A stretch of 32,774 nucleotides of DNA, from positions 1-32,774 of the IMG/VR virus record IMGVR_UViG_3300025120_000271. One strand, 5' to 3'. The position numbers and the translations under genes are program-made. Positions 1 through 32,774 of this stretch are shown here, one piece after another. This DNA comes from a virus. How positions within the stretch are numbered: the first letter of the stretch is position 1; each line of letters begins with the position of its first letter. The notes under the pieces are model-generated. The model did not search any database. It was given only the letters and a program-made list of their open reading frames with translations, and had not been told where the DNA came from.

Positions 1-623
1 CTAAACCTCAAAGTTCATTACCATCACTACCACCAACAAATACTGTTGCCGGACAACAATATGGTTCCAACAGACCTGATGGCAGAAAACATGCTGGTGT
101 TGACTTTGATATTAGTGGAAATGAAACATTCTATTCAAGAATTGGTGGAGAAGTTATAGGCGTTTACTCTGATCCTGGTGGATATGGAAATTATGTTGAT
201 ATCTATAATAAACAACTTGGAGTTACAGAAAGAATTGCAGAAGGAGCAGTTGTTTTAGTTTCTGTCGGAGATATTGTTCAATCGGGAAAAGCAATTGTAC
301 GTGGAGAATCTGAAACTGGTGTAATCCATTATGAAATAAGAAAAGGTAAGTCTGGGTCTGAGGGTGATTTTAGTGGAACATTGAATCCAATAAACTACTT
401 AAACAGTCTTCCTAAAAAGCAAGCAAGCATTTCCAAACCAACTACACCAAATATTGCAACAGGTATTGATGAACAAGCATCATATGAAGGTGATGGATAT
501 CAGATTGCATTGCTTCCTATCAAACAAATAGTTCAAACACCAGTTCCTATGGGTGGCGGCGGTGGTGGTGGAACAATAGTAGTAAATAGTAATTCAAATA
601 TATTTGCACCCGCACTTACCTAG
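1..623 (+). CDS. Partial baseplate/tail protein with degenerate M23 (LytM-like) peptidase domain
   Basis: The reading frame is open from the window edge (first full codon at base 3), so the N-terminus lies outside. The visible part resembles the M23 zinc endopeptidase fold: an HAGVD motif (bases about 90-104) matching the HxxxD zinc ligands, glycine-rich beta strands (GGYGNYVDIY), then GDIVQSGKAI and TGVIHYEIR, matching the family's VxxGxxI and TGxHLHFE segments. The third zinc ligand (HYE) is kept, but the first His of the usual HLH and the His of YAHL are not visible, so activity is doubtful. A low-complexity tail with six or seven consecutive glycines precedes the stop. It sits 6 bases before a gp27-like gene in a baseplate operon. 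Inference: it may take the place of the lysozyme domain of T4 gp5 in cell-wall penetration, or be a purely structural relic of that fold. Confidence 0.7.
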   Translation, partial: KPQSSLPSLPPTNTVAGQQYGSNRPDGRKHAGVDFDISGNETFYSRIGGEVIGVYSDPGGYGNYVDIYNKQLGVTERIAEGAVVLVSVGDIVQSGKAIVRGESETGVIHYEIRKGKSGSEGDFSGTLNPINYLNSLPKKQASISKPTTPNIATGIDEQASYEGDGYQIALLPIKQIVQTPVPMGGGGGGGTIVVNSNSNIFAPALT

Positions 624-629
624 GTTAAT

Positions 630-1970
630 ATGACATTTACAAAAGCAGCGGAGTCTGGTAATATCACCAGATTTGAAATATATCCTAACTTATTTGAAAG
701 CGAATCTGTTGACGAAAAAAATAAAAAGAAACCAACTTCTTTACTAGGCGGTGCTGTTGAGTTATATTATTATGAAAGTATCTTTGAAAATAGTGTAAAG
801 ATAACTACACAGATTGTTGATACTGGAAATGCTCTGCCAGCAGATGATGGAACTGGTGGACTTGTAGAACTACTTGATGGTCTTAAAGTTGGTGGCGGAG
901 AAAAAATATTCTTGGACTTTGAAGATAATCAAGGAACAAAATTAAAGTTCTCTGAAGAAAATGCATTATACTTAAATCAACTTCGTAATACAACAAACGA
1001 TTATTCAAAAGGTAAGACATTTACAATTGATGCATCATCAAAAGAGTTTTTTGATAATGAACTAACTCGTGTTGAAGAGAGATATGACGGAAAGATATCA
1101 GAGTCTGTTAAAAAAATTATGAAGGAAGTTATAAAAACTCCAAAGAACTTAGATGGTATTGAAGATACTATTAATAGCTATAATTTTATTGGTACAATTA
1201 AAAAACCATTTTGGACTATCACTTGGTTGGCTAAAAAATCTGTTCCAAAGAACAAAGGAAAGTCTGCTGGTTATCTTTTCTTTGAAACTTATGATGGTTT
1301 CAAATATAAATCTTTAGATACATTATTTGGTCAAAAACCAAAGAAAAAATATATTTACAATAACACTGCAAAAGTTCCAAATGGATATGATGGAAAAATA
1401 ATAAATCCTCCTGTCATGAGCACAAACATTCACTTACAACCTAAATTGATGATGGGTACTTATAATACTGAACACAAGCAGTTTGACTTTTATAAGAGTA
1501 AGTTTGAACTAAAACCATTTGACTTTCATAAGCAAGAGGAAGGTATTAAAACTGCTGGCAGAGATTTTGAATTCGTGAATAGTGAGTTTACAAGTAAACC
1601 ATCAAGAATTACTTACAATATATCTGATGTTGGCGGGTTGCCTGTTGGCGTTACTTTGAGTAAACAGTTAGAAAGATCTAAAGAAGTTAATTTAGAAAGA
1701 CAAAGTATTACTAATCAGGCAAATATGCGCTACAATCAACTTGGTACTATTCAAGTTCAGGTAATGCTCGTCGGAGATTTCTCCCTTCGTGCTGGTGATG
1801 TTATAGAATGTGATTTTCCAGAACTCTCTTCTAAACCAAATCAAGAATCTAGCAAGAAAATGAGTGGCATATATATGATAGCAGATGTATGCCATCGTAT
1901 TACCACCCAAAATACTCTCACATCAATTAATTTGATAAGAGATTCTTACGGTCGAAAAACCAACGCATAA
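630..1970 (+). CDS. Baseplate hub protein, gp27/gpD-like
   Basis: 446 residues, the usual size for a T4-type hub subunit (gp27 is about 390). The N-terminal third carries alternating beta segments (VELYYYESIFENSVKITTQI) typical of the tail-tube-like domains of gp27 and gpD-family hubs. The C-terminus has the family's closing beta-barrel pattern: IQVQVMLVGDFSLRAGDVI, then a GIYMIADVCHRI strand and a final LIRDSYG. It starts 6 bases after the M23-like gene and is followed 6 bases later by the CP12-like small gene, all on the plus strand, so it is probably co-transcribed with the gp5-like gene downstream. In T4, gp27 forms the trimeric torus that holds gp5. The assignment rests on motif pattern and position, not on strong sequence identity. 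Confidence 0.7.
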   Translation: MTFTKAAESGNITRFEIYPNLFESESVDEKNKKKPTSLLGGAVELYYYESIFENSVKITTQIVDTGNALPADDGTGGLVELLDGLKVGGGEKIFLDFEDNQGTKLKFSEENALYLNQLRNTTNDYSKGKTFTIDASSKEFFDNELTRVEERYDGKISESVKKIMKEVIKTPKNLDGIEDTINSYNFIGTIKKPFWTITWLAKKSVPKNKGKSAGYLFFETYDGFKYKSLDTLFGQKPKKKYIYNNTAKVPNGYDGKIINPPVMSTNIHLQPKLMMGTYNTEHKQFDFYKSKFELKPFDFHKQEEGIKTAGRDFEFVNSEFTSKPSRITYNISDVGGLPVGVTLSKQLERSKEVNLERQSITNQANMRYNQLGTIQVQVMLVGDFSLRAGDVIECDFPELSSKPNQESSKKMSGIYMIADVCHRITTQNTLTSINLIRDSYGRKTNA

Positions 1971-1976
1971 CGAACT

Positions 1977-2195
1977 ATGACAGATAAATCAATTCAACAA
2001 CATATTAATGATGATAAAACTGAACTGGATAGTCCCAATTTAAGTCCGCAACGTAGGCGTCATATTGAATCAGAACTTGGCGAACTTGAGCAATATCAAG
2101 GAAATCATCCAAACGAAGACCACGATCCCACTCCACTTGAAATGTATTGCGACACCCATCCTGATGCTGATGAGTGTAGAATTTATGAGGATTAA
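1977..2195 (+). CDS. Small protein with C-terminal CP12-like module
   Basis: 72 residues, close to the usual CP12 length of about 75. The last 23 residues run PLEMYCDTHPDADECRIYED, matching the C-terminal half of CP12 (C-x8-C then RxYxD), the part that docks on GAPDH and forms the C-terminal disulfide. The N-terminal half is acidic and helical (SELGELEQYQ) but lacks the N-terminal cysteine pair and the AWDxVEEL motif that contacts PRK. Known CP12 links GAPDH and PRK to switch off the Calvin cycle, and cyanophages carry full cp12 as a metabolic gene; here the module is encoded between two baseplate genes (6 bases after one, 2 before the next). It could still bind host GAPDH, or the motif could be reused as a disulfide-bearing virion piece. 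Function is inference. Confidence 0.75.
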   Translation: MTDKSIQQHINDDKTELDSPNLSPQRRRHIESELGELEQYQGNHPNEDHDPTPLEMYCDTHPDADECRIYED

Positions 2196-2197
2196 TA

Positions 2198-3733
2198 ATG
2201 TCTGAAGCAACATCCACTGGATTTAATCCTGAATATATTGGTGTCCTTCCACGTTGGTTTGGAAGGATAGTTTCTAGTAAAACTTGGCAAGATAACATTG
2301 TCCCCTATACTTTTTCCGACCCTAATGAAATAAAGGGTTGGGGATTTAGATATAAAGTTAGAATCTTTAGTTGGAACACTGGAGATCCTGGAGTTGTTCC
2401 TGATGAAAAACTTCATACTGCAAATGTTATCTTGCCAGTGACAGCAGGATCTGGTCACGGTGGATATTTTGAAACGCCTTCAATTGCAGCAGGAAGTATT
2501 GTAACTGGATTTTTTCTTGATGGTGAAGGTGGTCAAGAACCTTATATTGATGGCATTCTTGCAAATGCAAATGATAAAGTTCCTAAAAAGCAAGGAACCG
2601 GACCTATTGCAGGATATCAGCAATTCAATGATACATATGGTCCTAAAGCAAAAGTTCCCGACTTTTTAAAAGAACCTAATACACAACCAATACATAAAGG
2701 GGATGAAACCAGTCATCGAGATAACACAGCGTCAAGGGAAGATCAAGAAGATAAAGATGTAAGAACTCCATTAGCATCAACACGAAAGTGTAAGAAGAAT
2801 AACTCTGAAATGAAGGGTATTCAACTTACTATCAAGAATATGATTAATGAGGTTGAAAAGGCAAAGAAGAAATTAACGAAAGCACAAGGTTTTATAGGAG
2901 AAATAAACCGAATTACATCTCAAGTACGTACATTTTCTTCACGCGCTGCTCAAGAAGTTGCTTCGTATATGAAGACAATTATGGGTGGTGTTCGTGGTTA
3001 TGTATTGAAAAAAATAAAAGCAGGAATTCAAGACGTAGCACCATTTTTATTTCCTACTGATATTCCTAAATTACAACAACAATTAACAAAAAGTTTAAAT
3101 GGATTATCTTGTGGTTTTGCAAAAATAGTAAACGGATTGCAAAAAACTTTTGAGGGACTACTTGATTCTATTCTGGGTAAGTTTATTAACGCACCAATGT
3201 GTGCTATAGAAAATATAGTTTCTAAACTTGTTGATGGTGTTCTCGGACAAATCACTGATCTTATTGATAGTGTTGTTGGACCTCTTGCATCTTTTATTAC
3301 GGGACTTACAGGTAAAGCAATGAACCTGATTGGTAGTGCATTTAATGCTCTTAATATGGTAATGGGTATTCTTAAATTCTTCCAGTGTGATGAAGAACCA
3401 TCCTGTGCTGAGTATGATGAAGTTAATCAGTCTGGTCAATCAACTGATGGTGGAGATGCTGATGGTCAAGGTCAGAATCCAAGTAATAGTGATGCAGCTG
3501 TCGTCGATGGTGCTAATGGTGAAGGACAACCAACTCAAAATGAAGTTGATGCCGAGGATGGTCGAGAACCTATATCTATTGAAGTGATAGATTTTGACCT
3601 AAAAAATCAAGCACGTAATAATTCAGGTGTAACCGACCCAATTAATTTAAAAGATGATCAGAATAAAAGTCAAGAGGCAAGAAAGTTATTGGCGGGTGAA
3701 GAAGTTGATGGCGTCACATTTGAATTAGAATAG
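2198..3733 (+). CDS. gp5-like baseplate hub protein (OB-fold, no lysozyme domain)
   Basis: 511 residues. Residues about 15-130 resemble the OB-fold of T4 gp5: WFGRIVSS, then GFRYKVRIFSWNTGD, a VILPVTAGSGHGG stretch, and IVTGFFLDGEGGQEPYIDGIL, the same order of strands as the gp5 N-terminus that sits on the gp27 torus. No lysozyme domain (T4 lysozyme-like catalytic Glu region) can be seen. Instead a long helical segment (about 200-400) runs from charged coiled-coil (NEVEKAKKKLTKAQ) into hydrophobic amphipathic helices (LIDSVVGPLASFITGL), followed by a Cys pair (CDEEPSC) and an acidic Asn/Asp/Gly-rich tail. It overlaps nothing; a GAGG lies just before the start. The hydrophobic helical block is unusual for a hub protein and could contact the host membrane; that is inference. 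Confidence 0.72.
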   Translation: MSEATSTGFNPEYIGVLPRWFGRIVSSKTWQDNIVPYTFSDPNEIKGWGFRYKVRIFSWNTGDPGVVPDEKLHTANVILPVTAGSGHGGYFETPSIAAGSIVTGFFLDGEGGQEPYIDGILANANDKVPKKQGTGPIAGYQQFNDTYGPKAKVPDFLKEPNTQPIHKGDETSHRDNTASREDQEDKDVRTPLASTRKCKKNNSEMKGIQLTIKNMINEVEKAKKKLTKAQGFIGEINRITSQVRTFSSRAAQEVASYMKTIMGGVRGYVLKKIKAGIQDVAPFLFPTDIPKLQQQLTKSLNGLSCGFAKIVNGLQKTFEGLLDSILGKFINAPMCAIENIVSKLVDGVLGQITDLIDSVVGPLASFITGLTGKAMNLIGSAFNALNMVMGILKFFQCDEEPSCAEYDEVNQSGQSTDGGDADGQGQNPSNSDAAVVDGANGEGQPTQNEVDAEDGREPISIEVIDFDLKNQARNNSGVTDPINLKDDQNKSQEARKLLAGEEVDGVTFELE

Positions 3734-3743
3734 GAGAATATAA

Positions 3744-4853
3744 ATGTCACTTTTAGACTTACAAAAATTCATACCAAAGAGTGCAGTCAAAGTATCATAC
3801 TATGACAATGATGGAACTTTAGTACAAGATGCTACTCAAGACCAGGCACTTGAAGTTGAAAAACTGCGTCCTGGAACCAAATTCTTTCATAGAAATGGTA
3901 ATGGTAGTCTTAGTGAACTTGGAATAAATCAAGTTATTAATTTAGACCCAAAGAATTTATTACCTCAAGGTCCACCTTGTCCGACATCTCCACAAGCTTG
4001 TGGTCCACCAAAAGTAAAAATATTTGGTGGTAATGGTCTTGGTGCTATTGCTAATGCAATTATTAGTCCAAATTCAAGTTCTATTATTGGTTTTGATATT
4101 GTAGATCCGGGGAGAGGTTTTTTAAGTCCTCCATATGTTGAACTGATAGATGAATGTGGGAAAGGTCAAGGTGCTGCAGCAACAGCAATCATTGGACCAC
4201 TTGATGGTAGAAATGGAAATCCTACTGTATTAAATCCAGTTACAAACAACCCAGAAATTGGTGTGATTAGTGTAGTTGCAGATACTCCTGGTGATGGTTA
4301 TATTGATAAACCAGATGGAAGTTTGGGTGGTAATGAAAACGTCTGGGCAGAACCAGAAGAAGGATACATTATTGATATTGACGGAAACTATGTTGTAATA
4401 CCTGAAGGTGTTAATCCTCCAGATAATACTGCTATATACTTTCCACCAAGAGTAACTCCTGATGGAGATATTGAAGTAGACCCTCAAGTAGATACTCAAG
4501 TAGATACTCAAAACTTTCCTCAAACTTCACAACAATATCCAGTTATCCTTGAAATTGGTGATGTTGTGGTATCAGATTCTGGATTTGGATATGAACCTGG
4601 TGACACTATTAGCGTCACTCCTGATAATGGTGCAGTATTAGAACCAATTATTGTAGGAGATACTGTCACTGGAGTTATAATTAAAGAACCTGGTATAGGG
4701 TTTAACGATATTCCAATCATTGAAGTTGTATCTGACACTGGATATAATGCAGAATTCAAACCTGTTTTTAGAGTTGTTGATCCAGAAACAATAGATGTGA
4801 TTCCAGATGGAGCACAAATTATTCAAGTTATCGATTGTGTAGGTAAAGTCTAA
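3744..4853 (+). CDS. Virion structural protein with GxGF/Y-type beta repeats
   Basis: 369 residues, not recognised as a named T4 protein. Residues about 110-360 hold several degenerate units built on a glycine-aromatic turn followed by Pro and beta strand: VDPGRGFLSPPYVEL, TPGDGYIDKP, DSGFGYEPGDTISV, EPGIGFNDIPIIEV. The same kind of unit occurs inside the 1951-residue fibre protein downstream (GGSAYGVGNTLSV). A short PCP...ACGPP segment lies near residue 80, and a QVDTQVDTQ repeat near 250. A strong AGGAGA ribosome site precedes the ATG. The stop and the next start overlap (TAATG), so it is translationally coupled to the needle-like protein. Cyanophage structural operons commonly hold such a protein beside gp5; the role is inferred from position. 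Confidence 0.65.
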   Translation: MSLLDLQKFIPKSAVKVSYYDNDGTLVQDATQDQALEVEKLRPGTKFFHRNGNGSLSELGINQVINLDPKNLLPQGPPCPTSPQACGPPKVKIFGGNGLGAIANAIISPNSSSIIGFDIVDPGRGFLSPPYVELIDECGKGQGAAATAIIGPLDGRNGNPTVLNPVTNNPEIGVISVVADTPGDGYIDKPDGSLGGNENVWAEPEEGYIIDIDGNYVVIPEGVNPPDNTAIYFPPRVTPDGDIEVDPQVDTQVDTQNFPQTSQQYPVILEIGDVVVSDSGFGYEPGDTISVTPDNGAVLEPIIVGDTVTGVIIKEPGIGFNDIPIIEVVSDTGYNAEFKPVFRVVDPETIDVIPDGAQIIQVIDCVGKV

Positions 4854-5425
4854 TGGCAAAGTCAATAAATTACGAGACCAAAGCAAAAAATACCAAAGAC
4901 GGTTCTATTGTATTTGGACATATTCATGAAGACCAGGTAAAATCTTCTCTTTTGTTACATGGACAGAAGGCAAAAGATTATATCTCAATGGACCAGACTG
5001 CTCCAAGAGAGGGGTGGATTAATTCTAGATGTAGAGGAAGATATCAGGTTGTCTCTGGAGACATTGTTCCGAAAGGGCAACCTGCAATGTATTTTGATGC
5101 CAAGAGTGGTGATATTGTTATCAAAACAAAGGGTCGTATCCGCATGGAAGCGGAGAATATTGACATTATTGCAAAAGGAAGCGATAATAAAAATGGAAGT
5201 ATTACAATTGATGGAAATGAGAGTGTAAATTTAATTTCTAGAAAAGTTGATATTACTGCTGATGAACTGTTTCATGTTATTTCTGAGGGAACAGTTCAAA
5301 TGACAGCAATAAATATTATGAAAACTTACGCCAATACGTTTGAGAAATTAAGTGGAGTTGGTGAAAAACTATTAGGTACAACTTCTTTTTCAACTTCAAT
5401 TGATACAAGTAAATTTGAAGGATAA
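4853..5425 (+). CDS. Needle-like beta protein, resembles gp5 C-terminal domain
   Basis: 190 residues. The central part (about 80-145) is a series of short alternating strands, SGDIVIKTKGRIRMEAENI then IIAKG, GSITIDG and NLISRKVDITAD, of the kind found in the trimeric beta-helix needles of gp5 and VgrG. The start overlaps the preceding stop (TAATG). With the OB-fold gene at 2198 lacking such a tail, the gp5 architecture appears split across two genes, OB domain first and needle third. The C-terminus turns alpha-helical/Ser-Thr rich. An alternative is a tail spike base protein that only shares the fold. The split-gp5 view is an inference from domain content and operon order. Confidence 0.6.
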   Translation: MAKSINYETKAKNTKDGSIVFGHIHEDQVKSSLLLHGQKAKDYISMDQTAPREGWINSRCRGRYQVVSGDIVPKGQPAMYFDAKSGDIVIKTKGRIRMEAENIDIIAKGSDNKNGSITIDGNESVNLISRKVDITADELFHVISEGTVQMTAINIMKTYANTFEKLSGVGEKLLGTTSFSTSIDTSKFEG

Positions 5426-5433
5426 TTAAAACT

Positions 5434-6234
5434 ATGAGTTCAGTACACCACGGTCCAGAAAATCTATCTGGACCATTATATGTAACTAGTGAAGGATCAA
5501 AACCGAGACCGATTGTAGATACTATTGGACAACCTATTACAGGTGCTGCCTATTTACAAGGTCCAGTTCAAATTGGGAAGGATGGAGATTTTCCTTCACG
5601 TTGGGCTACCTTGATGGTTGGTACACTTGAGAATAATCAATCCGAATCACCTATTATTCCTGGTGCTCTCTGTACTGGTCTGAATAATCCATATTCTTTG
5701 GGTGTCATTGGTGATGCTGCTATTCTAGATAACCTTGATGTATCAGTAAGCATTGCTGCTGGTAAAGATATTGTTGCTCAAGGTGAGGTGATGTCACGTT
5801 GCGGTGGACATATCTTATCTGCAAAGAAAAACTTTGATATTCCTCATCCAATGAGAGAGGGTTGGAGACTGCGCCACACCTGCCCTGAAGGTCCCTCAAA
5901 CGACGTTTACACACGCGGTAGAGTATCAGGGAAAAGAGAGATTGAATTGCCTTCATATTGGAAAGGACTTGTAGATGAGAACTCAATTACAGTTATCTTA
6001 ACTCCTATTGGATCTCATCAGGACGTAATTGTAAAGAGATGGGACGAGCAGAAAGTATATCTTCAGTCAAAAGGTAATATGCCAATTGATTGCTTCTATC
6101 AAATCTTTGCAGAAAGAAAAGATGGAGAAAAACTAATTGTTGAGTATCTTGGAGAAAGTCCAGCAGATTATCCTGGAAACAATGATGAGTATTCAGTTTC
6201 TGGTTACCACTATGATAAAAAGGAGAGTGAATAA
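5434..6234 (+). CDS. Fibre/baseplate-associated structural protein, paralogue A
   Basis: 266 residues. Residues about 125-250 form a recognisable phage structural module: SAKKNFDIPHP, GWRLRHTCPEGP, VYTRGRVSG, then LPSYWKGLVDENSITVILTPIG. The next gene has the same module in the same order (KKNLPFDMPHP, GWRLRHVCIEGP, VYCRGRVSG, LPxFW-like VPSFWEGLVN), so the two are tandem paralogues. The N-terminus is different, with a LQGPVQIGKDGDFPSRWATLMVG segment typical of cyanophage fibre anchors. It follows the needle-like gene by 8 bases and overlaps the next start by one base. The module is seen in many phage tail-fibre-like proteins, but its exact function is not known to me; a beta-sandwich attachment domain is a reasonable guess. 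Confidence 0.6.
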   Translation: MSSVHHGPENLSGPLYVTSEGSKPRPIVDTIGQPITGAAYLQGPVQIGKDGDFPSRWATLMVGTLENNQSESPIIPGALCTGLNNPYSLGVIGDAAILDNLDVSVSIAAGKDIVAQGEVMSRCGGHILSAKKNFDIPHPMREGWRLRHTCPEGPSNDVYTRGRVSGKREIELPSYWKGLVDENSITVILTPIGSHQDVIVKRWDEQKVYLQSKGNMPIDCFYQIFAERKDGEKLIVEYLGESPADYPGNNDEYSVSGYHYDKKESE

Positions 6235-6932
6235 TGCCTGAAAATTTTGAAGAAAGAAATATAGGTAATAAAAATTGCGACGAACCTGTTGTAGGAACCA
6301 AACATCCTAGCTTTGACTATATTCATAGAACAACTACAGGAGATGAAGATTATCCTGAAGATGCTTGTGGAAGATTTCTTCAAGCAAAAGTAAACTTTGA
6401 TGCCATTGAAGTTATCAATGGTGGTGACATGAATGCAGAGGGTGAGGTCACCTCGAATAATGGAGGACATACCCTTTCAAGTAAGAAGAATCTTCCATTT
6501 GATATGCCTCATCCTAATAAGAAAGGATGGAGATTGCGGCATGTTTGCATAGAAGGTCCAGAGATTGCTGTCTATTGTAGGGGAAGAGTATCGGGTGATG
6601 GTGTCATTAATGTTCCGTCATTCTGGGAAGGTCTTGTTAATATGAATGATATTACGATTAGTTTGACTCCTATGGGTTCATGGCAAGAACTGTTTGTAAA
6701 AGAAATTGTAGGAAATCAAATTATTGTAAGAAATAATGCAGGTGGACCCATCAACGCAGACTATTATATTGTTGGTCGTCGTTTGGATGACGATTTGATT
6801 GTAGAATATGAAGGTAAGACTCATGAGGACTATCCAGGTGGTAACGAGGGATACTCCTTTAACTTTGAGCATAATTACGTTAAAGGTCTTATCAAGAAAT
6901 TCGTCAAAGAAAACTTTGACACAGGGTCCTGA
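6234..6932 (+). CDS. Fibre/baseplate-associated structural protein, paralogue B
   Basis: 232 residues. It shares with the preceding gene an N-terminal GEVxSxxGGHxLSxKK segment and the module PHPNKKGWRLRHVCIEGP, GRVSG, SFWEGL, SLTPMGSWQELFVK, ending with a similar GGNEGYSF tail (PGNNDEYSV in the paralogue). The N-terminal 60 residues are unrelated to those of paralogue A, as if one common head-binding region had been swapped. The start overlaps the previous stop (ATAATG), indicating coupling. A sigma70-type promoter lies inside its last codons and extends into the gap, driving the next gene, so this gene closes the late structural operon. Probable virion structural protein; role inferred. Confidence 0.6.
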   Translation: MPENFEERNIGNKNCDEPVVGTKHPSFDYIHRTTTGDEDYPEDACGRFLQAKVNFDAIEVINGGDMNAEGEVTSNNGGHTLSSKKNLPFDMPHPNKKGWRLRHVCIEGPEIAVYCRGRVSGDGVINVPSFWEGLVNMNDITISLTPMGSWQELFVKEIVGNQIIVRNNAGGPINADYYIVGRRLDDDLIVEYEGKTHEDYPGGNEGYSFNFEHNYVKGLIKKFVKENFDTGS

Positions 6933-6944
6933 CTGTGCTATGAT
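6916..6944 (+). promoter_or_regulatory. Strong sigma70-type promoter (TTGACA-17-TATGAT)
   Basis: A perfect -35 hexamer TTGACA (6916-6921) is followed by a 17-base spacer and TATGAT (6939-6944), five of six matches to the -10 consensus. The -35 lies in the last codons of the upstream structural gene. A start near 6951 would leave an 18-base leader before the ATG at 6969. Host RNA polymerase would read it without phage factors, which fits early expression of the small-gene island inside a late region. Confidence 0.75.
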
Positions 6945-6968
6945 ACGTAGGTAATCAAACGAACCCCA

Positions 6969-7151
6969 ATGCAAGACGAGTTTCTAACCCGTTGTGTGGT
7001 AGACCCTTCCACTAGAACAATTTATCTGTACTCTAGTGAAGGGTCAGAAAAAGAAGTGGTCTGTGAGACTGTCAACGAATTCATGAATGCGCTGCAATTT
7101 GTTCGTTCAATTTGTGATGAAGAAGTTCTTTCTTACGCAACTCCACTATGA
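6969..7151 (+). CDS. Small conserved-looking hypothetical protein
   Basis: 60 residues, acidic, with three cysteines and alternating beta then helix: CVVDPSTRTIYLYSSEG, then VCETVNEFMNALQFVRSIC. No membrane segment or known motif is visible. It is the first gene behind the consensus sigma70-type promoter at 6916-6944 and has no clear Shine-Dalgarno site, so it may be read from a nearly leaderless transcript. Its stop overlaps the next start (ATGA), so the two are coupled. The promoter suggests early expression, unlike the flanking late structural genes. Function unknown. Confidence 0.7.
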   Translation: MQDEFLTRCVVDPSTRTIYLYSSEGSEKEVVCETVNEFMNALQFVRSICDEEVLSYATPL

Positions 7152-7303
7152 GAATTAAAACACGCGAAGCAATGGAAATGTTATTTGCTGCAAAGTGGAA
7201 TTTACCTAAAGCAGCAAAACATGCTGACCTTACTAACAAGGAAATGAAAATTACATTCAACGAATATTGTGTTTTTCATCAACCTACTTATCAACCTGAA
7301 TAA
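7148..7303 (+). CDS. Small hypothetical protein, 51 residues
   Basis: Starts at the ATGA overlap with the previous stop and ends TAA. The protein is basic in its first half and helical (KTREAMEMLFAAKWNLPKAA), with a C-terminal FNEYCVFHQPTY segment. The KAAKHADLTNKEMK stretch has the look of a small helix-turn-helix-like fold (helix, turn, helix) but no domain can be assigned. It lies in the short early-type island after the strong promoter at 6916-6944. I do not recognise a function. Confidence 0.6.
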   Translation: MRIKTREAMEMLFAAKWNLPKAAKHADLTNKEMKITFNEYCVFHQPTYQPE

Positions 7304-7387
7304 GGTTTTTCTGGTAGTATATCTTAATAGTTAGAGTGAGATTTTAAACAAAGATTAGTCTGCTAATTAGATTGTAAAGGAGGTTCT

Positions 7388-7549
7388 ATGGTTATAAATC
7401 TTTGGTATAACAAGTGTATAAATCAGTGGAGATGGACACTTACCGATTCTCAAGCGAACCTGGAGCAGCACTCTGGTGGACAAAAAGAGTTAAGAGTTGC
7501 TATGAATGATATTGCTAATACTGTAGAGTATATTTTGAATAGTGAATAG
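7388..7549 (+). CDS. Small hypothetical protein, 53 residues
   Basis: An excellent Shine-Dalgarno sequence (AAGGAGG, about 7378-7384) precedes the ATG, which supports the start. The protein begins with a tryptophan-rich beta-like segment (INLWYNKCINQWRWTL) and continues as an amphipathic helix (KELRVAMNDIANTVEYIL). The 84-base gap before it shows no clear second promoter, so it probably shares the transcript from 6916-6944. A rho-independent terminator follows about 20 bases after the stop. Function not recognised. Confidence 0.6.
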   Translation: MVINLWYNKCINQWRWTLTDSQANLEQHSGGQKELRVAMNDIANTVEYILNSE

Positions 7550-7567
7550 TGGTGCATCGTGCATTCC

Positions 7568-7594
7568 AAACCTCTTTTTTAAAGAGGTTTTTTT
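7568..7594 (+). terminator. Rho-independent terminator after the small-gene island
   Basis: A 10-base-pair perfect stem (AAACCTCTTT at 7568-7577 with AAAGAGGTTT at 7581-7590), a TTT loop and a run of seven T at 7588-7594. It closes the early-type island just before the late promoter of the giant fibre gene. Confidence 0.8.
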
Positions 7595-7598
7595 ATGG

Positions 7599-7605
7599 AT
7601 AAATA
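7599..7605 (+). promoter_or_regulatory. T4-type late promoter box (ATAAATA)
   Basis: GATAAATA at 7598-7605 matches seven of eight bases of the T4 late consensus TATAAATA. It lies 30 bases before the ATG of the giant fibre gene and directly after a terminator. The same box precedes the fibre genes at 13956, 15542, 25073 and 27292. Confidence 0.65.
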
Positions 7606-7635
7606 ATCCATAACGGAACTATAAGTAGTAATAAG

Positions 7636-10600
7636 ATGGGTCTTTCCAGATTAGATAATTTTCTGAAATCAGTTCGCGGAACTATTATTTACGTTGATCC
7701 AAATAGTATCGATGCCACAGATAGTATTGAAAACCAGGGTAATAGTTTAACTAGACCTTTTAAAAGTATTCAAAGGGCACTGATTGAAGCATCACGATTC
7801 TCATATCAGAAGGGATTGAACAATGATAGGTTCAACAAAACCACTATCATATTATATCCAGGTGAACACGTTGTCGATAACAGGCCTGGATGGATTCCCG
7901 ATGGAGTAAATAATTTTCGATTGCGAAATGGTTTAACGTCTAATGATTTTAGTCCGTTTGATTTACAGACTCAATTTGATCTTTCGCTTGATAATAATGC
8001 ATTATATAAACTGAATAGTATTCACGGCGGTGTTATCGTCCCCCGTGGCACGTCTATCGTTGGCATGGACCTTCGTAAAACAACTATACGACCAAAGTAT
8101 GTTCCAAATCCAGAAAATGCAAATATTGAAAGGTCTGCAGTTTTCCGTGTAACTGGTGGTTGTTATTTCTGGCAGTTTACCATTCTGGATGCTGATCCAA
8201 ATGATATTTGCTACAAAGACTATACTACAAATGTTTTTGTTCCTAACTTCTCTCACCATAAACTCACTGGTTTCGAGTATGCTGATGGTACAAATGATGT
8301 AAGTATTAATGATGATTTTATCAGTGATTATTCTACTGATAGAACTGACCTTGAAATGTATTATGAGAAGATTGGTATTGCTTATGGACCTTCTTCTGGT
8401 CGTGCGATTGAACCAGATTATCCTTCTTCCAGTCTGGATATTCAACCTAAGATTGACGAATATCGTATTGTTGGTTCTAGAGGAACTGAAGTCGGTATCA
8501 CTAGTATTAGAGCAGGTGATGGTACAACTGCAACTACTACCATTACAGTCACTCTTGATGAAGTAGCAACACAATTTGATACCGATACTCCTATCAGAAT
8601 TAATGGAGTAGGTTCTGCTGGATATGATGGGCAATATGTTGTCTTTAATAAAGTAGATTCAACGAATATTCAATATAAAGTACAGAACCAACCAAGTAAT
8701 GCACTACCTACAGTAACTGGTGCAACTGCAAATGTTTCTGTAGATACCGTTACTTCTGCATCACCATATATCTTTAATATCTCTATAAGATCTGTATATG
8801 GTATGTGCGGTCTCCATGCTGATGGCAACAAAGCATCTGGATTCAAATCTATGATGGTTGCCCAGTTTACTGGTATTGGTATTCAGAAAGATAATAAAGC
8901 ATTCGTAAAATATAATTCAACTTCTGGAATCTACGAAGATTATACTGTATCTGGAAATGATTCATTATCAACAGATTCGGCAGCTCGTTATAAACTAGAT
9001 TATTCAAACTTCCATATTAAAACTTCAAACGATGGATACCTTCAGGTAGTTTCTGTATTTGCTATTGGTTTTGCAGAACAGTTCATATCTGATAGTGGTG
9101 GCGACCAATCAATTAACAACTCCAACTCAAACTTTGGTTCAGTTGCATTGAAAGCATCTGGATTTAAGAAAAATGCGTTTTCTAGAGACGATTTTGGATA
9201 TATCACTCATATAATTTCTCCAAGAGAAATTGAGTCTACAGAAAAGAGCGTTGAGTTTAATTCGATTGATGTTAAAAAGGTCGTAGGTTTTGCTAATACT
9301 AGCAGAATGTACCTTTACAACCAAACTAACTCTGCAGTAAATCCCGACCACACTATTGATGGTTTTAGAATTGGTGCAAAAGAGAACGATACACTTAATG
9401 TATTAATTTCAAATAGTGGCGTTTCTACTTCATATTCGGCACGTATCATTATGCCGAATACTGAAAACTCTGGAACTGAAGTCTCTTCTAGAAAAGTATC
9501 TAATGTAGGTAGAAGTTCTGTTGGTATCAATAGCATTACTTCAAATACTCTTACCTTTGATGCTAATCATAATTTAATTAACGGTGAAAATATCCGTATA
9601 ATTAGCGAAAACGGACAACTTCCAGATGGAATTACTAATAATTCTGTTTACTTTGCAATTACCTCTGGAGTCAACGCTGACCAGATTAAAATTGCAGAAA
9701 CCTTAAACAGTGCTCTATCTGATACTGAAATCATTATCAACAATAAAGGTGGTATTCTTAAAGTAGAAAGTAGAGTATCCGATAAGAAGTCGGGTGATCT
9801 TGGACATCCAATTCAATATGATGCTGCTGCTTCACAATGGTATGTGAATGTTGCTACCGCAACAACTGAGCAGGGATTATATAATGCAATTGTTGGTTTG
9901 GGTTCAACTTCTCTTGGTGATGCAACTTCAAGATCTTTCATTAAGAGAATTCCTGATGAAAGAGGACTGATTGACACGGTTTATCGTGTTCGTTATGTTA
10001 TTCCTTCTAATGCAAGTATAACTGCACGTCCACCTTTAGATGGATATGTACTTCAACAATCTAATACTTCTATTGGTGCAACTGATGCAGAAGTTGGATT
10101 CTTATACAACCCCACTGCACAAACACTTTCCGATTCAACTCAACTTAGAAATCCAAGACACATTGCAGATGCAAGTTGGTCCAGCAATACTGCAAATATA
10201 ATTACTGAGATTCCTCACGATCTTACAATTGGTTCTGAAGTTGAAATTCTTAATATCACCAGTACCGAGAACACTGCTGGTGTTGCAAACTCTGCATTTA
10301 ATGGAACATTTACGGTTGCTGGTATTAGCAGCACCAAACACTTCAGTGTTTCTCTGACAGATAATCCTGGAACATTTACAAATAATACTTCTAATAGAAC
10401 AACTTCTCTTCCATACTTTAAGAAAAAGAAAACTTCTGGAACGTTCTACATCTACAGAACTCAGGAGATTCAAAAGTATATACCAAACCAACGGGATGGT
10501 ATCTATCACCTGTTAGTTCTCAACTCTTCCAACTCTCCTACAGTTGCTCCGTTTACATCTTCTAGATTCTCTCAACCAATTCAATCACTGTATCCACAGT

Positions 10601-13491
10601 TGAACAGAGATAATCCAAAGTCCGACCCACAAGCAGCACATTCATTTGCAGTTTCGGATACTATTGGTCAAGTTGTTATTAATGAATCACAAAACTCTAT
10701 CACTAAAGAAACTATCAGGGATCAACTGGTAGATTATGGTGTTGGTATTGGACTTACCGATGTTAGTTCTGGTGCTGCTGGAACCACTCATACTATTCAC
10801 ACCACTCTTGACCACGGTTTCAATAGAATTACTGGACTGACGATTACTAGTGCTGGTAGTGCTTATGTTAATGGTAACTATTATAATGCACAGTTGGTTG
10901 GTTTTGCTGGTTCTACTACTGGTTCTCACGCAACTGCAAGAATCACTGTAAGTGGTGGAGTAATTTCTTCCCTGAAGATTATTGACGGTGGTAGTGCGTA
11001 TGGTGTTGGTAATACACTTTCTGTTGTTGGTGTTGGAACTACAACTGGCAATACTGGAGCAGTTCTGACTGTTAGCAGCATTTATAGCAACATTAGTGAT
11101 GTTATAAGTGTCAATGATATTGCTCCAAGTAGTTTTGGTCAATATAATACTCTCTATAGAATTACTGATGTTGATGGGCCAAAAGCAATCTCTGTTGCTT
11201 CTGCATCAACAATTTCTCCAGCATACACTACTGGTATTGGCGCAACTGCAACAAGTGGCAACTTAATTCTGACTGGCAAATCTCATAACATTCAGTCTTT
11301 TGCATACAATAATACTGTAGGAATTGCAACTATCACTACTCTTGATCCTCACGGATTGAAGGTTACTAACAAGGTATTGGTCGGTGGATTTGATGACAAC
11401 TTCTTTAATAAGAATCTAATTGTCAAGACTATTGCTTCTTCAACAACATTCACTGTTAATTCTGGAGTTAGCACTGTCGCTCATGGCACTGCAGGAAATG
11501 GTTTTGTATATCCAACTTCATATACTTCTGCTGGTGGTGTCGTTGTTCCTGCAACTGAAAGCGCGAGTGGCAGAGTTGTTTCAACTTATGCAGGCATTAC
11601 TACAACAATCTCCGGTGGCATAACTGCAAATAGCGCAACAATTTCTATTGCAAATGTAACCAATTTTGACCTCAATATTGGCGATTACTTACTGATTGAT
11701 AATGAAATTGTAAGAGTTAAGTCTACTGTTACTGCAAACCCAGTAAGTGTATTCAGAGGACTTTTAGGAACAGATCAGACAGTACATAATTCTGGTACTG
11801 TCATTAGAAGAATTAATCCAAGTCCAGTTGAACTTCGTAGAAACTCATTTATTCGTGCTTCTGCCCATACGTTTGAGTATCTTGGGTATGGTCCAGGTAA
11901 CTACTCTACTGCTTTCCCAGAAAGACAAGATAGAAATATCAGTCCACAGGAAGAAATTCTTGCACAGTCTACAAAGAGTGATGGTGGTATTACAATCTTC
12001 ACTGCGATGAATGCTGATGGAGATTTCTATACTGGTAATAGGAAAGTTAATTCTGCAACTGGACAGGAAGAAGTCTTTGATGCTCCTGTTCCAACAGTAA
12101 CAGGAGAAGATCCTGGTGTTGGTGGCGTTAATATTGGATTTGATGTTCTTTCTCCACTAGAAGCTTCTATTAGTCGTTCACTTAGAGTGGAAGGCGGACC
12201 TGATAATAATATTATTTCTGAATTTGATGGTCCATTAATCATCAACAACAAACTTACTTCAACTTCCATAAAGGGTATTGAAGCAAATTCAATCTTCTTA
12301 CAAGGAGATACGACTGTTTCTAGAAAGTATTCTGTTGGTCTTGGCACTCCTGTATTAGCAGGAAACGCCGGAGATATTGTTTATAATGGAATTCCTATAT
12401 CTGGCAACTATGCTGGATGGATTTACACCACCAATAATGAGTGGGAAAACTTCGGATACATTGGAAATTTTGAAGATGCAAGAGTTGGATTTGCTTCTGA
12501 AAGAAATTTCCTTGGAGTCACAACTATGTTGGACTTCCGCTCTGGTATTGGTGCAACTATCAGAACCGAATATAATCAAACCGTAGGTGTTGGAACCGTT
12601 TTTGTAGATGCATCTCCACTAAATGTTGGTGTTTCTACTGGTATTGGACTGTTGAAGACCTTTGTTGGTGTTGCAACAGAAATTAACTTTGTTGGACTTG
12701 GTATTACTATTTCTGCAGTTTATAATTCTTCAGGTATTGCAAGTGTCACCTTTGATGGAACAAATGCAGGATCTGGATCACCTGGACTGCCTTTGAATTC
12801 TATTCAATATAATAACGGTGGGTTCTTTGCTGGAGATAGTAGTTTTACCTTCGATGGAACTGATGTCTTTGTAGGAAACTCTATTGGTATTAATTCATCT
12901 ACTCCTAATGCAAAACTTGATATTGTTTCAACAACAACCGAAGCACTTCGTATTAAATCCACTAGTGGTTCTGGAAACATTGTAAGAGTTGATAATACTA
13001 GTAGTGATACAACACCATTTATTATTGATATTAATGGAAGTGTTGGTATCAATACTATCACTGCTAATACTGCTCTTGATGTTAAAGGAACTGCATCAGT
13101 AGATAGGGTTTGGATTTTTGAATCTAATAGAAGTAACTATGTCGGACTCCAAGTTCCAACACTTTCTGCAAACTATGCTCTGACATTACCAGCAGTAGTT
13201 GGAACTGCAAATAGCATTCTTCATACAACTGGTAGTGGAGTTCTTGATTGGGTATCACCCAACACAGTTGTAACAGGTGTTATTAGTACCACGGATGATA
13301 TTTCCGAAGGTTCTACTAACCTCTTCTACACTGATGAAAGAGCGCAAGATGCTATTGGTGCTGCAATCAATTCAGGTATCCAAACAGGTATCACCATCAC
13401 TTATGATGATACCGGCAATGCTTTCAACTATAACGTAGAACCAGGAGCACCTTATCCATTCACGACACGCGGGTTTAATATGCCTTATTGA
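7636..13491 (+). CDS. Giant virion structural/fibre protein (1951 residues)
   Basis: The largest gene here. The N-terminus (TIIYVDPNS...GNSLTRPFKSIQRALIEASRFS) has the form of a pectate-lyase-like right-handed beta-helix start, where a time-line of parallel features is set out, and about residues 380-410 (SIRSVYGMCGLHADGNKASGF) look conserved in cyanophage fibres. The middle is long, Ser/Thr/Asn/Gly-rich beta sequence with units such as GLTITSAGSAYVNGNYY and GGSAYGVGNTLSV. The C-terminus has a fibre-type module (TTDDISEGSTNLFYTDERAQ then IGAAI) and ends PYPFTTRGFNMPY. It has its own late promoter box and a terminator upstream. Its stop abuts, base to base, the end of a minus-strand gene. Probable long tail fibre or tail-associated spike; binding target unknown. 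Confidence 0.75.
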   Translation: MGLSRLDNFLKSVRGTIIYVDPNSIDATDSIENQGNSLTRPFKSIQRALIEASRFSYQKGLNNDRFNKTTIILYPGEHVVDNRPGWIPDGVNNFRLRNGLTSNDFSPFDLQTQFDLSLDNNALYKLNSIHGGVIVPRGTSIVGMDLRKTTIRPKYVPNPENANIERSAVFRVTGGCYFWQFTILDADPNDICYKDYTTNVFVPNFSHHKLTGFEYADGTNDVSINDDFISDYSTDRTDLEMYYEKIGIAYGPSSGRAIEPDYPSSSLDIQPKIDEYRIVGSRGTEVGITSIRAGDGTTATTTITVTLDEVATQFDTDTPIRINGVGSAGYDGQYVVFNKVDSTNIQYKVQNQPSNALPTVTGATANVSVDTVTSASPYIFNISIRSVYGMCGLHADGNKASGFKSMMVAQFTGIGIQKDNKAFVKYNSTSGIYEDYTVSGNDSLSTDSAARYKLDYSNFHIKTSNDGYLQVVSVFAIGFAEQFISDSGGDQSINNSNSNFGSVALKASGFKKNAFSRDDFGYITHIISPREIESTEKSVEFNSIDVKKVVGFANTSRMYLYNQTNSAVNPDHTIDGFRIGAKENDTLNVLISNSGVSTSYSARIIMPNTENSGTEVSSRKVSNVGRSSVGINSITSNTLTFDANHNLINGENIRIISENGQLPDGITNNSVYFAITSGVNADQIKIAETLNSALSDTEIIINNKGGILKVESRVSDKKSGDLGHPIQYDAAASQWYVNVATATTEQGLYNAIVGLGSTSLGDATSRSFIKRIPDERGLIDTVYRVRYVIPSNASITARPPLDGYVLQQSNTSIGATDAEVGFLYNPTAQTLSDSTQLRNPRHIADASWSSNTANIITEIPHDLTIGSEVEILNITSTENTAGVANSAFNGTFTVAGISSTKHFSVSLTDNPGTFTNNTSNRTTSLPYFKKKKTSGTFYIYRTQEIQKYIPNQRDGIYHLLVLNSSNSPTVAPFTSSRFSQPIQSLYPQLNRDNPKSDPQAAHSFAVSDTIGQVVINESQNSITKETIRDQLVDYGVGIGLTDVSSGAAGTTHTIHTTLDHGFNRITGLTITSAGSAYVNGNYYNAQLVGFAGSTTGSHATARITVSGGVISSLKIIDGGSAYGVGNTLSVVGVGTTTGNTGAVLTVSSIYSNISDVISVNDIAPSSFGQYNTLYRITDVDGPKAISVASASTISPAYTTGIGATATSGNLILTGKSHNIQSFAYNNTVGIATITTLDPHGLKVTNKVLVGGFDDNFFNKNLIVKTIASSTTFTVNSGVSTVAHGTAGNGFVYPTSYTSAGGVVVPATESASGRVVSTYAGITTTISGGITANSATISIANVTNFDLNIGDYLLIDNEIVRVKSTVTANPVSVFRGLLGTDQTVHNSGTVIRRINPSPVELRRNSFIRASAHTFEYLGYGPGNYSTAFPERQDRNISPQEEILAQSTKSDGGITIFTAMNADGDFYTGNRKVNSATGQEEVFDAPVPTVTGEDPGVGGVNIGFDVLSPLEASISRSLRVEGGPDNNIISEFDGPLIINNKLTSTSIKGIEANSIFLQGDTTVSRKYSVGLGTPVLAGNAGDIVYNGIPISGNYAGWIYTTNNEWENFGYIGNFEDARVGFASERNFLGVTTMLDFRSGIGATIRTEYNQTVGVGTVFVDASPLNVGVSTGIGLLKTFVGVATEINFVGLGITISAVYNSSGIASVTFDGTNAGSGSPGLPLNSIQYNNGGFFAGDSSFTFDGTDVFVGNSIGINSSTPNAKLDIVSTTTEALRIKSTSGSGNIVRVDNTSSDTTPFIIDINGSVGINTITANTALDVKGTASVDRVWIFESNRSNYVGLQVPTLSANYALTLPAVVGTANSILHTTGSGVLDWVSPNTVVTGVISTTDDISEGSTNLFYTDERAQDAIGAAINSGIQTGITITYDDTGNAFNYNVEPGAPYPFTTRGFNMPY

Positions 13492-13887
13492 TTAACCCGC
13501 TTCGGGAATAACCACTATATTATACCCTCCAATAGATATGAACCCAGATCCTGATTCAATTGAAAATGTTGCGGTCGGTTCAATTACTAGTTCTAATGGA
13601 CACCCGTCCATAAGGGATTGTGCTCCAGTGGATGCAAAATTTTGACTCGAAACGGACTGATTGTTACCTGTAGCAGTGATTACAGATCCTCCAATACCCC
13701 TTCCAACAGAACCGCTACCATTGCAAGATACCGCTGCGGAACCGCCACCACCCCATGAGACTGAAAAAGCGCCTTGTTGACTGGTGCGATTGTTAATTCT
13801 TAAATAATTAATCACAATTCTAACATTCTGTCCTGTATTATTGGTGTATGTTACTTCCCCACTTCCGCTCAGTACTTGCGATGCCAT
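13492..13887 (-). CDS. Minus-strand glycine-rich small structural protein
   Basis: 131 residues on the strand opposite all neighbouring fibre genes. It begins MASQVLSGSGEVTYTNNTG, has hydrophobic strands (NVRIVINYLRIN), a GGGGSAAVSCNGSGSVGRGIGG segment split by short gaps, two cysteines, and a closing strand GYNIVVIPEAG. The composition is that of a compact beta-sandwich, as in fibre-tip or receptor-binding domains. The stop touches the stop of the giant fibre (13491) with no gap, so both transcripts end into each other. A late-type box on its own strand (13913-13920) lies 25 bases before the start. Probably a separately expressed tip or adhesin-like protein; that is inference. Confidence 0.6.
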   Translation of the reverse strand: MASQVLSGSGEVTYTNNTGQNVRIVINYLRINNRTSQQGAFSVSWGGGGSAAVSCNGSGSVGRGIGGSVITATGNNQSVSSQNFASTGAQSLMDGCPLELVIEPTATFSIESGSGFISIGGYNIVVIPEAG

Positions 13888-13912
13888 AGTTTTTTATAGA
13901 TTACTTTTCTAA

Positions 13913-13920
13913 TATTTATA
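13913..13920 (-). promoter_or_regulatory. Late promoter box for the minus-strand gene
   Basis: Read on the minus strand these bases are TATAAATA, a perfect match to the T4 late consensus, 25 bases before the minus-strand ATG at 13887. It shares four bases with the plus-strand box at 13917-13924, giving the near-palindrome TATTTATAAATA. Confidence 0.7.
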
Positions 13921-13924
13921 AATA
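13917..13924 (+). promoter_or_regulatory. Late promoter box for the S74 fibre gene
   Basis: TATAAATA, a perfect T4 late consensus, 31 bases before the TTG start at 13956. It overlaps by four bases the opposite-strand box at 13913-13920, so two divergent genes share one 12-base element. Confidence 0.7.
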
Positions 13925-13955
13925 ACTAAAAAGTACCTGAAGGGGAGAGTGAACC

Positions 13956-15500
13956 TTGGCAGTAAATAAGAATTTCGTTGTAAAAAACGGACTAGAGGTG
14001 AGTACTAACCTCATTCTTGCCGACGTTGATAGTTATAGAGTTGGTATTGGAACTTCTATAGCAGATTATACTTTACATGTTAATGGAGGAATTGGTGCTA
14101 CAGATTTATATGTAAGTGGAATTGCAACTTTCGCATCAATTGACGTTACGAATGATGTGATATTTGTAGATTTGGATTCTACGAATATCAATGTAACAGG
14201 TATTGGCACGATTGTTAACGCTGCGTTAACAAACATTACTGGTACTGCTGCTACAATAGGCAGCGTACAAATTGCTTCTGGCATTGTAACGGCAGCAAGT
14301 GGCATTGTTACTTACTATGGTGATGGTGGAAATCTAACTGGTATTGTCGCTGGTGTTGGCATTAGAACAGAAGGTTCAGTTGCCGGTTACGGAATTACTT
14401 TCCTTGACTTTAGGGGAGCAGGTGTTTCTACAATCACTGCTCCAGTTTCTGGTATCTCCACAATTAACATCACTGGTGGCGGTGGTGGTGGTTCTATTAG
14501 TATTAGTACAACTGCACCACCCAGTCCTAGCGGCGGTGACCTTTGGTATAGTCCAGACCGCGCTAGAACTTTCATCTATTATGATGAAAGTGAAGTTGGA
14601 TATGGAACATCAAAACAATGGATCGATGCTTCGCCATTCAATGTTGGAGTCTTATCGGCAACTTCAATATCTGTTGGTTCTCTTTCTCTTAGTAATAATC
14701 TTAATGTTTCTGGTATTACAACAGTTGGTTCTTTAGATTCTGGTAATATAAATTCTTCTGGTATTATTACTGCAACTTCTGTAACTGTTGGATCTGCTGT
14801 AACTGCTAATTCAACTGGTATTATAGTTGTTGGTGTTGTTACTGCAACTTCATTTGTTGGTTCTTTAAGTGGAACTGCAACTAATGCAACAAATATTACT
14901 CTTGCCGATGAAAGTTCTGATACCACTTGTTTTCCTCTATTTGCTACAGATGCAACGGGCAATCAAGCACCAAAGACCGATGCAAGTGCATTAACTTATA
15001 ATGCTGCTAATAGTACACTTTCAGCAACAACATTTAGTGGTAATGCAACCACAGCAACTACGGCAACTAATGCAACAAACATTACTCTTGCCGATGAAAG
15101 TTCTGATCCAACTTGCTTTCCTTTATTTGCTACAGATGCAACAGGAAACCAAGCACCAAAGACTGACTCTAGTTCTCTAATTTACAATGCTTCTACTGGT
15201 CAGTTGACTTCTGTAGATTTTAATGCAACTTCTGATATCAATTTAAAGAAAGATATTGAAGTTATCACCGATGCCACTGATTTAATTAAACAACTGAATG
15301 GTGTTAGATTTGCCTGGAAAGCAAATGATAGAAAGTCTCTTGGTGTCATCGCACAAGAAGTAGAAGAGTTATTTCCTGAACTTATTTCTGAAAGAACAGA
15401 CACAGGAACTAAATCTGTTAATTATAATGGTTTAGTTGGTGTTCTGATTGAAGCAGTTAAAGAATTATCTGAAAGGGTTGGAAGATTGGAGAAGGAATAA
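13956..15500 (+). CDS. Tail fibre with C-terminal S74 intramolecular chaperone domain
   Basis: 514 residues. I take the TTG at 13956 as start because the N-terminus then reads MAVNKNFVVKNGLEV, a common cyanophage fibre opening, and an AGGGGAG site precedes it. The shaft has beta repeats, including two copies, 62 residues apart, of a NITLADESSD...CFPLFATDATGNQAPKTD unit. The last 89 residues (from S426) are the Peptidase_S74 endosialidase-type chaperone: SDINLKKDI, where the Ser begins the released fragment and the Lys-Asp pair is catalytic in the family, then GVRFAWK, LGVIAQEVEELFPE and a C-terminal coiled coil. The known family trimerises a fibre and then cuts itself off, so the mature fibre would end at about residue 425. 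It is followed by a late box. Confidence 0.88.
   Translation: MAVNKNFVVKNGLEVSTNLILADVDSYRVGIGTSIADYTLHVNGGIGATDLYVSGIATFASIDVTNDVIFVDLDSTNINVTGIGTIVNAALTNITGTAATIGSVQIASGIVTAASGIVTYYGDGGNLTGIVAGVGIRTEGSVAGYGITFLDFRGAGVSTITAPVSGISTINITGGGGGGSISISTTAPPSPSGGDLWYSPDRARTFIYYDESEVGYGTSKQWIDASPFNVGVLSATSISVGSLSLSNNLNVSGITTVGSLDSGNINSSGIITATSVTVGSAVTANSTGIIVVGVVTATSFVGSLSGTATNATNITLADESSDTTCFPLFATDATGNQAPKTDASALTYNAANSTLSATTFSGNATTATTATNATNITLADESSDPTCFPLFATDATGNQAPKTDSSSLIYNASTGQLTSVDFNATSDINLKKDIEVITDATDLIKQLNGVRFAWKANDRKSLGVIAQEVEELFPELISERTDTGTKSVNYNGLVGVLIEAVKELSERVGRLEKE
14787..14849 (+). repeat. 63-base segment shared with the propeller fibre gene
   Basis: Bases 14787-14849 are identical, base for base, to 25463-25525 in the fibre gene at 25073. 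The copies are 10.7 kb apart and in different genes. The flanks diverge immediately. This looks like recombination or gene conversion between fibre shafts. Confidence 0.8.
14881..14980 (+). repeat. LADESSD fibre repeat, copy 1 (copy 2 at 15067-15166)
   Basis: A block beginning with the sense of N-ITLADESSD and ending with NQAPKTD is repeated 186 bases later (exactly 62 codons) with scattered silent and few amino-acid changes. The two copies lie within the S74 fibre gene, just before the chaperone domain, and are long enough for slippage or unequal recombination. Confidence 0.8.
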
Positions 15501-15501
15501 T

Positions 15502-15509
15502 TATAAATA
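15502..15509 (+). promoter_or_regulatory. Late promoter box (TATAAATA)
   Basis: A perfect TATAAATA 32 bases before the ATG at 15542 and just past the stop of the S74 fibre gene. Fits T4-type late transcription of the cysteine-rich group. Confidence 0.7.
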
Positions 15510-15541
15510 CAATATAGTTAACGCCTAGTGGAGACACGAAA

Positions 15542-15748
15542 ATGGCCATTAAGATATCAGGAACTACTGTTATTAATGACAGTAGGGTCCTATCAATTGC
15601 TTCCGTTTCTAGTATCGCAAGTCAAGCACAAGCAGAGACTGCTACCAACAATGATCAAATTATGACCCCTCTCCGGGTTAAACAAACAATTGATGCCAAT
15701 TCATCAGGTATTGGTGAAGGGAAGGTATACTTTTTAGGAGCTAGATAA
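15542..15748 (+). CDS. Short tail-fibre N-terminus-like protein (68 residues)
   Basis: The protein reads MAIKISGTTVINDSRVLSI, a common opening of cyanophage fibre proteins (short strands for attachment), followed by the SQAQAETATNNDQIMTPLRVKQTID segment seen in phage fibre and collar proteins. It ends after a short acidic-glycine linker, without a shaft, so it is a free-standing fibre base or a truncated fibre whose distal part is encoded by the next genes. It lies directly behind a late box. The next ORF begins three bases after its stop. Role inferred. Confidence 0.65.
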   Translation: MAIKISGTTVINDSRVLSIASVSSIASQAQAETATNNDQIMTPLRVKQTIDANSSGIGEGKVYFLGAR

Positions 15749-15751
15749 TAA

Positions 15752-15796
15752 ATGTCAGTTAATATTAGTAAATTTATGTTTAGGAGTTTAAAGTAA
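15752..15796 (+). CDS. Possible 14-residue leader peptide
   Basis: ATG at 15752, three bases after the stop of the previous gene, encodes MSVNISKFMFRSLK and ends TAA at 15794-15796, directly abutting the ATG of the cysteine-rich gene (TAAATG). It contains the AGGAG ribosome site of that gene. The arrangement would allow translational coupling. It is too short to judge as a protein, so this is a low-confidence call. Confidence 0.3.
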   Translation: MSVNISKFMFRSLK

Positions 15797-17719
15797 ATGG
15801 CTAACGGAAGATTAGGATTTAAGTGTATTCCGGCATATGCATCTTGTGAGATTTATCAAAATAGTTCTGGTAGTCAAGCTTCAATTTCAATTGGTGCTCA
15901 AGGACTGAATGCTTCTGTAAATAATACAATCAGTGTTGCAGCAGGTACGACTGCATATTGTTTAGTATCCAGTCAAAACGAAGCAGTAGGTACTAACTGT
16001 TTCAAAGATGCTAGTGCAATTACCGCTGCTGGTACGGGACAAACCGATCCTCATGGCGTATGGATACAATCATCCACTGCAATTGGCGGAACGGTAACTA
16101 CAAGACCAACTAGTTTCATGAACGTTAATGGAACTAGAACTTCTATCGCAGGCACTGCACTTCTATCACCAGCTCCATATGGTGGTAGTGAACGTATTTT
16201 GCCCGGTGAGGGTATGTATGCCGATAGTGCTGAGATTACGAATGGTGCGCTCAGGATGGTTCATAAAGATGCATTCATGACATTTGATTGTCATGGGATT
16301 AGACCATTATTCATTGGTTCTAAAAACTTTTGCTGTTGCTGTGAATTTGCAGGAGCAATGTTTATAAATCCACAGTGCGATTGTGCTGGTGTTAATTTTG
16401 GTTATGGGGACTCAGGTGTTGCAACACCATGTCAGATTTATCATCAAAGTTTTTCATATTTCGGCACTCCCGCTGCTTGCACTGAGTGTAGTCTATATGC
16501 GATTAATAGTTATGCTCCACCTTTTTATATAAAAACTGCAGGTGAAGTGTGCATAGGAGCTGGTGCCGTCTGCCTGGTTTGCCGGTGCCTCAGTGCGGCA
16601 GGCATCGTCGAGAGTGGCACTTTGCAACCACCAGTTATCGGATTTTATGCAGGGTGCTGTGGATTAGAGGGGAGCGCCAATGGTATATACCTTTGTTCGC
16701 TCAGAGTATTGGCCGGAGGATGTTGCTGTGCTGTGAGTAGTTGCTTCTTTGGATTTCGAGATCCGTTATCCTGCTGCTGCCTTACTTCAAGACCGCAGCG
16801 TCTTTCAACTGCACTTAGTTTATGCGGAGATGGCACAATGGCGTGCAATCAACCTTGTTGTAATCTGGGTACATCAAATCTTATGTCTCCGTATGGAGTT
16901 TCAAGAGCAGCAACTTATGGTGAATCATTATTTGCAATGAAAACTTGTGGTGGAATTACGAAATACCTTAGTGCATATCCTGGTTGTCAATTTCATGAAA
17001 CGTTGAGCAAATGCTCCTGTGTAAATTGGGAAGTGTTAGATATTGCTGTTCCAGACATATCTGGATGTGAATATCCAATTAAGTACCTTGCATATAATCC
17101 CAAGGTCTCTGTTGAAAAAACTTACTTTATGGTAAGATCGGCGCAACAATCTAACTGTGGAATTTTTGAATATAAGTTTGCAGATTATATTGGTGAGGGC
17201 CTCTGCACCGGCACTTGCATTTGCCCTCAAGAAGGCCTCGCCAATCAAAATGCATTCTTTAAAAGGTCCACACTTACGGACAGTCCTTATATTGATAAAA
17301 TTGCAGACTTCCCATCAGCAATGACTGCAACTAAATATACAGCTCCATTGATGTGTGTTGGGTGTCTTTATAGAATGTCTCCAAAAGAGAATCCGTTCTG
17401 GTCAATTACAGTTTATAATCATGATACTACAGAATGGGATAGATTTACAACAGAAGATTTGATTAGTTGGAAATCTGTTGCACCAGACTTTGCATGGAGT
17501 GTTAGTAATACATTCAAATATGAAACCTTTGATAATTGTTTACGAACCAGTTGCAACAATTTTGGAACAGTAGTTCCAAAATGCGGATTATTTGACTTTG
17601 GGGTAAGTGCAAATAACTATGAAAGAACTGGTGTTGTAATTTCAGATGGTGAAAGTATTATTGTTAATAATGATACAACTGAAGGTCTCACCGCTCAAGT
17701 TTGGGGGTATGAAGGATGA
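15797..17719 (+). CDS. Cysteine-rich putative virion protein, large (46 Cys in 640)
   Basis: 640 residues with 46 cysteines by direct count, including runs CCCC, CCC and CC in GSKNFCCCCEF, AGGCCCAV and PLSCCCLT, and closely spaced CxC or CxxC pairs (PQCDCAG, CVGC, CKC-like KCSCVN). The N-terminus (MANGRLGFKCIPAYASCEIY) is like that of cyanophage fibre-associated proteins, and the first 120 residues are Ser/Thr/Gly-rich beta sequence. The C-terminal 90 residues (ESIIVNNDTTEGLTAQVWGYEG) look like a globular cap with few cysteines. The stop overlaps the next cysteine-rich gene (ATGA). The rest of the window's proteins have few cysteines, so this is a property of this pair. It could be disulfide cross-linked after release into oxic water, or bind metal. 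The function is unknown; virion location is inferred from position. Confidence 0.7.
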   Translation: MANGRLGFKCIPAYASCEIYQNSSGSQASISIGAQGLNASVNNTISVAAGTTAYCLVSSQNEAVGTNCFKDASAITAAGTGQTDPHGVWIQSSTAIGGTVTTRPTSFMNVNGTRTSIAGTALLSPAPYGGSERILPGEGMYADSAEITNGALRMVHKDAFMTFDCHGIRPLFIGSKNFCCCCEFAGAMFINPQCDCAGVNFGYGDSGVATPCQIYHQSFSYFGTPAACTECSLYAINSYAPPFYIKTAGEVCIGAGAVCLVCRCLSAAGIVESGTLQPPVIGFYAGCCGLEGSANGIYLCSLRVLAGGCCCAVSSCFFGFRDPLSCCCLTSRPQRLSTALSLCGDGTMACNQPCCNLGTSNLMSPYGVSRAATYGESLFAMKTCGGITKYLSAYPGCQFHETLSKCSCVNWEVLDIAVPDISGCEYPIKYLAYNPKVSVEKTYFMVRSAQQSNCGIFEYKFADYIGEGLCTGTCICPQEGLANQNAFFKRSTLTDSPYIDKIADFPSAMTATKYTAPLMCVGCLYRMSPKENPFWSITVYNHDTTEWDRFTTEDLISWKSVAPDFAWSVSNTFKYETFDNCLRTSCNNFGTVVPKCGLFDFGVSANNYERTGVVISDGESIIVNNDTTEGLTAQVWGYEG

Positions 17720-18444
17720 GTAGATTTACACGAACAGCAGGTTCTAGTGGTAGTGGTGGTGCCACTTATGGAGACAGTAATGTTTGCGGTGTCCTTTCAT
17801 CTTATACTGGAGCACTTTCTGCAGGTGATGGAACAAACATTTGTTGTATCAGAAGTGAGTGGGAGTTGATTTGTGAATGCAATTGTATAACTGAATGTTA
17901 TGGCACTTGTGTAGAATTTACGTTTCCAAGTACTGCAGATACTGATACTTGCAAATTTGGTGAGTATAAATTGGAAGTGAATGGTTTATATGGAAAGGAT
18001 ACTACTGCAGTTTGTCTGCACATGAAAATTGGAAGTGCTAATTGCTATTGCACTTGCTGTTCGGGGCATTATGCTTACGAAGGCGGTCCCTCTCCCACTT
18101 CTAGTGGATATAACCAAGCAATGTGTTTTCATTTGATCAGAGTGTCCGGGGGCGCGTGTTGGCAGGGTGGAAATTTTACAGGATGTTTTGCTAGGTTTCC
18201 TTTCATACCTACATGTAATCCAGGTGCAGGTTTTGGAGTATGTTTTTCAACTTGTACGTGGTCTGCCTGTCAAGATATACGCACTAATGGGTGGGAAAAT
18301 TGTAAATGCAGGACTTGTTGGGAAGAGTTTTGTAAGGTAGCATTGGCTTATTCCGGTAGTTGCCCTATGTGTCACTGCGGTTCATTTAGAATATATGGTA
18401 AGAGACTTCGCCCATCGGCATATAGTGGTTACACAATTGCCTAA
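17716..18444 (+). CDS. Cysteine-rich putative virion protein, small (28 Cys in 242)
   Basis: 242 residues with 28 cysteines (over 11%), in tight sets such as ICECNCITECYGTC, NCYCTCC, NCKCRTC and CPMCHC. The N-terminus is Gly/Ser-rich (SRFTRTAGSSGSGGATYG), like a flexible fibre anchor. Short beta strands separate the cysteine clusters (EYKLEVNGLYG, FRIYGKRL). The CxC and CxxC spacing is metallothionein- or knottin-like, but no known cysteine fold was recognised. It starts within the stop of the large cysteine-rich gene (ATGA), which implies joint production, and a tail-assembly-like gene follows 28 bases later. A disulfide-rich tip or metal-binding decoration are the two obvious options; neither is shown by the sequence. 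Confidence 0.7.
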   Translation: MSRFTRTAGSSGSGGATYGDSNVCGVLSSYTGALSAGDGTNICCIRSEWELICECNCITECYGTCVEFTFPSTADTDTCKFGEYKLEVNGLYGKDTTAVCLHMKIGSANCYCTCCSGHYAYEGGPSPTSSGYNQAMCFHLIRVSGGACWQGGNFTGCFARFPFIPTCNPGAGFGVCFSTCTWSACQDIRTNGWENCKCRTCWEEFCKVALAYSGSCPMCHCGSFRIYGKRLRPSAYSGYTIA

Positions 18445-18472
18445 TAATACACTCAACTAATATAATAAACAA

Positions 18473-18901
18473 ATGGCAACTTTTAATTTAGACGGTTCTA
18501 TTAGTAGAACTAGAGATGTACAAAATGAACTGGAAGTACAATCACTTGAATATGGTCATGATATTGAAAGATCTACAGTTGATCTTCGATACTATAGAGA
18601 TTCTCTCTTATCACAAACTGATTGGAGAGTTGTAGTAGCATCAGAAACTGATGTTGGTATTTCTACTGATTGGAAAACTTATAGGCAAGCACTTCGTGAT
18701 TTGCCTTCACATAATCGTGCTCCAAATAAGTTTATGATTGCAGATTGGCCATTATCTCCAGATGAATCACAATATTCAGAAGATGCAATTCGATATATCG
18801 CAGAAGTAAGAGATCCTGTTGGTCTCGGAACTACATCATGGGTTGGATTAACTACTACAGGTGATTACTATCTACAAGATATTCCAGAGTCTGAAGAATA
18901 A
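18473..18901 (+). CDS. Tail fibre assembly-like protein (copy 1)
   Basis: 142 residues. The middle holds RDSLLSQTDWRVVVASE...DWKTYRQALRDLPS, the pattern of the small tail-fibre assembly/chaperone family (RNxLLxxTDW, then WxxYRQALRxLP). A paralogue at 29479 has the same RNQLIQQSDW...WKTYRQALRDIP order. Both lie as the last gene of a fibre cluster. The C-terminal part (about 95-142) is unique here (YIAEVRDPVGLGTTSWVGL). In known phages such proteins help fold or attach fibres and their specificity follows the adjacent fibre, which suggests this one serves the cysteine-rich or S74 group. A rho-independent terminator follows. Confidence 0.65.
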   Translation: MATFNLDGSISRTRDVQNELEVQSLEYGHDIERSTVDLRYYRDSLLSQTDWRVVVASETDVGISTDWKTYRQALRDLPSHNRAPNKFMIADWPLSPDESQYSEDAIRYIAEVRDPVGLGTTSWVGLTTTGDYYLQDIPESEE

Positions 18902-18913
18902 GGCGGATATCCG

Positions 18914-18940
18914 AAGGGTGGTTGAAAAACCACCCTTCTT
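18914..18940 (+). terminator. Rho-independent terminator closing fibre cluster I
   Basis: A perfect 10-base-pair stem (AAGGGTGGTT at 18914-18923, AACCACCCTT at 18928-18937) with a GAAA tetraloop, followed by a short, weak T run (CTTAAT). It lies 12 bases after the assembly-like gene. Confidence 0.65.
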
Positions 18941-18947
18941 AATGTAG

Positions 18948-18955
18948 AATAAATA
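18948..18955 (+). promoter_or_regulatory. Late promoter box, variant (AATAAATA)
   Basis: AATAAATA, seven of eight matches to TATAAATA, directly after the terminator and 36 bases before the GT9 gene. It would place the heptosyltransferase and carbamoyltransferase genes under late control. Confidence 0.5.
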
Positions 18956-18991
18956 TATCAGATGAATCACATTAAGGTTTGATTTTGTTTT

Positions 18992-19936
18992 ATGTTAAGA
19001 AGAAAAGTATTCGCCATTGACGGTGGAGCGGGACGTGCTATTGCCGCAATACCAGCACTAAAAAAATACGCAAGAAACCATCCAGACGATGATTGGGCAG
19101 TGATTGTCTTTGGTTGGGATAATTTGTTTTGGGGTATTCCTGAACTCCAAGATAGAGTTTACAGTTCTGATGTAAAAGGAATCTTCAAAAACTTGTTAAA
19201 AGATTCTGACATTATTACCCCAGAACCTTATAGAATCTGGGAATATTTCAATCAAAAGTGCTCTCTTGTAGAGGGTTTTGATAAACTTATCAACGAAACG
19301 GAAGATCATTCTGACCTTGGAGTTCCAGAGTTAGTTTTAAGTAAAGGAGAAGAAAAGAACGCTTCTAATGTTCTTACAGAAGTTAAAAATCAACAAAATA
19401 AAAATCTTACTATTGTAATCCAACCTTTTGGTAGGTCAGCAAGAATTGACAATGGAGATATTATTGATGACAGTACTAGATCTTTGGAACCCGGAGTCTA
19501 CTATAAACTTGTAAAAAAACTCTCTCAGAAGTATAATATTGTTTTCATGGGAGAAGGTGAATATGCACAGTTAATTTCTCAAGAGGATCAAATTAGTGCC
19601 AAACTACAGATGGATCTCCGTGGTTGGGCAACAATAATTGAAGGATGTGATTACTTCATTGGTTGTGATAGTGTTGGTCAACATATGGCACGGGCATTTG
19701 ATAAACCAGGAACAGTTATTCTTGGTTCAACTTATGCAGTAAACATCACATATCCAGATCATTTTCAAATTATTGAAAATGAAAACGTAAAGAAAGAATA
19801 CTCACCAATTCGCATTTGTGGTTTAGATTCACATCTAGCAGATCGTAAGAATGATAGATGTATGGAATTTAGTGATAAAGATGTTGATAACATCTATGAG
19901 GCAATCGTAAAAGATATTAAGGAGAAAGTAAAATGA
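18992..19936 (+). CDS. GT9-family glycosyltransferase (heptosyltransferase-like)
   Basis: 314 residues, near the family's usual size (about 320-350). The N-terminus GGAGRAIAAIPALKKYARNHP (11-31) matches the GGxGDxxxxxPxLxxxxxxxP nucleotide-sugar start of ADP-heptose LPS heptosyltransferases. The C-terminal half has the GT9 signature, YFIGCDSVGQHMARAFDKPG (221-240), where D226, S227 and H231 stand for the usual D-S/T-G-x-x-H, then VILGSTYAVNITYP. GT9 enzymes use ADP-heptose. It overlaps the carbamoyltransferase by four bases (ATGA), so the two are coupled, and it is preceded by a late-type box. Substrate specificity is inferred from the adjacent heptose pathway; related GT9 members can use other sugars. 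Confidence 0.8.
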   Translation: MLRRKVFAIDGGAGRAIAAIPALKKYARNHPDDDWAVIVFGWDNLFWGIPELQDRVYSSDVKGIFKNLLKDSDIITPEPYRIWEYFNQKCSLVEGFDKLINETEDHSDLGVPELVLSKGEEKNASNVLTEVKNQQNKNLTIVIQPFGRSARIDNGDIIDDSTRSLEPGVYYKLVKKLSQKYNIVFMGEGEYAQLISQEDQISAKLQMDLRGWATIIEGCDYFIGCDSVGQHMARAFDKPGTVILGSTYAVNITYPDHFQIIENENVKKEYSPIRICGLDSHLADRKNDRCMEFSDKDVDNIYEAIVKDIKEKVK

Positions 19937-21666
19937 CTTACAACGTATTAGCAATCAATCCTGGACATAATGGTTCTGCTGCCCTTGTATCTGGTGGTAA
20001 GTTAGAACTTTATATCGAAGAAGAAAGGATGACTCGTCAAAAATATGACGGTAATCCCTTTCGTGCAATGATGTATATTATGGATAATTATATCATTAAT
20101 GAACTTATTATTGCAGGAACTGGACAAGAAAATCATCGTCTTCCCTGGACTGGAGAAGATTCTTATGGTGCTTTAGTTAGAAAGTATTATCCTAACGTAA
20201 AAATCTCTAGAGTTGGATCAAAACACCATGACGGTCATGCGTATAGTGCGTTCTACAATTCTGGTTTTGAAACAGCAGCTGCGGTCATTGTTGATGGTAG
20301 CGGTAGTATCTTTAACTTTAGATTTTCTCATGATCCAAAAGATAGTATTGAGGCATTTGAAACTGAAACAATTTACAAGTGCTCTTATGATGAAATTAAA
20401 GCAGTTCATAAGATTGGAGCAAATAATGGCATTCCCCATATTGATGCACCAGACTCTCAAATTGATGGCACTGTAACTACCGTAAAAGCATACGAAGCAG
20501 TATCAGAATATCTTGGTTTTGGATTTATTGATGCAGGAAAAACTATGGGTCTTGCGCCTTATGGTAAAGAAGATCCAAATATTCCAAATCTCTTCTATAA
20601 AGATACTGGAAGAGGTGATAAAAATATTTTTATGCCTCATTATCCAGCAGGAGCACTTATTGATTCCGAACGAATTCCTTATCTGAAGAAAACTGAAGAT
20701 TCAAGAGATTGGCATCATAATCCTTCAAAAGTTACAGATGCTGCAAAAAATCTTGCATGGAAAGTTCAACAAGAAACGCAAGAAAGAGTTGGCGATTTAA
20801 TTGAGAAGGCAGTAGATATTACTGGCGAAGAGAATATTGTTATCTCTGGTGGTTATGGTCTAAACTGTGTTGCAAATTATTATTTCAAAGAAAGGTTCCC
20901 CGAACTTAATATCTTTGTTGACCCAGTAGCACATGATGGCGGAACTTCTATTGGTTGGGCAAAGCATAACTCATATCAGCATTGTAAAAATCAAAACCTT
21001 GATTTTGAAACTGATCCATTGACTACTCTTTATCTTGGACCAGACTATGAGTACACTGTAGAAGACTTGGAGTATTTCAAAGATATTGAAATCTCTGATA
21101 CAGATAATACTTCTATCGCTAAACTGATTAGTGAGAAGAATATTGTCGCAATGTTCCAAGGAAGATCAGAAGCAGGTCCTAGAGCATTAGGTAATCGTTC
21201 TATTCTTTATGACCCCACAGACATCAAGGGCAAAGACTTTGTTAATAGTGTGAAAGGTCGTGAATGGTTCCGTCCCTTTGCAGGAACTGTACTCAAAGAA
21301 CACGCTAGTGAGTGGTTTGACCTTCGTGGTATGGATGAAACTCCATATATGATGTATGCAGTAGAACTTCAAACAAAAGCGATTGGAGAACTTCCTGCTA
21401 TCACTCACGTTGATGGAACATGTAGAGTTCAGACAGTAACTGAAGAACAAAATAAAAACTATTATGATTTAATTAACGAGTTCTACAAATTATCTAATGT
21501 TCCTATATTGTTCAACACAAGTTTCAATCTTGGTGGTCACCCGCTAGTTGAAACTCTTCAAGACGCGATCAACACCTTGAGGAATAGTAAGATTGAATAT
21601 CTTTACTTCCCAGAAATGAATAAGTTAGTAACACTTAAGAATGTAGAAGAGACAACTGAAGAGTAA
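19933..21666 (+). CDS. NodU/CmcH-family carbamoyltransferase
   Basis: 577 residues, full length for the family. The motifs appear in order: INPGHNGSAAL near the N-terminus, EEERMTRQK, KHHDGHAYSAFYNSGF (the His pair for carbamoyl phosphate and metal), VDGSGS, GKTMGLAPYGK, ISGGYGLNCVANY, DPVAHDGGTSIGWA, then the C-terminal Sua5-like domain with GRSEAGPRALGNRSIL, RPFAGTVL and NTSFNLGGHPLVET. Family members carbamoylate O-sites of sugars with carbamoyl phosphate and ATP (NodU, CmcH, and a Pseudomonas enzyme that carbamoylates core heptose). It starts four bases inside the GT9 stop. The natural reading is carbamoylation of the heptose added by the neighbouring GT9. A bidirectional terminator follows the stop. 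Confidence 0.88.
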   Translation: MTYNVLAINPGHNGSAALVSGGKLELYIEEERMTRQKYDGNPFRAMMYIMDNYIINELIIAGTGQENHRLPWTGEDSYGALVRKYYPNVKISRVGSKHHDGHAYSAFYNSGFETAAAVIVDGSGSIFNFRFSHDPKDSIEAFETETIYKCSYDEIKAVHKIGANNGIPHIDAPDSQIDGTVTTVKAYEAVSEYLGFGFIDAGKTMGLAPYGKEDPNIPNLFYKDTGRGDKNIFMPHYPAGALIDSERIPYLKKTEDSRDWHHNPSKVTDAAKNLAWKVQQETQERVGDLIEKAVDITGEENIVISGGYGLNCVANYYFKERFPELNIFVDPVAHDGGTSIGWAKHNSYQHCKNQNLDFETDPLTTLYLGPDYEYTVEDLEYFKDIEISDTDNTSIAKLISEKNIVAMFQGRSEAGPRALGNRSILYDPTDIKGKDFVNSVKGREWFRPFAGTVLKEHASEWFDLRGMDETPYMMYAVELQTKAIGELPAITHVDGTCRVQTVTEEQNKNYYDLINEFYKLSNVPILFNTSFNLGGHPLVETLQDAINTLRNSKIEYLYFPEMNKLVTLKNVEETTEE

Positions 21667-21669
21667 TAA

Positions 21670-21695
21670 AAAAGGAGGGATAAAACCCTCCTTTT
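21670..21695. terminator. Bidirectional terminator between convergent genes
   Basis: Perfect 10-base-pair stem AAAAGGAGGG (21670-21679) with CCCTCCTTTT (21686-21695), loop ATAAAA. T runs are present on both strands, so it can stop the carbamoyltransferase transcript and the minus-strand phosphatase transcript, whose stop is at 21697-21699. Confidence 0.75.
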
Positions 21696-21696
21696 C

Positions 21697-22350
21697 TTAT
21701 AGTGAATTTGCAAAGTCTAACAGACTATCAAAGACTTGAACATCTTTATATTTGGTGTCAAATGCTTTGAGATATTTCTTTTCAGTATCTGCACCTCTTC
21801 CCGTTCTTACAAGAACTGGAGTTGATTTTGCTTTGATTGCCATTTTGATGTCTTCAATAGTATCACCAACGTAATATCCTTTTGAGAAATCAACTCCCAC
21901 TTCATTCTTTGCCTTATTCAACATACCAATGTTTGGTTTTGCATAAGGATCTTGAGACATATCAGATGTATTAAAATAAAATCCATCAATAGAGAAAATA
22001 CCTGCTTGTCCAAATTGTTGCATCATATATTGCATAACACCTTGCACATCTTGTTGAGTCAATAATCCTCTTTGAATGTTGGGTTGATCCGAAAACAATA
22101 TTACTCTATGACCGATAAGACGAAGTTTGCGGATTGCTTCTAATGAACCAGAAATAAACTGAACGTCTTCGCGTCTTTTGATTACATTTTTCCATTCATT
22201 AATCACACCATCCCTATCAATCCCAATTACAGATTTAGTAAATGTGGATGGCCAATCCTCGGACGAATATTGAGATTGTTGGTTCATAAAAGGAGAACCT
22301 TCTTGCTGCGGTTGTGTTGCAGACACTGTTTTAGTTTGATATCTTCCCAT
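21697..22350 (-). CDS. gmhB: D,D-heptose 1,7-bisphosphate phosphatase-like HAD protein
   Basis: HAD superfamily. I see IDRDGVINEW (catalytic DxD), then GSLEAIRKLRLIGHRVILFSDQPNIQRG, matching GmhB's LxxxGxxLxxxTNQxGIxRG, then KPNIGMLNKAKNEVGVDF and YYVGDTIEDIKMA (metal-binding VGDxxxD). The pattern fits D-glycero-D-manno-heptose 1,7-bisphosphate 7-phosphatase, the third step of ADP-heptose synthesis. The Cys/His zinc loop of typical GmhB (CPHHP, C-x-C) is missing. Three starts are possible: 22410 (237 residues), 22350 and 22287. I prefer 22350 because it leaves room for the divergent late boxes at 22388-22397; 22287 has an AGAAGG-like site. The N-terminal leader is not part of the fold. Confidence 0.75.
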   Translation of the reverse strand: MGRYQTKTVSATQPQQEGSPFMNQQSQYSSEDWPSTFTKSVIGIDRDGVINEWKNVIKRREDVQFISGSLEAIRKLRLIGHRVILFSDQPNIQRGLLTQQDVQGVMQYMMQQFGQAGIFSIDGFYFNTSDMSQDPYAKPNIGMLNKAKNEVGVDFSKGYYVGDTIEDIKMAIKAKSTPVLVRTGRGADTEKKYLKAFDTKYKDVQVFDSLLDFANSL

Positions 22351-22387
22351 TATTATGCTATTATTTCTATACCAATTGTAGATTATA

Positions 22388-22397
22388 TATTTAAATA
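22388..22397. promoter_or_regulatory. Candidate divergent late promoter element
   Basis: The ten bases TATTTAAATA read TTTAAATA on both strands (minus 22388-22395, plus 22390-22397), seven of eight matches to TATAAATA on each strand. The plus box lies 34 bases before the ATG at 22432 and the minus box 37 before the 22350 start of the phosphatase. It repeats the overlapping layout seen at 13913-13924. Confidence 0.45.
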
Positions 22398-22431
22398 AAT
22401 CAAGAGGCATTATGATTATACTTGGACTTTA

Positions 22432-22830
22432 ATGAAAATATCATTTGTCAATGGTTGTTTTGATGTTCTTCATCCAGGACACATTGAACTCCTAAAATAT
22501 GCTAAATCTCTTGGGGATTATCTTATTGTCGCCATAGATACAGATAAAAAAGTTGCAGAAATGAAAGGTCCAACACGACCTATTTTTTCACAATACGATA
22601 GAGAACTGATGCTTACGTCAATTCGTTATGTTGATGTCGTTCATATGTTTGATAGTAAACAAGAATTGGAAGAGTTGTTAGAATCCATCAGTCCAGATAT
22701 ACTGGTGGTAGGTTCTGACTGGAAAGGAAAAGAAGTAGTAGGTTCACAATATGCAAAATCAGTTCGGTTTTTCGATAGACTCGGAGACTACTCCACCACA
22801 AAAACAATTCAAGGTATTACTTATCGGTGA
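22432..22830 (+). CDS. D-beta-D-heptose 1-phosphate adenylyltransferase (HldE C-terminal domain as a separate protein)
   Basis: 132 residues, matching a stand-alone cytidylyltransferase-like domain of the RfaE2 type. The nucleotidyltransferase signature FVNGCFDVLHPGHIELLKYA contains the HxGH motif (14-17). KGPTRPIFSQYDRELML and then ILVVGSDWKGKEVVGS follow as in HldE, and the terminal STTKTI is the ISxTxxI-like end of the domain. It activates heptose 1-phosphate with ATP to ADP-heptose. In most bacteria it is fused behind the kinase as HldE; here it is separate and precedes the kinase. The kinase start lies 80 bases inside this gene in another frame. There is no clear ribosome site; a late-type box lies upstream. 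Confidence 0.85.
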   Translation: MKISFVNGCFDVLHPGHIELLKYAKSLGDYLIVAIDTDKKVAEMKGPTRPIFSQYDRELMLTSIRYVDVVHMFDSKQELEELLESISPDILVVGSDWKGKEVVGSQYAKSVRFFDRLGDYSTTKTIQGITYR

Positions 22831-23542
22831 TAGTTGTATCGACGAATATGTTTATGGAACTGTTAATCGATTAAATCCAGAAGCACCTGTTCCAGTTTTA
22901 GATTATATCAGAACAGAAACAAGAAAAGGTATGGCATGGAATGTTTATGCTAACCTACTTTCTTTCGGTATTGATATTACGATGATTACTAACGATGAGA
23001 ACATCGTAAAGACACGATATATTGATGAGAAGTCTAATCAGCAGATTTTAAGAGTTGATACTGAAAATAATATCAAACCCTTCGAAGGTAATATGCCTGA
23101 GGGCAATTTTGATGCACTTGTTATATCTGACTACAACAAAGGATTTATAACATCTAAACGACTATTTGAATTGGTTGAATGGTTTGCGGGCCCAATTTTT
23201 ATTGATAGTAAGAAAACAACTCTACCTGTAGATGATGCATATATCAAAATCAATGACTATGAGTATTCGCGATTAGAATATAAAGATCATCCAAACCTTA
23301 TTATTACAAGAGGTTCAAAGGGTGCAGAATATAAAGGTAAGTTATATCCAGGCGAAAAGGTAAGTGTATATGATGTTGTGGGTGCTGGGGACACTTTCCT
23401 TGCCGCACTTGCCTACGGATACCTAACTTATGATAGAATAGAAGATGCAATACCTTTAGCAAATAAATCTGCTGCAATAGCAGTATCACATACAGGAACT
23501 TATGTACTTACCGGAGAAGATGTAAATGCGATATGTAGTTGA
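22751..23542 (+). CDS. D-glycero-beta-D-manno-heptose 7-phosphate kinase (HldE N-terminal domain as a separate protein)
   Basis: 263 residues, PfkB (ribokinase) family of the RfaE1 type. It has GDSCIDEYVYGTVNRLNPEAPVPVL (like RISPEAPVPV), then a TRKGMAWNV variant of PGGAANV, QQILRVDTE, LVISDYNKGFI (the HldE SDYGKG), and the family's ATP anion-hole VVGAGDTFLAAL (D214 the base). It is a little short for RfaE1 (about 310). The start at 22751 is the only ATG, GTG or TTG before the conserved core, so the first 80 bases are really read in two frames with the adenylyltransferase. The C-terminus overlaps the next ORF by 17 bases. It phosphorylates heptose 7-phosphate at C1; product goes to the phosphatase and adenylyltransferase. 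Confidence 0.85.
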   Translation: MQNQFGFSIDSETTPPQKQFKVLLIGDSCIDEYVYGTVNRLNPEAPVPVLDYIRTETRKGMAWNVYANLLSFGIDITMITNDENIVKTRYIDEKSNQQILRVDTENNIKPFEGNMPEGNFDALVISDYNKGFITSKRLFELVEWFAGPIFIDSKKTTLPVDDAYIKINDYEYSRLEYKDHPNLIITRGSKGAEYKGKLYPGEKVSVYDVVGAGDTFLAALAYGYLTYDRIEDAIPLANKSAAIAVSHTGTYVLTGEDVNAICS

Positions 23543-23855
23543 TATTGATGGAACTATCTGCACTCCTGGTTCTACTGAAGAGATGCGATATGAACAGGCA
23601 ATGCCGATTCGGGATAGAATTGATAAAATAAATAAACTATATGACGAAGGTCATACCATCGTTTATCTTACTGCCAGAGGAATGGGTCGATACAATAATA
23701 TTATAGACTTGGCAGTCAAAGAATTCTATGAATTTACAGAGATACAACTGAGTTTGTGGGGATGTAAATATCATCAGTTATTTCTTGGAAAACCATCCGC
23801 AGATTATTACATTGACGACAAAGGGGTACACTCCGATGACTTCTTCACAACCTAG
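23526..23855 (+). CDS. Small HAD-family phosphatase-like protein
   Basis: 109 residues. RYVVDIDGTICTP is the catalytic DxDGT, HTIVYLTARGMGR supplies the second motif (T), and KPSADYYIDDKG the third (Lys then DD for metal). The length and order resemble small capsule-type HAD phosphatases and the 3'-phosphatase half of polynucleotide kinase. It starts 17 bases within the kinase gene and is followed by a cupin, so it belongs to the sugar cassette. It may dephosphorylate a heptose or other sugar phosphate, possibly a second step in parallel with the GmhB-like protein; the substrate is not visible. Confidence 0.7.
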   Translation: MRYVVDIDGTICTPGSTEEMRYEQAMPIRDRIDKINKLYDEGHTIVYLTARGMGRYNNIIDLAVKEFYEFTEIQLSLWGCKYHQLFLGKPSADYYIDDKGVHSDDFFTT

Positions 23856-24216
23856 AGCAGGAGAATCTATTAAGTATGTTCCAAAAGGATGGGGATACGA
23901 AAAATGGATTGTCAACTGCGAAAAGTATTGTGGTAAGCTACTTTATATTGTAAAAGATAAAAAGTGTTCTTGGCACTATCACATTAAAAAAGATGAAGTA
24001 TTCTACATTCAAAGTGGTAGGATACGAATTTGCTATGGATGGAATGATGACATTGAGTCATCTACCATAGCAACATTAGAACGTGGAGATAAGTTCCACG
24101 TTCCAGTTGGTATGAGACATCAGATGTACGCTTTAGAGGATACAGAACTATTTGAGTTCAGTACAGAACACTTTGATTCTGATAGTGTTCGTGTTATTCA
24201 AGGAGATACTCTTTGA
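23836..24216 (+). CDS. Cupin-domain sugar enzyme (isomerase/epimerase-like)
   Basis: Cupin motif 1 is complete: HYHIKKDEVFYIQSG (H-x-H-x4-E-x6-G). Motif 2 is GDKFHVPVGMRH (G-x5-P-x-G-x2-H), with Ala where many cupins have Asn. This metal-binding barrel is typical of mannose-6-phosphate isomerase type II tails, sugar isomerases and C3/C5 epimerases. I choose ATG 23836 (MTSSQPRAGES, 126 residues), preceded by AAGGGG; an upstream in-frame ATG at 23785 would add 17 residues and lengthen the overlap with the HAD gene from 20 to 71 bases. It ends 23 bases inside the minus-strand HldD gene. Role inferred from neighbours. Confidence 0.7.
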   Translation: MTSSQPRAGESIKYVPKGWGYEKWIVNCEKYCGKLLYIVKDKKCSWHYHIKKDEVFYIQSGRIRICYGWNDDIESSTIATLERGDKFHVPVGMRHQMYALEDTELFEFSTEHFDSDSVRVIQGDTL

Positions 24217-24985
24217 CAGTTTTGAATTTATAATCACCCCATTCTTTTTTAGCACAAGTATAAGTTTGATACTTACTTTTTAGGTGCTCAGGGAATGGGA
24301 TGTATTCAATTTCTCCAAAATAATGTTCTGCAACACACTCTGCAACATGTTGAAAACTCACTGGATTGCTGGTTCCAAGGTCATAAATGCCAGAACCTTT
24401 ATCATTATCAAGAACAATCTTGATAATATCTCCAACCCAAATAAAGTCTCGTAAAAATTTATCAGAACCTTCAAATAGTTCAAGTTTACCAGTTTCTTCA
24501 ACTTGTTTTGCAAACTTACTTACAGGACTTGCTTGGTTTCCTTTATGATCTTCAGGTGTTCCATAAACATTGAAGTATCTAAATCCTTGAATGAGAGGAA
24601 ATCTATCCATATTATCTTGAACCCAATAATCAATAGTCACTTTGGATAGTGCATAATAATTAAGTGGATTGATGATGCCTTGTTCGTTTCCATATACGGA
24701 AGCGGATGAGGCATATTTTACTGGAATATTATACTTTGCTGCTTTCTCAAATAACCATTGACTAAATTCAATATTGTTAGAGAATATTTTCTTTAGATTA
24801 GTTTCTACAGTTGACGATATTGCACCTTGATGAATGATAAGTTCTACTTCGTCCCATGATTTGAATGTTGATCTAAAATTTAAACAATTATTCTCTTCTA
24901 TTTTAATTACTGTTTTTCCTCTTTGCTCTAAATGAACTAAAAAGTTAGCGCCAATAAATCCCTTTGCACCAGTAAGAATAATCAT
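24194..24985 (-). CDS. hldD: ADP-L-glycero-D-manno-heptose 6-epimerase
   Basis: 263 residues, extended SDR fold. GAKGFIGANF is the NAD(P)-binding GxxGxxG start at the N-terminus; IIHQGAISSTVE matches HldD's IxHxGAxSSTTE; SSASVYG and Y111-ALSK-115 form the catalytic Ser/Tyr-x3-Lys; RYFNVYG...HKGNQAS and LELFEGSDKFLRDFIWVGDI closely follow HldD's RYFNVYGxxxxHKGxxAS and LFEGSxxFxRDFVYVGDV. This enzyme turns ADP-D-glycero- into ADP-L-glycero-beta-D-manno-heptose, the form used by heptosyltransferases. It is encoded on the minus strand and converges on the cupin with a 23-base overlap. It is shorter than bacterial HldD (about 310). Identity of the family is firm; the enzyme may be truncated at the C-terminus. 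Confidence 0.9.
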   Translation of the reverse strand: MIILTGAKGFIGANFLVHLEQRGKTVIKIEENNCLNFRSTFKSWDEVELIIHQGAISSTVETNLKKIFSNNIEFSQWLFEKAAKYNIPVKYASSASVYGNEQGIINPLNYYALSKVTIDYWVQDNMDRFPLIQGFRYFNVYGTPEDHKGNQASPVSKFAKQVEETGKLELFEGSDKFLRDFIWVGDIIKIVLDNDKGSGIYDLGTSNPVSFQHVAECVAEHYFGEIEYIPFPEHLKSKYQTYTCAKKEWGDYKFKTVKEYLLE

Positions 24986-25027
24986 ATAAAATATCTTTCA
25001 GATAAAGTTATATAGTACCATATTTTG

Positions 25028-25044
25028 CAGGTATTTCAAACCTG
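25028..25044 (+). other. Short inverted repeat before the propeller fibre
   Basis: CAGGT (25028-25032) and ACCTG (25040-25044) can pair as a five-base stem with a seven-base loop. It ends at the late box at 25045-25051. Too short to call a terminator; it may mark a regulatory or boundary element. Confidence 0.25.
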
Positions 25045-25051
25045 ATAAATA
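25045..25051 (+). promoter_or_regulatory. T4-type late promoter box (ATAAATA)
   Basis: GATAAATA at 25044-25051 (seven of eight matches), 21 bases before the ATG at 25073. Identical to the box before the giant fibre gene at 7598-7605. Confidence 0.6.
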
Positions 25052-25072
25052 ATAAAAAATACCGCGAATATA

Positions 25073-27187
25073 ATGTCTCAGACAAGGGCACAATTAGTAG
25101 GTGGTGTCGGGTTTTCCACCGCAGATAGTTTAACAGTTCATAATGGGTTAGCAGTTTCTGGTGTTGCCACTGCTATCACATTTGATGGTGATGTTGTTGG
25201 CAATATTACTGGTGTTGCTGCAACATTCACTGGTAATGTTACTGTTGGTGGTGGACTAACTGTTACTGGTATATCTACTTTTAATAATTCTACTAATTTC
25301 CGTGATAATATAACTGCAACCAACATAACACCAACTGTTGATTCAAATTGGAGCTTAGGTACTCAGACCATCAGATGGGCAACAGTTTATTCTGATGAAT
25401 TTATCGGTAATGTAACTGGTGGAACAGTTGCTGGTTCTACAGGAACTTTCACTGGTGTAACAGTTGGATCTGCTGTAACTGCTAATTCAACTGGTATTAT
25501 AGTTGTTGGTGTTGTTACTGCAACTGAATTTACCGGTAATATTACTGGTGTTGCTGCAACATTCACTGGTAATGTTACTGTTGGTGGAACATTAACTTAT
25601 GATGATGTAACCAACGTCGATTCTATTGGTGTTGTCACCGCAAGAAGTGGAATTCAATTTGGACTTGCTGGTGTTGGCGGTTCTGTAAGTGGTACTGGAA
25701 ATGCAAATTTCGCTGGTATTGTAACTGCTACTTCATATTATGGCGATGGATCAAATCTATCTGGTGTTGAGTCTGGTGTTGCTAATTTTGTTGCAAGTGG
25801 TACTATTCCTAATGGTGCTACAGTAGTTATTAACACTGATGGAACTGTTGGTGTTGTTACTTCAACAGTTTCTTCAACTCCAACTACTAGTCCTGAAACG
25901 GCGTTTAATACAAATGGAGACAATGAATCCATCTCAGCTACATATGACTCTGCTAATGGTAAAATAATTGTCGCTTATAGAGATGGTGGTAACTCTGATT
26001 ATGGAACAGCAATTGTAGGAACTATATCTGGCAATTCAATTAGTTTTGGCACCCCAGTAGTGTTTAATAGTGGAGATAGTACATTCATCTCAGCCACATA
26101 TGACTCTGGTAATGGTAAAGTAGTTATTGCTTATAGGAATGTAGGTGGCAATAATTATGGTAACGCGATAGTTGGAACTGTATCTGGTACTAGTATCAGT
26201 TTTGGTTCTGCAGTAGAATTTAATAGTGGACCGACGATACTTATAAGTTCTACATATGACTCTGCTAATGGTAAAGTAGTTATTATTGGTAAGCGTTTAT
26301 CTCAAGGAAGAGCATATGTTGGAACTGTATCTGGCACTAGTATCAGTTTTGGTAGTGAAGTAGTATTTGCTGCATACGATTTGACTTACACCTCAGCCAC
26401 ATATGACTCTGCTAATGGTAAAGTAGTTCTTGCTTATAGCCAGGGCACCACCGCTGGACGAGCAATTGTTGGAACTGTATCAGGTACTAGTATTAGTTTT
26501 GGTTCTGAAGCAACATTTAATGCTGCTAATACCCTATACATCGGATCTGCATATGACTCTGGTAATGGTAAAGTAGTTATTGCTTTCATGGATGGTGGTG
26601 ACTCTAGTAAAGGGAAAGCAATTGTTGGGACCGTAAGTGGTACTGATATCAGTTTTGGTAGTGAAGTAGATGTCAGTGGCACTAGTTATTACAACACAGT
26701 CACATATGACTCTGCTAATGGTAAAGTAGTTCTTGCTTATAGAGATGGTGGTAACTCTGATTATGGAACAGCAATTGTAGGAACTGTATCAGGTACTAGT
26801 ATTAGTTTTGGTTCTGAAGTAGTATTTAATAGTGCATCGACCAATTTTTTGTGCAACGCATATGACCCCAATACTCAACGAGTATTTCTTGGTTACTCTG
26901 ATAGCGGTAATAGTAATCATGGATACTCAGTTCTCGTTAGCACTGTAACTCAAACAACCAACCTAACTGATGAAAACTATATTGGTATTGCAGCAGAAGC
27001 AATATCTAATGGGGCAACTGGTAAAATTAGTATTGCTGGTGGAATCAACTCTGGTCAAACTGGTCTTAGCACTGCTAGAAAACACTTTGTCCTACCTGAT
27101 GGTGGTGGTGTTACCATTGGTGCTATTTTCCCTGTTGTTGTTGCTGGGACTTCTATCTCTGCTACAAAAATTATTGTAAAAGGGTAA
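25073..27187 (+). CDS. Tail fibre with seven tandem propeller-like repeats
   Basis: 704 residues. The N-terminal ~270 residues are fibre shaft (VVGNITGVAATFTGNVTVGG repeated, with TFNNSTNFRDNI). From residue 289 come seven tandem units (next entry) of about 50 residues: ATYDSANGKIIVAY...GTIVG...GTISGNSISFGTPVVF. The unit has the shape of four short strands, and seven units fit a seven-bladed beta-propeller. The last unit diverges (AYDPNTQRVFLGYSDSGN). A C-terminal cap follows (EAISNGATGKISIAGG, then GAIFPVVVAGTSISATKIIVKG), a cap common in phage fibres. Closely similar DNA between units would allow slippage. A sugar-binding propeller is a fair guess. It lies next to the heptose cassette but on the opposite strand to HldD. 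Confidence 0.75.
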   Translation: MSQTRAQLVGGVGFSTADSLTVHNGLAVSGVATAITFDGDVVGNITGVAATFTGNVTVGGGLTVTGISTFNNSTNFRDNITATNITPTVDSNWSLGTQTIRWATVYSDEFIGNVTGGTVAGSTGTFTGVTVGSAVTANSTGIIVVGVVTATEFTGNITGVAATFTGNVTVGGTLTYDDVTNVDSIGVVTARSGIQFGLAGVGGSVSGTGNANFAGIVTATSYYGDGSNLSGVESGVANFVASGTIPNGATVVINTDGTVGVVTSTVSSTPTTSPETAFNTNGDNESISATYDSANGKIIVAYRDGGNSDYGTAIVGTISGNSISFGTPVVFNSGDSTFISATYDSGNGKVVIAYRNVGGNNYGNAIVGTVSGTSISFGSAVEFNSGPTILISSTYDSANGKVVIIGKRLSQGRAYVGTVSGTSISFGSEVVFAAYDLTYTSATYDSANGKVVLAYSQGTTAGRAIVGTVSGTSISFGSEATFNAANTLYIGSAYDSGNGKVVIAFMDGGDSSKGKAIVGTVSGTDISFGSEVDVSGTSYYNTVTYDSANGKVVLAYRDGGNSDYGTAIVGTVSGTSISFGSEVVFNSASTNFLCNAYDPNTQRVFLGYSDSGNSNHGYSVLVSTVTQTTNLTDENYIGIAAEAISNGATGKISIAGGINSGQTGLSTARKHFVLPDGGGVTIGAIFPVVVAGTSISATKIIVKG
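25463..25525 (+). repeat. 63-base segment shared with the S74 fibre gene
   Basis: Identical to 14787-14849. Within this gene a second exact repeat, of 50 bases, occurs at 25202-25251 and 25538-25587. A 35-base piece (25421-25455) also recurs at 28141-28175 in the downstream fibre gene. Confidence 0.8.
25937..26956 (+). repeat. Seven tandem ~50-codon repeats
   Basis: Unit starts are at about 25937, 26093, 26249, 26396, 26546, 26699 and 26855, so spacing is 52, 52, 49, 50, 51 and 52 codons. All lengths are whole codons. Units 1-6 share [A/S/V][T/A]YDS[A/G]NGKV at the start and IVGTVSGTSISFGS near the end; unit 7 is diverged. The DNA is very similar, especially TATGACTCTGCTAATGGTAAAGT. Confidence 0.85.
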
Positions 27188-27210
27188 TAAGTCCATCAAC
27201 TGTTAACAAG

Positions 27211-27239
27211 ACCTCGCAGAGACCCTGCGGGGTTTTATT
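27211..27239 (+). terminator. Terminator before the mosaic fibre gene (copy 1)
   Basis: Stem ACCTCGCAG (27211-27219) with CTGCGGGGT (27225-27233), loop AGACC, one wobble pair, then a T-rich tail (TTTATT). It is nearly identical to the terminator at 29790-29818. Confidence 0.7.
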
Positions 27240-27255
27240 GATTAAAAGGTAATAC

Positions 27256-27263
27256 TATAAATA
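27256..27263 (+). promoter_or_regulatory. Late promoter box (TATAAATA)
   Basis: A perfect TATAAATA 28 bases before the GTG start at 27292 and 17 bases after the terminator stem-loop and tail. It gives the mosaic fibre and its assembly gene their own late transcript. Confidence 0.7.
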
Positions 27264-27291
27264 ATTGATAATAGTAAGGTAATAAGTTGCT

Positions 27292-29463
27292 GTGGCATTA
27301 AACTTTCCAAACAGTCCAGGAATTGGAAGTGTATTTGTAGACACTGATTCTGGATTTAGTTATAAATGGGATGGAACAGTATGGAGTGGGTTTGTTGGAC
27401 AACAACCCAGTGAAATAAAGGCTCTTACTGATATATCAAGTTCCTTTAATGGTGTATTGACGACATTTGCTCTGGCACATGACGGTTCTGCTGTTCATCC
27501 AGTAAACTCTGCTCAATTAAGAGTTGTTCTTGGTGGTGTTGTTCAAGCAGCAGGGTCTGATTATACAATAAGCACTAGTAATATTGTATTCACTACAGCG
27601 CCTATTGCTGCGCTTGATTGTGCGATAACTCTTCTTGGAACTGCATTAGCTCTTAATGTCCCTGCTGATGAATCTGTAACTCCAGGAAAACTTTCTACAG
27701 GTGGTCCAAAATGGAACACTAGTGGAGACGTTTACATTAGTGGTATTGCAACTGCTAATAATGGATTAGTTGTTGGTGTTGGTTTAACTCTTGGCGATAA
27801 CGTTAAGTTAAATCTTGGTACTGGTAGCGATCTACAGATTGTTCACGATGGTTCAAATAGTATCATTGATGATGCTGGAACTGGGTCATTGGTTTTAAAG
27901 TCTGATACTGAAATTAAGTTTTTAAAGAGAACTGGTGATGAAAATATATTAGTAGGAACTCCAGATGGTTCTGTTGGGTTATTCTACGACAATACAAAAC
28001 GTTTTGAAACCACTACTGGTGGAGCATTAGTTTATGGGACAGTTGGTGCTGGACAAACTGCATTAGTTGTTGAAGGTGATGTGAGAGTAACTGGTGTTGT
28101 TACTGCATCTTCGGGATCATTTACTGGTAATGTTACTGTTGGAACAGTTGCTGGTTCTACAGGAACTTTCACTGGCGATGTAGATATTGCAGATAAGATT
28201 GTTCATACTGGTGACACCAATACTTCATTAAGATTTCCTGCTGCTGATACATTTACAGTAGAAACTGCTGGTAGCGAGCGCCTACGAATCAACAGCGGGG
28301 GGAACGTCGCCATCGGCACTGACTCGCCCCAGTCGAAGTTACACGTATCTGCAGAGGTTGACGCTGAATCTTTTCGTCTGCAAAACGACCGTCACACATT
28401 CCGGTTTGATAATGTAAAAACTGGAACGGGTACAAACTGGAATGCTTACCAGCAAGTATTAGAGCACGGCGTAGATACTACCACCCAAGAGTTCATCAAG
28501 TTTGGAAGTGGCAACGACAGTCCAACTAAACGCATTAACTTAGGAACTGCAGAGGATGCTGATTTGATGCATCTGGTGACTAACCAAGTCGGCATCGGCA
28601 CTTCATTGCCCCAGTCGAAGTTGCACGTTCAAGATGTAACCAAAACAGGCACTGCGGTTGGCTCCAACTTAATCTCTAGATTTCTTTCAAACGCTTCTGA
28701 TGGCGATGCTCATATTCAAATTTCAAACGGCGTAGACCACTCTGCCCTCATAGGAATTCAGGATGGAGCGAATATTTACTTTGCTCTCGATGGTACTGAG
28801 CGCCTACGAATCGCTTCAGCAGGACAAATTGGTCTTGGTGGTGCTAACTATGGAACCAGTGGTCAAGTATTGTCCTCTAATGGTTCTGGTAGTGCTCCAA
28901 CTTGGCAAGATGCTGGTGGCGGTTCTTGGAACTTACTTTCAACTACTACTGCTAGTAGTGCTTCAACTGTGGATATTACAAGCAATATTAATAGTACTTA
29001 CAAAAGGTATGTTATTGAATTACTTGGTCTTGTTACGGGGCACAATCAGCTCCGGATGAGTCTATATGTAAATGGTACTCTTAATAGTTCAAACAATTAC
29101 TCTAGCTATTTTGACGGATATTCAGCAAGGGAAGGCCAGTCTGCCAGCAGTAATTCGGCAAGATCCGACAATGCCGGTTATATGCTAATGAATGGTTTGG
29201 ATGGCACTGATAGCGATGGAATAAATGATGGAAGGGTAATATTAAACGATCCGAGCAGATCTAATTTTGATAAATATGTGGTCTTTTCAGAGTATTACTC
29301 AGTAGGTAACGCGGGTAGTAGTTACCCTTCTGTCAATTATGGGCATATGATTGGTGGGATGCGAAATACATCAGGTGGAACATTTGCAAATGTTACTGGC
29401 ATACGCTTTGTTACATATTCCGGTACTATAACTGGTACATTTAAACTTTACGGCATTACTTAA
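27292..29463 (+). CDS. Mosaic tail fibre protein (723 residues)
   Basis: GTG at 27292 gives MALNFPNSPGIGSVF and then SYKWDGTVWSGF, a common cyanophage fibre N-terminus. The shaft includes fibre strands (GDNVKLNLGTGSDLQIVHDG) and a bacterial- and cyanophage-type unit SERLRINSGGNVAIGTDSPQSKLHV, with ERLRIASAG and VGIGTSLPQSKLHV nearby. In 28271-28330 the DNA is clearly GC-richer than its neighbours (32 of 50 bases at 28271-28320), suggesting import. The C-terminal ~170 residues (SWNLLSTTTASSASTVDI... to FKLYGIT) are a separate beta-rich tip domain, also seen in other cyanophage fibres. A gene for an assembly-like protein follows 15 bases later, and near-identical terminators flank the pair. Confidence 0.75.
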   Translation: MALNFPNSPGIGSVFVDTDSGFSYKWDGTVWSGFVGQQPSEIKALTDISSSFNGVLTTFALAHDGSAVHPVNSAQLRVVLGGVVQAAGSDYTISTSNIVFTTAPIAALDCAITLLGTALALNVPADESVTPGKLSTGGPKWNTSGDVYISGIATANNGLVVGVGLTLGDNVKLNLGTGSDLQIVHDGSNSIIDDAGTGSLVLKSDTEIKFLKRTGDENILVGTPDGSVGLFYDNTKRFETTTGGALVYGTVGAGQTALVVEGDVRVTGVVTASSGSFTGNVTVGTVAGSTGTFTGDVDIADKIVHTGDTNTSLRFPAADTFTVETAGSERLRINSGGNVAIGTDSPQSKLHVSAEVDAESFRLQNDRHTFRFDNVKTGTGTNWNAYQQVLEHGVDTTTQEFIKFGSGNDSPTKRINLGTAEDADLMHLVTNQVGIGTSLPQSKLHVQDVTKTGTAVGSNLISRFLSNASDGDAHIQISNGVDHSALIGIQDGANIYFALDGTERLRIASAGQIGLGGANYGTSGQVLSSNGSGSAPTWQDAGGGSWNLLSTTTASSASTVDITSNINSTYKRYVIELLGLVTGHNQLRMSLYVNGTLNSSNNYSSYFDGYSAREGQSASSNSARSDNAGYMLMNGLDGTDSDGINDGRVILNDPSRSNFDKYVVFSEYYSVGNAGSSYPSVNYGHMIGGMRNTSGGTFANVTGIRFVTYSGTITGTFKLYGIT

Positions 29464-29478
29464 TAGGAGAAAACTACA

Positions 29479-29760
29479 ATGACTAGATATCACGCAACAC
29501 CAGAAGGTAATGTACCCTTTACTGCTGAAGAAGAGGCAGAATGGGATGTTATTGATGCACAATATGCTTCTGAAGCAGACACAAGGAAAGCAGAAGAAGT
29601 ACGCAATGAACGCAACCAACTAATCCAACAATCTGATTGGATGGCATGTTCTGATGTAACTATGTCAGATGCATGGAAGACTTATCGCCAAGCATTAAGG
29701 GATATCCCAACACAGACAGAGTTCCCTAACAATGTAACTTGGCCTACCAAACCTTCATAA
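29479..29760 (+). CDS. Tail fibre assembly-like protein (copy 2)
   Basis: 93 residues. It has RNERNQLIQQSDWMACSDV followed by WKTYRQALRDIPTQTEF, the same pattern as the copy at 18473, and a long acidic N-terminus (FTAEEEAEWDVIDAQYASEA). It is preceded by an AGGAGA ribosome site, 15 bases after the fibre stop, and is the last gene before a terminator. The 18473 copy likewise closes the other fibre cluster, so each cluster seems to bring its own small assembly factor, as is usual for fibre-specific chaperones. The function is inferred from the family pattern. Confidence 0.65.
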   Translation: MTRYHATPEGNVPFTAEEEAEWDVIDAQYASEADTRKAEEVRNERNQLIQQSDWMACSDVTMSDAWKTYRQALRDIPTQTEFPNNVTWPTKPS

Positions 29761-29789
29761 AATAGACACTCTATAAACCGTCTACCTTG

Positions 29790-29818
29790 ACCCCGCAGAG
29801 ACCCTGTGGGGTTTTATA
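29790..29818 (+). terminator. Terminator after the second assembly-like gene (copy 2)
   Basis: Stem ACCCCGCAG (29790-29798) with CTGTGGGGT (29804-29812), loop AGACC, then TTTATAAT. It matches 27211-27239 except for two stem bases. A TATAAT at 29815-29820 overlaps the end but has no well-spaced -35. Confidence 0.75.
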
Positions 29819-29820
29819 AT

Positions 29821-29940
29821 ATGTGGAGACACGCAGGAGGGATGACCACCACACACAAATTAATTTTTATTGCTTCGTTCTTCTGGATGATGAACTGGGG
29901 CACCCGTGTAACTGCTGCTGCAATCAATGCTTTATCTTGA
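29821..29940 (+). CDS. Small membrane-segment peptide (39 residues)
   Basis: ATG at 29821 directly after the terminator encodes a 39-residue peptide with one hydrophobic segment (LIFIASFFWMMNW) and a short Ala-rich tail. A second in-frame ATG at 29842 has AGGAGG one base away, too close to be ideal, so the start is uncertain. The stop overlaps the start of the HExxH gene by 14 bases. It could be a small membrane or holin-like peptide or not be translated at all. Confidence 0.4.
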   Translation: MWRHAGGMTTTHKLIFIASFFWMMNWGTRVTAAAINALS

Positions 29941-30394
29941 AACCCGTGGTTATGGATATAGTCAAAGGCGTTGTGAAGATGTAGTTTTTTGGTTCGTCAA
30001 AAAGTATCTTCCACGTCATAAACTTGATATCACAGTTAATCATCGTGGTCTTCTTCGTGAAGGTGTGCATGGGTTGTGTACTGCGATGGATTCTGACTAT
30101 CGTCCAAGAGAATTTGAAATTGAGATGCACAACCGTCTTGATGTTGACAAGTACTTTACTATCCTTCTACACGAACTGTGGCACGTTTATCAACACGTTA
30201 AGGGTCATCTTAAGGATAAGGGAGAGAAACGCTATTGGAGGGGCATAGATCACTCTTATACGAAGTATTCTGACCAACCATGGGAACAAGAAGCAAGAGA
30301 GATGGAAGTAAAACTCTATCATTTATATCTTGGTCTTGATTCTAATTCTTTTGATAAAAACACAATTCTTTCCAATCGCTTGACAGGTTCATGA
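29927..30394 (+). CDS. HExxH metalloprotease-like protein (SprT-like)
   Basis: 155 residues. The zinc-protease motif HELWHVYQH (residues 82-90, HExxH) sits in a hydrophobic helix (TILLHELWHVYQHV), and a likely third ligand region follows with WEQEAREMEV (119-128; E120 or E122). The early part is beta-like (HKLDITVNHRGLLREGVHGLC). Spacing and length resemble small SprT- or Wss1-like proteases. It follows the small hydrophobic ORF and is followed by a promoter (30380-30408) that overlaps its stop. Substrate is unknown; DNA-protein crosslink repair or processing of a structural protein are both possible. Confidence 0.65.
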   Translation: MLYLETRGYGYSQRRCEDVVFWFVKKYLPRHKLDITVNHRGLLREGVHGLCTAMDSDYRPREFEIEMHNRLDVDKYFTILLHELWHVYQHVKGHLKDKGEKRYWRGIDHSYTKYSDQPWEQEAREMEVKLYHLYLGLDSNSFDKNTILSNRLTGS

Positions 30395-30408
30395 ATTCCA
30401 TGTAGACT
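30380..30408 (+). promoter_or_regulatory. Candidate sigma70-type promoter (TTGACA-17-TAGACT)
   Basis: A perfect -35 TTGACA (30380-30385) lies in the end of the HExxH gene, then a 17-base spacer and TAGACT (30403-30408), four of six -10 matches. It mirrors the promoter at 6916, which also sits in the end of the upstream gene. It would drive the small gene at 30455. Confidence 0.5.
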
Positions 30409-30454
30409 ACCTTTGTTCCGGTTAATAGACAAGCTTTAAGTACACTAAGAGATT

Positions 30455-30661
30455 ATGATTACCAAGACTAAAACTGAATTCATTTGTGTAAAACCAAAGA
30501 GTAAAAAAGCAAAGAATCGTTTTGCTAATTTAATGAATGGATTGCATTCTTGTCGTATTGAAAAGCGTGAAGATGGTAAGATGTTCGTTGCATCTATTAG
30601 TGGAAAATACTTCTTTTGGATGCGTGAGTGTAATGACGATCATTGGGACGTTGTTAAATAA
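30455..30661 (+). CDS. Small basic hypothetical protein (68 residues)
   Basis: Lysine-rich N-terminal half (KPKSKKAKNRFANLMN), then beta-like segments with Gly and aromatic residues (MFVASISGKYFFWMRECNDDHWDVV). No domain can be named; the short charged-to-aromatic design suits a small beta-sheet nucleic-acid-associated protein, but this is only a guess. A host-like promoter lies upstream, which suggests early expression. Confidence 0.6.
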   Translation: MITKTKTEFICVKPKSKKAKNRFANLMNGLHSCRIEKREDGKMFVASISGKYFFWMRECNDDHWDVVK

Positions 30662-30690
30662 TCAAAATTATAAATTGAGGTTTTAATTAC

Positions 30691-30891
30691 ATGTATGATC
30701 AGAACACTATTCAAGATAATGAAACTAAGCAAGAGAAGTGGAATCGTGGTTTAGACCTGTTTGTTGAAAGTGTACTAAAACCTGATCCACAACTTCGTCA
30801 ATGTGCTCATAATCAACTTTGTTATCATGAGCTCATGAACGTTCGTGATGATGTGCTAGAGTATTTGAAAACAAAAAGATGTCCAGTATGA
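30691..30891 (+). CDS. Small hypothetical protein (66 residues)
   Basis: Helical and charged, with three cysteines (RQCAHNQLCYH and the C-terminal KRCPV). The start follows GAGG. The stop lies 13 bases beyond the next candidate start. No function recognised. It belongs to a run of small genes between the fibres and the helicase. Confidence 0.55.
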   Translation: MYDQNTIQDNETKQEKWNRGLDLFVESVLKPDPQLRQCAHNQLCYHELMNVRDDVLEYLKTKRCPV

Positions 30892-31145
30892 ATAGTTATT
30901 CTGAACAACGTAAAGAACGTTTGAGTGAAGTAATATTTGATTATTTGTCTGATGAAAACACGACACCAGATGAATTATTGTGTGACTTAATTGAAGAAGT
31001 CAAAGATGTATATGACTATTATAATAAGTATGCAACCAAATGTAAAAAAGTCTTAGATATGTTGTCTAATAATAACATTCTAGAAACTACTGATACTAAA
31101 GATTGGGAAGAATTCTGGAGTTCCTGTAAATCTGAAGAAAACTAA
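30879..31145 (+). CDS. Small acidic hypothetical protein (88 residues)
   Basis: Acidic and helical (SEVIFDYLSDE, LLCDLIEEVKDVYDYYNKYA), ending in a DWEEFWSSCKSEEN tail. The first ATG is 30879; the second, at 30888, would give the ATGA overlap with the previous stop that this genome often uses (MNSYSEQRKERLS), so 30888 is a likely true start. No domain recognised. A promoter lies downstream for the next small gene. Confidence 0.55.
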   Translation: MSSMNSYSEQRKERLSEVIFDYLSDENTTPDELLCDLIEEVKDVYDYYNKYATKCKKVLDMLSNNNILETTDTKDWEEFWSSCKSEEN

Positions 31146-31152
31146 ATTATTG

Positions 31153-31161
31153 TGTTATAAT
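31153..31161 (+). promoter_or_regulatory. Extended -10 promoter (TGT-TATAAT)
   Basis: TG at 31153-31154, one base, then a perfect TATAAT (31156-31161). No -35 is recognisable at 17 bases, which an extended -10 can tolerate. Transcription near 31168 would leave a 25-base leader with an AGAGG site before the ATG at 31193. Confidence 0.65.
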
Positions 31162-31192
31162 ATCAACACAAATAAGTTAAACAGAGGTTTCG

Positions 31193-31360
31193 ATGACATT
31201 ACCTTCAAAGAGCAAGAAACTTGATAAAAATGAAATCAATAGTATAGAAAATGCAGTAAAGGAAGCAGGTATTCAACAAATTCATCCAGAAAAAATGGAA
31301 GCATTTGCTGAACATATGGTTGAAAAACTCAAAGGTTCTGGTAAATCTCATGAAGATTGA
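31193..31360 (+). CDS. Small charged hypothetical protein (55 residues)
   Basis: Begins MTLPSKSKKLDKNE and continues as an acidic/basic helix (NSIENAVKEAG, MEAFAEHMVEKL). ATG has an AGAGG site and its own extended -10 promoter. The composition suggests a helical regulator or inhibitor, but no domain can be assigned. It precedes a 93-base gap that holds the helicase promoter. Confidence 0.55.
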   Translation: MTLPSKSKKLDKNEINSIENAVKEAGIQQIHPEKMEAFAEHMVEKLKGSGKSHED

Positions 31361-31370
31361 CACTTCCCTC

Positions 31371-31399
31371 TTGACTTAACAGTTAAGGGGGATTATTCT
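31371..31399 (+). promoter_or_regulatory. Sigma70-type helicase promoter with palindrome in the spacer
   Basis: TTGACT (31371-31376), spacer 17, TATTCT (31394-31399); four of six matches in the -10. The spacer begins with the perfect dyad CTTAAC-A-GTTAAG (31375-31387), which overlaps the -35 end, a possible operator. An ATG at 31401 opens only a 7-residue frame and is ignored. The helicase ATG is at 31454. Confidence 0.5.
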
Positions 31400-31453
31400 T
31401 ATGGAACAAAATTACTCACCTTGAAACTGTCCTAGTAACACAGGCACTACGTT

Positions 31454-32641
31454 ATGATCACGCTCCGCCCACATCAGAAACGCATTCTTAACAGTATGCT
31501 TGCCTATGACAAAGGTCAAGTCATTGTGCCTACCGGTGGTGGCAAGACTCTCTGTATGATTCAGGATGTTGTGGAGAATTGTAAGTATATTGACAACGGA
31601 ATGACGACAGTTGTTGTTGCTCCGCGTATTCTGTTGGCAGAACAACTGTGCTCCGAATTTCTTGAGTTGATTGATACAACTCACGCACATATAATGCACG
31701 TTCATAGTGGTGAAACGGACCATTATTCTACAACTAAAGCAGATGATATTCATGTCTTTGCTAACACTGCTCGTGCAGTGGGTGAGAACGTTATCATCTT
31801 CACCTCTTATCATTCGCTCCATCGTATTATGGAAGCAGATATTGAGGTGGACAACATCTATTTTGATGAAGCACACAACAGTGTGCAGAAGAACTTCTTT
31901 CCTGCGACTGAGTTCTTTGCTAATGAAGCAAATCGCTGCTATTTCTTTACTGCAACACCCAAACATTCCCTTGCTGCTTCTAAACCAGGCATGAATTGGT
32001 CTGTTTATGGTCAGGTTCTCTGCAATGTTCCTGCTCCTGAGTTGGTCAAACAGGGTTACATTCTCCCTCCTAAAGTTGTAGTCAAGCAACTGCCTATGAT
32101 CAAAGGTCGTAAGGTTATGTTTGCTGATGATTGTGACAATCTCATCGAAACCATCGATGACAACGACATCGACAAAACTTTGATCTGTGCTCGCACAACA
32201 AAGCAAATCATCAACCTTTTGACTCACTCTGACTTCTGTGCTGAGTTGTATCAACGTGGTTATTCTTGGATGACAATCACAGCGAAGACAGGTGCAATCA
32301 TCGATGGTAAGAAAGTCAATCGTGACGTATTCTTTGACACCCTGAATACTTGGGGTAAGGACAAAACCAAGAAATTTGTTGTTCTTCACCACTCTATCCT
32401 GTCTGAAGGTATCAACGTCAGTGGACTTGAGGCTGTTATCTTCATGCGGAACATGAACTACATTGGTATCAGCCAAAGTATCGGACGAGTTATCAGACTT
32501 GGTGGAAGTGAGAAGACATTTGGATTGGTTTGCATCCCAACTTATGATCGAGTTGGCATCAGCACTGCCAAGAAAGTTCAGGCAGTTGTTGATGTTGTGT
32601 TCAATCAAGGTCAACCTGCGATTTCGGAGATTAGACGCTAA
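31454..32641 (+). CDS. SF2 DNA/RNA helicase (DEAH-box, UvsW-like group)
   Basis: 395 residues. Motif I VPTGGGKT (25-32), motif II FDEAH (137-141), motif III FTATP (165-169), and motif VI YIGISQSIGRVIRLG (336-350) are clear; ILSEGINVSGLEAVIFM carries motif V. The RecA-like fold and the RPHQKRIL Q-like N-terminal motif fit the SF2 family that includes UvsW and the Res-type helicases. It is shorter than T4 UvsW (about 500), lacking an N-terminal domain, so I do not give a gene symbol. Such helicases remodel recombination or replication intermediates. Its own promoter precedes it, with a possible operator. The opposite strand is also open over most of it, which I regard as a shadow frame. Confidence 0.85.
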   Translation: MITLRPHQKRILNSMLAYDKGQVIVPTGGGKTLCMIQDVVENCKYIDNGMTTVVVAPRILLAEQLCSEFLELIDTTHAHIMHVHSGETDHYSTTKADDIHVFANTARAVGENVIIFTSYHSLHRIMEADIEVDNIYFDEAHNSVQKNFFPATEFFANEANRCYFFTATPKHSLAASKPGMNWSVYGQVLCNVPAPELVKQGYILPPKVVVKQLPMIKGRKVMFADDCDNLIETIDDNDIDKTLICARTTKQIINLLTHSDFCAELYQRGYSWMTITAKTGAIIDGKKVNRDVFFDTLNTWGKDKTKKFVVLHHSILSEGINVSGLEAVIFMRNMNYIGISQSIGRVIRLGGSEKTFGLVCIPTYDRVGISTAKKVQAVVDVVFNQGQPAISEIRR

Positions 32642-32667
32642 TTTATCATGAAAAAATCTACTATTGT

Positions 32668-32774
32668 ATGAAACTAATACAACAAAAGAGCGACATTCTA
32701 GACCCTAAACCTGTAGAGCAAGGGTTCATCGTTGGAAAATATGATGATCCTATGATGTATGCAGCAGTTCCCAT
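32668..32774 (+). CDS. Partial unidentified protein (N-terminus only)
   Basis: The frame opens at ATG 32668 (MKLIQQKSDILD, then KPVEQGFIVGKYDDPMM) and is still open at the window end. No clear Shine-Dalgarno sequence is seen. Thirty-five residues are too few to name the protein; the gene follows the helicase on the same strand by 26 bases, so it is probably read from the same transcript. Confidence 0.5.
   Translation, partial: MKLIQQKSDILDPKPVEQGFIVGKYDDPMMYAAVP

Follow-up and report, generated by a model that had tools for sequence, protein, structure and literature searches.

The CP12 protein carried by cyanophages has been proposed to act as an inhibitor of the Calvin cycle, with carbon being directed to the pentose phosphate pathway (PMC3906501; PMC5082946). 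A 2014 review described classical CP12 as absent from the marine picoplanktonic group and cyanophages as exceptions to the classical features (PMC3906501), and Sullivan et al. 2010 listed 'near gp5' among the variable positions of cp12 (PMC3037559). In Synechocystis, a CP12 without the N-terminal cysteines, which is impaired in PRK binding, gave wild-type-like growth in diurnal light with glucose, whereas a CP12 without the C-terminal pair resembled the deletion (PMC11257934).

We analyzed a stretch of viral DNA of 32,774 nucleotides, called the window here. The ORF at 1977-2195 on the plus strand encodes a 72-aa product, MTDKSIQQHINDDKTELDSPNLSPQRRRHIESELGELEQYQGNHPNEDHDPTPLEMYCDTHPDADECRIYED, which ends in the residues YCDTHPDADECRIYED and has Cys58 and Cys67 as its only cysteines. 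This ORF, its predicted tail and its two neighbours are located as follows.

1977..2195, plus strand: cp12 gene, 72 aa, C-type CP12 (phrog_627), assigned from Pfam CP12, phrog_627 and 420 phage records
2130..2192, plus strand: predicted C-terminal GAPDH-binding tail, residues 52-72, with Cys58 and Cys67, from alignment with 3zdf and 6gfo
630..1970, plus strand: upstream neighbour, tail protein (phrog_350, 8e-83)
2198..3733, plus strand: downstream neighbour, gene 5 homologue, baseplate hub/tail lysozyme (phrog_1922, 1.8e-60)

Pfam CP12 (PF02672) was the sole Pfam family found by hmmscan for the 72-aa protein, with 49.8 bits (E 5.9e-13) against a curated cut-off of 22.7 bits, and the domain match spanned residues 6-71 of 72, which are model positions 5-70 of 70. 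The protein also matched phrog_627 of the PHROGs over its full length (E 2.8e-26, profile positions 2-75 of 75). An earlier note on this DNA had read the product as a 'C-terminal module' of CP12. The two matches uphold the CP12 identity and the CP12 tail, but not the restriction to the C-terminus, as the homology runs the full length. When the protein was used as a tblastn query, matches were obtained in 420 phage records, nearly all from phages of Synechococcus or Prochlorococcus, many of them labelled 'CP12', 'carbon metabolic regulator' or 'CP12 carbon metabolic regulator'; the nearest named phage was SynMITS9220M01, at 69% identity. These comparisons indicate that ORF 1977-2195 is a real gene encoding a complete CP12. 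The kind of gene, its C-terminal-only cysteine form and its site near gene 5 are all already known. The record, a 32.8 kb genome fragment, contained a single cp12 match; the rest of the genome may hold another cp12.

The C-terminal tail reads C-x8-C-R-x-Y-x-D, as the earlier note had described, and its Cys58/Cys67 pair aligned with the CP12 tails in the solved cyanobacterial GAPDH-CP12 structures 6gfo and 3zdf (2e-4 with a single sequence, about 1e-6 with a profile). The pattern arose in only 8 of 1,000,000 sequences made by shuffling the same residues and is therefore not due to chance. A tail no better than shuffled sequence had been named as what would refute the CP12 reading, and the CP12 match stands; a chance match was ruled out by this count together with the Pfam E of 5.9e-13. 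In an alignment of close relatives, Cys58, Cys67, Arg68, Tyr70 and Asp72 were invariant and the GAPDH-binding tail was the most conserved part of the protein. AlphaFold predicted helices at residues 6-17, 24-43, 53-60 and 65-70 (mean pLDDT 88.7), that is, a helical hairpin followed by two short C-terminal helices. A Foldseek search of the PDB with this model ranked a CP12 chain (6gfo) first but with a non-significant E of 0.46, which is expectable because the protein is small, flexible and helical.

The N-terminal cysteine pair is missing, as had been claimed, both cysteines of the whole protein being C-terminal, and the AWD_VEE motif is absent as well. We compared this form with that of 82 phage relatives, made up of 80 metagenomic loci and two named phages. 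In all 82, the only cysteines were those at positions -15 and -6 as counted from the C-terminal end, and 81 were 72-73 aa long. On the host side, CP12 was detected in 58 of the 61 genomes of the family of one Synechococcus genome (Synechococcus/Prochlorococcus type), and the 31 host-family CP12s that were examined all lacked AWD_VEE and, within the domain, the N-terminal cysteine pair. Of 79 CP12 loci from other cyanobacteria, 73 carried both features; the sample is biased because the loci were gathered by the tail pattern. A scan of genome contigs with phage-specific patterns gave no matches, probably because of that specificity; a later scan with the tail pattern did give matches. Since only the C-terminal pair occurs in the phage relatives and in the host family, the phage protein is of the same form as the CP12 of the hosts themselves, and by sequence it is best described as a full-length CP12 of C type, as carried by the marine hosts. 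The earlier claim of a truncated CP12 was thus ruled out by a match that covers 6-71 of 72 residues and by the identical form in hosts.

With high confidence we propose that the virus is a T4-like cyanomyovirus and that 1977-2195 is its cp12, an auxiliary metabolic gene whose product would act by blocking host GAPDH. The product would be a small helical-hairpin protein whose tail is closed by a Cys58-Cys67 disulphide upon oxidation; the oxidised tail would reach into the region of the active site of host GAPDH (Gap2), blocking the enzyme. The Calvin cycle would thereby slow down during infection, and the pentose phosphate pathway and nucleotide synthesis could draw on the NADPH and sugar phosphates left over. 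The AWD_VEE motif is linked to PRK binding. Because this motif and the N-terminal cysteine pair are absent, the phage CP12 probably acts mainly on GAPDH, like the host's own CP12, and for the lack of these PRK-related features a full GAPDH/CP12/PRK complex is doubtful. The Synechocystis result on N-terminal versus C-terminal cysteines agrees with a mode of action through GAPDH only. We infer the GAPDH binding and the metabolic effect of the phage protein from the literature, and the GAPDH binding suggested earlier is, together with the CP12 identity, supported as probable.

The cp12 gene is under strongly purifying selection, the median dN/dS being 0.068 over 18 comparable pairs, a rough value with many pairs saturated at silent sites. 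In an unrooted tree of 32 sequences, a supported branch (99/98) separated 23 phage rows from 9 host rows, and the N-terminal half reads SPQxRRH in most phages vs KVRH in the host form. This difference and the well-supported separation of the phage sequences from the host ones would be in keeping with a partner other than GAPDH, the protein moonlighting, for example, as a chaperone or in the regulation of another enzyme. We consider such a partner very unlikely, given that it is the GAPDH-binding tail that is conserved most.

The earlier note placed the gene among baseplate genes, and cp12 is indeed flanked by the phrog_350 tail-protein ORF at a gap of 6 bp and by the gene 5 homologue at a gap of 2 bp. 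Gene 5 was downstream of cp12 in 80 of the 80 best viral loci, and a tail-protein gene was directly upstream in 79 of them, the remaining locus having only 89 bases upstream; as the loci were the top-scoring matches of the query, the sample is weighted to close kin. The same order of tail gene, cp12 and gene 5 occurs in the named phages S-RSM4 and SynMITS9220M01, and in P-SSM4, S-RIM8, ACG-2014b and S-SZBM1 a few extra genes (cpeT and others, or tRNAs) separate cp12 from gene 5. An unusual setting is therefore not supported: cp12 beside gene 5 is common, and its description dates from 2010 (PMC3037559).

Other features of the window were observed in the same analysis. The phrog_1922 profile (gene 5, hub/lysozyme) falls with its N-terminal half on 2198-3733 and with its C-terminal end on 3744-4853 (plus strand), so gene 5 is seemingly divided into two adjacent genes. 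The adjacent plus-strand ORFs 5434-6234 and 6234-6932 both match phrog_17490 and phrog_28536 and are probably a tandem duplication. At 19933-21666 (plus strand) is an ORF for a Nol-like carbamoyltransferase, with matches to Pfam Carbam_trans_N and _C; this is an auxiliary gene already known from cyanophages. Within the plus-strand region, two minus-strand ORFs, 21697-22410 with a weak match to phosphoheptose isomerase and 24194-24985 with a match to nucleotide-sugar epimerase, are perhaps a sugar-modification insert.

The tight packing of cp12 against its tail-gene and gene 5 neighbours, together with the gene order kept in 79 of 80 loci, would favour a virion protein, either part of the tail or baseplate or a GAPDH ligand carried by the particle, that came to adopt the CP12 fold. 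Against this, cp12 lies away from tail genes in S-TIM5, MED4-213 and S-SRM01, with talC adjacent or close by in S-TIM5 and MED4-213, and the residues of the GAPDH-binding tail are invariant in close relatives. Furthermore, the virion protein table of S-SZBM1 contains ORF 65, the neighbour of cp12, but lacks ORF 64, which is cp12 itself, and the six non-structural virion proteins that have been named for S-CREM2 do not include CP12. Mass spectrometry can miss small proteins. A structural role of this kind appears extremely unlikely. The earlier suggestion that the tail is virion-borne is likewise not supported: cp12 has a start and a stop codon of its own and forms an ORF apart from its neighbours, and a virion-borne CP12 found no support in the proteins listed for either virion.

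As to timing, cp12 belongs to the middle genes in P-HM2, a phage outside our gene-order comparison (PMC5082946). No T4-like late promoter (TATAAATA) was found near cp12, the nearest being about 11.7 kb downstream; the count of this motif in the window was at chance level, as were sigma-70-like sites in the first 7.7 kb. In the literature examined we found no direct statement on cp12 timing in phages with the order tail gene, cp12, gene 5. We give hardly any credence to the idea that, where cp12 sits between these genes, CP12 is made late along with the structural proteins, is carried in or on the virion and blocks GAPDH at once on injection. That the gene is a decayed, non-functional CP12, once complete but now without the function of its N-terminal half, as the missing N-terminal cysteine pair and AWD_VEE might suggest, has next to no probability, because the intact gene is under purifying selection (dN/dS about 0.07), its length is constant at 72-73 aa in 81 of 82 relatives, and the same form, without both features, is found in Synechococcus/Prochlorococcus-type host CP12s.

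The gene in the window is a clear-cut case of a widespread viral gene that is believed to change how carbon flows in the most abundant phototrophs of the ocean. It is a point of some value that a cp12 in a structural operon may differ in timing from a cp12 kept near talC and psbA. Compared with cyanophage CP12 (PHROG 627; T4-GC 337/63, Sullivan et al. 2010), the protein has the same length, full-length homology and the same C-terminal-only cysteine pair, and its gene is near gene 5 as in many members (P-SSM4, S-RSM4); ordinary sequence divergence is the sole difference. The host CP12 of Synechococcus/Prochlorococcus type (CP12-C type) likewise has 72 aa, only the C-terminal cysteine pair, no AWD_VEE and the same tail, but identity is 39-49% and the phage sequences group apart. 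With the classical CP12-N/C of other cyanobacteria and plants the protein shares the GAPDH-binding tail C-x8-C-R-x-Y-x-D, whereas the N-terminal cysteine pair and AWD_VEE belong to the classical form and neither occurs in the protein of the window.

Follow-up and report, generated by a model that had tools for sequence, protein, structure and literature searches.

Two adjacent genes of a marine viral contig, designated A and B, encode proteins in which cysteine is about tenfold more abundant than usual. The window, meaning the whole stretch of DNA analysed, is the full IMG/VR record IMGVR_UViG_3300025120_000271 (positions 1 to 32,774; 32,774 bases of viral DNA). The initial annotation had counted Cys as 46 of 640 and 28 of 242 residues, described the two genes as coupled by an ATGA overlap, and found no comparable protein in the window. 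The counts are right, the overlap is seen where A ends (17719) and B starts (17716), and other window proteins longer than 100 aa reach at most 1.8% Cys. Remaining likely genes of the window have 0 to 5% Cys, the upper value being 3 Cys in a 60-aa ORF. The two genes and the parts of A are as follows.

15797..17719, plus strand: protein A, 640 aa, 46 Cys (7.2%), proposed fibre-tip protein
15797..15946, plus strand: N-terminal beta-sandwich half of A (MAxGRLG...), residues 1-50, pLDDT about 70-86
16289..16861, plus strand: densest Cys core of A, residues 165-355, AlphaFold2 pLDDT about 25
17444..17470, plus strand: SxDLxxW-type motif of A (FTTEDLISW), shared by almost all relatives, whether rich or poor in Cys
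17588..17716, plus strand: C-terminal beta-sandwich half of A (YERTGVVISDGE...QVWGYEG), pLDDT about 64-85
17716..18444, plus strand: protein B, 242 aa, 28 Cys (11.6%), proposed second tip protein

Because both Cys codons are in use (TGT/TGC 24/22 in A and 19/9 in B), the Cys density is no repeat artefact. A chance origin is excluded by an 88%-identical relative that retains every Cys of A, with dN/dS below 1. Cysteines are spread unevenly along A, with a nearly normal content in the first 150 residues and the final 40; within the core, a CCCC run occupies residues 179-182 and CCC runs occupy 309-311 and 326-328. Neither protein matched any Pfam or PHROG family, including the Gly_rich_2 (PF21722) and phrog_4205 profiles, and PDB sequence searches with both returned nothing usable. 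Metallothioneins were considered and ruled out, given lengths of 242-640 aa, frequent Trp, Tyr and Phe, and no Pfam match.

The genomic setting is that of a tail module of the T4-like kind, with a baseplate hub, a large tail fibre and more fibres. Best matches to the hub are mostly from cyanomyoviruses (26-34% identity). Furthermore, the contig of one relative (L012) terminates in a psbA fragment (P0001; a sub-threshold Photo_RC match, with the sequence read by eye), in support of cyanobacteria as hosts of that lineage. We regard the window phage as a T4-like marine phage and very probably a cyanophage. Two scans of bacterial genome contigs found no relative, so a host link was not obtained from the bacterial side. 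Elsewhere in the window, adjoining genes at 5434-6234 and 6234-6932 both match PHROG 17490, so a gene for a baseplate-region protein has apparently been duplicated. The immediate neighbours of A and B are the following.

13956..15500, plus strand: tail fibre with a Peptidase_S74 chaperone domain
15502-15509: T4-late-type box TATAAATA, before the 68-aa gene starting at 15542
15542..15748, plus strand: 68-aa fibre-like protein, C-terminus GEGKVYFLGAR, candidate docking peptide
18473..18901, plus strand: tail fibre assembly chaperone (PF16778 Phage_tail_APC, phrog_4912)

A late box and a short fibre-like gene had been described as preceding the pair; both are present upstream, but the box precedes the 68-aa gene and not A directly. 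In most relatives the protein encoded just before A terminates in a short aromatic peptide that often includes a basic residue, and the C-terminus of the 68-aa protein resembles this end. Such a peptide may be a docking site.

A search for homologues, one of the checks proposed in the initial annotation, yielded about ten more marine viral contigs from IMG/VR with Cys-rich A loci. A single record in a collection of phages matched A, that of Marine virus AG-345-O18, which gives the Pacific Ocean as origin; plate AG-345 is listed under an extracellular sort gate (PMC6122165). Gene order in relatives runs tail fibre, A, B, tail-fibre assembly chaperone. A and B are thus encoded between fibre and fibre-assembly chaperone, as would be expected of fibre-tip adhesins, and the structural, fibre-cluster role first suggested for them is well supported by this synteny. 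Cys content across the relatives is bimodal, and the levels of A and B are coordinated. In the Cys-rich set, A has 4.9-12.2% Cys and B 6.0-13.5%; in the Cys-poor set, comprising podovirus-like contigs with the same gene order, the counterparts A' and B' have 0.4-1.1% and 0-1.0%. Because these podovirus-like relatives share the architecture at 0-1% Cys, Cys-richness is a separate trait. In them A' is followed by either a B homologue or a Gly_rich_2 protein, a modular replacement, and the N-terminus of B (MxR... and Gly/Ser-rich) resembles that of these Gly_rich_2 proteins. Five podovirus-like contigs (L031, L033, L034, L043 and L044) have a Cys-poor Gly_rich_2 protein after A' where B is expected, which suggests exchangeable tip modules. 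The Cys-richest pair is preceded by two ORFs (L012:91-2717) that contain 4.7% and 2.9% Cys and carry motifs such as GSIWTWG and SSPVQIGSDTNW, with the look of RCC1-type repeats. Among ten related records, possibly fragments, thioredoxin was not found and glutaredoxin occurred in two.

Structure prediction was informative for only part of A. Mean AlphaFold2 pLDDT was 46 for A and 38 for B; the Cys core of A was not folded, and its end halves reached about 64-86. Downstream of the Cys-rich A and chaperone of one relative (L008) lies a 109-aa protein (L008:4366-4695) that corresponds to just the two end halves of A. Since it matches the ends without the core, the core looks like an insertion between beta-sandwich halves. 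The SxDLxxW motif is read as a beta-propeller blade signature. A may resemble GH32/GH43-type beta-propellers, having a blade-like C-terminal part with this motif and weak profile and fold matches, but these matches are non-significant (E 0.05-0.2; best 0.13 by profile and 0.048 by Foldseek, from a poor model) and membership is not claimed. Apart from such non-significant propellers, fold searches with the model of A matched a single protein, from a phage and uncharacterised (A0A6J5NWH6, E 3e-13). We propose a layout for A of terminal beta-sandwich halves, a Cys-rich core and a blade-like C-terminal part. For sequence libraries the initial view that no fold matches stands, although relatives without the cysteines suggest a beta-sandwich and a blade-like domain.

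A and B evolve rapidly. In two close pairs their dN/dS values were 0.51-0.91, compared with 0.07-0.28 for the neighbouring glycosyltransferase-like and carbamoyltransferase genes. The S74 fibre and chaperone of the window pair gave 0.31, and the chaperone (APC) of the other pair (L003/L006) was also fast at 0.69. Divergence faster than that of neighbours (mostly 0.07-0.31) would likewise be expected of fibre-tip adhesins. Despite this divergence, Cys was kept at 46/46, 26/28, 68/73 and 31/31 positions in the close pairs while other residues were 72-87% identical (binomial P = 0.002, 0.03, 8e-6 and 2e-4, respectively). Cys was the best-retained residue (95.5%), followed by Pro (90%) and Gly and Trp (both 89%). 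Cys columns seemed at first to be well conserved family-wide, a view that a shuffled control overturned: in distant pairs (about 20-35% identity) Cys matching was 52%, against 52-53% for A and 54-65% for B after shuffling and realignment. It follows that composition is held family-wide and that positions are demonstrably kept at short range only. The initial annotation had treated unconserved cysteines in homologues as evidence against its reading; they are kept in close homologues, absent from the podovirus-like ones, and compositional only at distance.

Downstream of the chaperone, the window encodes a set of putative sugar-related enzymes.

18992..19936, plus strand: GT9/heptosyltransferase-like protein (phrog_8954), presence tracks the Cys-rich tip
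19933..21666, plus strand: NodU-like carbamoyltransferase (PF16861, PF02543)
21697..22410, minus strand: GmhB-like heptose bisphosphate phosphatase (heptose-specific matches below curated cut-off)
22432..22830, plus strand: HldE adenylyltransferase-like domain (rfaE_dom_II, below cut-off)
22751..23542, plus strand: HldE kinase-like domain (rfaE_dom_I, below cut-off)
24194..24985, minus strand: HldD-like ADP-heptose 6-epimerase (below cut-off)

The first of these had no Pfam match and a sub-threshold match to TIGR02201 (E 8e-5), and its relatives match PF01075 weakly; full GT9 membership was rejected because the PF01075 and TIGR02201 cut-offs were missed, hence our term GT9-like. By gene likeness, positions 18992-24985 hold a near-complete ADP-heptose pathway with HldE split into two genes, the heptose-specific matches being to NCBIfam models below curated cut-offs. 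P-SSM2 and S-CAM1 have a similar set downstream of the tip. Heptose is reported absent from marine Synechococcus LPS (PMC4515613), and thus from that of the likely type of host; a phage-encoded ADP-heptose pathway therefore needs another use. Plausibly, phage-made ADP-heptose would serve the phage's own proteins.

A tblastn search with the GT9-like gene matched cultured cyanophages. In P-SSM2, S-CAM1, S-CAM3, S-SSM6a and Sf-FS3, Cys-rich proteins (8-12% Cys, often glycine-rich) occupy the tip place; sequence similarity between these and A or B was not detected. P-SSM2 has two (PSSM2_304 and PSSM2_306, 36 Cys each, 10.1%), and three occur in each of S-CAM1 (8.4-11.6%), S-CAM3 (8.0-11.6%), S-SSM6a and Sf-FS3 (both 9.4-11.5%). 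Several match Gly_rich_2 or phrog_4205/35878, and single-particle genomes AG-345-P14 and AG-345-F15 have further Cys-rich proteins at the tip place. Within the first 250 of 252 kb of P-SSM2, no ORF of 130 aa or more besides PSSM2_304 and PSSM2_306 exceeds 5% Cys, against a mean of 1.08%. The GT9-like gene follows in every Cys-rich tip locus examined, accompanied in cyanophages by carbamoyltransferase and ADP-heptose genes. Conversely, phrog_8954 is absent from eleven marine phages (S-PM2, Syn9, S-SM2, P-TIM68, Syn33, S-SCSM1, P-RSM4, P-SSM4, P-HM1, P-SSP7 and HTVC008M), none of which encodes a credible Cys-rich protein, antisense mechanical ORFs set aside, in scans that covered 120 of 147 kb of HTVC008M and 180 of 181 kb of P-HM1. 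Minus-strand mechanical ORFs of 6-12% Cys in S-CAM1 and Syn33 were judged spurious from their strand and TTG/GTG-type starts. Gly_rich_2 proteins of the GT-negative phages Syn9, P-RSM4, Syn33 and HTVC008M have 0-1.8% Cys in clean frames; a truncated Syn9 neighbour has 3.4%. Likewise, phrog_8954 is absent from six contigs, themselves fragments, with a Cys-poor A'. For cultured genomes the association of Cys-rich tip and GT gene is 5/5 versus 0/11 (Fisher P = 0.0002 if phages are independent, an overstatement since the phages are related).

Aeromonas phage HJ05 may serve as an outgroup for this link. There, an enzyme 27% identical to that of the window begins 12 bases downstream of a 559-aa protein. 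Of the 23 Cys in this protein, 16 fall within its final 159 residues, and it matches Gly_rich_2 weakly (E 0.017). The HJ05 tip is moderately Cys-rich and the comparison is suggestive: the genome mean is 1.05% Cys, and one GTG-start ORF (193 aa, 5.2%) outranks the 559-aa protein. HJ05 is unrelated to the cyanomyoviruses, and its Cys-enriched protein and GT9-like gene (L091:4228-6843) lie shortly before the tail sheath gene.

Our preferred reading, to which we give an even chance, is that A and B are receptor-binding fibre-tip adhesins of a T4-like marine phage, held by dense disulfides and possibly glycosylated. A would cap the fibre through a small beta-sandwich built from its two ends, B would sit on A, and the Cys-rich core would present a variable surface for host contact. 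Many disulfides would form after release into oxic seawater and hold this fast-changing surface together, much as disulfides staple other proteins that diversify quickly. Such disulfide locking, first suggested in the initial annotation, fits the data. The GT9-like enzyme, phage-made ADP-heptose and carbamoyltransferase may decorate the same tips. Distant Cys columns at the shuffled level are, however, weaker than a fixed disulfide scaffold predicts, family Cys counts are odd as often as even, and L008 has A with no B seen.

Plain disulfides also fail to explain why unrelated proteins with this trait are associated with a glycosyltransferase-like gene, and glycosylation of Cys is therefore an alternative, albeit an unlikely one. 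Here the GT9-like enzyme would place heptose, then carbamoylated, on many tip thiols in the reducing cytoplasm, yielding a glycan-coated tip. The occurrence of unrelated Cys-rich tip families in all GT-positive loci examined and in none of the GT-negative cultured genomes scanned, the ordinary Cys content of Gly_rich_2 proteins in GT-negative phages and the arrangement in HJ05, a different myovirus, all fit such acceptors, as does a heptose pathway in need of a use. Kept composition with drifting positions likewise fits bulk modification. Against this, we know of no GT9 enzyme that acts on Cys, the enzyme might instead modify Ser/Thr residues, the surface of the host or some other molecule, and descent of one locus accounts for much of the association. 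Single Cys are also retained in close relatives beyond the need of bulk acceptors. The stronger proposal, that the locus glycosylates tip Cys with heptose and that unrelated adhesin folds turn Cys-rich on entering it, appears decidedly doubtful.

Metal binding, also raised in the initial annotation, is less favoured and in our estimation likewise unlikely; ions such as Zn or Fe, held by the cysteines, would fold or arm the tip. Metal-containing phage tips are known. One study deals with tail fibres that bind iron (PMC11705849). In A, CC, CxC and CxxC spacings exceed shuffled expectation (1.39-, 1.39- and 1.22-fold). On the other hand, His is scarce (about 1.5%) and aromatics are frequent, CCC and CCCC runs are atypical of zinc sites, and the open ocean has very little trace metal in its water. 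Free thiols that bond covalently with host surface thiols or disulfides, making adsorption irreversible, would suit the presumed host-contact location and high thiol density; seawater would oxidise them, they leave the glycosyltransferase-like gene unexplained and they have no direct support, making this very unlikely. Least probable of all, A and B would be intracellular Cys-rich non-virion proteins placed in the tail module by happenstance, against which stand their coupling to fibre and fibre-assembly chaperone in relatives and the Gly_rich_2 proteins in the same place.

Fibre-tip adhesins are a known kind of protein. In T2/S16-type phages, gp38 is a separate small adhesin at the long tail fibre end whose gene lies beside the fibre gene, an arrangement like that of A and B, which unlike gp38 are not glycine-rich; phage S16 had no match to phrog_4205 or PF21722. 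Closer are the Gly_rich_2 (PF21722), phrog_4205 and phrog_35878 proteins of cyanomyoviruses (P-SSM2, S-CAM1 and S-SSM6a), which share with A and B their place, inferred tip role, 8-12% Cys and downstream GT-like and heptose genes, but are glycine-rich, have no detected similarity to A or B and are annotated as hypothetical. We know of no description of them as Cys-rich, and none appeared in the literature searched. In Agrobacterium phage Milano, virion disulfides were mapped by cryo-EM and mass spectrometry, and Cys makes up 1.4% overall and 2.1% of structural proteins, versus 0.9% in T4 (PMC10811340). Milano is likewise Cys-enriched, with disulfides demonstrated in tail and receptor-binding parts, but at about 2% Cys its bonds join conserved sheath and baseplate subunits and not a Cys-packed tip; the A/B tips are several times richer, and the available part of that report mentions no linked glycosyltransferase (PMC10811340). 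What appears new is that the proposed adhesins are Cys-packed, in unrelated families, and track a GT-like gene, a combination not found in the literature searched, which covered few subscription journals.

Little is known about how marine T4-like cyanophages bind their receptors, in particular about the proteins involved. If our preferred reading is right, a Cys content several times that of Milano structural proteins would be a signature for tip proteins missed by sequence libraries, including the unexplained P-SSM2 genes. The association with a GT-like gene also makes the heptose and carbamoyltransferase genes of cyanophages testable as modifiers of the phages' own tips, and the pattern points to undescribed chemistry at the virus-host contact. 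If Cys is indeed heptosylated and the virus tip bears a glycan coat built on Cys, this would be new chemistry. Whether as dense disulfides or as modified Cys, the cysteines of A and B would represent a notable adaptation of the virus surface to the ocean.
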